From the NCBI GenBank assembly GCA_002869895.2, contig NEWP02000029.1, positions 18,207-72,715 on the forward strand: DNA of 54,509 nt. Direction: 5' to 3'. This document shows positions 1 to 54,509 of the stretch, piece by piece; the stretch's first letter is position 1; the number at the start of each line of letters is the position of its first letter. Below the pieces are notes generated by a model that saw only the letters and a list, made by a program, of their open reading frames with translations, was not told where the DNA came from and did not search any database. Source of the stretch: Nitrospira sp. CG24E (lineage in GTDB: Bacteria > Nitrospirota > Nitrospiria > Nitrospirales > Nitrospiraceae). Position numbers and translations under genes: made by a program.

Positions 1-741
1 CTGCAACAGAACCCGTGATGGCCCACGGCCTCTCAGCGCTTCGAATAGAGGTTGCGCCCAAGATATTGCGGGATCAGAAGAGAACGGCGTGCTGATGCCG
101 GAGTCGCTTCGGTTTGTCTGCCTGATTAGTCTGGCAAGTGGCTCCTTCAGGGCCGCAGGCGGATCCTGGATCGATACAACCCATCCACGAGCCGTAAGTT
201 CCTGCAGCAACTCGGCGGGACCGGGACTGCGAGACGATCGACGAAGTTCTGAATGTTTTTTCCCAAGACGTGTGAGAAGTGTCCGCATCTTTACCGAGGA
301 GGGTTCGCGTGCGAGGAGCGCGGCCCGCCCTAACTCCGTCAGTTCGTAGCGGCTGACTTTCGCTCGAGGTTTAGATGCCGGCGGCAGCACCAGTCTCAGA
401 CATTGTCCCCATGGCGTGACATATTGCTCGGCTACCTGTTTCGAAAGCTGGAACAGACTCGGTGGTACATCCGTTGTCGCCCCCTCCGGGATCAAGGAGT
501 AAATCTCCTTGAGGCGTGTTTGATCTAAATCCTGAGGAAGAACGTAGGAGAGGGAGATCACCGCTCCCTGAAGGATCGATCGTCCGAAGGGCACAAGCAC
601 CCGATGTCCAATGCGTAGCGTGGATCGGAGCGACAGGGGTACGGTATAGGTGAAGGGGCCTGCCAGATGCCGAGGAACAATGACATCTGCGAACAGGGGT
701 TCTGGTTCTGTGTGCGGAGCAGCTGCTTGAGGCGAAACCAT
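1..741 (-). CDS. priA: Primosomal protein N' (PriA), N-terminal part, cut by window edge
   Basis: PriA is the 3'-5' DNA helicase that restarts stalled replication forks. Only the first 247 codons are inside the window and the frame stays open to base 1. The N-terminus (ADVIVPRHL, then FTYTVP, then IGHRVLVPFG near residues 18-50) matches the PriA 3'-DNA-binding domain, followed by the winged-helix region. The helicase domain with its Walker motifs would lie beyond the edge. The ATG at 741 was chosen because the PriA-like sequence begins soon after it. No strong ribosome-binding site was seen. Assignment rests on the N-terminal domain only. Confidence 0.82.
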   Translation of the reverse strand, partial: MVSPQAAAPHTEPEPLFADVIVPRHLAGPFTYTVPLSLRSTLRIGHRVLVPFGRSILQGAVISLSYVLPQDLDQTRLKEIYSLIPEGATTDVPPSLFQLSKQVAEQYVTPWGQCLRLVLPPASKPRAKVSRYELTELGRAALLAREPSSVKMRTLLTRLGKKHSELRRSSRSPGPAELLQELTARGWVVSIQDPPAALKEPLARLIRQTNRSDSGISTPFSSDPAISWAQPLFEALRGRGPSRVLLQ

Positions 742-818
742 GCGGCATTGTAGCAGTATGGGAAAAGGGGGGACAATGAAGGAGCATGGACGGAAGAGTT
801 CTAGCAGGGAGGGGTCTG

Positions 819-848
819 GGAGGGCTGACGGTTCGCCGTCAACCCTCC
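819..848 (-). terminator. Hairpin after the OmpA-family gene
   Basis: A 13-bp stem with one mismatch closes on a TTCG tetraloop (left arm 819-831, right arm 836-848). It lies 19 bases past the stop of the minus-strand OmpA gene and before priA. There is no clear T-run, so it may end transcription weakly, stabilise the mRNA 3' end, or act with Rho. Confidence 0.55.
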
Positions 849-866
849 GCAGGATGCTCGGTAAGT

Positions 867-2396
867 TTACTCCGGAGAGGTGACCGGCGTATTGGGTTTC
901 TGGTTGGAACTGATCTGGCCAACTGATGGTGGAACCGTCGCCGAAGCAGTATCCCCAGGAACTGCTGAGCGCTCTACCAGAGATTGATCAGTTGGAACCC
1001 CTGGGGTCGTCTTGTTCATTGCGGAGATCGGATTCTCGTTCTCTGTTGAATTGAGGCTGGACAAGGGAGATCTGTTATTCCCGGACTCGACCGGCTTCGC
1101 CGCCGGCCCAGATTGCTCCGGAGTCGATGTTGACGGATAGAGCACAATGTCCACACGACGATTCTGTTGGCGACCCGTTTCCGTAGCATTGGTGGCAATT
1201 GGCTTTGTATCGCCATAGCCGACTGATGACAGTTTCACCGAATCGATTCCGCCCTTTTCGCTCAAGTAGCGGAGGACCCCCCTAGCCCGAGCTTTCGACA
1301 GGTCCCAGTTCGTCTGGTAGAGCGACTGGAGCGAGGGACCGATTTCCATGTTATCCGCATGGCCCTCGATTCGAATCCACCGATCGCCGGCAGCAGTCTT
1401 AAGATAGGTAATCAGTTCATCGAGGACCTGATAGCCCTCGGATTTGATCGTGGCTTCGCCAGATTCATACCGAATCTGCTTCATCAAATCACTGAGCGTG
1501 ATTCGAGTTTCGCCGGCAGCATTCTGTATTTGAAACCTGTTGGGAGAAGAAGCCACGGTAGAAGGCACAGTGAGAGATTGTTGAGGCGATTGAGAGATCG
1601 GTAGGACCTCAGGCGCATGAACCATTACTCTGAAACGATCACCCTTGAGGACGCGTGAGATAGACTTGGTGATCAGTGCCGTGGCAGTCCGGTCTTCCAC
1701 GGACAGGATTTTCAATTCTCCCACGACCCGCTGAGGAAGGCTCCCTCCGGATCGGATTACATCCATTCGATCCCCAGGCCTGATCCCGTCTTCCCGTCCC
1801 CGGTCCAGATATACGACATTTCTTTGCGCCACAAGGTTCATGATGCCCATGTTTGACTGGAAGTCCACGACCCGTCCCTCCACATCGCCGGTGGAAGTCT
1901 GATCAACGGCTGCTTCCCCGTTAGTCGGAAGTACGAACTTCATCACCGGGTCGCCCGGCGATACAGGTCCGTAGGCTCGCATGATCTGAACTGTGGTCAG
2001 CTCCTTGTCAATTTGGTTTACCTGGACCACCGCGAGCCGATTGACCAAATGACCAAGGTATTCACCGGTAACTGGATGGAATACCTTGCGTGGCCGCCTG
2101 TAAATCGTGAAAAGATCTCCCAGCGCGACATCGCCTGGATTCTTCAGCTTGAGGTATAGGACATCTCGGCTTCCCAAGATCATGTGATCTCCGGTCGTCT
2201 GATTGTCGCCGGTTATCACATTCACAAACCCATCATGGGGAGTGGATCGTTGTATCGAGCCGGATGAATAGGTCAAGGCCTGCTCCCCGAATCTGATCGA
2301 GTCGAGGTCGTCTGTTGCCCAGGCCAGAGGGAGGAGTGGCGTGGCCAAGGTCCAGACTATCAGAGAGATGACATATTTCATTGAATAGTGAGCCAT
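867..2396 (-). CDS. OmpA-family outer-membrane/peptidoglycan-binding protein
   Basis: A 509-residue exported protein. The first ~27 residues form a signal peptide ending near PLAWA. A middle region of beta-rich segments (about 60-260) contains two 'GxxxGD' turns, such as REDGIRPGDRMDV, that recall LysM/FlgT-like envelope domains. An OmpA C-terminal domain follows at about 300-425, with the peptidoglycan-contact pattern IEGHADN, LSKARARGVLRYL and NRRVDIVLYP. The last ~80 residues are a low-complexity Ser/Thr/Pro tail, unusual for the family. It likely anchors the outer membrane to peptidoglycan. The start at 2396 has AAGGA eight bases upstream. An in-frame ATG six codons on is a possible alternative. 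Confidence 0.85.
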   Translation of the reverse strand: MAHYSMKYVISLIVWTLATPLLPLAWATDDLDSIRFGEQALTYSSGSIQRSTPHDGFVNVITGDNQTTGDHMILGSRDVLYLKLKNPGDVALGDLFTIYRRPRKVFHPVTGEYLGHLVNRLAVVQVNQIDKELTTVQIMRAYGPVSPGDPVMKFVLPTNGEAAVDQTSTGDVEGRVVDFQSNMGIMNLVAQRNVVYLDRGREDGIRPGDRMDVIRSGGSLPQRVVGELKILSVEDRTATALITKSISRVLKGDRFRVMVHAPEVLPISQSPQQSLTVPSTVASSPNRFQIQNAAGETRITLSDLMKQIRYESGEATIKSEGYQVLDELITYLKTAAGDRWIRIEGHADNMEIGPSLQSLYQTNWDLSKARARGVLRYLSEKGGIDSVKLSSVGYGDTKPIATNATETGRQQNRRVDIVLYPSTSTPEQSGPAAKPVESGNNRSPLSSLNSTENENPISAMNKTTPGVPTDQSLVERSAVPGDTASATVPPSVGQISSNQKPNTPVTSPE

Positions 2397-2434
2397 GGTA
2401 GTTGTCCTTCATGTAAGCAAGTAGTGCTGTCAGA

Positions 2435-2462
2435 ACCATAGCAAAGAGTCCTGTATTGTCAA
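2435..2462 (-). promoter_or_regulatory. Sigma-70-type promoter for the OmpA-family gene
   Basis: On the minus strand a perfect -35 TTGACA (2457-2462) is followed after 16 bases by TATGGT (2435-2440, four of six matches to TATAAT). Transcription would begin about 30 bases upstream of the start codon at 2396, leaving room for the AAGGA ribosome-binding site. Confidence 0.55.
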
Positions 2463-2550
2463 GGATATTAGGCCCTTTCCCTCCTTGCCCCGCCAATTCA
2501 CCCGATGCTAATCTGATCCAGCATTCGGCTTTTTACAATGAAGGATATGT

Positions 2551-2772
2551 ATGGTGCCTGATCAGACTCCCATCCACGAGGCTCAAAGACGAGGTCATTC
2601 TCGAATCGAGACCCAGATTCACCGACGAAAGAAAGCCGAGGCCTTTTCGGCCTTGGCGCTTGAATGGGATCGAATCGACCACCTGCCACCCTCTCATCTA
2701 CGCATGCCATCGGGCTTTATGGCGCCGACTCCACCGGACAAGCGAAAGCCCCTCATAGATGAGGCATTCTAG
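2551..2772 (+). CDS. Small hypothetical protein upstream of nuoA
   Basis: A 73-codon frame in the 616-base gap between the OmpA gene and nuoA. AAGGA at 2541-2545, five bases before the ATG, is a well-placed ribosome-binding site and the main support. The product is basic and hydrophilic (central RRKKAEAF), with no signal peptide, membrane segment or domain I recognise. The rest of the gap (2773-3012) shows no further gene. An opposing frame at 2498-2710 has less support. Confidence 0.4.
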   Translation: MVPDQTPIHEAQRRGHSRIETQIHRRKKAEAFSALALEWDRIDHLPPSHLRMPSGFMAPTPPDKRKPLIDEAF

Positions 2773-3012
2773 CCAAACTTAAGGAGTCTCTAGGTAGGCC
2801 GAGATCGTCTTGGGTTGAATTTCGCCCATGCCGATAAGCGCACGCTGTCGTGATATCTTGGGTTTTCTCATCGCGTTGGGTAGAACGCTCAATACACCTG
2901 AGCCTAGGACTTTTGGGGCGCTCCTACAGGCCCTTTGAACGCTTGCTATCCCGTAATCCAGAAGATAATATCCATCTCTCCTTGTATCTCAAGGTGTTGA
3001 AAGGTCAGAGTT

Positions 3013-3396
3013 ATGAGCGGTTTCGATTTACTCTCTGAGTACCTGACCCACTACTTTCCGATCTTGTTTTTTGTTGTCATAGCGCTGTTTTTTGGCATCT
3101 GGTCGCTGGTTGTCAGTTATCTGGTCCAGCCGAAATATCCGGAGCCGGAGAAGCTCACTACCTATGAATGTGGATCAGAGCCATTCTCAGATGCTCGAAT
3201 GCCCTTCCCGGTTCGATATTATATCTTCGCGATGCTTTTCGTTATTTTCGATATTGAGGTTATCTTCTTGTATCCCTGGGCCGTGGTCTTCACGAAGATC
3301 GAGTTGATCGGGTTGATTGAAATGCTGGTCTTCATCGGATTGTTTTTGGTGGCCTATGTCTATGCTTGGCGCAAGGGAGCTCTGGAATGGGACTGA
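3013..3396 (+). CDS. nuoA: NADH-quinone oxidoreductase subunit A
   Basis: A 127-residue membrane subunit of complex I with three transmembrane helices (about 15-37, 65-90 and 97-118). It carries the family signature YECGSEPF in the loop near residue 51, next to the quinone-access region, and the acidic cluster [12 protein letters not shown] in helix 2. First gene of the operon. AAGGTCAGAGTT precedes the start. It overlaps nuoB by ten bases, which suggests coupled translation. Length is normal for NuoA. Confidence 0.95.
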
Positions 3397-3914
3397 TTCA
3401 ACTTGGTGCTCATAGCAAGGACAGCACACCGGACGTCGTAACCACGACCGTCGAAAAAGCGGTCAATTGGGCTCGCAAGGGGTCGCTGTGGCCCATGACG
3501 TTTGGCCTAGCCTGCTGCGCGATTGAAATGATCGCCGCAGTCTCGTCACGGTACGACATGGACCGCTATGGCGCCGGAGTCTTCAGGGCCTCACCGCGCC
3601 AGTCCGACCTGATGCTCGTGGCCGGTACAGTTTGTCGGCGGATGGCCCCGGTCATCCGAAAACTATACGATCAGATGCCGGAGCCAAAATATGTCATCGC
3701 AATGGGATCCTGCGCTACATCGGGGAATATCTACGACAGTTATAGCGTCGTCCAAGGTGTCGATCGCTTTGTGCCAGTCGATATCTATGTGCCTGGTTGT
3801 CCTCCCACGCCTGAGGCGCTCTTTGACGGTATCCTCAAGCTGCAAGAGCGCATCATGCTGAAGCGTGTGTTCGTGAAACAACCGGATCAGGTCAAACCTA
3901 GTCATAAAGTATAG
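3387..3914 (+). CDS. nuoB: NADH-quinone oxidoreductase subunit B
   Basis: Peripheral-arm subunit that holds terminal cluster N2, the last iron-sulfur centre before quinone. From the ATG at 3387 (with GGGAGC upstream) the protein has 175 residues. The N2 ligands are visible as the tandem cysteines C43-C44 (LACCAIEM), C109 (GSCATS) and C138 (PGCPP), with the usual spacing. A longer form from 3366 (182 residues) is possible, but those extra codons lie inside nuoA. Overlaps nuoA; nuoC begins ten bases after the stop. Confidence 0.95.
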
Positions 3915-3924
3915 GTCTCGATCA

Positions 3925-4428
3925 ATGTCCTTGCAGCAACTGGCCAGCCGACTTCAAGAAAGCTTTGCCACCGGCTTCGTCAAGGCCGTCGAATGGCGTG
4001 GTGATCTTGCTGTGACTGTGACGCGAGATCGGCTCCATGAGGTGGCACAATTCCTTCATAACGACCCGGCCATGGACTTCGATTATATCGTGCATGTGAG
4101 TTCGGTCGATTGGCCCGACGACGAAGAACGGTTTGAAGTCGTGTATGAATTGTATTCCATCAAGAAACACCATCGCATCCGGCTCAAAACCAGGGTGCCG
4201 GAGTCTGATTGTATTGTGGATTCCCTGACGGATCTCTGGAAGGGCGCGGACTTTATGGAGCGCGAAGTGTACGACATGATGGGAATCCGCTTCCGACACC
4301 ATCCGGATCTCCGCCGAATCCTCATGCCGGACGATTACACCGAAGGCTATCCGTTGCGAAAAGATTTTCCTCTCCGTGGCAAGGGCTGGCGCGACACGTT
4401 CGAGTTCCTGGACGAAACGGCTCGGTGA
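3925..4428 (+). CDS. nuoC: NADH-quinone oxidoreductase subunit C
   Basis: A 167-residue peripheral-arm subunit that packs against NuoD and NuoB. The family signature lies near residues 112-125 (EREVYDMMGIRF), followed by the conserved RRILMPDDY and GYPLRKDFPLRG. It is a separate protein, not the NuoCD fusion of E. coli. It ends nine bases before nuoD. Confidence 0.95.
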   Translation: MSLQQLASRLQESFATGFVKAVEWRGDLAVTVTRDRLHEVAQFLHNDPAMDFDYIVHVSSVDWPDDEERFEVVYELYSIKKHHRIRLKTRVPESDCIVDSLTDLWKGADFMEREVYDMMGIRFRHHPDLRRILMPDDYTEGYPLRKDFPLRGKGWRDTFEFLDETAR

Positions 4429-4436
4429 GACAGACG

Positions 4437-5681
4437 ATGGCCAATGAAGATCAACGAACGACCGTCTACAAGATCGATCCGGCCCATCCGGAAAGCGAGA
4501 CACTCCCGACGCTGCGGACGGAGGAGCTCCTGCTCAATATGGGCCCTCAGCATCCCGCCACCCATGGGGTACTGAAAGTGATCCTCGAATTGGAAGGAGA
4601 ACGCCTCGTCAAGTCTACCCCCGTGTTGGGATATCTGCACCGCGGAGTGGAAAAGCTCGCGGAAGACGGCACCTATCACCAATTTATTCCCCATACTGAC
4701 CGGCTCGATTATGTCTGCGCGATGTACAACAATTTTGCCTACTGCCGTGCGGTCGAAAAACTCATGAATATCACCGTGCCGGATCGTGCCGAATATCTGC
4801 GCACGATCGTGGCGGAGGTCCAACGGATTATCGGCCATCAGTTTTGGCTCGGCACCCAGGCTCTCGATATCGGAGCCATGGGCGTCTTTTTCTATTGCTT
4901 TCGGGATCGTGAAATTCTCATGGATTGGTTCGACGAACTTTGCGGCGCGCGCCTCACCACCAGTTGGTATCGTATCGGTGGTGTCGAGCGGGATTTCACG
5001 CCCTCCCTGCTCGAGAAGCTGAAGCAATTTTTGGACTATTTCCCACCCAAAATAGACGAGTACGTGGTGTTCCTCGAGAAGAACCGGATTTGGCTTGGGA
5101 GGACCAAGGGAGTGGCCATCATCTCGGCGGAAGACGCCGTGAGTTTCGGGCTGAGTGGGCCGACGCTCCGTGGCTCGGGCGTCGACTACGACCTCCGTAA
5201 AGCCGAGCCCTATTCGGCCTATTCGAAATGCGAATTCAGCGTGCCCCTTGGGAAGAATGGCGACACGTACGATCGGTACTGGATTCGCGTTCAGGAACTC
5301 TATGAGAGCATAAAAATCATCCGGCAATGTTTGGAGCAGATGCAGGATGGCCCGATTATGGCGGATGTGCCCAGCGTGACATTGCCGCCGAAGCAACGAG
5401 TCTTTACGAATTTGGAATCCATGATCCAGCAATTCAAACTCTTCTCGCAGGGCTTTGATGCCCCTCCGGGAGAGATCTATTGCGGGACTGAAGCGCACAA
5501 AGGTGAATTGGGATTCTACATCGTCAGCACCGGTGGGGGAAAACCCTACCGCTTGAAAATTCGCGCCCCATCGTTTATTCACATGGGCGCTTTCGACCAT
5601 ATGTCCAGGGGCTACATGATCTCCGATGCGATTACGATCTTCGGGACCTATGATATTGTGATGGGGGAGTGTGATCGATGA
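4437..5681 (+). CDS. nuoD: NADH-quinone oxidoreductase subunit D
   Basis: The 49-kDa-type subunit, which with NuoB forms the quinone-reduction site. From the ATG at 4437 it has 414 residues. Conserved segments include NMGPQHPATHGV near the N-terminus (quinone-site histidine), HRGVEKLAE and the C-terminal FGTYDIVMGECDR. The frame is open further upstream, but that part lies inside nuoC. The next gene, nuoG, is separated by an inverted heptad repeat. Confidence 0.95.
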   Translation: MANEDQRTTVYKIDPAHPESETLPTLRTEELLLNMGPQHPATHGVLKVILELEGERLVKSTPVLGYLHRGVEKLAEDGTYHQFIPHTDRLDYVCAMYNNFAYCRAVEKLMNITVPDRAEYLRTIVAEVQRIIGHQFWLGTQALDIGAMGVFFYCFRDREILMDWFDELCGARLTTSWYRIGGVERDFTPSLLEKLKQFLDYFPPKIDEYVVFLEKNRIWLGRTKGVAIISAEDAVSFGLSGPTLRGSGVDYDLRKAEPYSAYSKCEFSVPLGKNGDTYDRYWIRVQELYESIKIIRQCLEQMQDGPIMADVPSVTLPPKQRVFTNLESMIQQFKLFSQGFDAPPGEIYCGTEAHKGELGFYIVSTGGGKPYRLKIRAPSFIHMGAFDHMSRGYMISDAITIFGTYDIVMGECDR

Positions 5682-5686
5682 TGAAA

Positions 5687-5769
5687 ATTTTGAATGCTGA
5701 ACGCTCAATGGTAAATGGAGGGACAGCTCCTCAACTCAACATTCACAATTCACAATTCACCATTGAGGA
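5687..5769. repeat. Inverted pair of degenerate 7-base repeats between nuoD and nuoG
   Basis: The left arm on the plus strand (about 5691-5721) reads as heptads TGAATGC, TGAACGC, TCAATGG, TAAATGG. The right arm (about 5729-5767), read on the minus strand, gives TCAATGG, TGAATTG, TGAATTG, TGAATGT, TGAGTTG. The arms can pair into a long hairpin around a short loop. The right arm ends in GAGG, which sits six bases before the nuoG start and serves as its ribosome-binding site, so folding could influence nuoG translation. The period and inversion are seen directly; the role is inferred. Confidence 0.8.
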
Positions 5770-5772
5770 ATC

Positions 5773-8469
5773 ATGGGTTTAAAGCCGGCAACAAATCCTG
5801 ATGTAGAAGCAGCCGAGATCGAGGTCTCGATCGACGGAAAGCCTGTCATGGCAAAGAGCGGGGTCTCGCTCTACGACGTCATCTCGAGTACCGGTAAGAT
5901 CATTCCGGCCATGTGTTACCACTATACATTCGATCCCTTCGGCTCCTGCGGCATGTGTTTGGTCATGCAGGAAGGCAAGAAAGCGCCTGTCCGTTCCTGC
6001 TCCGCCAAGGCAGCGGCTGGGATGATCATCAGAACCGAGGGCGACGATCTCTTCCAAGCCAGAAAGAAAGCGGTAGAAAAGCATCTCTCGGTCCACCCAC
6101 TCGACTGTCCGGTCTGTGACGCCGACGGTCATTGTGAGCTGCAAGACACAGCTTTTCAACACGGGGTCACAAACCTGGCGAATGCGAAGCAGAAATTTAT
6201 TCCGGAAGATACGCGGAGCCCCGCGCTCGACTTTAACATGAATCGTTGTATTGCCTGCGCGGAATGTATCAACGTATGCAAAGACGTGCTAATGATCGAC
6301 GCGCTTCAGTTCATGAAAAAGGGCGGATTCAATCAAGTCGTGCCGAAGGGAGATCTCGCGCTGGCTTGTGAGTTCTGCGGGGACTGTCTCGCCGTCTGCC
6401 CGGTCGGCGCCATCACGAACAAGTTCTCAAAATATCTGTACAAGCCGTGGCAGATGAAGAAAACCACGACGACCTGTAATTACTGCGGGGACGGCTGTCA
6501 GATGTATCTTGAGACGAAGGACGCTGAAGTGGTCCGCGTGACCTCGCCTCTGTCCTGGAAAAACAAGTGGGGCGACCGGGCCGACACGGCCAAGGGGCAC
6601 GGTGGGCTCTGTGTTCGAGGGCGCTTTGGGTTCGAATACATCGATAGCCAGGCCAGGCTGAAGCAGCCGCTCCTTCGCAAAGGCAACCAGCTCGTGGAAG
6701 CCCCGTGGCTCGAAACCATGCACCAAGTGGTTGATCGGTTCTCCGATATCCAACGGAAGCATGGACCTGACTCGATTGCCGGCTTAATCACCGCTCGTTG
6801 CACGAATGAAGAACTGTATCTTTTCCAGAAACTCATGCGCGCCGGGTTTCGGACCAACCATCTTGACAGCAGCGCGCGCTACGGCCATCTCAATTTCGTT
6901 CAGGCTTCTCGGCACGCCTTGGGTCTCGGACGGAACTCAAACGACTGGGAAGATCTGACAAAGGCCAAGGCCGTGCTCCTCATCGGCTCAAACATTACGG
7001 AGACGAACCCGCTCACAGCCGTTCGCATCAAAGAAGCGATTCGTGTCTATAAAGCGCAAGTGGTGGTCATCGATTCTGCCGTCACGAACATGGCTAAGCT
7101 CGCATCCCATCCGTTCCTGATCAAGCCTGGAACGGAAGGCCTCGTGATCGACGGACTTGTGAAGGCTACCTTGGAGCTGGATCTGATCGACGAAGAGAAG
7201 GTCAAGAAACACCCGAAAGCTTTCGAGGCTTTGAAGGCCGCCGTGGCCCACATATCGTTGGAGCAGGTGGCTGTGTTTACCGGCATGTCGGTCGAATCGC
7301 TGAAAGAAATCGCGGGAATATTTGCCGAAGCCCCTCGATCCATCATTCTCTGCGCCGAAGGCATTGTCCGTCGGCCTGACGGTTATCAGAACGTCTTGAA
7401 GCTGATGGATCTCGCCTGGATTACGGGCAAGTTGGGTCAGCCAGGCTGTGGGGTGAATACGCTTACGGAAGAGCCGAATGAGCAGGGTGCCGTAGACATG
7501 GGCGTCGCGCCGGAATTTCTTCCCGGTCAGGCTTCGTTCGACGATCAAGCGTCGCGTGACCGTTTTGCCAAGGCCTGGGACGTCACCCTGCCGGCAGCTG
7601 GGTCCGGTGCGAATCTCGTCGAAATTCTCAAGCGCTGCAGGAGCGGACAGATCCGTGCCCTCTATGTGATCGGAGAAAATCCGCTCGCCACGTTGCCCGC
7701 ATCAATGGAAGTCCGTGCTGCCTTGGATCGACTGGAGCTACTCGTCGTCCAGGATCCATTCCTGACCGAAACTGCTCGTATGGCTCATGCGGTGCTTCCG
7801 GCCTGTACATCCGCGGAAAAAGACGGTACCTTCACCAATCTGGAAGGCCGGGTCTTGCGGGTCCGCGAAGCCATCGATCCAATTGGTGAAAGTTTGCCGG
7901 ATTGGCACATCATGACGGCACTGGCCAACGCACTGGGTTGTCAATGGGAGTATGAATCCTCAAACGATATTCAAGCCGAGATTATGAAGTTGCTTCCTGG
8001 GTACTACAATCTTGGACAGCCGCGCAAGGTCGTGCCGGCACTGGACGGCTATCTGTCAGACAGCTACGCAATCGATGCAATGGCGCGCTATCGAGTCTCT
8101 GCGCCGATAGACTCCAAGAACCAACGACCCTTCGCGTTACTGATGGGACAAACCTTGTACCATTCAGGCAAGATGTCCACAGAGGCTTCCGGGCTTATCC
8201 GAATCGCTCCCAACACGGGGCGTCTTCGGATGAGTCCCCTAGATATGGAGCGACTTGGTTTGGGTGAGGGGACGATGGCGCGTCTCACATCGGACCGAGG
8301 CTCGCTGCAATTGTCGGTGCAGTCCGATCAATCCATCGGACCACAGAGCTGCTTCTTTCCCGAGCATTTCAATGAGCCGCCGGTGAAAGACCTGATGTCG
8401 GTCCATATCGATCCGGTGACGGGAGTTCCCTCGTTCAAGCAGACACGCGTGACGATCGAAAAGGCATAA
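5773..8469 (+). CDS. nuoG: NADH-quinone oxidoreductase subunit G
   Basis: An 898-residue iron-sulfur subunit. The N-terminal 2Fe-2S domain has C51 (AMCYHYTF), then FGSCGMC. A His-Cys segment follows (HPLDCPVCDADGHC), then two 4Fe-4S motifs (CIACAECINVC and CEFCGDCLAVCP). Around residue 235 is CNYCGDGC with a fourth cysteine in GLCVRG, the pattern of the extra cluster N7. The rest is the molybdopterin-oxidoreductase-like fold. The usual electron-input partners NuoE and NuoF are not in the cluster, so the donor may be ferredoxin or an unlinked module (inference). nuoI follows after 19 bases. Confidence 0.93.
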   Translation: MGLKPATNPDVEAAEIEVSIDGKPVMAKSGVSLYDVISSTGKIIPAMCYHYTFDPFGSCGMCLVMQEGKKAPVRSCSAKAAAGMIIRTEGDDLFQARKKAVEKHLSVHPLDCPVCDADGHCELQDTAFQHGVTNLANAKQKFIPEDTRSPALDFNMNRCIACAECINVCKDVLMIDALQFMKKGGFNQVVPKGDLALACEFCGDCLAVCPVGAITNKFSKYLYKPWQMKKTTTTCNYCGDGCQMYLETKDAEVVRVTSPLSWKNKWGDRADTAKGHGGLCVRGRFGFEYIDSQARLKQPLLRKGNQLVEAPWLETMHQVVDRFSDIQRKHGPDSIAGLITARCTNEELYLFQKLMRAGFRTNHLDSSARYGHLNFVQASRHALGLGRNSNDWEDLTKAKAVLLIGSNITETNPLTAVRIKEAIRVYKAQVVVIDSAVTNMAKLASHPFLIKPGTEGLVIDGLVKATLELDLIDEEKVKKHPKAFEALKAAVAHISLEQVAVFTGMSVESLKEIAGIFAEAPRSIILCAEGIVRRPDGYQNVLKLMDLAWITGKLGQPGCGVNTLTEEPNEQGAVDMGVAPEFLPGQASFDDQASRDRFAKAWDVTLPAAGSGANLVEILKRCRSGQIRALYVIGENPLATLPASMEVRAALDRLELLVVQDPFLTETARMAHAVLPACTSAEKDGTFTNLEGRVLRVREAIDPIGESLPDWHIMTALANALGCQWEYESSNDIQAEIMKLLPGYYNLGQPRKVVPALDGYLSDSYAIDAMARYRVSAPIDSKNQRPFALLMGQTLYHSGKMSTEASGLIRIAPNTGRLRMSPLDMERLGLGEGTMARLTSDRGSLQLSVQSDQSIGPQSCFFPEHFNEPPVKDLMSVHIDPVTGVPSFKQTRVTIEKA

Positions 8470-8488
8470 ACGGAAGCAGAGAGAGCAC

Positions 8489-9076
8489 ATGCGTGTTGCC
8501 GCACTGACAAAACAGATCCTCCAAGCCGCGTTGTTCTATGAAATCTGGGACGCGATGAAGGTCACGTTCAAGCACATGTTTCACAAACCCATCACGTTCC
8601 AATATCCACGGGAGCAACGAACCCTTCCCGATACCCACCGGGGAGCGCTCGCGCTCCTACGCTATGACGACCATCAGGAGCGCTGTGTCGGTTGTGATCT
8701 TTGTGAAGCCGCCTGTCCATCGCGCTGTATCAAGGTCATCAGCTCGGAAGATGCGGAGCGTCCGCTGCAACGGTTTGCCAGCGAGTTTTATATCGACATT
8801 ACCAAATGTGTGTTTTGCGGCTACTGTGTCGAGGCCTGCCCCGTCAACGCACTGGCGATGACCAAGGTGTATGAGTTCTCAACCCACGACAAACGCACCT
8901 TACTGTTCGATAAAAAACGGCTGTACGAAATCGGCGAGCGCCATCTCGAGGATGCAAAAAAATACCTGTATGCGCATAATCAGGAACAAAATGTTGAGGA
9001 AAGCAGGGAATATCGGTATTACTTCCCGCAATCGGTACTGAAGCCGACTCAACCACCACCCAAGCATCTAGGCTGA
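8489..9076 (+). CDS. nuoI: NADH-quinone oxidoreductase subunit I
   Basis: A 195-residue ferredoxin-like subunit carrying clusters N6a and N6b. Two 4Fe-4S motifs are visible: CVGCDLCEAACPSRC near residue 65 and CVFCGYCVEACPVNAL near 108. The amphipathic N-terminus lies on the membrane and normally contacts NuoH. nuoH usually sits just before this gene and is absent here. nuoJ starts eight bases downstream. Confidence 0.95.
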   Translation: MRVAALTKQILQAALFYEIWDAMKVTFKHMFHKPITFQYPREQRTLPDTHRGALALLRYDDHQERCVGCDLCEAACPSRCIKVISSEDAERPLQRFASEFYIDITKCVFCGYCVEACPVNALAMTKVYEFSTHDKRTLLFDKKRLYEIGERHLEDAKKYLYAHNQEQNVEESREYRYYFPQSVLKPTQPPPKHLG

Positions 9077-9084
9077 GTCGAGCG

Positions 9085-9609
9085 ATGGTTGTCGTTTTTT
9101 TTACCTACTTCGCGCTGGCCAGTATTATTGCGGCCGGCTTGACCGTTGCCCTCAAGCATCCGGTGCATTGCGGTCTGGCCCTCCTGGCCCTCTTGGTTCA
9201 TGTCTCCGGATTTTTTATCCTCCTCAACGCAGAGTTTATTTGGGCCATGCAGGTCATCGCCTATGCCGGTGCGATCCTCGTCCTGTACCTCTTCGTACTG
9301 ATGCTCATGAACTTGAAGACCGACGACCGCTATTTCCACGCCTCATACCTGTACTTTTTGGCCCCAGCCGCCATCGGTTCATTGTACGTACTGTTCCTCC
9401 TGGTCCGTTCACCCTTCGGAGGCGCAAAGGGCGATGCGACGACTGTGGCGATCCTTCAGAATGGCGATACCTACGCGGTCGGGATCAAGATGTTTAGTGA
9501 CTATCTATTGCAGTTCGAAATCGTCGGGGTCTTCCTGTTGGGCGCCGTCATTGGAGCGATCGTGCTGGCAAAGACCCCGAAACCGACCAACAATGAACGT
9601 AAGGCGTAA
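9085..9609 (+). CDS. nuoJ: NADH-quinone oxidoreductase subunit J
   Basis: A 174-residue membrane subunit with five predicted helices. The family region NAEFIWAMQVIAYAGAILVLYLFV (in parts near residues 48-73) contains the pi-bulge helix that moves during turnover. The stop codon lies in the left arm of a heptad repeat that separates it from nuoK. Confidence 0.93.
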   Translation: MVVVFFTYFALASIIAAGLTVALKHPVHCGLALLALLVHVSGFFILLNAEFIWAMQVIAYAGAILVLYLFVLMLMNLKTDDRYFHASYLYFLAPAAIGSLYVLFLLVRSPFGGAKGDATTVAILQNGDTYAVGIKMFSDYLLQFEIVGVFLLGAVIGAIVLAKTPKPTNNERKA

Positions 9610-9691
9610 GGGATTAGGCGTGAGGGGACGAGCGACAAGAGAACAGACAAGGGTTTGCACACCTCACACCTCACATCTCGCACCTCACGGG
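9606..9691. repeat. Inverted pair of 7-base repeats between nuoJ and nuoK
   Basis: Left arm (9606-9636) reads roughly GTAAGGG, ATTAGGC, GTGAGGG, GACGAGC. Right arm (about 9658-9690), read on the minus strand, gives GTGAGGT, GCGAGAT, GTGAGGT, GTGAGGT. Same 7-base period and facing layout as the nuoD-nuoG element but an unrelated unit, so it is not a copy. The left arm overlaps the nuoJ stop; the right arm ends six bases before nuoK. Confidence 0.8.
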
Positions 9692-9696
9692 TAACT

Positions 9697-9999
9697 ATGG
9701 TTCCTCTCAGCGCATATGTTGCCGTCAGCGCCGTGCTTTTCATTATCGGCCTGTTGGGCGTCCTGATCAGAAGGAACTTTATTATCGTGCTGATGTCTGT
9801 CGAGATCATGTTGAATGCGGCGAACATCAACCTCGTCGCCTTTTCCTATTACCTGGAATCGATGGCGGGCCAACTGGTGGCTCTCTTTATCATTGCCATT
9901 GCAGCCGGGGAAGCGGCGATCGGACTGGCGATCATCATCGTCGTATTCCGTGGAAAGATCTCCACGAACGTGGACGAGATGAACCTCTTGAAATGGTAA
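9697..9999 (+). CDS. nuoK: NADH-quinone oxidoreductase subunit K
   Basis: A 100-residue subunit of three helices. Conserved membrane glutamates are visible in VEIMLNAANINL (helix 2) and AAGEAAIGLAI (helix 3), which carry protons in the E-channel. The start at 9697 gives the standard length; the frame is open upstream, but that part is repeat sequence. The weak GGGTAACT before the ATG is the only candidate ribosome-binding site. Confidence 0.94.
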   Translation: MVPLSAYVAVSAVLFIIGLLGVLIRRNFIIVLMSVEIMLNAANINLVAFSYYLESMAGQLVALFIIAIAAGEAAIGLAIIIVVFRGKISTNVDEMNLLKW

Positions 10000-10000
10000 C

Positions 10001-11965
10001 GTGACCGATCTACTCATCAAACTTATTCCGTTATTCCCGTTGCTGGCCGTGATTCTGAATGGACTCGTGGGCAGACGGTATTCCCACGAGGTCGCCCACA
10101 GGCTGGCCTGGGGGTCGGTGGGGTTGTCATTTCTCTGCACGATCAGCGTATTTGTCGATATTCTGCGGACCGGCACCCCTCATGAAGTCATTGCCTATCA
10201 ATGGATCTTCGGGGGTGACCTCACCATCAACCTAGCCTATCTCGTCGACCCCCTCACCTGCATCATGCTGCTCGTAGTCACGGGAGTCGGGTTCCTGATT
10301 CACGTCTACTCTGTCGGCTATATGCATGGGGAGGAGGGGTTCACGCGATTCTTCACTTACATGAACCTCTTCATGGTCTCCATGTTGCTCCTCGTCATGG
10401 GGAATAACTATGTCGTACTCTTCATCGGCTGGGAAGGAGTCGGGCTCTGTTCCTATCTCCTGATCGGCTACTACTACGACAAGGTCTCCGCCGCGAAGGC
10501 CGCCTCAAAAGCCTTTGTGGTGAACCGTATCGGCGATGCGGGCTTTCTTCTGGCTATATTCCTCATCTTCATCAATTTTAAGACGCTCGACTATACGAAG
10601 GTCTTTGCCCAAGTCAGCGAACTCTCCCCTGAGATGGCCACAGCGATTGCGCTTTGTCTGCTCGTCGGAGCAGTCGGCAAGTCGGCTCAGCTACCCCTCT
10701 ACACGTGGCTCCCGGACGCGATGGAGGGTCCGACACCGGTCAGCGCGCTCATCCATGCGGCGACAATGGTAACGGCCGGGGTCTATATGATCGTCCGGAA
10801 CCATGCCATTTTCGATTTATCGACGACGGCCATGACCGTCGTCGGCATCATAGGCGGACTCACGGCCCTGTTTGCCGCCACCATCGGTCTGGTGCAAACT
10901 GACATCAAGCGCGTCTTGGCCTATTCGACGGTCAGCCAACTCGGGTACATGATTCTTGGGTGCGGGATCGGAGCCTATACAGCTGCGATATTCCACCTCA
11001 TGACCCATGCCTTCTTCAAGGCCCTCTTATTCCTCTCGGCAGGCTCGGTGATCCATGCGCTCTCGGGGGAGCAGGACATTCGAAAGATGGGCGGCCTCAG
11101 TTCAAAAATTCCATGGACCTACCGACTGTTTCTGGTGGGCACGATCGCCATAGCAGGTATTCCACCGCTGGCCGGCTTTTGGAGTAAAGATGAAATCCTG
11201 GCCCATGCCTTCACGCATGACCACTACCTGCTTTATGGCATGGCCGCCATCGGCGCGTTCTTGACCTCTTTCTATATGTTCCGCTTGATCTATCTGACAT
11301 TTTATGGGGCATCTCGGATGGACCATCATGCGGAGGAGCATGTCCATGAGTCCTCGACGGTGATGGTCGGACCGTTAATGGCCTTAGGCGTTCTGTCCAT
11401 TCTTGGCGGGTTTATGGGATTTCCCCCTGAACATGGGTGGATCCATGAATTTCTTGCGCCGGTCGCTGGTGTTGGAGAGGGGCATGACGCGAGCACCGGA
11501 CTCGTGCTTACGCTCATGATGATTGCCACGGGGATTGCGTTGTTGGGCTGGGGACTTGCGCATTATTTTTATAGTGTGAACAGTTCGATGCCGGATCGCC
11601 TGGCCGCACAGTTTCAGGCAGCCTACGCGACCCTGCTCAACAAGTACTACGTCGATGAGCTGTACGATCTCATTTGGGTGGAGCCACTCAAGAAGCTAGG
11701 ATATTTGCTCGATTGGTTTGACCGAAACGTCATCGATGGTCTCGTGCGTGCTGTCGCACAGCTAGCTGATTTGGCCGCGGCAGGATCGACCTGGCTGGAG
11801 AAATATGTGATCTACAGTGGCTTGAACGTGATCGGATACGGTAACCATCTTGCCGCCCGGCAATGGCGGCAACTGCAGAGTGGGATGGTGCATCATTATG
11901 CCGCCATCATTGTGGCGGGACTGTTTCTACTAGCAGTCATTATTCAACTCTTCATGCAACTCTAA
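10001..11965 (+). CDS. nuoL: NADH-quinone oxidoreductase subunit L
   Basis: A 654-residue antiporter-like proton pump at the distal end of the membrane arm. It starts with GTG one base after nuoK. Conserved parts include FVGWEGVGLCSYLLIG-type sequence near 145, LPDAMEGPTPVSALIHAATMV-type sequence near 235-255 and the lysine-bearing DIKRVLAYSTVSQLGYM region. It is longer than the ~613 residues of the E. coli protein. The extra length is in the C-terminal part, where the lateral helix lies, as expected if the helix must span an additional NuoM (family knowledge plus inference). Confidence 0.94.
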   Translation: MTDLLIKLIPLFPLLAVILNGLVGRRYSHEVAHRLAWGSVGLSFLCTISVFVDILRTGTPHEVIAYQWIFGGDLTINLAYLVDPLTCIMLLVVTGVGFLIHVYSVGYMHGEEGFTRFFTYMNLFMVSMLLLVMGNNYVVLFIGWEGVGLCSYLLIGYYYDKVSAAKAASKAFVVNRIGDAGFLLAIFLIFINFKTLDYTKVFAQVSELSPEMATAIALCLLVGAVGKSAQLPLYTWLPDAMEGPTPVSALIHAATMVTAGVYMIVRNHAIFDLSTTAMTVVGIIGGLTALFAATIGLVQTDIKRVLAYSTVSQLGYMILGCGIGAYTAAIFHLMTHAFFKALLFLSAGSVIHALSGEQDIRKMGGLSSKIPWTYRLFLVGTIAIAGIPPLAGFWSKDEILAHAFTHDHYLLYGMAAIGAFLTSFYMFRLIYLTFYGASRMDHHAEEHVHESSTVMVGPLMALGVLSILGGFMGFPPEHGWIHEFLAPVAGVGEGHDASTGLVLTLMMIATGIALLGWGLAHYFYSVNSSMPDRLAAQFQAAYATLLNKYYVDELYDLIWVEPLKKLGYLLDWFDRNVIDGLVRAVAQLADLAAAGSTWLEKYVIYSGLNVIGYGNHLAARQWRQLQSGMVHHYAAIIVAGLFLLAVIIQLFMQL

Positions 11966-11974
11966 AGCCTGGGT

Positions 11975-13534
11975 ATGTTAGAAGAACTGGCGTCGGCTTT
12001 TCCAATCCTCACGTGTATTCTTTTTCTTCCCATCATCGGGGCAGCCGTCCTGTGGTTGTTTGATGATGAGGACATGATCAAGACATCCGCCCTGACGATC
12101 GCACTCTTGGAATTGGCCCTTTCCGTATTCGTACTCTTACGATTCATTCCGGACTCGGCTGCCATGCAGTTCTCCGAACATGTGCCGTGGATTCCGGCCC
12201 TCGGAATCAGTTACCACCTCGCGGTCGATGGAATCAGTGTGCTCTTCGTTGGGCTCACCGCATTCCTGACGGTCCTGATCGTCATTTATTCTTGGGATAC
12301 CGTTCGACATCAACTGAAACTCTATATGATGGCGCTCCTCGCCCTCGAAACCACCACGATGGGTGTCTTTCTTTCCATCGACTTGATCCTTTTCTTTGTC
12401 TTTTGGGAACTCATGCTGATCCCCAGCTACTTTCTGATCAAACTTTGGGGCGGAGGGGCGGAGCGGCATTATGCAGCGCTGAAGTTCGTGCTTTATACCT
12501 TGCTCGGCAGCGTCTTCATGTTGGTGGGGATCGCTCTCCTGGACATCAATTTTCATCAGTGGGCGACTTTGCGCCATATGGAGCGGACCTATTCGTTTGA
12601 TCTGTTGGAATTGCTCTCCGTTCCGATCCCGCTCAGCCAGCAGATCCTCATTTTTTGGCTCTTATTCCTCGGCTTTGCATTCAAGGCCCCGGTGTTCCCC
12701 TTTCACACATGGCTTGCAGACGCTCTCCTCGAAGGCCCCATTGGTATGGCGGTGGTGCTGGCTGGACTGAAGCTCGGGACGTTCGGCTTCATCCGCTTTA
12801 GCATTCCCTTGCTTCCTGACGCATCAAAAAGTCAAACCGTTGTCGCGGTGACTATGGCGCTGGGATTGGCGGCGATTCTCTATGGGGCCATCATGGCGTT
12901 GATCCAGCAAGATTTTCGACGACTCCTCGCGTTCAGCAGCATCAGCCACCTTGGATTCGTGGTGGTCGGCCTATTCGCCCTGAACTATCAGGGGCTTCAG
13001 GGCGGCCTGCTCACCATGATCAACCTGGGATTCAGCACGGCAGGTTTGTTTTTCATCGCAGGCTTTCTCCATTCCCGGCAACAGAGCACCCAATTGGGCT
13101 CCTTTGGCGGTATGGCCAAGCAGACCCCCTTGTTGGCAAGTTTTTTCTTATTCATCGGGCTGGCGTCGATTGGGTTGCCCGGCACCAATGGATTCGTTGG
13201 TGAATTCCTCATTCTCTTGGGAACCTTCAAGGCCAATTGGCTGTATGGGGGGATTGCAGTCACGGGAGTGATTTTCAGCGCGGCATATTTTCTCTGGTAT
13301 TACGAACGATCGATGCTGGGACCGCTCGGCAAGACTGTCAAGAACACGATCAGCGATTTACACTTCCGTGAAGTTCTCATCGCGTCGGCTTTGTCCGTGA
13401 TGATTCTCTGGATCGGCCTCTATCCCTCTCCCTTCTTGAGGATGATAAACGGATCTGTGCAGGCATTGGTGGATCGACTGGAACGGGGGACCATTGCGTC
13501 GATTGACTCCAAGCCGTTGATCACGGTGGATTAA
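11975..13534 (+). CDS. nuoM: NuoM-type proton-pumping subunit, copy 1
   Basis: A 519-residue antiporter-like subunit with about 14 helices. Conserved pieces are the helix-5 segment FFVFWELMLIPSYFLI, FKAPVFPFHTWLADAL, the pump lysine in LAGLKLGTFG and IQQDFRRLLAFSSISHLGFV. It is clearly NuoM-like but well diverged from copy 2 downstream, so the pair is an old duplication. Two NuoM proteins in one complex are the hallmark of the '2M' complex I, predicted to move an extra proton per NADH-equivalent. Copy 2 starts five bases after this stop. Confidence 0.9.
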   Translation: MLEELASAFPILTCILFLPIIGAAVLWLFDDEDMIKTSALTIALLELALSVFVLLRFIPDSAAMQFSEHVPWIPALGISYHLAVDGISVLFVGLTAFLTVLIVIYSWDTVRHQLKLYMMALLALETTTMGVFLSIDLILFFVFWELMLIPSYFLIKLWGGGAERHYAALKFVLYTLLGSVFMLVGIALLDINFHQWATLRHMERTYSFDLLELLSVPIPLSQQILIFWLLFLGFAFKAPVFPFHTWLADALLEGPIGMAVVLAGLKLGTFGFIRFSIPLLPDASKSQTVVAVTMALGLAAILYGAIMALIQQDFRRLLAFSSISHLGFVVVGLFALNYQGLQGGLLTMINLGFSTAGLFFIAGFLHSRQQSTQLGSFGGMAKQTPLLASFFLFIGLASIGLPGTNGFVGEFLILLGTFKANWLYGGIAVTGVIFSAAYFLWYYERSMLGPLGKTVKNTISDLHFREVLIASALSVMILWIGLYPSPFLRMINGSVQALVDRLERGTIASIDSKPLITVD

Positions 13535-13539
13535 TTCGA

Positions 13540-15249
13540 ATGACTGACTACACACTTCTGTATATCCTGTTTGCCCCCTTCGTGGGAGCTATCGCGCTGA
13601 TCTTCGTCTCCAATCGGCAAGCCATGCTTGTGCGGGGCATCGCCGCTGGATCCGCCTTTGTCTCGCTTATCGCCTCGCTCTATCTGTTCTACGCCTACGA
13701 TCATGTGAAGGGGGGATTCCAGTTTGTCCAGAAATTCGAATGGTCTCACCAACTGGGCATTTCACTCCATCTCGGTGTGGATGGGATCGGGACTCCGCTC
13801 GTATTGGCGTCTGGCATCTTGTTGTTCGCAGGAATTTTCGTCTCCTGGCACATCAAGGATCGAACAAAGGAATTCTATATCTGGCTGCTCATCCTCGCCG
13901 CCGCCACGATCGGCGTCTTCATGTCGTTGGACCTGTTCTTTCTCTTCTTCTTCTATGAAATGTCGGTAATCCCCATGTATCTCCTGTTGGGCATGTGGGG
14001 AAGCCACACGAAAAAGTATAACGAGATGACGGATCCTGCGGGCCTCAAACAGCGGGACTCGGTCGGATTCATCTTCAACTTCGGGGCCAACAGCAAAGAA
14101 TACGCCGCGATGAAACTGGTGCTCTTTCTCTCGGCCTTTGCCGTTGCGGCGCTGATGGGGATCTTGCTGATCTACAAGTTCGCGGGACTGAGCACCTTCG
14201 ACATTCTGGTCCTGCGCGAACAGGCCAAGTTGATGAACATTCCGGTTTTGGGCACCACGCTGGACAAGATCATTTGGATATTGATCTTTTTCGGCTTTGC
14301 CTCGATCGCGCCACTCTGGCCGCTGCACTCCTGGTCTCCAGTCGGCCATGCGGCTGCGCCGGCTGCTACGAGTATGTTGCACGCCGGTGTGTTGATGAAG
14401 CTCGGCCATTTTTCGATCATCCGGGTGGCATTTGAGATATTGCCGGAGACGACCAGGGAGCTCATGCCTATCGCGGCTGTGCTCTGTATGTTCAGCATCG
14501 TTTATGGAGGGTTCGTGGCGTTCTTCGCCAAAGATACGAAGTACGTCATCGGGTATTCCAGTTCAAGTCACATGGGCTATGTCTTTTTGGGCATGGCTGC
14601 CTTGGACTATATCAGCTTGACCGGCGCAGTTATGTATATGTTCGCCCATGCTATGGCCACGGGGATGCTCTTTGCCATGGCCGGCTGGGTCTACGATCAA
14701 ACCCATACCCGCGACATCCCTTCGCTCGGCGGACTTTCGAATCGCATGCCGTTCATATCAGGTTGTTTTGTGATTGCTTGTATGGCTTCGATCGGCGTGC
14801 CTGGCACCGTGAACTTCATCGCCGAGGTCATGATCATCGTCGGTAGTTGGAACAAGTATCCGCTTCAAGTCATCGTGGCCGTGGTCGGCATCGTCTTGAC
14901 CTTGGCCTACCTGTTCAAGATGATGCGCGGACTGTTCTACGGACCCATGGACCAGAAGTACAGTCACGCGCACGATGCAGTTGCCGTAACGGATCGTCTT
15001 CCGCTCCTGATCATGATCACCGTCAGCGTCGGTTTCTTTTTCTTCCCGATGCATCTCTATAACGTGGTGCGGTCCGGTGTCGACCCCCTGATCGCAAAGA
15101 TCATCCGTGTCGTGCCGGTGGCCTCTCAAGATCGTGAAACGTTAAGCGTGAAGCGTGAAGCGCAAACCAGCGGTGTGCCGAACCAACCGCAGGACGTTTT
15201 CGATCACGCTTCACGCGATACGCTTCACGCTTCACGAGGCAAAGAATGA
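13540..15249 (+). CDS. nuoM: NuoM-type proton-pumping subunit, copy 2
   Basis: A 569-residue paralogue of the preceding gene. It has FFYEMSVIPMYLLLGMWG near 140, the histidine/lysine path PLWPLHSWSP and GVLMKLGHFSIIR, and DTKYVIGYSSSSHMGYV. An insert near 155-185 (KKYNEMTDPAGLKQ onward) lies in a loop between helices. The last ~40 codons, after VVPVASQD, are encoded by a heptad repeat element and look acquired: they form a hydrophilic tail and carry the stop four bases into nuoN. Confidence 0.9.
   Translation: MTDYTLLYILFAPFVGAIALIFVSNRQAMLVRGIAAGSAFVSLIASLYLFYAYDHVKGGFQFVQKFEWSHQLGISLHLGVDGIGTPLVLASGILLFAGIFVSWHIKDRTKEFYIWLLILAAATIGVFMSLDLFFLFFFYEMSVIPMYLLLGMWGSHTKKYNEMTDPAGLKQRDSVGFIFNFGANSKEYAAMKLVLFLSAFAVAALMGILLIYKFAGLSTFDILVLREQAKLMNIPVLGTTLDKIIWILIFFGFASIAPLWPLHSWSPVGHAAAPAATSMLHAGVLMKLGHFSIIRVAFEILPETTRELMPIAAVLCMFSIVYGGFVAFFAKDTKYVIGYSSSSHMGYVFLGMAALDYISLTGAVMYMFAHAMATGMLFAMAGWVYDQTHTRDIPSLGGLSNRMPFISGCFVIACMASIGVPGTVNFIAEVMIIVGSWNKYPLQVIVAVVGIVLTLAYLFKMMRGLFYGPMDQKYSHAHDAVAVTDRLPLLIMITVSVGFFFFPMHLYNVVRSGVDPLIAKIIRVVPVASQDRETLSVKREAQTSGVPNQPQDVFDHASRDTLHASRGKE
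15133..15237. repeat. Inverted pair of 7-base repeats inside the 3' end of nuoM copy 2
   Basis: Left arm (15133-15163) is CGTGAAA, CGTTAAG, CGTGAAG, CGTGAAG, CGCAAAC. Right arm (15202-15237), read on the minus strand, is CGTGAAG, CGTGAAG, CGTATCG, CGTGAAG, CGTGATC. The arms are strongly complementary in several registers. The element is translated as the tail of NuoM copy 2. Its right edge supplies GAGG, eight bases before the nuoN ATG. Confidence 0.85.
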
Positions 15250-16748
15250 CCTTTGCGCTGACAATATCTCCCTCCGATCTTCTGCTGCTGTTACCGGAAA
15301 TCCTGCTCACGCTCTGGTTGTGTCTCATCCTGATCATCGATTTTTCGTTTCCTCGGCTACGGAACGAACAATTGGCCTTTTTCAGCATCGCAGGACTCGC
15401 CGCCACTCTCGGCTGCCTGGCGTGGTTCGATATCGCCGACATTACCGGGTCTCTCTTTGGAAACATGTTTGTGCTCGACGGGATGGCCCTATTTTTTAAG
15501 ATGTTCATCGTCGGATCGACGATTCTCGTCGTCCTTTCTTCCATCGATTTTATCCACCGATTTAAGTTCTTCCGAGGAGAATTTTACTTCCTGGTCGTGA
15601 TGTCGGCTCTTGGGATGATGTTCATGGCTTCCGCGAACGATCTGTTGTCGGTTTTCGTCGCCCTGGAATTTTCCACCCTCGGCCTCTATGTCCTCGTGTC
15701 GTACCTTCGTGAAGACATGGCATCGAACGAAGCAGGCGTGAAGTTTTTTATCCTAGGGATCTTCGCCGCCGCTCTCCTCGCCTATGGCATTAGCTTGGTC
15801 TACGGAGAAACAGGCAAGCTGGTATTTTCCGATATGACGTCGGCACAGGCCACACCAGGATTGGCCATTGGTTTCCTCCTGATTTTTGCCGCGCTAGGAT
15901 TCAAGATCGGCGCGGTGCCCTTCCATTCGTGGATTCCCGATACCTACCATGGGTCGCCCACTCCGGTGACGGCATTTCTCTCGATCGCACCAAAAGGAGC
16001 CGCGTTTGCCATCCTCCTGAGAATGTTCTTCGTCTCCTTAGCGACGTTTAAGCCGGTCTGGATCCTGCTGCTTGTGGCGACCTCAATCCTCTCCATGACC
16101 TACGGCAATATTGTGGCCATCGCCCAAAAGAATATGAAACGGCTCTTGGCCTATTCCGGTATCGCCCAGATTGGCAACGTATTGATCGGTCTCGCGACCG
16201 GGACGAAGATGGGCAGCGACGCCATGCTGTTCTATCTCCTGACCTATCTCTTCGCCAATCTCGGCGCCTTCGCCGTTGTGATTGCTGTCAGCGAAGCTAT
16301 CGGCAGTGACGAAATCAACGACTATAGTGGTTTGGGACGCCGGTCGCCATTTCTCGCCTTTTCTATGTTGATCTTTCTCTTATCGCTGGCCGGGGTTCCC
16401 CCGCTGGCCGGGTTTATCGGAAAATTATATATCTTTGTTGCGGCGGTGAAAGAAGGACTCTACCTACTCATCACCGTGGGACTCATCAATGTCGTCATTT
16501 CCATGTACTACTACCTCATTGTCGTGAAGAAGATGTATGTCACCGAGCCCCATGACCGATCACCCCTGAAGGTCTCGGGCTCGATTAAAGCAGTGGTCTA
16601 CGTCTGTCTTGCCGGCACGCTGGCGATCGGTATCTATCCGCAACCAGTCACCGACTGGGTGGTCTCTGCCATCATGATGTTTTCACAGTTGGCCGATCCG
16701 ACCGCCTCCCTTCCAGTTCCCCCTGCCGTCGTCCCCTTCGGGGGCTAA
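15246..16748 (+). CDS. nuoN: NADH-quinone oxidoreductase subunit N
   Basis: A 500-residue antiporter-like subunit, the proximal pump of the membrane arm. Recognisable parts are the helix-5 acidic region SVFVALEFSTLGLYVLVSY, GFKIGAVPFHSWIPDTYHG, KNMKRLLAYSGIAQIGN and LSLAGVPPLAGFIGKLY. It overlaps nuoM copy 2 by four bases (ATGA). It is the last gene of the operon here; nuoH has not appeared anywhere in it. Confidence 0.95.
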   Translation: MTFALTISPSDLLLLLPEILLTLWLCLILIIDFSFPRLRNEQLAFFSIAGLAATLGCLAWFDIADITGSLFGNMFVLDGMALFFKMFIVGSTILVVLSSIDFIHRFKFFRGEFYFLVVMSALGMMFMASANDLLSVFVALEFSTLGLYVLVSYLREDMASNEAGVKFFILGIFAAALLAYGISLVYGETGKLVFSDMTSAQATPGLAIGFLLIFAALGFKIGAVPFHSWIPDTYHGSPTPVTAFLSIAPKGAAFAILLRMFFVSLATFKPVWILLLVATSILSMTYGNIVAIAQKNMKRLLAYSGIAQIGNVLIGLATGTKMGSDAMLFYLLTYLFANLGAFAVVIAVSEAIGSDEINDYSGLGRRSPFLAFSMLIFLLSLAGVPPLAGFIGKLYIFVAAVKEGLYLLITVGLINVVISMYYYLIVVKKMYVTEPHDRSPLKVSGSIKAVVYVCLAGTLAIGIYPQPVTDWVVSAIMMFSQLADPTASLPVPPAVVPFGG

Positions 16749-16828
16749 TTCCAGTTTGGACTGTTCCGGCTGTGCCAGGGAGCATTCTGCAGGATTTCCT
16801 TGCAGGGTGCTTCGGAGGAGGGTACAGT

Positions 16829-16848
16829 TTCACGATAGTGAATTTCAC
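16829..16848. promoter_or_regulatory. Possible operator of three TTCAC half-sites before the CHASE3 kinase
   Basis: TTCAC-GATA-GTGAA followed by T-TTCAC gives two overlapping palindromes. It lies 27 bases upstream of the kinase start in the 126-base gap after nuoN. No clear ribosome-binding site or consensus promoter was seen here. Operator function is a guess from symmetry alone. Confidence 0.3.
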
Positions 16849-16874
16849 TCCCACGTGTATGCTCGCTTTAGCCT

Positions 16875-18356
16875 ATGGAATCCGTTACGCAGGAACATCC
16901 GGTCGCGCCTGCACTCGCTCAGTCCGAGGCGGGTCACGACAGTCCAGCACCGACTCCCAAGACCGGTAGGCTCATGGAATGGTTGACCCATTGGTCGATC
17001 GAGCGGCGCGTTCTTGCTGGGTTTGGGCTCGTCTTTGCAGGCATTGTGGTCATCAGTGCTATTTCCTATAGTAATACCGCCGTCTTGATCGAGAACAGCC
17101 GGCTCGATACCAAGAGTCATGAGTTGCTACAGTTGCTCGGTTCAGTCGGAGAAGCTCTGAGCGCCGCTGAAAGTGGGCACAGGCGCTACCTTGTCACAGG
17201 CGACGAATCGTATCTCAGATCCTACCGGACCCTCGTCGAACAAATGCCTGAATACCTTCGGTATCTTAGGGGGTTGACGAATGAGGAAGCAGATCAACAG
17301 AGCCGGGTAGAGACACTCGAACGGCTCATTGCCCGCCAGTTGAAAGCAGAGGCAGACGCCATTACCCAACGTGAGAATCATGGTTACCAAGCCGTGCGTC
17401 ATCTTGCACTCTCAGGCGCGGCAAAAAACGAGCTTGAACAAATTCAGCGCCTGATGACGGAACTCGACTCGGCCGAACAACGAGCGCTTGTGCTGCGAGT
17501 TGCGCAATCCGCTGGAAGCACGAAAAATACGATCGCCTTGCTTGGGCTTGGCGCCCTGATGCAATTGCTCCTCTTGGCTTCCGTCTACTTTCTGATCCAT
17601 CACGACGTCACCGAGCGTCGCCGCGTCGCCACGGAATTACAGACACGTGGCGAGTTGCTCGAGGCTGCGAACAAGGAATTGGAAGCATTCAGCTATTCTG
17701 TGTCGCATGACCTGCGCGCCCCGCTCCGCCATATCGATGGCTATGCGGCGTTGCTGTCCAAATCGGCCGGCGAGGCGCTGAACGACAAAGCGCGCCGTTA
17801 TCTGCAGACAATTTCTGACTCCGCGAAACAGATGGGGCAACTGATAGACGATCTGCTGGTCTTTTCCCGTATGGGACGCCAGGACATGCTGCGAACCACC
17901 GTGAACCTGGATCAACTCGTCAAGACCGTCCTTCATGATTTACGACTTGACTTGCAAGGGCGGACAATCTCCTGGACAATACAGCCGCTACCTCCTGTGT
18001 TAGGCGATCCGGCGATGCTGCGGCAAGTCTTCGTGAATTTGATTGCCAACGCCGTTAAATTTACAGCGACCAGGCCGGAAGCGGAGATCACGGTCGGCTC
18101 CACCAATGGAAGCTCCAGCGAAGTTCAGATCTTCATACGTGATAACGGCGTAGGATTCGATATGCAGTATGTCAACAAATTGTTCGGTGTCTTTCAGCGC
18201 CTCCATCGGAACGATGAGTTTGAAGGAACCGGCATCGGTCTCGCAAACGTACGTCGCATCATCCATCGGCATGGGGGGCGGACATGGGCTGAAGGGGCGC
18301 CGGACCAAGGGGCCACATTTTGCTTTTCTCTCCCACTCGCGAGGACTCTCCGATGA
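16875..18356 (+). CDS. CHASE3-domain sensor histidine kinase
   Basis: A 493-residue membrane kinase. A helix near 48-70 and a second near 215-235 bracket a periplasmic CHASE3 domain (AAESGHRRYLVTGDESYL near 97). The HisKA box FSYSVSHDLRAPLRHIDGY (about 275) holds the phospho-acceptor histidine. The ATPase domain has N, G1 and G2 boxes (LIANAVKF, DNGVGFD, GTGIGLANV). The kinase part is of the phytochrome-like type. Its stop overlaps the start of a single-domain receiver, so they probably form a pair. The stimulus cannot be read from the sequence. Confidence 0.9.
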   Translation: MESVTQEHPVAPALAQSEAGHDSPAPTPKTGRLMEWLTHWSIERRVLAGFGLVFAGIVVISAISYSNTAVLIENSRLDTKSHELLQLLGSVGEALSAAESGHRRYLVTGDESYLRSYRTLVEQMPEYLRYLRGLTNEEADQQSRVETLERLIARQLKAEADAITQRENHGYQAVRHLALSGAAKNELEQIQRLMTELDSAEQRALVLRVAQSAGSTKNTIALLGLGALMQLLLLASVYFLIHHDVTERRRVATELQTRGELLEAANKELEAFSYSVSHDLRAPLRHIDGYAALLSKSAGEALNDKARRYLQTISDSAKQMGQLIDDLLVFSRMGRQDMLRTTVNLDQLVKTVLHDLRLDLQGRTISWTIQPLPPVLGDPAMLRQVFVNLIANAVKFTATRPEAEITVGSTNGSSSEVQIFIRDNGVGFDMQYVNKLFGVFQRLHRNDEFEGTGIGLANVRRIIHRHGGRTWAEGAPDQGATFCFSLPLARTLR

Positions 18357-18796
18357 CCACCGTCAAACCCATTCTGCTCGCAGAAGATAATCCGCGTGAT
18401 GCCGAGCTTGCGCTGGCCGCCATGGAAGAACATCACATCGCCGACAAAGTGGTGGTATGCCGTGACGGAGCTGAAGTACTCGACTATCTCTACTGCCGTG
18501 GTATCTTTTCCACCAGGCAGGAGGGGAATCCCGTGGTCGTATTCCTCGACCTCAAGATGCCAAAAATCAACGGACTCGAGGTCTTACGAACGATCAAGAG
18601 CGATGTGAACCTGAAGCCGATTCCTGTTGTCATGCTCACGTCCTCGCGTGAGGAAAGCGATTTGGCCCAAAGTTATGCATTGGGGGCCAATGCCTATGTG
18701 GTGAAGCCGGTCGAGTTTCACCAATTCATTACGGCCGTCAAAGAACTCGGTGTGTTTTGGGGGGTGATCAACGAACCGCCGCCAGAAGGCTCCTAG
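18353..18796 (+). CDS. Single-domain response regulator (Rcp1-like receiver)
   Basis: A 147-residue stand-alone receiver. Visible are the acidic pocket (LAEDNPRD), the phospho-acceptor aspartate (VVFLDLKMPK), the threonine (VMLTSS) and the lysine (YVVKPVEF). It has no output domain, as in the Rcp1 group that partners phytochrome-like kinases. The start overlaps the kinase stop by four bases (ATGA). It likely passes phosphate to the hybrid kinase downstream. Confidence 0.9.
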   Translation: MTTVKPILLAEDNPRDAELALAAMEEHHIADKVVVCRDGAEVLDYLYCRGIFSTRQEGNPVVVFLDLKMPKINGLEVLRTIKSDVNLKPIPVVMLTSSREESDLAQSYALGANAYVVKPVEFHQFITAVKELGVFWGVINEPPPEGS

Positions 18797-18805
18797 CCGT
18801 TCAAG

Positions 18806-20449
18806 TTGTCTACGAACAAAGGACCTGTGAAACTCCCGCTCCACCTACTTCACCTCGAGGACGATCCGCTCGACGGAGAACTCATTGTCACCACCTTGAT
18901 CGAGGGTGGAATCGATTGCCAGTCCCAACTCGTCGACACGCGACAGGCGTTTGTAACAGCTCTCAAGGAACGCCGGATGGATCTCATCCTGGCGGACTAT
19001 TCGATTCCTGGCTTTGACGGTATGACGGCCCTGACCTTGGCCCGTCAGCATTGTCCCGATGTGCCATTTCTCTTCGTATCTGCCACTATCGGAGAGGAGC
19101 TGGCCATCGACGCCATGCATCACGGCGCGACGGATTATGTGCTCAAGCAGAGGCTCGGACGGTTGGTTCCCTCAGTGCAGCGTGCACTGCGCGAGCTCAA
19201 TGATCGCGCCGAGCGAAGGAGGGCGGAAGAGGCTCTCCGGCAAAGCGAAGAACAGTTTCGGCAGTCCCAGAAGATGGAAGCGGTCGGCCGCTTGGCCGGA
19301 GGGATTGCGCACGATTTCAATAATCTCCTGACCGTGATCATGGGCTACAGTCAAGTCCTCTTGGCCGAACTTGGCCCGGAGCACCCTCTGTGCGGAAAGA
19401 TCGAAGAAACACTGAAGGCCAGCGACAGGGCTGCGACGCTGATCCGTCAACTGCTCGCATTCAGCAGAAAACAATCGCTGGCCCCGAAAATTTTATCGCT
19501 CAATACGGCTGTCACAAGCCTTGAAAGCCTGCTGCGCCGTCTCATCGGCGAGGATATCCACTTCATCAGTAAACTGGATCCGACGAACGGACGGCTGCGA
19601 GCCGACCAATCTCAGCTTGAACAGGTCTTGGCCAACCTCGTTGTTAATGCGCGGGATGCCATGCCCAAGGGTGGAACGCTCACGATCGAAACGGCCCAGG
19701 TAGAATTGACCCGCAGCCCCGTCTATCATCTCGCCCCGTTGCTCCCGGGCCCCTATGTCCGGTTGTCTGTCAGCGACACCGGCTGCGGCATGGACCGAAA
19801 GACACAAGCCCATATATTTGAACCGTTCTTCACCACGAAGGGAGAGGGAAAAGGCACCGGCCTCGGCCTCTCGACCGTGTTTGGGATCGTCACTCAATGC
19901 GGTGGTGCGCTAGACGTCACCAGCAGAGTGGGTCATGGCACACGGTTCGATCTGTACTTTCCGAGTGTCGAAGCCGGTGTACACGTCACCACTCCAGCTC
20001 AGACGTTGGTCCAGCCTCAGAGAGGTACGGAAGCGATTTTGTTGGTCGAAGATGAACCGAGCGTCCGTACGCTCATGCGAGACGAGCTTCGGAAGCTGGG
20101 TTACCGGGTCGTAGAAGCTAAGAACGGAGTCGAAGCCTGTTTGCTGGCGACGCAACAAGCAGGATCGTTACAGCTTCTCCTCACCGATGTCGTCATGCCT
20201 GGCATGGGTGGACGGGAACTGGCACAACATCTCTCTGTCATCAAACCGGATCTACGAATCCTGTTCATATCAGGCTATATGGACGATATCGGCATGATGG
20301 CGGGACAAGAAGAGGGGATGAGCAGTTTCTTGCAAAAGCCATTTACCCCCGAGGTGCTTGCCCACGCCGTCCGTAACCTGCTCGATACAAGTCTGCCAAC
20401 AGGCGGGACCGGCGCCTCTTCGTCGATACCGTCAACAACTCCACTCTGA
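18806..20449 (+). CDS. Hybrid kinase: receiver - histidine kinase - receiver
   Basis: A 547-residue cytoplasmic protein without membrane segments. The first receiver (about 12-130) has LEDDPLD and the aspartate in [11 protein letters not shown] coiled linker follows. The HisKA box [17 protein letters not shown] is near 170, and the ATPase domain has [16 protein letters not shown] and [10 protein letters not shown] second receiver (about 415-530) has LVEDEPS and [10 protein letters not shown]. The start shown is TTG at 18806, and a GTG at 18827 is an alternative. It lies nine bases after the single receiver, completing a three-gene phosphorelay. A hairpin follows the stop. Confidence 0.88.
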
Positions 20450-20450
20450 T

Positions 20451-20470
20451 CTGCGAGGTTTCCCTCGCAG
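20451..20470 (+). terminator. Hairpin after the hybrid kinase
   Basis: A perfect 8-bp stem, CTGCGAGG with CCTCGCAG around a TTTC loop, directly follows the stop codon. The tract after it is pyrimidine-rich (TGCTTCTCTTTCTC) but lacks a clean T-run. It separates the signalling genes from the next gene, which has its own promoter. Confidence 0.55.
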
Positions 20471-20495
20471 CCGGTGCTTCTCTTTCTCGAATAGT

Positions 20496-20525
20496 TTGAC
20501 GCTCCGTACGGACGATCTCTATACT
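20496..20525 (+). promoter_or_regulatory. Sigma-70-type promoter before the glycosidase-like gene
   Basis: TTGACG (20496-20501), an 18-base spacer, then TATACT (20520-20525): five of six matches in each box. The transcript would start about 6 bases before the ATG at 20538, implying an almost leaderless mRNA or a true start further downstream. Confidence 0.6.
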
Positions 20526-20537
20526 TGATCCCGAGAC

Positions 20538-21449
20538 ATGATGGCACATGACACTAGTTTCCACCGGTCTCTTTCTCTCCCCCTTGGAGCCCGGTTTATT
20601 CTGGGCATCATGTTCGTCATATTCTGCGAAGCTTCGGCGGCGACAGCGCAGGCGCTTACGGAGGATCAACTCGGACAGGGTCTATCCATTTCCCTTTGGG
20701 GTCCTCACACCCAATGTCCCGGCGTCGCTCCCTTGGTCGCTATCGAGATCGATCCCGATCGCTATCGCTTTAGCGTGCACTATTACCAGGAAGATGGTTT
20801 TTCAGATCCGCTGGATATCCGTCAATGGCAAGAACGAACCGGTCACGATCTGGTTTTCAATGCGGGGCTCTTTCGTGAGAATTACGCCTATCTGGGGTTG
20901 CTTTATGGAAACGGGCGCTCGCTGGGGAGCAAGCGGCACCCCACTTGGCTGGGACTATTTGTGGCAGAACCGGGGGCGGATCGTTCACGCCGCGCACGGG
21001 TCTTGGACTTGACCTTTGACAGCTTTGATGAAGCGCAGCCTCCCTATCGCGAGGTTGCACAATCCCTCATGCTGCTGGACCGGACAGGAAAAATCCGTGT
21101 GCGTCAGACAGGGAAGCGCGCACATCAGACTCTCGTCGCAGAAAAAAGCGATGGGCACCTCCTCGTCCTAAAGACTACGGAAGCGGTGTCGCTCTATGCC
21201 ATAGGAGAATGTCTGCGTGAGGCGTTTCCGTCCCTACGTCAGGTCATGGCTATGGACGGAGGATCCTCTTCCGACGTCGCTGTCAGCTCCTCGCTCAGAC
21301 ATGCCACCTCTAAAATGGCTGTGCTACACACATGGCTACCTCTCCTGGACAGTAGCTCGATAACCCACATAGGACTTCCCGCTGTAATTGGGATCAGCCC
21401 TCGTCGGGAGCAGGATAGTACTAAGACCGGCCCCAAAGGAGTTCGCTAG
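20538..21449 (+). CDS. Exported phosphodiester glycosidase (NAGPA-like) domain protein
   Basis: A 303-residue exported protein; the signal sequence ends near ASAATAQA (residue ~38). The remainder matches the phosphodiester-glycosidase family named after the human uncovering enzyme: FNAGLFRENYAYLGL near 112, TWLGLFVAEP, and the catalytic-region AMDGGSSSDVAVS near 240. In bacteria these proteins often act on cell-wall or exopolysaccharide phosphodiesters; the substrate here is unknown. It converges with the rhodanese gene seven bases away. Confidence 0.78.
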   Translation: MMAHDTSFHRSLSLPLGARFILGIMFVIFCEASAATAQALTEDQLGQGLSISLWGPHTQCPGVAPLVAIEIDPDRYRFSVHYYQEDGFSDPLDIRQWQERTGHDLVFNAGLFRENYAYLGLLYGNGRSLGSKRHPTWLGLFVAEPGADRSRRARVLDLTFDSFDEAQPPYREVAQSLMLLDRTGKIRVRQTGKRAHQTLVAEKSDGHLLVLKTTEAVSLYAIGECLREAFPSLRQVMAMDGGSSSDVAVSSSLRHATSKMAVLHTWLPLLDSSSITHIGLPAVIGISPRREQDSTKTGPKGVR

Positions 21450-21456
21450 ATATAGG

Positions 21457-21882
21457 CTAAGGACGTCCCGATTCAACAGGAAGGCCTGCCGCAAGCCAGG
21501 CGTTCATGCTGCCGGTGACGTTGTAGACGTGACGGTAGCCCAAATCGGCCAGCGTTTCTGCGGCAATGTTGCTGCGATGGCCGGACTGGCAGTAGACGAC
21601 GATGTGGTCCTCAAATTGTGCGCTGAGCTCACGGTGGCGCGTTTTCATTTCACGGAAATCGATGTTGAAGTCGGTCCCAGGAATGAAGCCTTGCATATGT
21701 TCTTCAGGGGATCGCACATCGATCAACATAAAACCCTTCTGGGTAGGCGAAGAGACTTTGGTCAATCCAGTTCGCAGTTGTTGAACGGTCAATAGATAGG
21801 AGTGATGGGCCGATACGGCGGTCACTGTCGCGGTGAGAATAACAAACAGCCCGGCAAGGAAAATTGTGAGACGTGTATTCAT
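21457..21882 (-). CDS. Exported rhodanese-like sulfurtransferase
   Basis: A 141-residue single-domain rhodanese. Residues 1-25 form a signal peptide (ending TAVSA), so it acts in the periplasm. The domain has the N-terminal VSSPTQKGFMLIDVRSPEE region and the active-site loop VVYCQSGHRSN with cysteine near 105. Its substrate is unknown. Adjacent genes give no clear pathway. Confidence 0.88.
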   Translation of the reverse strand: MNTRLTIFLAGLFVILTATVTAVSAHHSYLLTVQQLRTGLTKVSSPTQKGFMLIDVRSPEEHMQGFIPGTDFNIDFREMKTRHRELSAQFEDHIVVYCQSGHRSNIAAETLADLGYRHVYNVTGSMNAWLAAGLPVESGRP

Positions 21883-21955
21883 AGAGGCCTCCCGGTCACA
21901 GCCATGGGACAGATGCTCGGTAGAGAACGATCTTGGTCAGTATGATAGGAGCTCA

Positions 21956-22261
21956 ATGAAGACTTGGTCAAGCCTCGTCTGTGCGCTGGCTTTCCTCCTG
22001 GCTGGCTGCGGGGAGGGCGTGAAGCTCGTGCAGGATACAGGTGACGGAGGGGTTGTGACCTATCCATTCAAGGGTGAGCAGGGCTGGATGCTCTCATCCT
22101 TCCGGCAAGAGGCACTTGCCTTCTTGAAGGAGAAATGTGGAGGCTCCTATACGATCGTGCGGGAAGGGGAGGCAAAGGGAAGGGCGCGTCTTGCCGGTGT
22201 TGAAGGTGCCCAGGAAATTGTACAGGAGCGGCGGTGGGGCATTCAGTTTCAATGTAAATGA
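21956..22261 (+). CDS. Small lipoprotein of unknown function
   Basis: A 101-residue protein with a lipoprotein signal: MKTWSS, a hydrophobic core and the lipobox LAGC at residues 16-19. The mature part has two more cysteines (EKCGGS and the penultimate FQCK), which could pair. The start at 21956 was chosen for the lipobox and for GGAG five bases upstream. I do not recognise the family. Expressed divergently from the rhodanese gene. Confidence 0.75.
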   Translation: MKTWSSLVCALAFLLAGCGEGVKLVQDTGDGGVVTYPFKGEQGWMLSSFRQEALAFLKEKCGGSYTIVREGEAKGRARLAGVEGAQEIVQERRWGIQFQCK

Positions 22262-22288
22262 GCGCTGAGGGGTCCAAGTCCTAAGGCT

Positions 22289-22858
22289 TCAAGCCTGTTG
22301 TCGTAGAAGATCGTCGATCGTCAGAAGACTGATGAGCGATACCCCCTCCTGCTCGATGCGTGTGCGCCCGTCTTGTTCTTTTCGATCCACGATCACGAGC
22401 GCCTGATTCACGACAAGGCCGGCTTGTCGAGCTGCGGCAATCGCTTTCAGCAGGGACCCACCGCTGGTCAACACATCGTCTACGATCAACGCACGATCTC
22501 CCGGGCATATTGTTCCCTCAATTAACTTTCCCAGTCCATGGTCCTTCGCTTGCTTCCGCACGACAAAGGTCCTCCAGTCCAGGCGAGGAGTCGCTCCGTA
22601 GCAATAGTCCGAGATGGTCGTGGCAATAGAGATTGCCCCGATCTCGAGTCCTCCAAGACAATCGATTGTGATACCGGCCAATCTTGTATATGCGAGCTGG
22701 CCCACGAGCCGGCGAGACCCAGGATAGGCCATAAGTGATCGGCAATCGACATAGTAGGGACTTGTTTGACCAGACGCCAACGTGAATTTGTTGATCGGAT
22801 CACATCTGAACGACTGTGTGTCATGAAATGCGCGCACGAGATCGTCTTGTATTGTCAT
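22289..22858 (-). CDS. pyrE: Orotate phosphoribosyltransferase
   Basis: A 189-residue enzyme of pyrimidine synthesis that converts orotate and PRPP to orotidine monophosphate. It has the PRPP-binding motif ALIVDDVLTSGGS near residues 123-135, the catalytic-loop region RKQAKDHGLG near 100, and the N-terminal FTLASGQTSPYYVDCR. It converges with the lipoprotein gene. The 192 bases upstream hold a weak AAAGACTC inverted repeat but no confident promoter. Confidence 0.92.
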   Translation of the reverse strand: MTIQDDLVRAFHDTQSFRCDPINKFTLASGQTSPYYVDCRSLMAYPGSRRLVGQLAYTRLAGITIDCLGGLEIGAISIATTISDYCYGATPRLDWRTFVVRKQAKDHGLGKLIEGTICPGDRALIVDDVLTSGGSLLKAIAAARQAGLVVNQALVIVDRKEQDGRTRIEQEGVSLISLLTIDDLLRQQA

Positions 22859-23050
22859 GATAGATTACCTGTGCAAGCGGCTGAGTCCTGCTTGTTCCGC
22901 TCTGGGTGTGCTACATATAAGAAGCGGTAGTTCATAGACCCTGTTCTCTCTTTCACGCCTGTTGAAAAGACTCCATCACACGAGGCCATTAGTAGAAAGA
23001 GTCTTTACGAGATGGCAGGAACAAAAAATCTTCGACTCCAAGAAAATATG

Positions 23051-23482
23051 CTATTCCTTCCGGCCCTGTTTCGATCGGTCCCAGACCATCCCGGTCTGTT
23101 CTTTAGAGCTAAAACCCAGCTTTTCGTAAAAGCCAGGCATGCGGGTACAGAGCCAGAATAGTTCAACTTTCTTGAGACGAGGGTGGGTCAAGATGCGGTG
23201 GACGATATGGGTTCCGATCCCCTGTCCCTGGTAGGACTTTTCGACGATGACGTCCCAGATAGTCGCCCGGTAGACATAGTCCGTTAAAACCCGTCCAAAT
23301 CCGATCAGCAGGTCACTATCCCAGGCCGTGATGGCTACGTCGGTATGGCGCAACATTTCACGTGCATCTTCAAGCGTCCTTCCTTTAGCCCAAGGCGCTT
23401 GCTGGTAGAGGCGGACGAGCTTGGCTGGGTCGAGGTCATTCTTTTCGGCAAAGGTAATGGCGGGCTTGAGGGTTGGGGGCAT
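23051..23482 (-). CDS. GNAT-family N-acetyltransferase
   Basis: A 143-residue GNAT enzyme. The acetyl-CoA motif is visible at SYQGQGIGTHIVHRIL near 85-100 (Q/R-x-x-G-x-G/A pattern), followed by LFWLCTRMPGFYEKLGF. The substrate (small molecule, peptide or protein) cannot be inferred. It is divergent from the zinc-ribbon gene, with 61 bases between starts. Confidence 0.85.
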   Translation of the reverse strand: MPPTLKPAITFAEKNDLDPAKLVRLYQQAPWAKGRTLEDAREMLRHTDVAITAWDSDLLIGFGRVLTDYVYRATIWDVIVEKSYQGQGIGTHIVHRILTHPRLKKVELFWLCTRMPGFYEKLGFSSKEQTGMVWDRSKQGRKE

Positions 23483-23543
23483 CTTGTACTAGATTATCTC
23501 CTAGTTGCAGCAACTACGATCACGTGAGTGTACGAGGAACAAC

Positions 23544-23723
23544 ATGGCAACGCAAGTACGAACCTGCCCTATGTGCAAGCAACTGATGTGGCTGAAGGAA
23601 GAGCAGTACGAACAGTTGGACAGTGAAACCATCCGTGGACGATGCCCTCGATGCGGATCGACAGTTCGTTTCAAGCTCGTATCTCAAGGTGAAAATTCGT
23701 CCGGCCCAAAGATGGGACACTGA
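23544..23723 (+). CDS. Small zinc-ribbon protein
   Basis: A 59-residue protein with two CxxC knuckles (CPMC near 8 and CPRC near 36) that should bind one zinc. Start at 23544 chosen for GAGGA eight bases upstream; the longer frame from 23505 lacks this. The motif resembles MJ0042-type or transcription/translation-associated ribbons, but no function can be assigned. A heptad repeat follows the stop. Confidence 0.75.
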   Translation: MATQVRTCPMCKQLMWLKEEQYEQLDSETIRGRCPRCGSTVRFKLVSQGENSSGPKMGH

Positions 23724-23732
23724 ACTGGACAT

Positions 23733-23813
23733 GTTGAGTGATGAATGTTCAATGATGAATTGATGCCTTTTGCTTCATTCAAAATTTAGCATTCGCCATT
23801 CAACATTTTCCGG
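23733..23813. repeat. Inverted pair of 7-base repeats between two convergent genes
   Basis: Left arm (23733-23767): GTTGAGT, GATGAAT, GTTCAAT, GATGAAT. Right arm (23774-23813) read on the minus strand: GTTGAAT, GGCGAAT, GCTAAAT, TTTGAAT. The loop is only a few bases. It fills the gap between two convergent stop codons, where a symmetrical hairpin could end transcription from both sides. Confidence 0.8.
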
Positions 23814-24236
23814 TTAGAGTCCCCGCCCTGCGCCATCCAGCTCCGGCTTGTTGCCAGGTAGAATCCTATTCAGTACGGATCGATACTCGGCCGTGCGTTT
23901 TTCATCAATCCGACCGACGTCGATTTCTTTATCTCGCTGCATCCGTTCCAGATGGTCGAGCACCGAAAGGAGCGGATGGACGGAGCCGAGTAATCGGCCA
24001 ACCTCGAAGGCTTCCAGGGATTCCACGAATAATTCATTCAGTGTTTTATAGAGAGTGACAGCACTCTGACTCCGGAACCGCGAGACAATCTGCTCGTACT
24101 CCTCGACCGCCTCAAGTGTTGGTTTCACACCGGTGGGCATCACCGACAAATGCACGATGGGCGGCAATTTGGCCGCATAGTTCTTCAGCTGCGCAACCAA
24201 TCCACCCATCGCGTCCAGAACGTCTGCCGTCTGCAT
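23814..24236 (-). CDS. Conserved-looking hypothetical protein upstream of the heptad repeat
   Basis: A 140-residue, mostly helical, hydrophilic protein with no cysteine, signal or membrane segment. Heptad-like hydrophobic spacing (about 50-115) suggests a helical bundle or coiled coil. It follows rluD by 48 bases on the same strand and may share its transcript. I do not recognise a family. The long clean frame and codon style similar to its neighbours support a real gene. Confidence 0.6.
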   Translation of the reverse strand: MQTADVLDAMGGLVAQLKNYAAKLPPIVHLSVMPTGVKPTLEAVEEYEQIVSRFRSQSAVTLYKTLNELFVESLEAFEVGRLLGSVHPLLSVLDHLERMQRDKEIDVGRIDEKRTAEYRSVLNRILPGNKPELDGAGRGL

Positions 24237-24284
24237 GAACTCATCCTTCGAGGCGGCATGGCCTCAGCCACGTTGAGAGATGTA

Positions 24285-25307
24285 TTAAGACGTACTGGCA
24301 ATGCGAGGAGGCGTGAGTCCAGCAAGAGACTGAACGATCTGTTCCATATCGGACGGAAAAGGCTTCGTATATTCCCGAAACTCACCATTGGAGGGATGGT
24401 GAAATCCTAGAGTCCTCGCATGCAACATCACGCGTGGGATCTCGACACCCTCTACCGCGCAGACCTTCTTTCCTCCATAGGTCTGATCTCCAAGTATCGG
24501 ATGGCCCAGCGATGTCAGGTGGACGCGAAGCTGGTGAGTCCGGCCTGTGCGTGGGTACAACAACACATGGGCGGCCAGTTTGCCGAAACGATGGTCGACC
24601 TTGTATTCGGTGACAGATTCCTTGGGTCGCGCCGTGTGGGCAGAGAACATTTTTCGTTCCTTCCTGTCGCGGCCAATCGCCAGCTCGATCAACCCATGTC
24701 CCTTTTTTGGCACGCCCAAGATCAGGGCCTCATAGACCCGTGTGATCGTATGATGTTTGAACTGAGACGACAGAGCGCGATGAGCCTCGTCTGTCTTGGC
24801 GATCACCATCACGCCGGATGTATCCTTGTCCAAGCGATGAACCAGTCCCGGACGTTCTTTCCCCCCAATGGTCGACATCGTACCGCCGGAGGTCTGAAAA
24901 TGATGGAGGAGAGCATTCACCAATGTGCCGGCCCAATGGCCTGGCGCAGGATGGACCACCAGGCCAGCCGGTTTGTTTAAGAGCAGTAATACATCGTCTT
25001 CGAAGAGTATCTCGAGTGGGATCGACTCGCCTCTGAGTTCCAGCGGTTCCGCTTTTGGAATGTCAAAAGCAATTGTATCGCCAGGCCTGATCTTGTAGCT
25101 CGGCTTGACCGCCTGACCATTGATCCGCACACGCCCCTGCTCAATCAACCGTTGCAAGGCCGACCGCGATAACTTGGGCTCACGATTGACCAGGAAGACA
25201 TCCAGTCGTTTCGGAAGCTCGCCGGCCGTTACAACAAACTCAGTCACCATAGATGGATTACTTTCATCGGCAGGTTGGATCCACGCTACTGTAGTGCGAG
25301 GCTCCAT
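24285..25307 (-). CDS. rluD: Large-subunit rRNA pseudouridine synthase, RluD type
   Basis: Enzyme that isomerises uridines in 23S rRNA. An N-terminal S4 RNA-binding domain (LPKRLDVFLV to GDTIAFD, about 30-85) is followed by the catalytic domain with HRLDKDTSGVMV near 158, which holds the essential aspartate, then LYPRTGRTHQLRVHL. The annotated start gives 340 residues. The ATG at 25250 (MVTEFVV) fits the family N-terminus better and may be the true start. It lies 165 bases downstream of atpC on the same strand; that gap shows no gene. Confidence 0.9.
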   Translation of the reverse strand: MEPRTTVAWIQPADESNPSMVTEFVVTAGELPKRLDVFLVNREPKLSRSALQRLIEQGRVRINGQAVKPSYKIRPGDTIAFDIPKAEPLELRGESIPLEILFEDDVLLLLNKPAGLVVHPAPGHWAGTLVNALLHHFQTSGGTMSTIGGKERPGLVHRLDKDTSGVMVIAKTDEAHRALSSQFKHHTITRVYEALILGVPKKGHGLIELAIGRDRKERKMFSAHTARPKESVTEYKVDHRFGKLAAHVLLYPRTGRTHQLRVHLTSLGHPILGDQTYGGKKVCAVEGVEIPRVMLHARTLGFHHPSNGEFREYTKPFPSDMEQIVQSLAGLTPPRIASTS

Positions 25308-25472
25308 TGCAATCGGGAGAAGCCTGCTCGGTGTCCAAAGGATGGCTAGTCACTCCTTCCTACCCTTCTCAAACTGTTCGTAGGGCAAACAGGATTGGGT
25401 AGTCCGGCTGCCCGGATGATTCTGCAATCGTGGACCGGGTTTCTTGGTTTTATGAATGATCCGAGAGAGATG

Positions 25473-25892
25473 TCAGTGGCTGGTCTTGCTGGCGCGTTCA
25501 GCGATCTTCTTGCGGAGGCGAGCTTTTTCGAGACTGATCTCGGCTTCTTTGACTTCTGACGGCAAGCCCCCGGCTTTCAGGCGCTGTTCGGCCTTCTCCA
25601 CCGCAGCTTGTGCCCGACCGACATCGATATCTTCGGCTTTCTCGGCGACCTCAGCCATGACCGTGACTTTTGTCGGGGTGACTTCTGCGTATCCCCAGAG
25701 GATCGCCATGTGGTTGGTTACACCCTCGATGCGATAACGAAGCTCACCGATGCGCAACGTGGTTAGGAAATGACAATGTCCCGGCAACACACCGAACTCA
25801 CCCTCTGAGCCAGGGGCGATCACCTCATCCACCTGCTGGCTCAAGAGCAGCTTTTCCGGTGTCACAACCTCGAGCAATATCTTTCCCGCCAT
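25473..25892 (-). CDS. atpC: ATP synthase epsilon subunit
   Basis: A 139-residue F1 subunit of the rotor stalk, which can inhibit ATP hydrolysis. It shows the N-terminal beta-barrel with LEVVTPEKLLLS, IAPGSEGEFGVLPGH and WGYAEVTPTKVTVMA, followed by the two-helix C-terminal domain rich in Ala/Glu/Lys. Last gene of the F1 cluster. A long inverted repeat separates it from atpD. Confidence 0.95.
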   Translation of the reverse strand: MAGKILLEVVTPEKLLLSQQVDEVIAPGSEGEFGVLPGHCHFLTTLRIGELRYRIEGVTNHMAILWGYAEVTPTKVTVMAEVAEKAEDIDVGRAQAAVEKAEQRLKAGGLPSEVKEAEISLEKARLRKKIAERASKTSH

Positions 25893-25921
25893 ATTCTTCC
25901 TACTTCCTTACGTGCACCAGA

Positions 25922-27480
<1,559 letters not shown>

Positions 27481-27484
27481 CTAG

Positions 27485-27526
27485 AGTACTGAGTGCTCGG
27501 TGTTGAATCCTGAGTCCTGTGCTCAG
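27485..27526 (+). repeat. Six-unit 7-base repeat between atpG and atpD
   Basis: Six contiguous heptads: AGTACTG, AGTGCTC, GGTGTTG, AATCCTG, AGTCCTG, TGCTCAG. There is no separate inverted partner, but CTGAG and CTCAG within it can pair (about 27510-27526). It lies in the 71-base gap between the atpG stop and the atpD ribosome-binding site on the minus-strand transcript. Confidence 0.65.
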
Positions 27527-27536
27527 CGCCGTTTTC

Positions 27537-28415
27537 TCATTTCAGCGCTTCGGCGCCGCCGACAATATCCATCAGCTCTTTGGTGATGGCGGTTTGGCGG
27601 GTCTTGTTGTAATGCAAGGTCACTTTCTTGATCAGTTGTCCTGCGTTCCTCGTCGCGCCGTCCATTGCCGCCATCCGTGCGCCATGTTCTGCTGCGGCTG
27701 ATTCCAACAGAATGCGGAAGGTCTGAGTCTGGAAATGTTTCGGAATGAAGACGTTCAAAAGAGCGGCTTCGTCCGGTTCATAGAGGTAGCTGCCACCGGT
27801 CGTACCTTTGGCCTGCGCCGTCCCAAACTCGGCTGCGGCGTCGACGGGGAACAGTTTTTCCACAATGACACGCTGTTGTATGGCAGACTTGAACTCGTTA
27901 TACACGATGTAGAGTTCATCAAAGGTGCCCTTGGCGAAGTTATCGGTCAGATCGCCGCCGATATCGATGGCATGTTCAAATGTGAGCTTGTCGAAGATGC
28001 CGGTCCATTCTTGTCTGATCGGCCAGGTGCGGCGACGAAAATAGTCTCGGCCTTTGCGCCCTACGATGCTCAAATTTACCTGTAATCCACGTGCCTCGCA
28101 TTCCCGTACGAATTCCGAGGTCTTCCGCACGATATTGCCGTTAAAGCCGCCGCACAGCCCGCGATCACTCGTGACGACGAGCACTTCGACCTTCTTTCCC
28201 TCACGTTTCTGCAGCAGGGGATGCAAGGAACGGTTCACGCGCCGACTCAGATTGCTGAGGACATCCCGCATCTTGAGGGCGTAGGGACGTGCCGCCAGAA
28301 TACGGTCCTGCGACCGTTTGAGTTTGGCCGCTGCCACCATCTTCATGGCCTTGGTGATCTTTTGTGTATTTTTAAACGCCGAAATTTTACGGCGTAGACT
28401 CTGTAAGCTCGGCAT
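27537..28415 (-). CDS. atpG: ATP synthase gamma subunit
   Basis: A 292-residue central-shaft subunit. The N-terminal helix MPSLQSLRRKISAFKNTQKI and ITKAMKMVAAAKL, the VTSDRGLCGGFNGNI core and the C-terminal ARMAAMDGATRNAG / YNKTRQTAITKEL helix are all typical. It is needed once per enzyme while alpha and beta are needed three times, and it is bounded on both sides by heptad repeats. Confidence 0.96.
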   Translation of the reverse strand: MPSLQSLRRKISAFKNTQKITKAMKMVAAAKLKRSQDRILAARPYALKMRDVLSNLSRRVNRSLHPLLQKREGKKVEVLVVTSDRGLCGGFNGNIVRKTSEFVRECEARGLQVNLSIVGRKGRDYFRRRTWPIRQEWTGIFDKLTFEHAIDIGGDLTDNFAKGTFDELYIVYNEFKSAIQQRVIVEKLFPVDAAAEFGTAQAKGTTGGSYLYEPDEAALLNVFIPKHFQTQTFRILLESAAAEHGARMAAMDGATRNAGQLIKKVTLHYNKTRQTAITKELMDIVGGAEALK

Positions 28416-28427
28416 CTTTTGGATTTC

Positions 28428-28469
28428 TTGGCTATTAGTTATACGGCTTCAGCCATCAGCTCTTCAACG
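28428..28469 (+). repeat. Degenerate 7-base repeat between atpA and atpG
   Basis: Six in-register heptads: TTGGCTA, TTAGTTA, TACGGCT, TCAGCCA, TCAGCTC, TTCAACG. The period is clear in the middle units and decays at the edges. GGCT...AGCC allows a small hairpin. It occupies most of the 58-base gap between the atpA stop and the atpG start. Confidence 0.55.
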
Positions 28470-28473
28470 ACGG

Positions 28474-29991
28474 TTACTTCACTCCGTACCCCATCTTTTG
28501 TTTAAAAGTCGTAATCATCTCTTTCAGTCTACTGGCAACCTTCTCATCGATTTTTCCGATGCTCGCAATTTCCTTCTTCAGGTCTGGATGGTTCTGTTGC
28601 ACATAGTGCAGGAGGTCGGCTTCAAACTGTTGCACCTTATCGACCGGAACATCGTCTAGGTATCCATTGACCCCGGCATAAATGGACAACACTTGATCGG
28701 CGACCGGCATAGGCTTGTATTGACCCTGCTTAAGCAACTCGACCATTCGAACGCCGCGCGCAAGCTGCATCTGCGTCGCTTTGTCGAGCTCGCTGCCGAA
28801 TTGTGCGAATGCCGCCATTTCCCGATATTGTGCGAGGTCGAGCCGAAGGGTGCCAGCTACCTGCTTCATGGTCTTGATCTGGGCTGAGCCTCCGACGCGG
28901 GAGACCGACAGACCGACGTTAATGGCTGGACGAATACCGGAGTAGAATAGGTCGCTACCGAGATAGATCTGTCCGTCTGTAATTGAAATGACGTTGGTCG
29001 GAATATAGGCGGATACGTCGCCGGCTTGCGTTTCGATGATCGGCAGCGCGGTGAGGCTTCCCCCGCCCAGCTTGTCGCTTAGCTTGGCCGCACGTTCCAA
29101 TAATCGGGAGTGCAGATAGAACACGTCTCCCGGATAGGCCTCGCGACCCGGAGGACGACGAAGCAAGAGAGACAACTGGCGGTAGGCCACGGCGTGCTTG
29201 GAGAGATCGTCGTAGACGATCAACGCATGTTTCCCGTTATCTCGGAAGTATTCGCCGATGGCGGCGCCGGCAAAGGGCGCGAGATACTGCATGGGCGCCG
29301 CATCGCTCGCGCTGGCCGCGACCACGATGCTGTAATCCATCGCGTGGCTCTCCTCAAGCGTCTTGACGACGCGTGCCACGGTTGACCGTTTCTGGCCGAT
29401 GGCGACGTAGATACAAAAGACGCCGAGACCCTTTTGATTGATAATCGTATCGACGGCAATGGCTGTCTTACCGGTCTGCCGGTCTCCGATGATCAACTCA
29501 CGCTGGCCGCGACCGATGGGGATCATCGCGTCGATGGCCTTGATGCCGGTTTGCAATGGCTCGCGCACCGACTGGCGGGTATTCACGCCTGGCGCCACGA
29601 CTTCAATACGGGAAGAGAGCGACGATTTGATCGGACCCTTTCCATCGATAGGCTGGCCGATCGCGTTCACCACACGACCGATCAAGGCTTCGCCGACCGG
29701 AATTTCTGCAATACGTCCCGTGCGTTTGACCGGATCGCCTTCCTTGACTCCAACGTCATCGCCCATAAGGACGGCGCCGACGTTATCTTCCTCAAGATTC
29801 AGCGCGATCCCATAGAGCCCACCGGGGAACTCCAGCATTTCGCCGGCCATGGCACCGTCGAGGCCATAGACCTTGGCAATCCCGTCTCCGACCTGGATGA
29901 CCGACCCGGTTTCCTTGACGTCGACCTGTTTGTCGAAGCCTTTGATTTTTTCCTTGATGATCGAACTAATTTCGTCTGCCTTGATCTGCAT
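28474..29991 (-). CDS. atpA: ATP synthase alpha subunit
   Basis: A 505-residue non-catalytic nucleotide-binding subunit of F1. Seen are the P-loop [13 protein letters not shown] near 170, the loop [12 protein letters not shown] and the signature [14 protein letters not shown]-type sequence with the conserved arginine near 375. Standard length. It begins two bases after the atpH stop, so the two are co-translated. Confidence 0.97.
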
Positions 29992-29993
29992 GT

Positions 29994-30533
29994 CTACTCC
30001 TTCGTCAACAAACTCTGCATGGCTTGTAACCGGCCCAGTACGGTACTATCGACTACAGTGCTGCCGAGACGGATCTGGAGGCCGGCGATATAGCGGGCAT
30101 CCGTGTGAAAAGTAACTTCGACTTGGCGCTTGAGCACGTTGCGCAAGCGATTGCTGATTTGATCTTGCTCGCCTGGGGGTATAGCCGTTGCTGAGAAGAC
30201 GATGACCGGCTGAGTACCTTTTGCCGCATCGACAAGTTTCGCAAAGGCCTCGGCAATTTCAGGAAGAAAGCCGACGCGATTTTTTTTCACTAACTGTCCG
30301 AGAAAGGCTTTTCCAGCTGGAGGACTACCCAAGAGCGAACCGAGCTCTGCAAGGACAGCTATTTTGTCTTCGGCGCCATACACTGGCGAGGCCACGACGT
30401 GGCGCAACTCCGTGGAGTCTTTGATTAATTGCCCCAACCTAGTTAAGGCTGTGCGGGCTGATTCGATTGTGGATGTATCGAGTAGCTCAAACAACGCCTG
30501 TGCGTAACGTCGCGCCACTGCTGTCTTGATCAC
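29994..30533 (-). CDS. atpH: ATP synthase delta subunit
   Basis: A 179-residue stator subunit that links F1 to the b subunit. The six-helix N-terminal domain starts with [13 protein letters not shown], and the C-terminal domain shows [27 protein letters not shown], the usual delta signature (given here as its parts [12 protein letters not shown] and GSTVVDSTV). The start codon is GTG. First gene of the F1 cluster; the Fo genes atpB, atpE and atpF are not in the window. Confidence 0.94.
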
Positions 30534-30603
30534 TATAGCGGTCCGTTCGTTCTTTTTAGATAATGGGGTAAGCCTTCGTGGCTCGCACGAAAAGCGGCGC
30601 GAT

Positions 30604-30633
30604 AAGCTAGCATTGGCAGAGGAGAACTGTCAA
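30604..30633 (-). promoter_or_regulatory. Candidate promoter for the atpHAGDC operon
   Basis: Minus strand: a perfect -35 TTGACA (30628-30633), an 18-base spacer ending in TGC, then TAGCTT (30604-30609), an extended-TG -10 box that is itself weak. The leader would be about 65 bases. It lies between mnmA and atpH, so readthrough from mnmA is also possible. Confidence 0.4.
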
Positions 30634-30657
30634 TACGACGGCAGGCATCGCGAGGGC

Positions 30658-31740
30658 TTAGAAGGATTGGATAATGCCGCCGCCGAGGACGCGATCGTCT
30701 CTATAGAGGACCGCGGACTGTCCTGGACTCAAGGCGCGTTGTGGCTCGTGGAAGAAAATGCGAAGGGCGCACTCTGAAAGAGGTTGGAGGGTTGCAGGCA
30801 TGGCGGGTGTGGCGTAACGGACCTTGACCATGACCTCTGTTGAGGCAGCGAGCAGTGAGGAGTCGAAGAGATTCAGATCTGAGAGGCCACACTCACTGCG
30901 ACGTAGTGATTCCTCTGCGCCAAGGACGACCCTATTGGTGGTCGGTTGTACTTGCTGTACATAGAGTCTGCGGCCAGTCGCGATACCGAGACCTCGTCGT
31001 TGGCCCGGGGTATAAAAAGCGATTCCCTCATGGTCGCCTAAATATCGGCCTTCAGGGTCCACGAATGCCCCTGGTTTTTTGGCAGCGGGCGCTTCCCTCT
31101 CGATGAAGGTTCGATAATCGCCGTGGCTCACGAAGCAGATTTCTTGGCTTTCCTTCAATTCGTCTGGTGGAAGTCCCAGGGCTTCCGCTTCTTTCCACAC
31201 TTCCGTCTTCTGCATGTCCCCTACAGGAAAGAGAAGACGAGCCAGCCATGATTGGCGTAGACGATAGAGGAAGTAGCTTTGATCTTTCTTGGAATCGGCC
31301 GCTCGATGAAGGGTCGGTAACCCTTGGGATTTCCCGAGGCGAACATAGTGGCCTGTGGCGACGAAATCGATCCCGCGAGTGTCCGCAAGTTCGATGAGGC
31401 CACGCAGTTTGACTCGTTCATTGCACCGGACGCAGGGATTGGGCGTTGTGCCTTCGAGATAGCCGGCAATGAAGTCGTCGATGACCCCGGCGCGGAAGGT
31501 TTCTCTGGTGTCGACTACCTCATGCGGGATCTTGAGGGTCTGCGCGACATACCGTGCAATGCCGACCTTGCAGCACCCACGCTCTTCCCAACGCTTCGAA
31601 GGCGCGACCGTTTCGTCTTCGTGCTCCCATACCTGAAGGGTCACGCCATGAACGTCGTAGCCCTGGCGAACCAGAAGCGCTGCTGCGACAGAGCTATCCA
31701 CTCCACCGCTCATACCGAGAAGAACCGTAGGACGAGTCAT
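30658..31740 (-). CDS. mnmA: tRNA-specific 2-thiouridylase
   Basis: A 360-residue PP-loop enzyme that places sulfur on uridine 34 of tRNA Lys, Glu and Gln. The ATP pyrophosphatase motif SGGVDSS is at residues 11-17. The catalytic cysteine pair appears in NPCVRCNERVK near 102 and EICFVSHGDYR near 205. The C-terminal barrel is complete. No good ribosome-binding site is visible. Just upstream lies a decayed copy of its own start. Two other tRNA-34 modification genes (mnmE, mnmG) lie about 6 kb away. Confidence 0.95.
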   Translation of the reverse strand: MTRPTVLLGMSGGVDSSVAAALLVRQGYDVHGVTLQVWEHEDETVAPSKRWEERGCCKVGIARYVAQTLKIPHEVVDTRETFRAGVIDDFIAGYLEGTTPNPCVRCNERVKLRGLIELADTRGIDFVATGHYVRLGKSQGLPTLHRAADSKKDQSYFLYRLRQSWLARLLFPVGDMQKTEVWKEAEALGLPPDELKESQEICFVSHGDYRTFIEREAPAAKKPGAFVDPEGRYLGDHEGIAFYTPGQRRGLGIATGRRLYVQQVQPTTNRVVLGAEESLRRSECGLSDLNLFDSSLLAASTEVMVKVRYATPAMPATLQPLSECALRIFFHEPQRALSPGQSAVLYRDDRVLGGGIIQSF

Positions 31741-31779
31741 ACAGTCGCTATTGTACTGAAGGAGAGAGAGAAAGGGCTA

Positions 31780-31865
31780 GAGGGTTGAATGGGTTGCGGT
31801 GATAGAGCTCTCCATATCACCACCGATGCCTAGCAAGACCGCAGGCTGAACCATACAGTGCTGCC
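31780..31865 (-). pseudogene. Decayed tandem duplicate of the mnmA 5' end
   Basis: On the minus strand an ATG at 31854 opens a 25-codon frame whose first residues (MVQPAVLLGIGGDMESSI) parallel the start of MnmA (MTRPTVLLGMSGGVDSSV), about half identical. The DNA aligns without gaps at a fixed offset of 114 bases; I counted roughly two thirds identity over 60-70 bases. The PP-loop residues are partly lost (SGGVDSS to GGDMESS) and the frame then stops. It is best read as an old partial duplication. It could still act as an upstream reading frame. Confidence 0.65.
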
Positions 31866-31909
31866 GGGCAGTGGAGATAGGAAAGGGACTAGTAGACTGT
31901 TACGTAAGG

Positions 31910-32344
31910 CTAATGGGCAGACGCAACGAGCCCGGGAGAAACATCGAGCGTGAGCGAACGTTCGTTGCTCCAGTGATGTGGTCCCATGTCGCACATGCCA
32001 TGGAAATGCGAACCTTCTTCGATCGCAATGACCGGGGTCCGGATATCGCCTACGAGGACACCGGGCTTTAGTATGTGTATCTTTTCAAGGGCAGTGACGG
32101 TGCCATTTATTTTGCCGCTATTCATGACGATTCCAGCGGAGACGATGCCCTCGATGACCGCATGCTCTCCGACGATTAATGTTCCGGTTGTATGGATCTC
32201 GCCCTCGACGCGTCCATCAACTCGAAGGGTGCCGTCAAGACTGACGATACCTCTGAACTCTGCGCCTTTGCCGAGAAGGGTAAAATGCTCACCGTTCTGC
32301 TCAACTTGCTGGCCCCGTTCTTTTGTTCCCCACATGATTGCCAT
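31910..32344 (-). CDS. Bactofilin, copy 1
   Basis: A 144-residue bactofilin-family cytoskeletal protein that forms nucleotide-free filaments. The central beta-helix (about 25-115) shows regular G-x-V/I repeats (FRGIVSLDGTLRVDGRVEG, then GEIHTTGTLIVGEHAVIEG in parts). Flanking tails are short. The start at 32344 has AGGAGG six bases upstream. A second ATG three codons on is possible. Paired with copy 2, 88 bases away. Confidence 0.88.
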   Translation of the reverse strand: MAIMWGTKERGQQVEQNGEHFTLLGKGAEFRGIVSLDGTLRVDGRVEGEIHTTGTLIVGEHAVIEGIVSAGIVMNSGKINGTVTALEKIHILKPGVLVGDIRTPVIAIEEGSHFHGMCDMGPHHWSNERSLTLDVSPGLVASAH

Positions 32345-32432
32345 GATTGCCTCCTAAGGTTCCTCTCCCCACATGTATAGCCATGACCATACAATGAATG
32401 ACTAATATAAATACCTACATATTAATATCTCC

Positions 32433-32930
32433 CTAGCCATTGACTCGCTTCAGGCCCGGGGGCATGATCATTCCGACGGGATGGAGAGAGACCTCCCTCG
32501 GAAGTTCGCGCACGCCATGAGCCATTTCAAGCGCGCCGTTAAATAGCACTCCATCTTCCATTGAAAGGACCGGCGTCTTCACGCTCCCATTCAACACGGC
32601 CGGGGCTCGGAGCTTTACACACTCCTTTGCAATGACATCCCCGGTGATCTTTCCTTTACACACGACGGTTCCTGCAGTAATTTTTGCCTGGATGACAGCC
32701 TCCTCACCAATTAGTAGGACGCCGTCTGTATGAATTTCCCCGTCGAGAAATCCATCAATTCTCACCGTGCCACTGTAGGAAATCGTGCCTTTGAATTCGA
32801 CTCCCTTTCCTACAAAGGCACTAATATCCCCAGCCCCTTCGGCAATCGTTGAGTTGGCGGTAACCATAATGACCTCTTCGCCTTTCTGCTCGCTAGAGCT
32901 ATTCTCTTCTTTTTTGTCTTGTCCCCACAT
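32433..32930 (-). CDS. Bactofilin, copy 2
   Basis: A 165-residue paralogue of copy 1. The beta-helix core runs about 35-135 (VEFKGTISYSGTVRIDGFLDG; EGEIHTDGVLLIGEEAV-like turns in parts), with a polar N-terminal tail (KKEENSSSEQKGEE) and a longer C-terminal tail. AGGAGA precedes the ATG. It lies downstream of parB on the same strand, after a 159-base gap without a gene. Confidence 0.88.
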   Translation of the reverse strand: MWGQDKKEENSSSEQKGEEVIMVTANSTIAEGAGDISAFVGKGVEFKGTISYSGTVRIDGFLDGEIHTDGVLLIGEEAVIQAKITAGTVVCKGKITGDVIAKECVKLRAPAVLNGSVKTPVLSMEDGVLFNGALEMAHGVRELPREVSLHPVGMIMPPGLKRVNG

Positions 32931-33089
32931 GAACGCGTCTCCTCGAATTAGTGACTCCGCAATGTCGGCACAGTTGTGGTGTTACTTAGGAGAAGTAGTC
33001 GATCAGAATGGGCATAGTCTCGAATACGTAGAAGCAACAATTATGCCTCTAGCTATTACGACTTTTTCGAGATCGAAATGGACGAGGGT

Positions 33090-33938
33090 TTAATTCAGAA
33101 GTGTCTCGAGAATTCCGTCGAGCTCAGGAGGAGAAAAGTAGTGAATGACAATTTTTCCGCCACGCCTCCCTTTTTGAATGATCACTTTAGTGCCTAATCG
33201 TTTTTGCAATCGCTCCTCAACGTCCGACCAAGGCGTTTGTCGTAACTCCTTTGTCCCTCGCTTCTTTGCGACTGGCGAGGATTCTATGATTTTCTCCGTT
33301 TCTCTTACAGACAAAGATTTTGAAACGACGAGTTGGGCGATTCTCAGCTGCTCGCTCTGCCCAGAAAGACCGAGAATAACTTTCGCGTGCCCCATGGAGA
33401 GCTGATTTGTTTCAATCAGCTGCTGAACCTCTAAAGGAAAATTAATAAGACGCACGACATTGGCGATCGATGATCGTTCACAACCAACTCGCTGCGCAAT
33501 TATGTCCTGAGTCAGTCCAAATTCGTTCATCATTCGATGATAGGACCTAGCCATTTCCATGGGATTCAGGTCTGCTCGCTGAAGATTTTCTACCAAAGCC
33601 AGAACGACAGATTCTTCATCTCCACAATTGCGGATGACGGCTTGAATCGTTTCCAGTCCTGCTTGTTTTGCAGCCCGCCACCGGCGTTCACCAGAAATGA
33701 GTTCGTAGATGCCATCACCTTTGCGTCGCACCAAGATTGGTTGCAATAATCCACTTTGCTTTAAAGAAGCAGTGAGCTCTGCCAGTTCTTCAGGGGAAAA
33801 CGTCTGTCTCGGTTGATATCGACTCGGGACAATCGAATCGACCAATAGATGTTGAACTTCAGGCAATTCAGGCATAGATACAGGCCTGACCGAAGGGAGT
33901 AAGGCATCGAGCCCTCTACCGAGCGCTTTTTTCTCCAT
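33090..33938 (-). CDS. parB: Chromosome-partitioning protein ParB
   Basis: A 282-residue CTP-dependent DNA clamp that loads at parS and spreads. Seen are the N-terminal ParA-stimulating segment (KALGRGLDALLP), the CTP-binding box GERRWRAAKQAGL near 80, ENLQRADLNPMEMA, and the helix-turn-helix GLTQDIIAQRVGCERSSIANVVRL-type region near 135-160. A small dimerisation domain ends the protein. It overlaps parA by 23 bases. Confidence 0.95.
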   Translation of the reverse strand: MEKKALGRGLDALLPSVRPVSMPELPEVQHLLVDSIVPSRYQPRQTFSPEELAELTASLKQSGLLQPILVRRKGDGIYELISGERRWRAAKQAGLETIQAVIRNCGDEESVVLALVENLQRADLNPMEMARSYHRMMNEFGLTQDIIAQRVGCERSSIANVVRLINFPLEVQQLIETNQLSMGHAKVILGLSGQSEQLRIAQLVVSKSLSVRETEKIIESSPVAKKRGTKELRQTPWSDVEERLQKRLGTKVIIQKGRRGGKIVIHYFSPPELDGILETLLN

Positions 33939-34692
33939 GGCTCACAAACTCCTTCGCTAGCGATAAGTAGGCTTGAGATCCTGCCGATGCGACATTGTAT
34001 AACATAGCCGGACGTCCATAACTTGGGGCTTCGGCGAGTGTCACATTACGAGGGATCACGGTACTGTAGACAATGTCTTTGAAATATTCACGAACTTGCG
34101 CAGACACTTGACGCGCTAACGTATTCCTCGCGTCAAACATTGTCAAGACGATCCCTTCCAACTGGAGTTCCTGATTGAAGGATTGACGAACTCTATCGAT
34201 GTTTCCAACCAAGCGGCTTAACCCTTCCATCGCGTAGTATTCACATTGAACCGGGACCAAAATACTACGAGATGCAACAAGTGCATTCACAGTGAGAATC
34301 CCTAAGGTAGGAGGACAGTCGAGGAAAATGACATCGAATAACTGATCGACATCTCGCAGAAAATTCCGAAGCAGCTTTTCTCGCTCTTCCACATTCACTA
34401 GCTCTATCTCTGCCCCAGACAAGTCAGCATTTGCCGGCAAAAGCGACAAACCGTTCACTTCTGTTGTTCGCACAGCGTCATGAAATTTAACATAATTAAT
34501 CAAACAGTTATAAACTGTTGTCTGTAAGGATCGTGGATCGATGCCTAACCCGCTCGTGGCATTTCCTTGTGGATCCATATCCACAAGTAAAACCCGCTTG
34601 CCAAGGAGTGCGACACCAGCGGCAAGATTTACGGCGGTTGTAGTTTTCCCTACACCACCCTTCTGATTTGCAATTGCTACAATCTTTGCCAT
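33916..34692 (-). CDS. parA: Chromosome-partitioning ATPase ParA (Soj)
   Basis: A 258-residue Walker-type ATPase that, with ParB, moves chromosome origins. The deviant Walker A motif KGGVGKTTTAVNLA is near 10-20, Walker B in FLDCPPTLG and the A' motif DMDPQGNATSG. A parS site lies 27 bases upstream of its start. Co-transcribed with parB; rsmG is upstream on the same strand. Confidence 0.96.
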   Translation of the reverse strand: MAKIVAIANQKGGVGKTTTAVNLAAGVALLGKRVLLVDMDPQGNATSGLGIDPRSLQTTVYNCLINYVKFHDAVRTTEVNGLSLLPANADLSGAEIELVNVEEREKLLRNFLRDVDQLFDVIFLDCPPTLGILTVNALVASRSILVPVQCEYYAMEGLSRLVGNIDRVRQSFNQELQLEGIVLTMFDARNTLARQVSAQVREYFKDIVYSTVIPRNVTLAEAPSYGRPAMLYNVASAGSQAYLSLAKEFVSHGEKSAR

Positions 34693-34718
34693 TACTCTTC
34701 TTTACAATCTATTGAGGA

Positions 34719-34734
34719 TGTTCCACGTGGAACA
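34719..34734. promoter_or_regulatory. parS centromere site 1
   Basis: TGTTCCACGTGGAACA, a perfect 16-base palindrome, fits the bacterial parS consensus TGTTNCACGTGNAACA. It lies between rsmG and parA, the usual place for an origin-proximal parS. Confidence 0.95.
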
Positions 34735-34758
34735 TTCAATTACATCATTGTTTAGAAA

Positions 34759-35415
34759 CTAGGAATTTTTCTCAATGACTGTTACGACTCTCTTGCCAAA
34801 TCCTTGCGGGAGACTGTGAGATATTTCATTGACAAGATGAAAGTCTTCCCCGATCTCTTCTTTATTAATAGGCTCGGTTCTATACAAAACAACTTGGCCT
34901 TTTGACGTCAGAAGTAATTGAATATGTCCATGTATTTGTCTATATTTCAATGCTCTTACCACAACTGTATCAATAGAGTGCCGGTCAGGCCATTTGGCAT
35001 ATTGCTCGATAGTGCCATTAAATGTTGAGATATCGCAAAGCTTCAACAGCCCTATCACTGAGTTGAGGAAAGAGCATTTCTTCTGAACCGGCTCTGCCAG
35101 GATCATATTTATATCAGGCTTCATGATTTTCAGTGGAATGCCAGGAAATCCTCCACCTGAGCCGACATCGAGCACCGAGCAATTTTTAGGAAAATTTGTC
35201 GTGACAAGTGCGAGGAGAGAATCGACGAAGTGTTTGATAATAATTTCATGAGGATCGGTGATCGACGTCAGATTAACCGTCTTATTCCATTCAATGAGGT
35301 GGTTGAGATATCGGAGAAACTGCTCTGTCTGTGCCTCTTCTATTACAAGCCCGAGCTCACTTATAGAACTAACCGCGAATTTTCGTAATTCTATATTATG
35401 TTCCACGTGGAACAA
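34759..35415 (-). CDS. rsmG: 16S rRNA (guanine-527-N7)-methyltransferase
   Basis: A 218-residue SAM-dependent enzyme (also called GidB) that methylates 16S rRNA. The SAM-binding motif DVGSGGGFPGIPL is near 83-95 and EWNKTVNLTSITDPHEI near 42. The start is TTG inside a parS palindrome, so the first residues read FHVEH after the initiator. A shorter form starting further in is possible. It sits in the classical mnmE-mnmG-rsmG-parA-parB order. Confidence 0.93.
   Translation of the reverse strand: MFHVEHNIELRKFAVSSISELGLVIEEAQTEQFLRYLNHLIEWNKTVNLTSITDPHEIIIKHFVDSLLALVTTNFPKNCSVLDVGSGGGFPGIPLKIMKPDINMILAEPVQKKCSFLNSVIGLLKLCDISTFNGTIEQYAKWPDRHSIDTVVVRALKYRQIHGHIQLLLTSKGQVVLYRTEPINKEEIGEDFHLVNEISHSLPQGFGKRVVTVIEKNS
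35399..35414. promoter_or_regulatory. parS centromere site 2, inside the rsmG start
   Basis: A second perfect TGTTCCACGTGGAACA, identical to site 1 and 680 bases away. It overlaps the rsmG initiation codon and encodes its first residues. ParB binding here could shade rsmG transcription. Confidence 0.94.
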
Positions 35416-35481
35416 TTACGTGAATCAGAATATGAGGTCAAGACATTCCGAGATGAATAGCGAAAATATTCTGTAGCTAGC

Positions 35482-37386
35482 TTAAGGCAATGCTTGCAGA
35501 ATGCTATCTCGACCTGATTCGCCTCTATTTTTTTCCAGTGCTATAAGGAGCAGAGAAATAGCTGCTGGTGTGACTCCTGAAATTCTTGACGCCTGACCAA
35601 TAGATTCAGGTCGAACCATTTTTAATTTTTCTAGGGCCTCGCGTGAAAAACCAGGAGTCTCATCATAATTGAATGTTACAGGAATGGGTTTAGTCTCAAG
35701 TCTTTTGAATCGCTTTATCTGTTGGAGTTGGCGCTTGATATAGCCTGAATACTTAACTTGCAATTCTATCTCATCAGCAGTTTCAATATCTTGAACCGCA
35801 CTCACTTCAAGGGCTTCCAGTAACGTGTTATAGCTCGTCCCTTGCCGTCGTAAAAGCTGAGCCACGGTGTGTGGGCCGGAGATTTCCTCAATCTGAATCT
35901 TTGCCAAACGCTGACGAACAGCATCGGTTATTCTTGGTCGAAGCTCTTCGAGGCGCACCATTTCAGACTCGATGGTTTTTTGTTTTCTTTGAAACCTTAG
36001 GTAGATCTCGTCGGAGATCAGACCAACTTGCCGTCCAGTATCAGTTAAGCGAAGATCGGCATTCCCATGGCGCAACAATAGGCGGTATTCTGCACGTGAT
36101 GTAAACATGCGGTAGGGTTCACGAGCATCTTTTGTAATGAGATCATCTATTAACACTCCAATATAGGCCTGAGATCTGTCCAACACCAACGGCAATTCAC
36201 CTCGAATTTTTAAAACTGCATTTATCCCAGCCATCAGACCCTGAGCTGCTGCTTCCTCATATCCTGAGGTCCCATTGATCTGTCCTGCATGGTACAGACC
36301 GGCCAGAATTTTTGTTTCCAATGTTTGATGCAATTGCCGTGGGGGGAAGTAATCGTACTCAATCGCATATCCAGGCTTGAGCATGGTGGCTTGCGCTAAT
36401 CCTGGAATTGTTTTCAAGATCGCTGCCTGCACATCGACCGGTAGGCTGGTGGAAATTCCATTCGGATAAAACTCGCGACTATCCAACCCCTCCGGCTCAA
36501 TAAAGATCTGGTGGCGTTCCCTTTCCGAGAAACGTACGACTTTATCTTCTATCGACGGACAGTACCTCGGTCCCACTGACTCTATGATGCCGCTGTAGAG
36601 CGGAGACCGATCCAGATTCCGCTGAATTAACTCATGTGTCTCGCGATTGGTGTGAGTCAAATGACAGGGGAGCTGTCGATTCTCAATCCGGTCGGTTCGA
36701 TATGAAAATGGCGGCGGTGGATCGTCGCCTGGCTGCGGAATCATGACAGAAAAATCGATGGTCGTTCCATCCAGACGAGGAGGTGTGCCGGTTTTGAGCC
36801 GGCCCAGTTCGAACCCCAGGTCGCGCATACAATCGGATAGGTGTTCGGCGGACGCCTCTCCGGCCCGTCCCGCAGGAAAATGATTCAAACCTATATGGAT
36901 AAGTCCCTTAAGGAATGTACCCGATGTCAGGATAACAGCCTTCGCCCGAATGTGATCGCCGCTACCAGTCACCACGCCTGTCACTGCGCCGCACTGCGTG
37001 AGTATGCGATCGACCGTCCCCTCGACGACCGTGAGGCCCGACTGCCCGCTCAGCGTGCGTTGCATGGCCTCTCGGTACAGTTTCTTATCGCATTGGACGC
37101 GGAGGGCTCGAACCGCCGGGCCTTTACTCGTATTGATAAAGCGGAACTGAATGCCGGATTGATCGGTGTTCCGTGCCATTTCCCCGCCCAGCGCATCGAT
37201 TTCTTTAACCAGATGGCCCTTCGCGATTCCACCGACCGCAGGATTGCAGGACATCTGCGCGATGCGATCACGATCCATCGTGAGCAGCAAGGTACGGGCT
37301 CCCATGCGCGATGCAGCCAAAGCGGCCTCACAGCCTGCATGGCCTCCTCCCACTACAATGACGTCGACGACCTGCCCCATGTCCAC
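35482..37386 (-). CDS. mnmG: tRNA carboxymethylaminomethyl-uridine synthase, FAD subunit
   Basis: A 634-residue FAD enzyme (GidA) that, with MnmE, builds the cmnm5 group on uridine 34. The dinucleotide-binding motif [18 protein letters not shown] is at 11-28. Conserved are [22 protein letters not shown] near 47, the catalytic-cysteine region [14 protein letters not shown] near 275 and the C-terminal MnmE-binding helices. It ends 66 bases before rsmG; mnmE is eight bases upstream. Confidence 0.96.
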
Positions 37387-37393
37387 CCTGTTC

Positions 37394-38821
37394 TTACTTG
37401 CCGATACAGAATTCCGAAAAGATCTGACCTAGAATCTCGTCGGTCGTAATGGCGCCTGTAATTTCTCCAAGTGCGTCGGCTGCGGCGCGCACATCGATCG
37501 AGATGAGTTCTCCGGCCATCCCAGATTGCACAGACTCAAGAGCCTGACCCAATGATTCTGCGGCTCGGCGCAACGCATCACGATGCCGTACGTTGGTTAC
37601 CATAACACTCGCGGCTGCATCAAAACAGCCGGAAACCAGCTGAGCGCGAAGAGCAGCTTTCACTGCTTCAATGCCCAGCCCCGTCTTTGCCGAAACCGCA
37701 TAGGTCGGATAGCCCGCAAGCGTAGAATCTCTGGGCAGAGTGTCGGCAAGGTCTGCTTTATTCAGCAGTACCATGTGTTTGCGATCCCTGACAACGGACA
37801 AGAGCAACCGGTCATCGTACGTGATGGGCACCGTCCCATCCAGTACCACTAACAGGAGATCCGCCTCTCCTTGTGCGGCTCGTGCCCGTTTGATCCCCTC
37901 CTGCTCGACGAGATCGTCTGTGTCTCTCATTCCTGCCGTGTCGATCAAACGGATCATCACCCCATCAAGATCGATGGACTCCTCGATCACATCCCTTGTC
38001 GTTCCAGGGATTGCGGTCACAATCGCCCGTTCTTCTTTGAGGAAACAGTTCAATAGGCTGGATTTGCCGACGTTCGGACGGCCAAGGATAACGATGCGAG
38101 CCCCTTCCCGTAAGATTCGCCCTTCCTGCGCCGTCGCTTCCAGTTTCTGAACCACCGCCCAGGCCTCTGTGACAATCCGCATCAGTTCATCGCGTTGCAG
38201 AAAGGAAATGTCTTCGCCGACAAAATCGATCCCTGCTTCCACATGGGCCAATACTGTCAGGAGAGCAGTCCGGGCCTGCTCGATCTCGCGAGCGAGATCG
38301 CCTCGTAGCTGACGTTGAGCAACGAGTAGTCCGGCAGATGATGTTGCCCTGATTGTATCCAGAACTGCTTCTGCCTGGGACAGATCGAGTCGTCCATTGA
38401 GGAAAGCACGTTTCGTAAACTCGCCTGGCTCCGCCATCCGGGCGCCGGATTCTATGCAAACCCTACAGACCATCCCAAGAACCAAGGCCCCCCCGTGCGA
38501 CTGAATCTCCACCACATCCTCAGCCGTAAACGACCGCGGAGCTTTCATGTAGACCACAAGAGCTTCGTCGAGCAGATCCGATTGAAATAAGCCTTGATGA
38601 ACGGCTCCGCCATCTTCCTGCTTTTTCGGAGGAGGAATGACAAGATCCGCAAGATGCAGTGTATGTGAGGCTACCGAGGAAAGGGGATTACCAGACCGCA
38701 ATCGAACGACGTTGGAAGCTACGATGAGCGAGTGAGAGCCGCTCAGGCGAACGATCCCAATGCCTCCTTCCCCTATGGGGGTAGCGATCGCGCAGATCGT
38801 GTCGTCGAGTCCTCCTTGCAT
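37394..38821 (-). CDS. mnmE: tRNA modification GTPase MnmE
   Basis: A 475-residue partner of MnmG. It has an N-terminal folate-binding domain ([22 protein letters not shown] in parts near 120-140), a G domain with P-loop [12 protein letters not shown] near 250, DTAGMRDT and NKAD, and the C-terminal catalytic CIGK. The motifs are complete. Between it and yidC (38822-38960) I see no gene; the jag/khpB gene often found there is missing. Confidence 0.96.
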
Positions 38822-38960
38822 AATGCCTCTTCCCTCGCAGCCTCAGAGTAAAGGCTACAGACGAAATTCACCGCACGGCATCGCTAGGGCTCTGCTCCGA
38901 TAAGCAAGCGAGACAGGCTGGATCAGCGCGGCCCCTGGCAGACTATTGAACCAAGAGGGT

Positions 38961-40661
38961 CTAAGCGTTTGTGCCGCTGCTCTGCTCGGCCCTTGCCGAG
39001 ATGAGCGCTTTATCGTGCAGGAGAAATCGATCCGTGACTAATTGCTGGGTGATAGTCAGGATATTATTCGTCATCCAATACAAGACCAGGCCCGCAGGGA
39101 AATTGATGAACAGGAATGTCATGCCTATCGGAAGGACTAACATGATCTTTGCCTGTGTCGGATCCATCGTGTTGGGGGTGATTTTCTGCTGGATGAACAT
39201 CGTCACCCCCATGAGAATAGGAAACACATAGAAGGGATCCTGGATCGATAAATCGGTCACCCATAACATGAACGGGGCTTGGCGCAAATCAATCGACATG
39301 TACAGGACATTGAACAGGGCTATAAAGACCGGCATCTGCAAGAACATCGGGAGAATACTTCCCAGAGGATTCACCTTCTGATCCCGATACAGTTTCATCA
39401 GCTCTTTGTTCAGTCGATCGCGATCGCCTTTGTATTTCTCCTGGACGGCGGCAATCTTGGGCTGGATCGCCTTCATCATCTTCATCGACTTGTAGCTCTT
39501 GTACTGTAACGGCACAAACACCAACTTGATGGCACAGGTCAGCAGGATGATGGTGACTCCATAGTTAGGAACATACTCATAGATGAAGCGCAGCACATAA
39601 AAGATCGGTTTCGCGATCGACTTCACAATAGCCCAACTGCCATAGATGAACCATCCGAAATCGATCATGTCCTCCAGGCCCACGTTCAACGAACGGAGCG
39701 TGTCATATTCCTTCGGACCTGCAAAGAGCTGAAGGGCAACCGAGGATGAGGCTGCCGACGCAGGAATCCGCACGCCGGCTGTCACAACCTTCGAGTTCTC
39801 TAACTTGATAAGGGCAGCCTCGCCCTGCTTTGGCATTAATACAGAGAGGAAGTACTTATCCTGCAAGGCGACCCACTGAACCGCCCCCTTGAGTTCCAAT
39901 TCCTTTTCCGGTGTGTCCTTATCTATCTTGTCATCGACCTTCGTGGCAGATCCGATCAGACCGATGAATCCATCGCCCCATTCCACGATACCGAAGTTCG
40001 TCCCCAACCCTATTTCATAGGGCTCAGTCACTCCCTCCAAGTCGATCGATATATCCACCACGTAACTGTCGTGATGAAACGTCAGCCGCTTCGACACACC
40101 GAGATGGGTGACTGGGTCTTGGAACTGCATCGTGAGATGCCCGACCGGATGAGCGGCATCAAGAATTGTGAAATCCTTCTCAATGCTATAGAGGCCCTCT
40201 CGAAAGGTCTTATCGATGTCGGCGTTTGCGACCTTAATGGACAGAGGCCCTCTGAACTTTCCCCCCTGATAGACGAGTTGCACTGGCTTCACGTCGGGAG
40301 GTGACGTATGGTAACGCTTCATCTCCAAGCTTTGAATCACGCCCCCACGATTCGACAGTCCGACCTTGACCAGATCGGTTTCAACCGTGACCGTCTGTTC
40401 TAATAGGGATGACGAATGAGTCGGCGGAGGAACGCTGGTCTTGAGGCCAGACTGGGTTGGAGCGTTCAAAACGGTTGGACCACTGCTCTGGCCTTCCACG
40501 CGGGTGGAAGATGACTCTTGCGCTGGAGTAGAAGAGTCCGTGGAGACGGGAGTCTCGGCAGGAGGTGGTTCAGGCAACCAGCCCATCTGCTTGATGAACA
40601 GGTCAAATCCAAGAATGACCCCTAGCGACAGTACGAGAAATACGATAACGCGTTTATCCAT
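38961..40661 (-). CDS. yidC: Membrane protein insertase YidC
   Basis: A 566-residue insertase of the Gram-negative type. The N-terminal anchor (about 5-20) is followed by a Ser/Thr/Pro-rich linker, the large periplasmic domain (about 80-330) and five C-terminal helices containing ILLTCAIKLVFVPLQYKSY, the cytoplasmic hairpin AAVQEKYKGDRDRLNKELM (in parts) and GSILPMFLQMPVFIALF. The conserved arginine-side groove is present. yidD, usually just upstream, is absent: only 59 bases separate it from rnpA. Confidence 0.95.
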   Translation of the reverse strand: MDKRVIVFLVLSLGVILGFDLFIKQMGWLPEPPPAETPVSTDSSTPAQESSSTRVEGQSSGPTVLNAPTQSGLKTSVPPPTHSSSLLEQTVTVETDLVKVGLSNRGGVIQSLEMKRYHTSPPDVKPVQLVYQGGKFRGPLSIKVANADIDKTFREGLYSIEKDFTILDAAHPVGHLTMQFQDPVTHLGVSKRLTFHHDSYVVDISIDLEGVTEPYEIGLGTNFGIVEWGDGFIGLIGSATKVDDKIDKDTPEKELELKGAVQWVALQDKYFLSVLMPKQGEAALIKLENSKVVTAGVRIPASAASSSVALQLFAGPKEYDTLRSLNVGLEDMIDFGWFIYGSWAIVKSIAKPIFYVLRFIYEYVPNYGVTIILLTCAIKLVFVPLQYKSYKSMKMMKAIQPKIAAVQEKYKGDRDRLNKELMKLYRDQKVNPLGSILPMFLQMPVFIALFNVLYMSIDLRQAPFMLWVTDLSIQDPFYVFPILMGVTMFIQQKITPNTMDPTQAKIMLVLPIGMTFLFINFPAGLVLYWMTNNILTITQQLVTDRFLLHDKALISARAEQSSGTNA

Positions 40662-40720
40662 AAATAGAGCCGCTAGCCCGGTATAACCGACGGGGAACCT
40701 GTTAATTGACTGAGTTTCAT

Positions 40721-41092
40721 CTAGCTCTCACGGACACGAAGCAGTTGCTGACGCTGGAGCGACGACAGCCATAGCTCTTTCAAGACGGCAAATGGTTGTA
40801 CGATGGAATCCCGCTTCGGAAAAACCACAAGGGCATGTCCTGCGAGCAATTGACCCTGCAACTGCCGTGTGAGTTCTCGAAACAACCGTTTTACCCGATT
40901 TCTGCTGACCGCTCCCCCGAATCGCTTCCCCACTACAATACCAACCCGACTCTCACCCTCGCCAATCCGGCAAATCACCATGTTAAACAGGGCAGTTGAA
41001 ATCCGACGACCGTGCTTCTTGGCATGTTCAATGTCGCGGCTGCGTTTCAGGAACAGATCCCTGTCACCTCCACCCTGCGACATCGCTCTCAT
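40721..41092 (-). CDS. rnpA: Ribonuclease P protein component
   Basis: A 123-residue basic protein subunit of RNase P, which matures tRNA 5' ends. The signature SRVGIVVGKRFGGAVSRNRVKRLFREL (parts near 48-75) includes the RNR motif that contacts the RNA. The N-terminal part is a little shorter and more polar than usual. The ATG at 41092 is the most upstream start in frame. It lies 159 bases after rpmH; that gap holds no gene. Confidence 0.9.
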   Translation of the reverse strand: MRAMSQGGGDRDLFLKRSRDIEHAKKHGRRISTALFNMVICRIGEGESRVGIVVGKRFGGAVSRNRVKRLFRELTRQLQGQLLAGHALVVFPKRDSIVQPFAVLKELWLSSLQRQQLLRVRES

Positions 41093-41251
41093 CCTGGGAA
41101 TGGGCCAGCTCGTCAGGACTCCCCTTCGAGGCCCGATCTCCGGACTCAGTTATGACCACACACCGTTATCCTGTGTTGGGAACTACCGAGTCTGGGGGAC
41201 GTAACGGAGGGGGAAGATTCCTTCGTGAAGCCCTAGCCAGGGTGGCTCGAC

Positions 41252-41389
41252 CTATACGGTCAAGCGAGCCCGCCCCTTCGCACGACGACGAGCCAAGACT
41301 TTCCGTCCATTCTTCGTGCTCATCCGCTTACGAAATCCATGCTCACGTTTTTTCTTGAGGTTCGATGGCTGCTGTGATGTAAACGACAT
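41252..41389 (-). CDS. rpmH: Large-subunit ribosomal protein L34
   Basis: A 45-residue, very basic protein found by reading the minus strand upstream of rnpA. After a short extension ([14 protein letters not shown]) come the universal L34 segments [22 protein letters not shown] and AKGRARLTV (quoted in parts). TAGGAG lies seven bases before the ATG. It heads the rpmH-rnpA-yidC block and is driven by a perfect consensus promoter. Confidence 0.97.
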
Positions 41390-41430
41390 AAGATCGCTCC
41401 TAACCTAAAAAGACTCACGAATAACGGGCC

Positions 41431-41459
41431 ATTATAGGGACGGGCCGGCACCCTGTCAA
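41431..41459 (-). promoter_or_regulatory. Perfect-consensus sigma-70 promoter of the rpmH block
   Basis: Minus strand: TTGACA (41454-41459), exactly 17 bases, then TATAAT (41431-41436). All twelve positions match the consensus. The transcript would start about 35 bases before rpmH. The spacer is GC-rich (GGGTGCCGGCCCGTCCC). The remaining bases up to pgi (41460-41661) show no gene. Confidence 0.88.
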
Positions 41460-41661
41460 ACGACGTGCCACCCATTTCATAAGAATAATATCCCTCATCC
41501 TCTTTCACGAGGCCCCCGCTTTCTCTTGAACCTTTGACCGCCCTGGCCTGGATATCCATAGAAAGCAGGCGCTTTCTCCATCTACCGGACCCTGCGATAG
41601 AGATGGAGCCTCATGTTTGTGTTTCTCTGAACCGATATTTACAATAGGAAAGGGGCTTACC

Positions 41662-43362
41662 ATGGAACTCGAAACTCATCGATCATTTCCCTCGGAACTT
41701 CAATCGTTGGTCGTTGCGGCGAATGCACGACTCGCCGCATCCCATGCGGTCGAACGACTGTGGGCCAACGACCACCGACTCTGGAAAGACGATCCCACCG
41801 ACATCACCAACCGCCTCGGCTGGCTGACCGTCATCGAGTCCATGAAAAGTCGGGCCGAGGAATTGCGGACCTTCGCTTCGGCTGCCAAAAAGCGCGGCAT
41901 CAGCGACGTGGTGTTGCTCGGAATGGGTGGCAGCAGCTTGGGACCGGAAGTGCTGCGCGCATCATTTGGACCATTCCGTGGGTTTCCACGTTTGTGGGTT
42001 CTCGACTCTACTGTTCCAGGCTGGGTTCGACAGGTCACCAAGGCAATCGATCCGGCTCGAAGCCTATTCATTCTCGCAAGCAAATCCGGCGGAACCATCG
42101 AAGTCATGTCCCTCTTTGCTCACTTTTGGGAACTGGTTCACCAGACTCCTGGCAATCAGGGCGGTGCGCAGTTCCTCGCCATTACCGATCCCGGAACCGG
42201 ATTGGAAAAACTGGCGGCAGAGCACCAGTTCTGGCGCATCTTTACGAACCAACCGGATATCGGTGGCCGGTACTCAGTTCTTTCCTATTTTGGATTAGTC
42301 CCTGCCGCTCTGATGGGAATCGATGTGGCACGATTGCTCGCTCATGCCACAGACATGGCCCAGGCCTGTCGAATCATGCCGCCTCTTGGAGAAAACCCCG
42401 GTGCCGATCTTGGCGCAACCATGGCCTCATTGGCCCAGGCAGGACGTAACAAAGTCACCCTCATCGCCTCGCCGCAGATCGCGACATTTGGGCTATGGGC
42501 AGAACAGCTTCTGGCGGAAAGTACGGGCAAGGAAGGGACAGGCCTCATCCCTGTCGCAAGCGAACCGCTCGTTTCACCGACTGCCTATGGCACAGACCGG
42601 CTGTTTGTCTATCTGAGGTTAAAGGGGGATGAGAATAGACAACTCGACAGACAGGTTGCAGGGCTTGCCCGACAGGGCCATCCAGTCCTGACGTTGGCGC
42701 TCCAAGATCGGTACGATCTCGCGGCGGAGTTTTTCAGGTGGGAAGTTGCCACAGCATTGGCAGGCCACCTCCTGGGGATCCACCCGTTCGACCAACCGAA
42801 CGTCCAAGAAAGCAAAGACAACACCGCCCGCGTACTGGAAACTATCCGGTCTAGCGGCAAGTTGCCGAAACAAACCACTGCGACCGCGATACAAGCAGCG
42901 GCACAGCTCAAGCGACAATGTCGCCCCGGTTCCTACGTTGCAATCTTAGCCTACACGACACCTTCTCTCAAGATGGAACGGGCCATCAACTCGCTCCGAA
43001 AAGCGCTGGTCTCCCATCACCATGTGACGACAACAGCCGGCTATGGCCCCCGCTATCTCCATTCGACAGGCCAACTTCATAAGGGGGGTCCCGCGATTGG
43101 GATATTTCTACAACTCGTCGACCCAATGAGCCTTGATCTGAGCATTCCCGGGAAATCCTTCAGCTTTCGCACGCTCGCGCAGGCCCAAGCAGCCGGTGAC
43201 ATACAGGCGCTCAAATCTCATCAGCAACAGGCCATCCTCTTGCCGTTGGGCAAGAATCCCATCGCGACGATTCACGCCCTGACCAAGACCCTTGCCCCTC
43301 GTGCACCGGTCCGTCGTTCGCCCAAACGGCCCACCAAAGGCAGGCGTACCAGTAAGAAATAA
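41662..43362 (+). CDS. pgi: Phosphoglucose isomerase, homologous to the PGI half of transaldolase-PGI fusions
   Basis: A 566-residue enzyme that interconverts glucose-6-phosphate and fructose-6-phosphate. The sugar-phosphate isomerase (SIS) motifs are LGMGGSSLGPEVLR near 98, SKSGGTIEVMS near 150 and HPFDQPNVQESKDNT near 385. Overall it resembles the C-terminal half of bifunctional transaldolase/PGI proteins, but here there is no transaldolase part. The start at 41662 follows AGGAAAGGGG. The lysine-rich tail is unusual. pgl begins one base after its stop. Confidence 0.88.
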   Translation: MELETHRSFPSELQSLVVAANARLAASHAVERLWANDHRLWKDDPTDITNRLGWLTVIESMKSRAEELRTFASAAKKRGISDVVLLGMGGSSLGPEVLRASFGPFRGFPRLWVLDSTVPGWVRQVTKAIDPARSLFILASKSGGTIEVMSLFAHFWELVHQTPGNQGGAQFLAITDPGTGLEKLAAEHQFWRIFTNQPDIGGRYSVLSYFGLVPAALMGIDVARLLAHATDMAQACRIMPPLGENPGADLGATMASLAQAGRNKVTLIASPQIATFGLWAEQLLAESTGKEGTGLIPVASEPLVSPTAYGTDRLFVYLRLKGDENRQLDRQVAGLARQGHPVLTLALQDRYDLAAEFFRWEVATALAGHLLGIHPFDQPNVQESKDNTARVLETIRSSGKLPKQTTATAIQAAAQLKRQCRPGSYVAILAYTTPSLKMERAINSLRKALVSHHHVTTTAGYGPRYLHSTGQLHKGGPAIGIFLQLVDPMSLDLSIPGKSFSFRTLAQAQAAGDIQALKSHQQQAILLPLGKNPIATIHALTKTLAPRAPVRRSPKRPTKGRRTSKK

Positions 43363-43363
43363 G

Positions 43364-44122
43364 ATGGCCCGTCCCCCTGAGATCCGTATCGCTCACGACA
43401 GTCACACATGGGCCGCCGCAGCAGCGGAACTCGTGCACGCGCTAGGCCGAGAGGCAATTCGCGCGGACAGTCGATTCCTCATCGCCCTCTCCGGCGGCGC
43501 CACGCCTGAAAACCTCTACCGAGCCCTGACCTCACTAGCCTTCGCTGATCGCTTCGATTGGTCACGGACCACATTTTTCTTTAGCGACGAACGAGCCGTG
43601 CCTCCGGATGATCCTCGGAGCAACTATGCCTTGGCCAACAAAACTCTGTTCACGCCTCTGAAGATTGCGCCCTCGCAGGTCTATCGTATGGCAGGGGAAT
43701 CCCGTGACCCACAGGCGGCGGCCCATGACTATGAACAGCAGTTACGTCACGCAACGAACACCTCACCATCCAACAGTCCCATCCTCGACCTTGTCCTCCT
43801 AGGGCTAGGCGAAGACGGGCACACCGCCTCTTTGTTTCCTGGGTCACCAGCCCTTCGGGACAACAAGAGGCTGATCGCCGTGACCCAATCTCCGAAAGAT
43901 CCCCCGACCAGACTGACCATGACTTTTGGTGCGATCAACCGGGCGACTGTGATACTGTTTCTCGTCATGGGAGTCGGCAAAGCAGAAATCGTACGAGCCA
44001 TCCTCGATCCAAAGACGGATGCAGAGCGACAACTCCCTGCATCGTTAGTTGCACCAGAGAAAGGCCGCCTCATCTGGCTCCTTGACCGAGCCGCGGCAGC
44101 CGGGCTTCCCATACATAAATAG
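43364..44122 (+). CDS. pgl: 6-phosphogluconolactonase
   Basis: A 252-residue DevB-type enzyme, second step of the oxidative pentose-phosphate pathway. Seen are the N-terminal LIALSGGATPENLYRAL near 36-52, FFSDERAVPPDDPRSNYA near 75-92 and LLGLGEDGHTASLFPGS near 143-160. The upstream extension of the frame lies inside pgi, so the ATG at 43364 is preferred. It forms an operon with pgi and glk. Confidence 0.93.
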   Translation: MARPPEIRIAHDSHTWAAAAAELVHALGREAIRADSRFLIALSGGATPENLYRALTSLAFADRFDWSRTTFFFSDERAVPPDDPRSNYALANKTLFTPLKIAPSQVYRMAGESRDPQAAAHDYEQQLRHATNTSPSNSPILDLVLLGLGEDGHTASLFPGSPALRDNKRLIAVTQSPKDPPTRLTMTFGAINRATVILFLVMGVGKAEIVRAILDPKTDAERQLPASLVAPEKGRLIWLLDRAAAAGLPIHK

Positions 44123-44144
44123 GGGACAAGCGCATGAGGGCAGG

Positions 44145-45221
44145 ATGATTGTTGCCGGAGATATCGGGGGCACGAAAACTCACTTGGCCCTGTTCGACTG
44201 GACCAAGGATCGCGTCGATCCCGTCCGGTTGGAGTCATTCCATAGTGCCGATTACACCTCGTTGGAGGACATGCTCACTGAATTCCTCGTCCCACCGAAG
44301 CCTCCGACGCCCATTGACGAATCAGCAACCGAGAAGAGCGACGACGCTGAACCGGAACCGGCGCGCCCGGCGGAAGAACCGCTGAAGATCGATGCGGCCT
44401 GCTTCGGCATCGCCGGCCCTGTCATCCAGAACCGTTGTCAGACGACCAACCTTCCCTGGGTGGTCGATGGCGCCACGCTCGCGAAGCGTTTCGACATACC
44501 GCAGGTGAAGCTGCTCAACGACCTCGAAGCCATGGCCCACGGGATTCTGCTGCTCCGACCGGACGAAGTCCATATCCTCAACGCCGGGAATCCACCACCG
44601 TACAACCAGGCGATTGCTCTGATCGCAGCGGGAACCGGACTGGGCGAATCCATCCTGTTCTGGAACGGCTCGCGCTATCAGCCCATGCCGTCAGAAGGCG
44701 GTCATTCCGACTTCGCGCCGAACAATGACAACGAAATTGAACTGCTCCGCCACCTGCGCAGTAATTACCTGCACGTGAGTTACGAACGGGTGTTGTCCGG
44801 CCCCGGCCTGCATGCCATCTACGACTACGTCCGAGACAGCAAGAAGAATGAACCGACGTGGCTCTCGGAACAGATTAAGGCGGGCGATCCAGCAGCGGTC
44901 ATTGCAGAAGCGGGGCTCAAGGGGCAGGCAGATATCGCCAAACAGGCGCTCGACCTGTTCGCCTCCATCTATGGAGCCGAAGCGGGCAATCTTGCCCTGA
45001 AGGCCATGACCCTCAATGGCGTGTATCTGGGTGGCGGCATCGCCCCGAAGTTGCTGGCCAAACTGAAAGATGGCACCTTCATGAAGGGCTTCACTAACAA
45101 AGGCCGCTACGCACGCTTCATGAGTTCGATCCCGGTTAAAGTGGTCATGAATCAGCAGGCCCCCCTACTCGGCGCCGCCTCCGTCGCCGCAGCCCTCGCC
45201 CAGAACCCCGCATCGTCATAG
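44145..45221 (+). CDS. glk: Glucokinase
   Basis: A 358-residue bacterial glucokinase (Glk group). The phosphate-binding N-terminus is AGDIGGTKTHLALFDW at 4-19. Further motifs are KLLNDLEAMAHGI near 125, AAGTGLGESILFW near 165 and EGGHSDFAP. A ~30-residue Pro/Glu/Ala-rich insert at about 50-80 (PPTPIDESATEKSDD onward) interrupts the usual fold and looks like a flexible loop. The start at 44145 follows GAGGGCAGG. Last gene of the pgi-pgl-glk operon. Confidence 0.92.
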   Translation: MIVAGDIGGTKTHLALFDWTKDRVDPVRLESFHSADYTSLEDMLTEFLVPPKPPTPIDESATEKSDDAEPEPARPAEEPLKIDAACFGIAGPVIQNRCQTTNLPWVVDGATLAKRFDIPQVKLLNDLEAMAHGILLLRPDEVHILNAGNPPPYNQAIALIAAGTGLGESILFWNGSRYQPMPSEGGHSDFAPNNDNEIELLRHLRSNYLHVSYERVLSGPGLHAIYDYVRDSKKNEPTWLSEQIKAGDPAAVIAEAGLKGQADIAKQALDLFASIYGAEAGNLALKAMTLNGVYLGGGIAPKLLAKLKDGTFMKGFTNKGRYARFMSSIPVKVVMNQQAPLLGAASVAAALAQNPASS

Positions 45222-45257
45222 CAGTCAGTAGTCTCACAGCCTGTTTGTTCTCCATTT

Positions 45258-45378
45258 GGTCTGTTCGGTCTGTCTGGTCTATCTCGTTTATTTTGTTGGT
45301 TTTGTTTGTTTGGTTGATTTGGTTCCAAGTACGAGAGAAACCACACGAACCAGCCAACCAGAGAAACCAGATAGACCA
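45258..45378. repeat. Inverted pair of degenerate 9-base repeats after glk
   Basis: Left arm (45258-45324) reads as nonamers GGTCTGTTC, GGTCTGTCT, GGTCTATCT, CGTTTATTT, TGTTGGTTT, TGTTTGTTT, GGTTGATTT, GGTT. Right arm (45331-45378), on the minus strand, is GGTCTATCT, GGTTTCTCT, GGTTGGCT (one base short), GGTTCGTGT, GGTTTCTCT. The layout matches the heptad elements but the period is nine. The plus strand of the left arm is almost free of A and very T/G-rich. It lies in the 342-base gap between glk and the next gene; the rest of the gap shows nothing. Confidence 0.8.
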
Positions 45379-45563
45379 CTCTGGAGTGGCACCTGAGAGG
45401 TATGAGCAACAGCCGGAATAGGCTGCAAAGCGTGCGATGTTTGCTCTTCCCAGACTCCCTGACAGTTTCTTGCTACCTGCCAGAAAGAAATCTAGAATAT
45501 GGCCCGGCAAGAAAATCGTCAGTCGAGATAGGATGACCAGCTTACTTAACAGTTAGGGTTTAC

Positions 45564-45974
45564 ATGAACGCAGCCCAGATCGCAACGATCGCTGTCCTTT
45601 GCCTCTCCGGTGTCTCGGGGCGCGTCAACGCGAGCGACACTCATTACGAGTGCACAGTGGTTTCGGCGATGAAACTCACTGACCAGGGAACTCTCTTGCC
45701 GCATTGGACCATTAAACCGATGGTGGGCGCCAAATTCACTGTCGACCGCGTCACCGGGCGCATCATGGGTGGGCCACTTGACAACGCGAACTTGAAGATT
45801 GAAGTGGTTGACCGTGGAACTTCCGAAATGTCCTTCCAGGCATTCTCGCGGTCGACACAAAAAACGCACACGTCACTTATCGAGATTCAGGAGTTTGTGT
45901 CGGATGCCGAAAAGCCGTTCGTTGGCACGACCACTCTTTACTACCCGGGCGTCTACTCGGGCATATGTAAGTGA
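45564..45974 (+). CDS. Secreted hypothetical protein
   Basis: A 136-residue protein with a signal peptide (cleavage likely after GRVNA, residue ~23). The mature part is beta-rich with two cysteines, one near its start (HYECTV) and one next to the C-terminus (SGICK), which could form a disulfide. No family recognised. The weak TTAGGG before the ATG is the only ribosome-binding candidate. Confidence 0.6.
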   Translation: MNAAQIATIAVLCLSGVSGRVNASDTHYECTVVSAMKLTDQGTLLPHWTIKPMVGAKFTVDRVTGRIMGGPLDNANLKIEVVDRGTSEMSFQAFSRSTQKTHTSLIEIQEFVSDAEKPFVGTTTLYYPGVYSGICK

Positions 45975-46164
45975 ACTCTAACCGCCCAATCAATGCGGAC
46001 GCGCGCAGAAATGCCGCGCCGTGTATCGGTTCGGGTGCGCGCGCCGGCTACTGGGAGCGTTGAGGCTATAGAAAAACCTCCACCTCCCTCTCTCCCATGA
46101 GATAATGCAACGCTTCGTGAAGGTTGTTCTATAAGAACTCGGCCTGCCTCGCGAAAATTGCGCC

Positions 46165-46193
46165 TTGCCTTGCCAGGTTAATGTATCTACAAT
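46165..46193 (+). promoter_or_regulatory. Candidate promoter of brnTA
   Basis: TTGCCT (46165-46170), 17-base spacer, TACAAT (46188-46193, five of six matches). Transcription would start at or next to the brnT ATG at 46199, so the mRNA may be leaderless, matching the lack of a ribosome-binding site. Confidence 0.4.
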
Positions 46194-46198
46194 AACCT

Positions 46199-46474
46199 AT
46201 GCGAGTCATGTTCGACGAAGCCAAACGCGAGAAAACTTTGGCTGAACGTGGTCTAGACTTTGCTGATGCTGCCTTGATCTTCGCGGGTGTCACCGTTGAA
46301 GTCGAAGACACGCGAAGAAACTACGGTGAGACACGCATCATCTGCTACGGTCTGCTGGAAGGGCGGATCGTTGTGTTGGGTTACACACCGCGTGGTGCGG
46401 ATCGCCACGTCTTTAGTATGAGGAAAGCCAATGAACGCGAACAAGCTCGCATCGCGCCGCTCCTTGAAGTCTGA
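46199..46474 (+). CDS. brnT: BrnT-family ribonuclease toxin
   Basis: A 91-residue toxin of a type II toxin-antitoxin system. BrnT proteins have a RelE-like fold and cut mRNA. The family pattern is clear: an N-terminal FDEAKREKTLAERGLDF, then FADAALIF, TRRNYGETR, and the closing GADRHVFSMRKANEREQ. A second in-frame ATG three codons in is possible. It overlaps the antitoxin gene by 44 bases; BrnT-first order is standard. Confidence 0.9.
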   Translation: MRVMFDEAKREKTLAERGLDFADAALIFAGVTVEVEDTRRNYGETRIICYGLLEGRIVVLGYTPRGADRHVFSMRKANEREQARIAPLLEV

Positions 46475-46706
46475 CCTCCCTCGCGTTAATGCCCATGTGG
46501 TGCAGCCGAAGGAGTACGAGGAACTTCCTGAACTCACCGACGAGATGCTCGCCCGCGCGAAAGTCAACAAGGGAGGACGACCCTTTTCACGGAGCCCTCG
46601 CAAGCTGATCTCGCTACGTCTACCCGCCAACGTAATCGAAAAGTGGAAAGCTACGGGCCCAGGTTGGCAAACACGCATGGCTGAACGTCTGAGCAAAGTT
46701 CGATGA
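46431..46706 (+). CDS. brnA: BrnA-family antitoxin
   Basis: A 91-residue antitoxin and autorepressor paired with BrnT. The C-terminal ribbon-helix-helix region KLISLRLPANVIEKWKATG (about 63-81) should bind DNA, and the GPGWQTRMAERL segment that follows is typical of BrnA. The N-terminal half is the toxin-binding part. It overlaps brnT, giving tight co-expression. Confidence 0.9.
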   Translation: MNANKLASRRSLKSDLPRVNAHVVQPKEYEELPELTDEMLARAKVNKGGRPFSRSPRKLISLRLPANVIEKWKATGPGWQTRMAERLSKVR

Positions 46707-46808
46707 AGTAACCTACTCCCTGCGCTTCATCAGGCTCCGAGCGTACGGTTACTCACAGTCGGCAAGCCTCCGCGCGAAATCCGAACGAGCCGATAAGGAA
46801 ACGATCAC

Positions 46809-47501
46809 GTGAAAAATCTTGAGGCGCTCAAAGAGCTGGCAGCGAGAGCTGCCGTTGAATATGTGAAGGATGGTTATGTCGTTGGGCTTGGCACCGGCTC
46901 AACGGCCCGCTATGTGGTGCTGGCGCTCGGAGAATTGGTAAAAACTGGATTGAGGATCAAGGGCATTCCGACTTCCCACCAGACTGCCGAGCTGGCCAAG
47001 CAACAGGGTATCCCACTCATCGACCAGGACAACGCCTGGATTATCGATGTCGCAATCGACGGGGCCGATCAGGTTGATCCCAGCTTCAATCTCATCAAGG
47101 GCGGCGGCGGCGCGCTGCTGAAGGAAAAGATTGTCGCGGCCTCGGCCAAACAGTTCATCGTCATGGTTGACCATACGAAGCGAGTCCCCGTACTGGGGGG
47201 GTCATTCCCGCTCCCCATCGAAGTGATCCCTTTCGGCTGGGGAAGTACGGCGCGCGAAATCGAAGCACTCACTAAGAGTCGTGTCGTACTCCGGGAGCGA
47301 AACGGCGCCCCATTTAAAACCGAGGCAGGCAACATGATTGTGGATGTCCACATCGACCGTATCGACCAACCGCGGGATCTGGAAATTTCGTTGAACCATA
47401 TTCCCGGGATCGTCGAAACCGGCCTCTTCGTCAACCGAACGGACATCTTAATCGTCGGGACTCCACAGGGTGTCCAAACCGAACATGCACAGAGGACATG
47501 A
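46809..47501 (+). CDS. rpiA: Ribose-5-phosphate isomerase A
   Basis: A 230-residue enzyme that interconverts ribose-5-phosphate and ribulose-5-phosphate. Substrate loops are visible: GLGTGSTARYVV near 27-38, DGADQVDPSFNLIKGGGGALLKEK near 83-105 (in parts). It starts with GTG. It probably works with the pgi-pgl-glk genes 1.6 kb upstream in pentose-phosphate metabolism. The stop overlaps the following gene start (ATGA). Confidence 0.94.
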   Translation: MKNLEALKELAARAAVEYVKDGYVVGLGTGSTARYVVLALGELVKTGLRIKGIPTSHQTAELAKQQGIPLIDQDNAWIIDVAIDGADQVDPSFNLIKGGGGALLKEKIVAASAKQFIVMVDHTKRVPVLGGSFPLPIEVIPFGWGSTAREIEALTKSRVVLRERNGAPFKTEAGNMIVDVHIDRIDQPRDLEISLNHIPGIVETGLFVNRTDILIVGTPQGVQTEHAQRT

Positions 47502-48646
47502 GTGAGCCAGTCAGCAGACGCCAGGTTTTCAGGCTCGCCGGCAAACAGGCCCGCTTCCTGCTGGTTCTTCCAATCGCACAGACTGTTCTCTCAGCACTCG
47601 CGATAGCTCACGCCGCAACCACAATTGCACGACCGAAAGGTGAAGAGATGAATCTTGACGATACTCCAGGAAGCCTCAACCCCTATCGACTGCCCAGGCA
47701 CATTATTCCTCATCGGTACGACCTCCGGCTCGAACCAGATCTCGCTGCCGCAAGCTTTTCAGGCAGGGAGACCATCGTCCTTACGATCACAGAGGCAACG
47801 AGCGTCATCATTCTGAATGCTGTCGATCTGGCGATCTCATCCGTCACTCTGGAAGGGGCATCAAGTACGAGACTGGAGGCCACAGTTAAGCTAGAAGACT
47901 CAACACAGCGTTGTCACCTGACGTTTTCTCAGTCCGTTGCACCTGGTGAATGGAGACTGCATCTGACCTTTCAGGGGAAATTGAACGACCACCTGCGCGG
48001 GTTCTACCGCAGCACCTATAAGGATCATGCAGGCGTCACGCACACGATGGCTGCGACGCAATTTGAAGCCACCGATGCGCGTCGAGCCTTTCCCTGTTGG
48101 GATGAACCGGATTTCAAAGCGGTGTTTGCCACAACCTTGGTGATCGATCCAGGCCTGACCGCTGTCTCGAATACGTCGATCGCATCGGAGTCCAAGGAGG
48201 CAGGCAAGAGAGTCCTGCGCTTTGCCGACAGCATCAAGATGTCGACCTATCTCGTGGCGTTCATCGTCGGGCAAATCGAAGCCACCGCACCGATATTCGT
48301 CGGGAAGACGCCTCTCCGGCTCTGGACCGTTCCGGGCAAGCAACCGCTCACCCCGTTTGGCCACGAGATCGCCGTGGCTTCACTGACGTTTTTCGAAGGC
48401 TACTACGGCATTCCCTATCCAGGCGACAAGCTGGACTTACTCGCGATCCCTGATTTTGCCTCAGGAGCCATGGAAAACCTGGGCGCCATTACCTACCGTG
48501 AAACGGCCCTGCTGGTCGATCGGCAAACCGCTACGCACGGAGAACTGGAGCGTGTGGCCGACGTGGTGGCGCATGAAAACGCGCACATGTGGTTCGGCGA
48601 TTTGTTTGTTGGCATAATCTGCCGGAACTGGAAGCAATGGCATTAG
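47498..48646 (+). pseudogene. M1-family aminopeptidase, truncated after the zinc motif
   Basis: 382 codons matching only the first part of a M1 (PepN/puromycin-sensitive type) zinc aminopeptidase. The N-terminal beta-domain (IIPHRYDLRLEPDL to about 250) and the exopeptidase motif GAMENLGAITYRE near 325 are intact. The zinc helix HENAHMWFGDL near 362 is present, but after it the sequence departs (FVGIICRNWKQWH) and stops, so the second zinc glutamate and the C-terminal half are lost. It is almost surely inactive. The first ~50 residues contain SRRQVFRLAG plus a hydrophobic stretch, a possible Tat signal; MNLDD at 47648 is an alternative start. Confidence 0.82.
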
Positions 48647-49510
48647 TTTCCCAGAGTCAGCCATCCCTCCTGAAGGAGTCAGGACAGGATTCTTCGCACA
48701 GTGGAACCCGCTGTTGAAGTTCCGGTACGACGGTGACTCATAGCTGGGGGATAACGGCAGGTTGAAGTCCCGGCGCGTGGATCGCAGCTGTTCCGGAGCG
48801 ATGTCCCACGAGCCGCCCCGCAACACTCTGTATTTACCCTTTTCCGGCCCCTTTGGGTTCTGCGGCGGGCTGGCCGCGTAATAGTCCGGGTCATACCAGT
48901 CGCTTACCCATTCCCAGACATTTCCCGCCAAATCATAGATCCCATAGGGGCTCCTGCCGTCTTTCAATTGCCCCACCGGCAGCAGCGCGGTATGGTTATT
49001 CCACTTCTCCTGCCCATAGTTCGCCCGGAGCGTATTGGGTGGATCATTGCCCCACGGGTACATTCGCCCATTCGTTCCCCGAGCCGCCTTCTCCCATTCC
49101 GCTTCCGTCGGGAGCCGCTTGCCGGCCCACTCGCAATAGTTGCTCGCATCCGCCCAGTCGACATTCACGACTGGACGTTTCAGATGGAGGGGTTGGTCCA
49201 TGGTTGTCCACATCGGCGGCGCGTTCACGCCCCTGGCCTTCAGAAACTTCGCATACTGCCCGACCGTCACTTCATACTTATCGAGGTAATAGGCATCGAG
49301 AGAGATTCGATGTGAGGGCTTTTCATCGTCACTACCCTCGTTGTTCCCCATCGTAAACTCCCCCGCCGGGACGAGCACCATCGGCGCCCCATCTTTACCG
49401 GTGTTCTCCTGCTGCGCCTGCGCCGGGCTTGAGACCCAAGCGACGAACGTGAGGGCCATTAGCAAACCGAGAATGCCCACCCCCGCTTGCTCCTTCTGCC
49501 TCACTCCCAT
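48461..49510 (-). CDS. Exported SUMF1/formylglycine-generating-enzyme-type protein with an abnormal tail
   Basis: A 349-residue protein. A signal peptide ends near SPAQAQ (residue ~33). The SUMF1 domain (about 45-270) has MVLVPAGEFTMGNNEG, YCEWAGKRLPTEAEWEKAARG (in parts), NVWEWVSDWYD and RVLRGGSWD, ending GFHCAKN. It lacks the clear catalytic cysteine pair of true formylglycine makers, so it may be a binding or pilin-like relative. From roughly residue 300 on, the frame runs antisense through the broken aminopeptidase, so the tail is not native. Confidence 0.8.
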   Translation of the reverse strand: MGVRQKEQAGVGILGLLMALTFVAWVSSPAQAQQENTGKDGAPMVLVPAGEFTMGNNEGSDDEKPSHRISLDAYYLDKYEVTVGQYAKFLKARGVNAPPMWTTMDQPLHLKRPVVNVDWADASNYCEWAGKRLPTEAEWEKAARGTNGRMYPWGNDPPNTLRANYGQEKWNNHTALLPVGQLKDGRSPYGIYDLAGNVWEWVSDWYDPDYYAASPPQNPKGPEKGKYRVLRGGSWDIAPEQLRSTRRDFNLPLSPSYESPSYRNFNSGFHCAKNPVLTPSGGMADSGKLMPLLPVPADYANKQIAEPHVRVFMRHHVGHTLQFSVRSGLPIDQQGRFTVGNGAQVFHGS

Positions 49511-49594
49511 GCTGCTACGCCTTTCTGTTTAGCCACCGGTCAACCCATCATAAACCTGCGCGCCTTGGCCCTCGCTGCTTCACCACGATCCTGT

Positions 49595-50104
49595 TCAGGA
49601 AAAGCGCTTCACCTGTTCCGTCAAGGTGTTCGCAACAAGCTTCAGATCGAAGGGCCAGGCGTAATGGAGTTCGACCCCCGGATACTGCGGCCGCAGATGA
49701 TCGAGGATTTCGGGAATCTCAACCTCCGAGTGAGAACCGCCCGGAGTGAACATCGTCGTGGCGACGGTAATGTGTGTTGCCCCGTTCTTGATCAATGCCT
49801 CCACCGATTCTTCCAACGTCGGCGCGCAGAACTCGTTGTAGGCCACGGCAAAGAGTACATCACCCAGATTGGCTCGCAACTGAGCAGCCACCGCCTCAAG
49901 TCCCGATTGATAGGGGTCCGTCTCCGGCGTCCTCGGCCACTGGCGAATTTTTGTGTCCAGTTCTTGTTCCTCTGTCGACATCGGCGTGCCGGCTGCGCGC
50001 CGCTGCCCTTCCAACCGTTTCAGCTTCGTGACCAATTCTCCCGGGCACCCCTTTGGAATGCCGCCGTGCCCCACAAGAATCACTCCCCGTACAACAGCTG
50101 CCAT
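49595..50104 (-). CDS. CbiX/SirB-type chelatase
   Basis: A 169-residue protein of the class II chelatase fold, which inserts cobalt, iron or nickel into sirohydrochlorin-like rings. The metal-site histidine is in GVILVGHGGIPKG near 7-19 and a second in FTPGGSHSEVEIPE near 118-132. A polar insert (PMSTEEQELDTKIRQW) sits near 40-58. AAAGGGG precedes the start. It is 30 bases downstream of the DUF523 protein and probably in the same transcript. The precise metal is not decidable. Confidence 0.82.
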   Translation of the reverse strand: MAAVVRGVILVGHGGIPKGCPGELVTKLKRLEGQRRAAGTPMSTEEQELDTKIRQWPRTPETDPYQSGLEAVAAQLRANLGDVLFAVAYNEFCAPTLEESVEALIKNGATHITVATTMFTPGGSHSEVEIPEILDHLRPQYPGVELHYAWPFDLKLVANTLTEQVKRFS

Positions 50105-50134
50105 TGGCGCACCCCTTTCCTGAGATGTGAAGAT

Positions 50135-51088
50135 TTACACATGATTGCGCAACATCAGTTCTTTCGGATGCGGATTGAGATAGACCTGATCCCGAATGTA
50201 GCTCACATCAAAGATCTGGACATAGTGCTTGATCAGTGTCAGAGGGACGATCAAGGGTGTGAACCCATGATGATAATCTCCGATCACGCTCAATAGCTCA
50301 ACTTTTTCCTGCGCGCCAAGCCGTTCTTTGAAATGTCCCAGGATGTGCTGGAGGACGTTCACGTGCTTGCGTACCGTCGCCTTCACCGCCAGGGCCTTCA
50401 TGAACAGATTGCCATATCGGAGCGTGAGTTCCTTTTGAGGATGTCGCTCCGCCTGCCCAACCAGCCGACCGAGTACCTGGTATTGTTGCGGGTGATGGGC
50501 CAGGAGTAAATATTTGTGGATCGTGTGGAACTGCACCAGGCTTTGCCTCGTGGCTCCGTTCTGCACAAAGTCCTGCCAGCGGCGGTAACAAAAGACCCGT
50601 TCGATAAAATTCTCCCTCAGGGTGGAGTCGCAGAGCCGCCCTTCCTCCTCGACCGGAATCAGCGGAAACTGCTCTATAAAGGCCCGCGCAAACAGCCCGA
50701 CCCCGTTCCGATTGGGTATCCCATCTTTACTGTAGACTTGCACTCTCTCGATTCCACAGCTCGGCGAACCCTTCTTAAAGACGTACCCGGATAAATCCAG
50801 CTTCTTGAGTTCCTCGATACGATCTTTGGTCAGCGTCGCCAGTGCGCGCGTGTGATCCGTCCCGCTCTTGATCGTAACGAGTCGGGGATTCAGCGGGTTG
50901 CCGACCAGCCGCATCGCCTCGCGAGGGGTACCCAGTCCTGCTTCACCCTCGGGACAGACGGAAACCCACTTTACAGAACTTCCCAAGACATCGGTTAAAA
51001 AATTGTCTCGTTTATGTCCCCCATCGTACCGGACTTCGTCTCCAAGGAGACAACGGCTGATACCAAGACGGAGCGGGGAAGTTTTCAT
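50135..51088 (-). CDS. DUF523 (TudS-like) - DUF1722 (YbgA-like) fusion protein
   Basis: A 317-residue two-domain protein. The N-terminal DUF523 domain has three conserved cysteines (SRCLLGDEVRYDGG near 10, SVCPEGEAGLGTPRE near 46, KGSPSCG near 107) that in the TudS group hold a 4Fe-4S cluster for thiouracil desulfuration. The C-terminal DUF1722 domain (about 190-317) has FHTIHKYLLLAHHPQ. Start at 51088 overlaps the photolyase stop (ATGA). A ybgA gene is also next to the photolyase gene in E. coli, so the linkage is old; its role in repair is unknown. Confidence 0.87.
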   Translation of the reverse strand: MKTSPLRLGISRCLLGDEVRYDGGHKRDNFLTDVLGSSVKWVSVCPEGEAGLGTPREAMRLVGNPLNPRLVTIKSGTDHTRALATLTKDRIEELKKLDLSGYVFKKGSPSCGIERVQVYSKDGIPNRNGVGLFARAFIEQFPLIPVEEEGRLCDSTLRENFIERVFCYRRWQDFVQNGATRQSLVQFHTIHKYLLLAHHPQQYQVLGRLVGQAERHPQKELTLRYGNLFMKALAVKATVRKHVNVLQHILGHFKERLGAQEKVELLSVIGDYHHGFTPLIVPLTLIKHYVQIFDVSYIRDQVYLNPHPKELMLRNHV

Positions 51089-52530
51089 CTCAATCCCCGT
51101 TGTTTGACGAGGGCCAAATATTCCTCGCGGGCTTGCCGGTGGTCTACGATGGGCGAAGGATAGTTTACACCAATATGGCATTCGACCAGGACCTGTTCTT
51201 CGTGAGTCATCAGATGTGGCGCATGAATGTGGTCGGTTTGAACAGTTGCAAGCTCTGGAACGTACTGCCGAATGTATGCGCCTTCCGGATCAAACTTCCT
51301 GCTCTGCAGCAGGGGATTGAACACTCTGTACCCCGGCATGGAGTCCGTCCCGGTCGAGGCGCACCATTGCCAGTTCCCATTGTTTGCTGCGACGTCGGCA
51401 TCGATGAGGCGCTGCATGAAATACCGCTCTCCGCTCTGCCAGTCAATCCGAAGATCCTTGACGAGAAAGGAGGCAACAATCATCCGCACACGGTTGTGCA
51501 TCCACCCGGTTTGATTCAACTGGCGCATACCCGCGTCTACAATCGGAAAGCCGGTCTTGCCCGTGCACCAGGCCTGGTACAATCGATCGCGTTCGGCGCC
51601 AGGCGCACGTGGAGCCGGTGTCGGAAGCTGACGAAATGGCCTGTCGACGACATGGGGAAAAGCCGCCAGAATCTGCTGAAAAAAATCACGCCAGACCAAT
51701 TCGTCGATCCAGGTGAACACGTCGGGCCGAGAGACGTGCCTGCCCTGTGCGAGCGACGCAAGGGCTTCATGCACTGCTACACGGGCCGATAGAGCCCCGA
51801 ATCGAAAGTGGGGGGAGAGGATCGAACTGCCGTCGACGGCGGGAAGATTTCTTCCCGTGATGTAGGTATGAATGGGGCCCGCGACGAACCGACGCAATTG
51901 TTTCTGAGCGCTTCGCTCTCCTGGTTCGATCGACAGAGTCACTGGCTCATATCCTAAGTCGCCTGCCGAGGGTAACGGAGGAGGAAGGGGTAATGAGGCA
52001 GCCTCTTTTGCCGTCAACAACCGAGGAACTGGAAGGGCGATCGGTTTCATTTCCTGCCACTTCGCCCACCAGCGTGCGCGATAGGCGCTGTATCGCTGCA
52101 TCGGCCCTCCGGTGGCGCTTCGAATTTCTTCGGTCTCGAAGACGACATGGTCTCTGAATGTCCGCACGACAACGCCGATTTGCCCCAGTCGTTGTTGGAC
52201 GGCATGGTCTCGTTCGATGGCTCCTGGCTCATAGTCACGATTCCAATAGACTACATCGGCTTTCCATGCTCGCGCGACTTGAACGATTTCTTCTACCGGC
52301 TCGCCGCGACGCCACTGAAGCGTGACGCCTCGGCGAGCCAAGGACCCAGCGACATCGTCAAGGCAGCCGAGCATGAAGCTCACACAGGCGGATCCGAAAA
52401 CATGAGATTGGAGCAGAGGCTCATCGAACACAAAGAGCGGAATTACTTCGCTGCAGGCTTCGCACGCTGCCGTTAACGCAGGCTGGTCGTTGAGCCGTAG
52501 ATCCCGCCTGAACCAGACGATCCCGCGCAT
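51085..52530 (-). CDS. phrB: Deoxyribodipyrimidine photolyase
   Basis: A 481-residue light-dependent repair enzyme that splits cyclobutane pyrimidine dimers. The N-terminal antenna domain starts IVWFRRDLRLNDQPAL. The FAD domain has TWIDELVWRDFFQQIL near 280, GFPIVDAGMRQLNQTGWMHNRVRMI (in parts) and NNGNWQWCASTGTDSMPGYRVFNP (in parts) near 385-405. Standard length for class I CPD photolyases. It overlaps both neighbours by one to four bases. Confidence 0.94.
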   Translation of the reverse strand: MRGIVWFRRDLRLNDQPALTAACEACSEVIPLFVFDEPLLQSHVFGSACVSFMLGCLDDVAGSLARRGVTLQWRRGEPVEEIVQVARAWKADVVYWNRDYEPGAIERDHAVQQRLGQIGVVVRTFRDHVVFETEEIRSATGGPMQRYSAYRARWWAKWQEMKPIALPVPRLLTAKEAASLPLPPPLPSAGDLGYEPVTLSIEPGERSAQKQLRRFVAGPIHTYITGRNLPAVDGSSILSPHFRFGALSARVAVHEALASLAQGRHVSRPDVFTWIDELVWRDFFQQILAAFPHVVDRPFRQLPTPAPRAPGAERDRLYQAWCTGKTGFPIVDAGMRQLNQTGWMHNRVRMIVASFLVKDLRIDWQSGERYFMQRLIDADVAANNGNWQWCASTGTDSMPGYRVFNPLLQSRKFDPEGAYIRQYVPELATVQTDHIHAPHLMTHEEQVLVECHIGVNYPSPIVDHRQAREEYLALVKQRGLR

Positions 52531-52952
52531 CAGCGTAACTCCTGTGGTGCCGGCTTTGGCCTGTTCCCGGACATGGGCTCATCGATGAAGACAGCGCGCC
52601 GCCAGATGAGATAGGAGGAAAAGAAGGACGTCGTCACCATGAAACCGGACTGAATATAGTTAAATCCGAACGTCAGTTGGTTCATGCCGTCACTGACTAG
52701 GCCGAATCCCGCATAGGCCAAGGCGAGTCCCCATGCCCAAGGTCGCAACCAGAGAGATCCATAGCCGATCAACAGATGGACGGCGGGTGTGTGGAGTTTC
52801 ACGAGAAACGAGGCCGGTCCCGCCACCGCAGTCCAGAATAGTTTGAGCGCGTAGGCGGGAAACAGCGCGATGACAATCAGATCTACCGTCCCTACGATCA
52901 GGAATAATCCGCCCAGGAGCTGAATGCCTCGACCAATTCCTGTCTGTTTCAT
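52530..52952 (-). CDS. Four-helix membrane protein in the photolyase operon
   Basis: A 140-residue protein with four hydrophobic helices (about 10-32, 45-65, 68-88 and 100-118) and a polar C-terminal tail. No family I can name. The stop codon overlaps the photolyase start by one base, so the two are translationally coupled. Confidence 0.7.
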   Translation of the reverse strand: MKQTGIGRGIQLLGGLFLIVGTVDLIVIALFPAYALKLFWTAVAGPASFLVKLHTPAVHLLIGYGSLWLRPWAWGLALAYAGFGLVSDGMNQLTFGFNYIQSGFMVTTSFFSSYLIWRRAVFIDEPMSGNRPKPAPQELR

Positions 52953-52961
52953 AACCGTCTT

Positions 52962-53144
52962 CTACCGTGCTGGATTGCCATGTGATCCCGTCTTGCTCTT
53001 TTGGTTCTTGTAGAGCGGCTCGCCTCCGACGCGGGTGATGGACAGTTTACGGACGCCGCCCCCGTCCTTGATTCCCAGCGTCACCGGAGCCTCTGCTACT
53101 CCACGCAGCGTCTGTATCACCTGCTCATAGGTCTTTTCTGTCAT
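52962..53144 (-). CDS. Small unknown protein in the photolyase operon
   Basis: A 60-residue protein; the N-terminal 40 residues look folded (YEQVIQTLRGVAEAPVTLG), the rest is basic and probably flexible. Its ATG overlaps the epimerase stop by four bases, with AAGGA just before it, and the membrane-protein gene starts nine bases later. Gene packing makes it likely to be real; function unknown. Confidence 0.65.
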   Translation of the reverse strand: MTEKTYEQVIQTLRGVAEAPVTLGIKDGGGVRKLSITRVGGEPLYKNQKSKTGSHGNPAR

Positions 53145-54070
53145 TCCTTCGCCATGATCGCCCGCAGGGCCGGTTCCAACATCGGATAGTGAAAAACGTA
53201 TCCCTCGGAGAGTGCTTTCGCCGGAGTGACCCGTTGGCCTGTGGTCATGAGTGTCCCCAGCTCACCCAGTGCCGCTTGCAACGCGAAGCCCGGCACGGGA
53301 AGCCATGACGGCCGGTGGATGATTCGTCCGAGCACCTCGCAGAACCGGTTCATCGTTACAGCCTCGGGCGCCACCGCATTGACGGGACCGGAAACGCTTG
53401 GTGTTGTGAGTATCCACCGGATCAGACCGATGTGATCACGTCGATGGATCCATGAGACCCACTGAGTTCCCGGCATGATCGGGCCGCCCATGAAGAGCTG
53501 GAACGGCAGCAGCATCTTTGGTAAGGCGCCGCCGTCGAGCTCGATCACCATCCCGGTCCGCAAGAGAACGACTCGCACACCGAACTCTGCAGTTCGAAGC
53601 GCTTCCGCTTCCCACGCGAGGCAGAGATCGGCCAGAAAGCCTTCGCCGCGCGTGGCGCCCTCATCCAATACGCAATCGTCGCTGGCCCCGTAGTAGCCGA
53701 TACCGGAGGCGCTGATCAGCGTGCAGGGTTTCGAAGTACGGCGCGACATGGCTCCTGCCAGCAGACGAGTGGTGAGGACCCGGCTTTCGGCAAGGACTCG
53801 TTTGCGGGCATCGGTCCAGTGGCCATCGGCAATCGGCGCACCGGCAAGATTGACGACAGCATCGGCACTTTCGAGACATCGCTCCCAGGCTCCAGCTTCT
53901 CGGCCATTCCACTCGACGGCCGTGACAGATGGGCCACACAACCGTTGCGTTTCTTCTTTCCTGCGCGTCAGGAGGGTGATCCGATGCCCCCCCTGACAGA
54001 GCGAGGCACATAAGGGCCGTCCGATGAATCCTGTTCCGCCGGTCAGAACAATCTGCAAGGTATTACCCAT
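53141..54070 (-). CDS. TIGR01777-family NAD(P)-dependent epimerase (SDR39U1/YfcH type)
   Basis: A 309-residue extended short-chain dehydrogenase. Rossmann motif LTGGTGFIGRPLC at 9-21, NLAGAPIADGHWTDARK near 75-90, ISASGIGYYGASDD near 120 and LRTGMVIELDGGALPKML near 175, followed by the DUF1731 C-terminal segment (TPAKALSEGYVFHYP). Members of this family often lie near photolyase and YbgA genes. Substrate unknown. First or second gene of the operon. Confidence 0.9.
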   Translation of the reverse strand: MGNTLQIVLTGGTGFIGRPLCASLCQGGHRITLLTRRKEETQRLCGPSVTAVEWNGREAGAWERCLESADAVVNLAGAPIADGHWTDARKRVLAESRVLTTRLLAGAMSRRTSKPCTLISASGIGYYGASDDCVLDEGATRGEGFLADLCLAWEAEALRTAEFGVRVVLLRTGMVIELDGGALPKMLLPFQLFMGGPIMPGTQWVSWIHRRDHIGLIRWILTTPSVSGPVNAVAPEAVTMNRFCEVLGRIIHRPSWLPVPGFALQAALGELGTLMTTGQRVTPAKALSEGYVFHYPMLEPALRAIMAKE

Positions 54071-54187
54071 TCCAAGGCCACCTCACGGGACAACAAGTAG
54101 TCAGTCATCTGGCTGTGCTCCACCCCCATGGCCGTTCTGATCTTGGCCATTCGATTCCACTGGAGTCCTCGATAGCGATCACAAGGG

Positions 54188-54328
54188 TCAACGGAGTACT
54201 CCATACTTCATCCGAGACCGACCGATTCCAGTCTGCCGCTGTACCGCGACAGCCCTTCTCCCTGGCGCGACAGTCACCCACCAGCCTATTGCCACCAGTG
54301 CTACAGCACACACGATCATCTTGTCCAC
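54188..54328 (-). CDS. Small single-helix membrane peptide
   Basis: A 46-codon frame read from the minus strand. GTG at 54328 is preceded by AAGGAGG at a good distance. The product starts VDKMIVCAVALVAIGWWVTV, a single transmembrane helix, followed by a basic cytoplasmic tail. It ends 117 bases before the epimerase gene; that gap holds nothing else. No family recognised. Confidence 0.5.
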   Translation of the reverse strand: MDKMIVCAVALVAIGWWVTVAPGRRAVAVQRQTGIGRSRMKYGVLR

Positions 54329-54455
54329 GCTACCCTCCTTCTCACCTCTGAGAGTCTTGCCCGTTCGAGCTCATCGCTCAGTAGGCCCGCAGGAGATCTG
54401 GATGGCGTGTAGGACGCCGAAGATCCCCTTATTATCAGCTAGCCGTTTTGCCAGA

Positions 54456-54482
54456 CCCGCGCTTCGGCATCCGGAGCGCGGG
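54456..54482. terminator. GC-rich hairpin near the window edge
   Basis: A 12-bp stem with one mismatch: CCCGCGCTTCGG (54456-54467), loop CAT, CCGGAGCGCGGG (54471-54482). No T-run on either side. It may be the terminator of a gene beyond the window or an attenuator before the small peptide gene. Confidence 0.45.
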
Positions 54483-54509
54483 GCTAACACCCACAGGCTC
54501 TTGATCCCT

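Follow-up and report, generated by a model that had tools for sequence, protein, structure and literature searches.

Gene order and the repeated start of mnmA

The window analyzed here is a stretch of 54,509 bases from a Nitrospira relative. On its minus strand, a bactofilin gene (31910-32344) is followed by a gap of 169 nt and then by mnmA (30658-31740), the only match to mnmA that we found in the window genome (G000) at E 0.001. A bactofilin match also accompanies mnmA at 28 of the 30 mnmA loci found in the genus. Two neighboring bactofilin genes (31910-32344 and 32433-32930, about 40% identical) lie ahead of mnmA in the window, and the ORFs upstream of this pair have translations that we take to resemble parB and parA. 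Scans of the whole window with Rfam (gathering score) and for tRNAs returned no matches. The features relevant to this study are given below, all on the minus strand. The sister genome to which they refer (G015) appears to be JABFSG010000032.1, Nitrospiraceae bacterium WB-IL-04 (L051).

31910-32344, minus strand: bactofilin gene (PF04519), the upstream flank common to relatives
31855-31909, minus strand: outer (first) copy of a promoter-like block, decayed, adjoining the bactofilin gene (17/54 sites differ between window and sister genomes; profile)
31863-31868, minus strand: where the -10 element of the outer copy once stood, now reading CCCGGC in the window genome and CACAGT in the sister genome (best profile placements)
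31787-31862, minus strand: stretch with significant identity to 31674-31749 (local alignment, score 52)
31777-31854, minus strand: ghost frame of 25 codons plus TAG, MVQPAVLLGIGGDMESSITATHSTL, with ATG at 31854 and stop at 31777-31779 (ORF; alignable to roughly the first 20 codons of mnmA)
31741-31784, minus strand: intact inner (second) copy of this block, adjoining mnmA (2/44 sites differ between the two genomes; profile)
31750-31755, minus strand: predicted -10 element TACAAT, 9 nt 5' of the mnmA start codon (conserved position in relatives)
30658-31740, minus strand: mnmA, intact, encoding a tRNA 2-thiouridylase of 360 aa (ORF; PF03054, PF20259 and PF20258 above cut-off), the source of the duplicated start

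A preliminary description of this DNA had proposed that the 25-codon frame is a ghost copy of the mnmA start, aligned along its whole length at an offset of 114 bases. The repeat is real. Positions 31780-31860 are identical, ungapped, to the sequence 114 bases lower at 50 of 81 sites, far above chance, as the next best placement of this piece on either strand of the window reached 38 (mean 20.3, SD 4.0). However, the match covers about 20 codons rather than all 25, and the last codons align poorly and extend into the inner promoter copy. The ghost is co-directional and in frame with mnmA at this offset, and it encodes a peptide, MVQPAVLLGIGGDMESSITATHSTL, similar to the beginning of MnmA, MTRPTVLLGMSGGVDSSVAA. 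Local alignment confirmed ACTGTATG at both start codons. The PP-loop is degraded, as had also been described: the motif SGGVDSS is absent from the ghosts of both genomes, which instead read IGGDMESS and ISGQIDGF. While the ghost derives from the N-terminal PP-loop codons of the MnmA family (PF03054), it is too short and degraded to match it, and a Pfam search of the 25-aa peptide returned no families at E up to 10.

Several comparisons set this similarity against chance. The highest local-alignment score among random window pieces (up to 2,000) was 33, compared to 52 for the ghost stretch. Aligned to the first 100 nt of mnmA, the ghost scored 41. Dinucleotide shuffling of the ghost side gave this value once in 20,000 trials (Gumbel p ~2e-5), and the score of the ghost peptide was reached in none of 20,000 shuffles. 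The mnmA start matched its own upstream DNA best among the 85 window ORFs of at least 120 aa (41 vs. 32 for the next), and in 80 related loci none of the 497 ORFs with a length of 150 aa or more reached 41 (three reached 36); each of these sets certainly contains some ORFs that are not genes. In a self-scan of upstream regions, one control window among all loci also scored 41, so the DNA score of the ghost is strong but not unique by itself. What carries the case for the repeat is the constant offset, together with the peptide and the evidence from the sister.

The duplicated unit, its distribution and its divergence

mnmA was present in 30 of the 32 genus genomes searched and had a readable start in 29 of them. 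The bactofilin gene and mnmA are 169 nt apart in the window genome and 168 nt apart in its sister. Among the other 27 genomes, the gap is 55-56 nt in 14, 48 nt in two, 34, 22 and 63 nt in one each, 95-96 nt in four, 235 and 289 nt in one each, and 100 nt in L008, where the bactofilin match is weak; it was not measurable in L016. The gaps of 55-56 nt hold one promoter-like block and are too short for a ghost, and the six genomes with gaps of 95-96, 235 or 289 nt contain an insertion of another kind. Of the 29 genomes whose mnmA start could be read, the window genome and its sister were the only two in which we detected the ghost; they form one clade in the mnmA tree (support 100/100). The preliminary description had suggested examining mnmA upstream regions of related species, and the sister carries the repeat. 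Subtracting the common gap from that of the window genome (169 minus 56) gives a duplicated unit of about 113 nt.

The sister’s ghost was recognized from its gap length and its alignment with the window genome. It passed shuffle tests (24 of 20,000 for DNA and 0 of 20,000 for protein). In the self-scan, which took in 112 upstream regions, 92 of them distinct in their last 60 nt, the window genome scored 41 and the next region (L087) 31, while the sister scored 28, against 30 reached by its own control. As L027 likewise scored 28, the self-scan alone would miss a ghost as decayed as the sister’s.

The duplicated unit also includes a promoter-like block, a point beyond the preliminary description. 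Most genus leaders carry a block of the form CCCTCTAGCCCTTT ... AGTACAATAGC immediately 5' of mnmA. Among 92 distinct upstream regions, some of them from other genera of the family, 63 have the hexamer TACAAT ending 6-10 nt 5' of the start codon, with a spacer of exactly 9 nt in 45 of these 63; 28 of the 92 have no such hexamer. Scanning 31600-32000 for consensus sigma-70 promoters yielded none (0.2 expected), so the promoter prediction follows from the conserved place of TACAAT, not from a -35 match. The usual spacing between the -10 element and the transcription start of sigma-70 promoters would put the start of the mnmA transcript about 3 nt 5' of the ATG, and the position of TACAAT suggests that mnmA mRNA in Nitrospira is probably leaderless or nearly so. 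Near-leaderless starts do not appear to be a general habit here: only 3 of 107 window ORFs had any of six -10-like hexamers at 6-10 nt, in a set (at least 100 aa, both strands) that includes many ORFs that are surely not genes.

The two copies of the block differ in preservation. We scored both with a profile derived from 25 other leaders of the genus, whose own in-sample scores range over 36.6-61.4. The inner copy is intact, scoring 38.7 in the window genome and 39.1 in its sister. The outer copy of the window genome scored 4.9, far over the background (-60.6, SD 13.7) and under all 25 genus leaders. This result bears on a further suggestion of the preliminary description, that the upstream stretch, purine-rich when read on the plus strand, is repeated as well: the profile supports this repetition, but it is weak taken by itself, with 425 of 20,000 shuffles scoring as well. 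In the sister, the outer copy scored -20.1 and other places in the locus scored higher; it was recognized only through alignment with the window genome (37/54 sites identical), although its CACAGT still agrees with TACAAT at four of six positions. When three relatives were aligned with the gap, their bactofilin-side bases fell on the left end of the outer copy, and the inner copy was matched by their promoter block.

Divergence between the two genomes followed the same division. The outer leader differs at 17/54 sites (JC 0.41), the ghost part at 14/70 (JC 0.23, all 14 differences within the first 60) and the inner leader at 2/44 (JC 0.05), compared to 36/190 fourfold sites in mnmA (JC 0.22) and 22/72 in the bactofilin gene. 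The outer copy has thus diverged at about the fourfold-site rate; these distances suggest that it drifts like weakly constrained sites, while the inner copy is held.

Origin and likely state of the outer copy

The explanation we favor, to which we assign a probability of roughly 0.85, is a single tandem duplication before the window genome and its sister diverged, after which the inner copy would have gone on working while the outer copy decayed and became inert. A unit of about 113 nt, made up of the mnmA promoter-like block and the first 60-66 nt or so of the gene, would have been copied in tandem once. Because the two genomes form a sister clade and both carry the ghost, the simplest history places this event on their shared branch. 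The copy still joined to the whole gene would have retained both jobs, promoter and start. The copy on the bactofilin side, released from selection, would then have lost its promoter block and PP-loop codons to decay. Since the predicted promoter lies directly against the start codon, a duplication of this size would have copied promoter and start as one cassette.

Partial tandem gene duplication can leave a 5' pseudogene fragment. The present case likewise consists of a tandem unit with one apparently functional and one decaying copy, but differs in that the unit holds the promoter-like block together with the start codon, so that the presumed working block is the inner copy. In titles and the opening parts of abstracts, we found no published case of such a duplication of promoter and start. 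The locus may offer a readable natural case of promoter hand-over, with the inner copy as the promoter now in use. Its regulatory importance is likely to be small; the event seems ordinary and lineage-specific, and it warns against taking ghost starts for leader frames.

It is improbable, though the best of the alternatives, that the ghost is the remnant of a full second mnmA, arisen in tandem or received from a relative and later deleted down to its first 20 or so codons. The ghost is slightly nearer to the mnmA starts of certain other genus members (up to 43/60) than to its own (40/60), and its divergence leans to third positions. That nearness, however, is also expected from an old duplication with later change in the real gene. 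A larger second mnmA requires two events where one suffices, and the match stops after about 20 codons, where the inner promoter copy begins.

An upstream leader ORF, or leader peptide, is a short co-directional frame ahead of a gene, and the ghost shares these properties. The preliminary description had offered two options, an inert copy or a leader frame tuning mnmA translation. Translation of the ghost on mRNA reading through from the bactofilin gene would be one form of the latter, and we consider it very unlikely. In its favor, both ghosts retain an ATG and an open frame with the same stop, preceded by identical final codons, and the frame is in register with mnmA. An open frame, however, is expected by chance: in simple neutral simulations, for which the numbers of changes were assumed, the frames of the two genomes both remained open in 73% of runs, and remained open with both ATGs kept in 19%. 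Purifying selection is not clear either, since 14 of 60 nt differ, distributed 5/2/7 over the three codon positions (0/0/5 for the first 60 nt of mnmA itself), with dN 0.23 and dS 0.43. This lean to third positions is mild and weak constraint could give the same; 14 differences decide nothing, and constraint tests on two genomes have little power.

RNA folding was no more favorable to a leader frame. The gap RNA of the window genome folded a little more stably than its shuffles (z -2.1, 4 of 200 as good), while that of the sister did not (z +1.2, 180 of 200 as good); the predicted structures differ, with no fold common to both genomes. No terminator-like site was found at 31600-32000. Moreover, a promoter-like block sits between the ghost and mnmA, downstream of the former, so we infer that the main transcript should not contain the ghost frame. 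Unlike a leader ORF, the ghost is also not conserved: it went undetected in all 27 of the remaining genus genomes whose mnmA start could be read. The leader-frame reading is thus unsupported by codon-position differences, neutral simulation, folding in both species or promoter position. Of the two options offered earlier, the inert copy is the better supported, given an outer copy that has diverged at about the rate of fourfold sites.

We give a similarly slim chance to the outer copy having been kept as a new control element, with its short frame or its promoter-like DNA still affecting mnmA. Were this so, the outer copy could catch ribosomes or RNA polymerase running on from the bactofilin gene, and one Nitrospira lineage would have turned a duplicated cassette of promoter and start to regulatory use. 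Finally, that the resemblance is due to chance or to an assembly artifact is scarcely credible: although it is short, 62% identical and weak in the sister alone, chance is rejected by the window-wide placement, the shuffles and the comparison with 497 ORFs, and an assembly error would not give two separate genomes whose ghosts differ at 14 of 70 sites.

Insertions at the mnmA promoter-like block in other Nitrospira

A CTAG within the mnmA promoter block is a recurrent insertion point in other Nitrospira. At this CTAG, two genomes (G002 and G031) have an inserted element whose ends are CCCGCATTATTCATGA-like, and four others (G003, G008, G009 and G017) carry a hairpin of about 37 nt made of the same CCCGCATTATTCATGA-like ends at the same site. 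MITE-like elements thus lie at or adjoining the promoter-block CTAG in six genus genomes. We found no evidence for or against a link between the duplication and these insertions at the same place.

Upstream of mnmA at L013, L015, L017, L019, L020 and L023, we observed MITE-like elements whose ends read CCCGCATTNTTCAYGA. The end motif occurred 16-48 times per genome in all ten genus genomes searched for it (of 32), compared to none for the reversed control. The outer flank at ten such loci was CTAG or CTAA in five and TTAA in two. CTAG stands on both sides of the element at L013, and CTAA on both sides at L141. From these flanks, the element looks like part of a MITE family that duplicates 4 bases of its target. 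At six further loci (L102, L109, L115, L119, L122 and L128), the gap between the bactofilin gene and mnmA is 237-271 nt and the extra sequence ends at (C)TAGCCC, possibly representing an older insertion of a related element.
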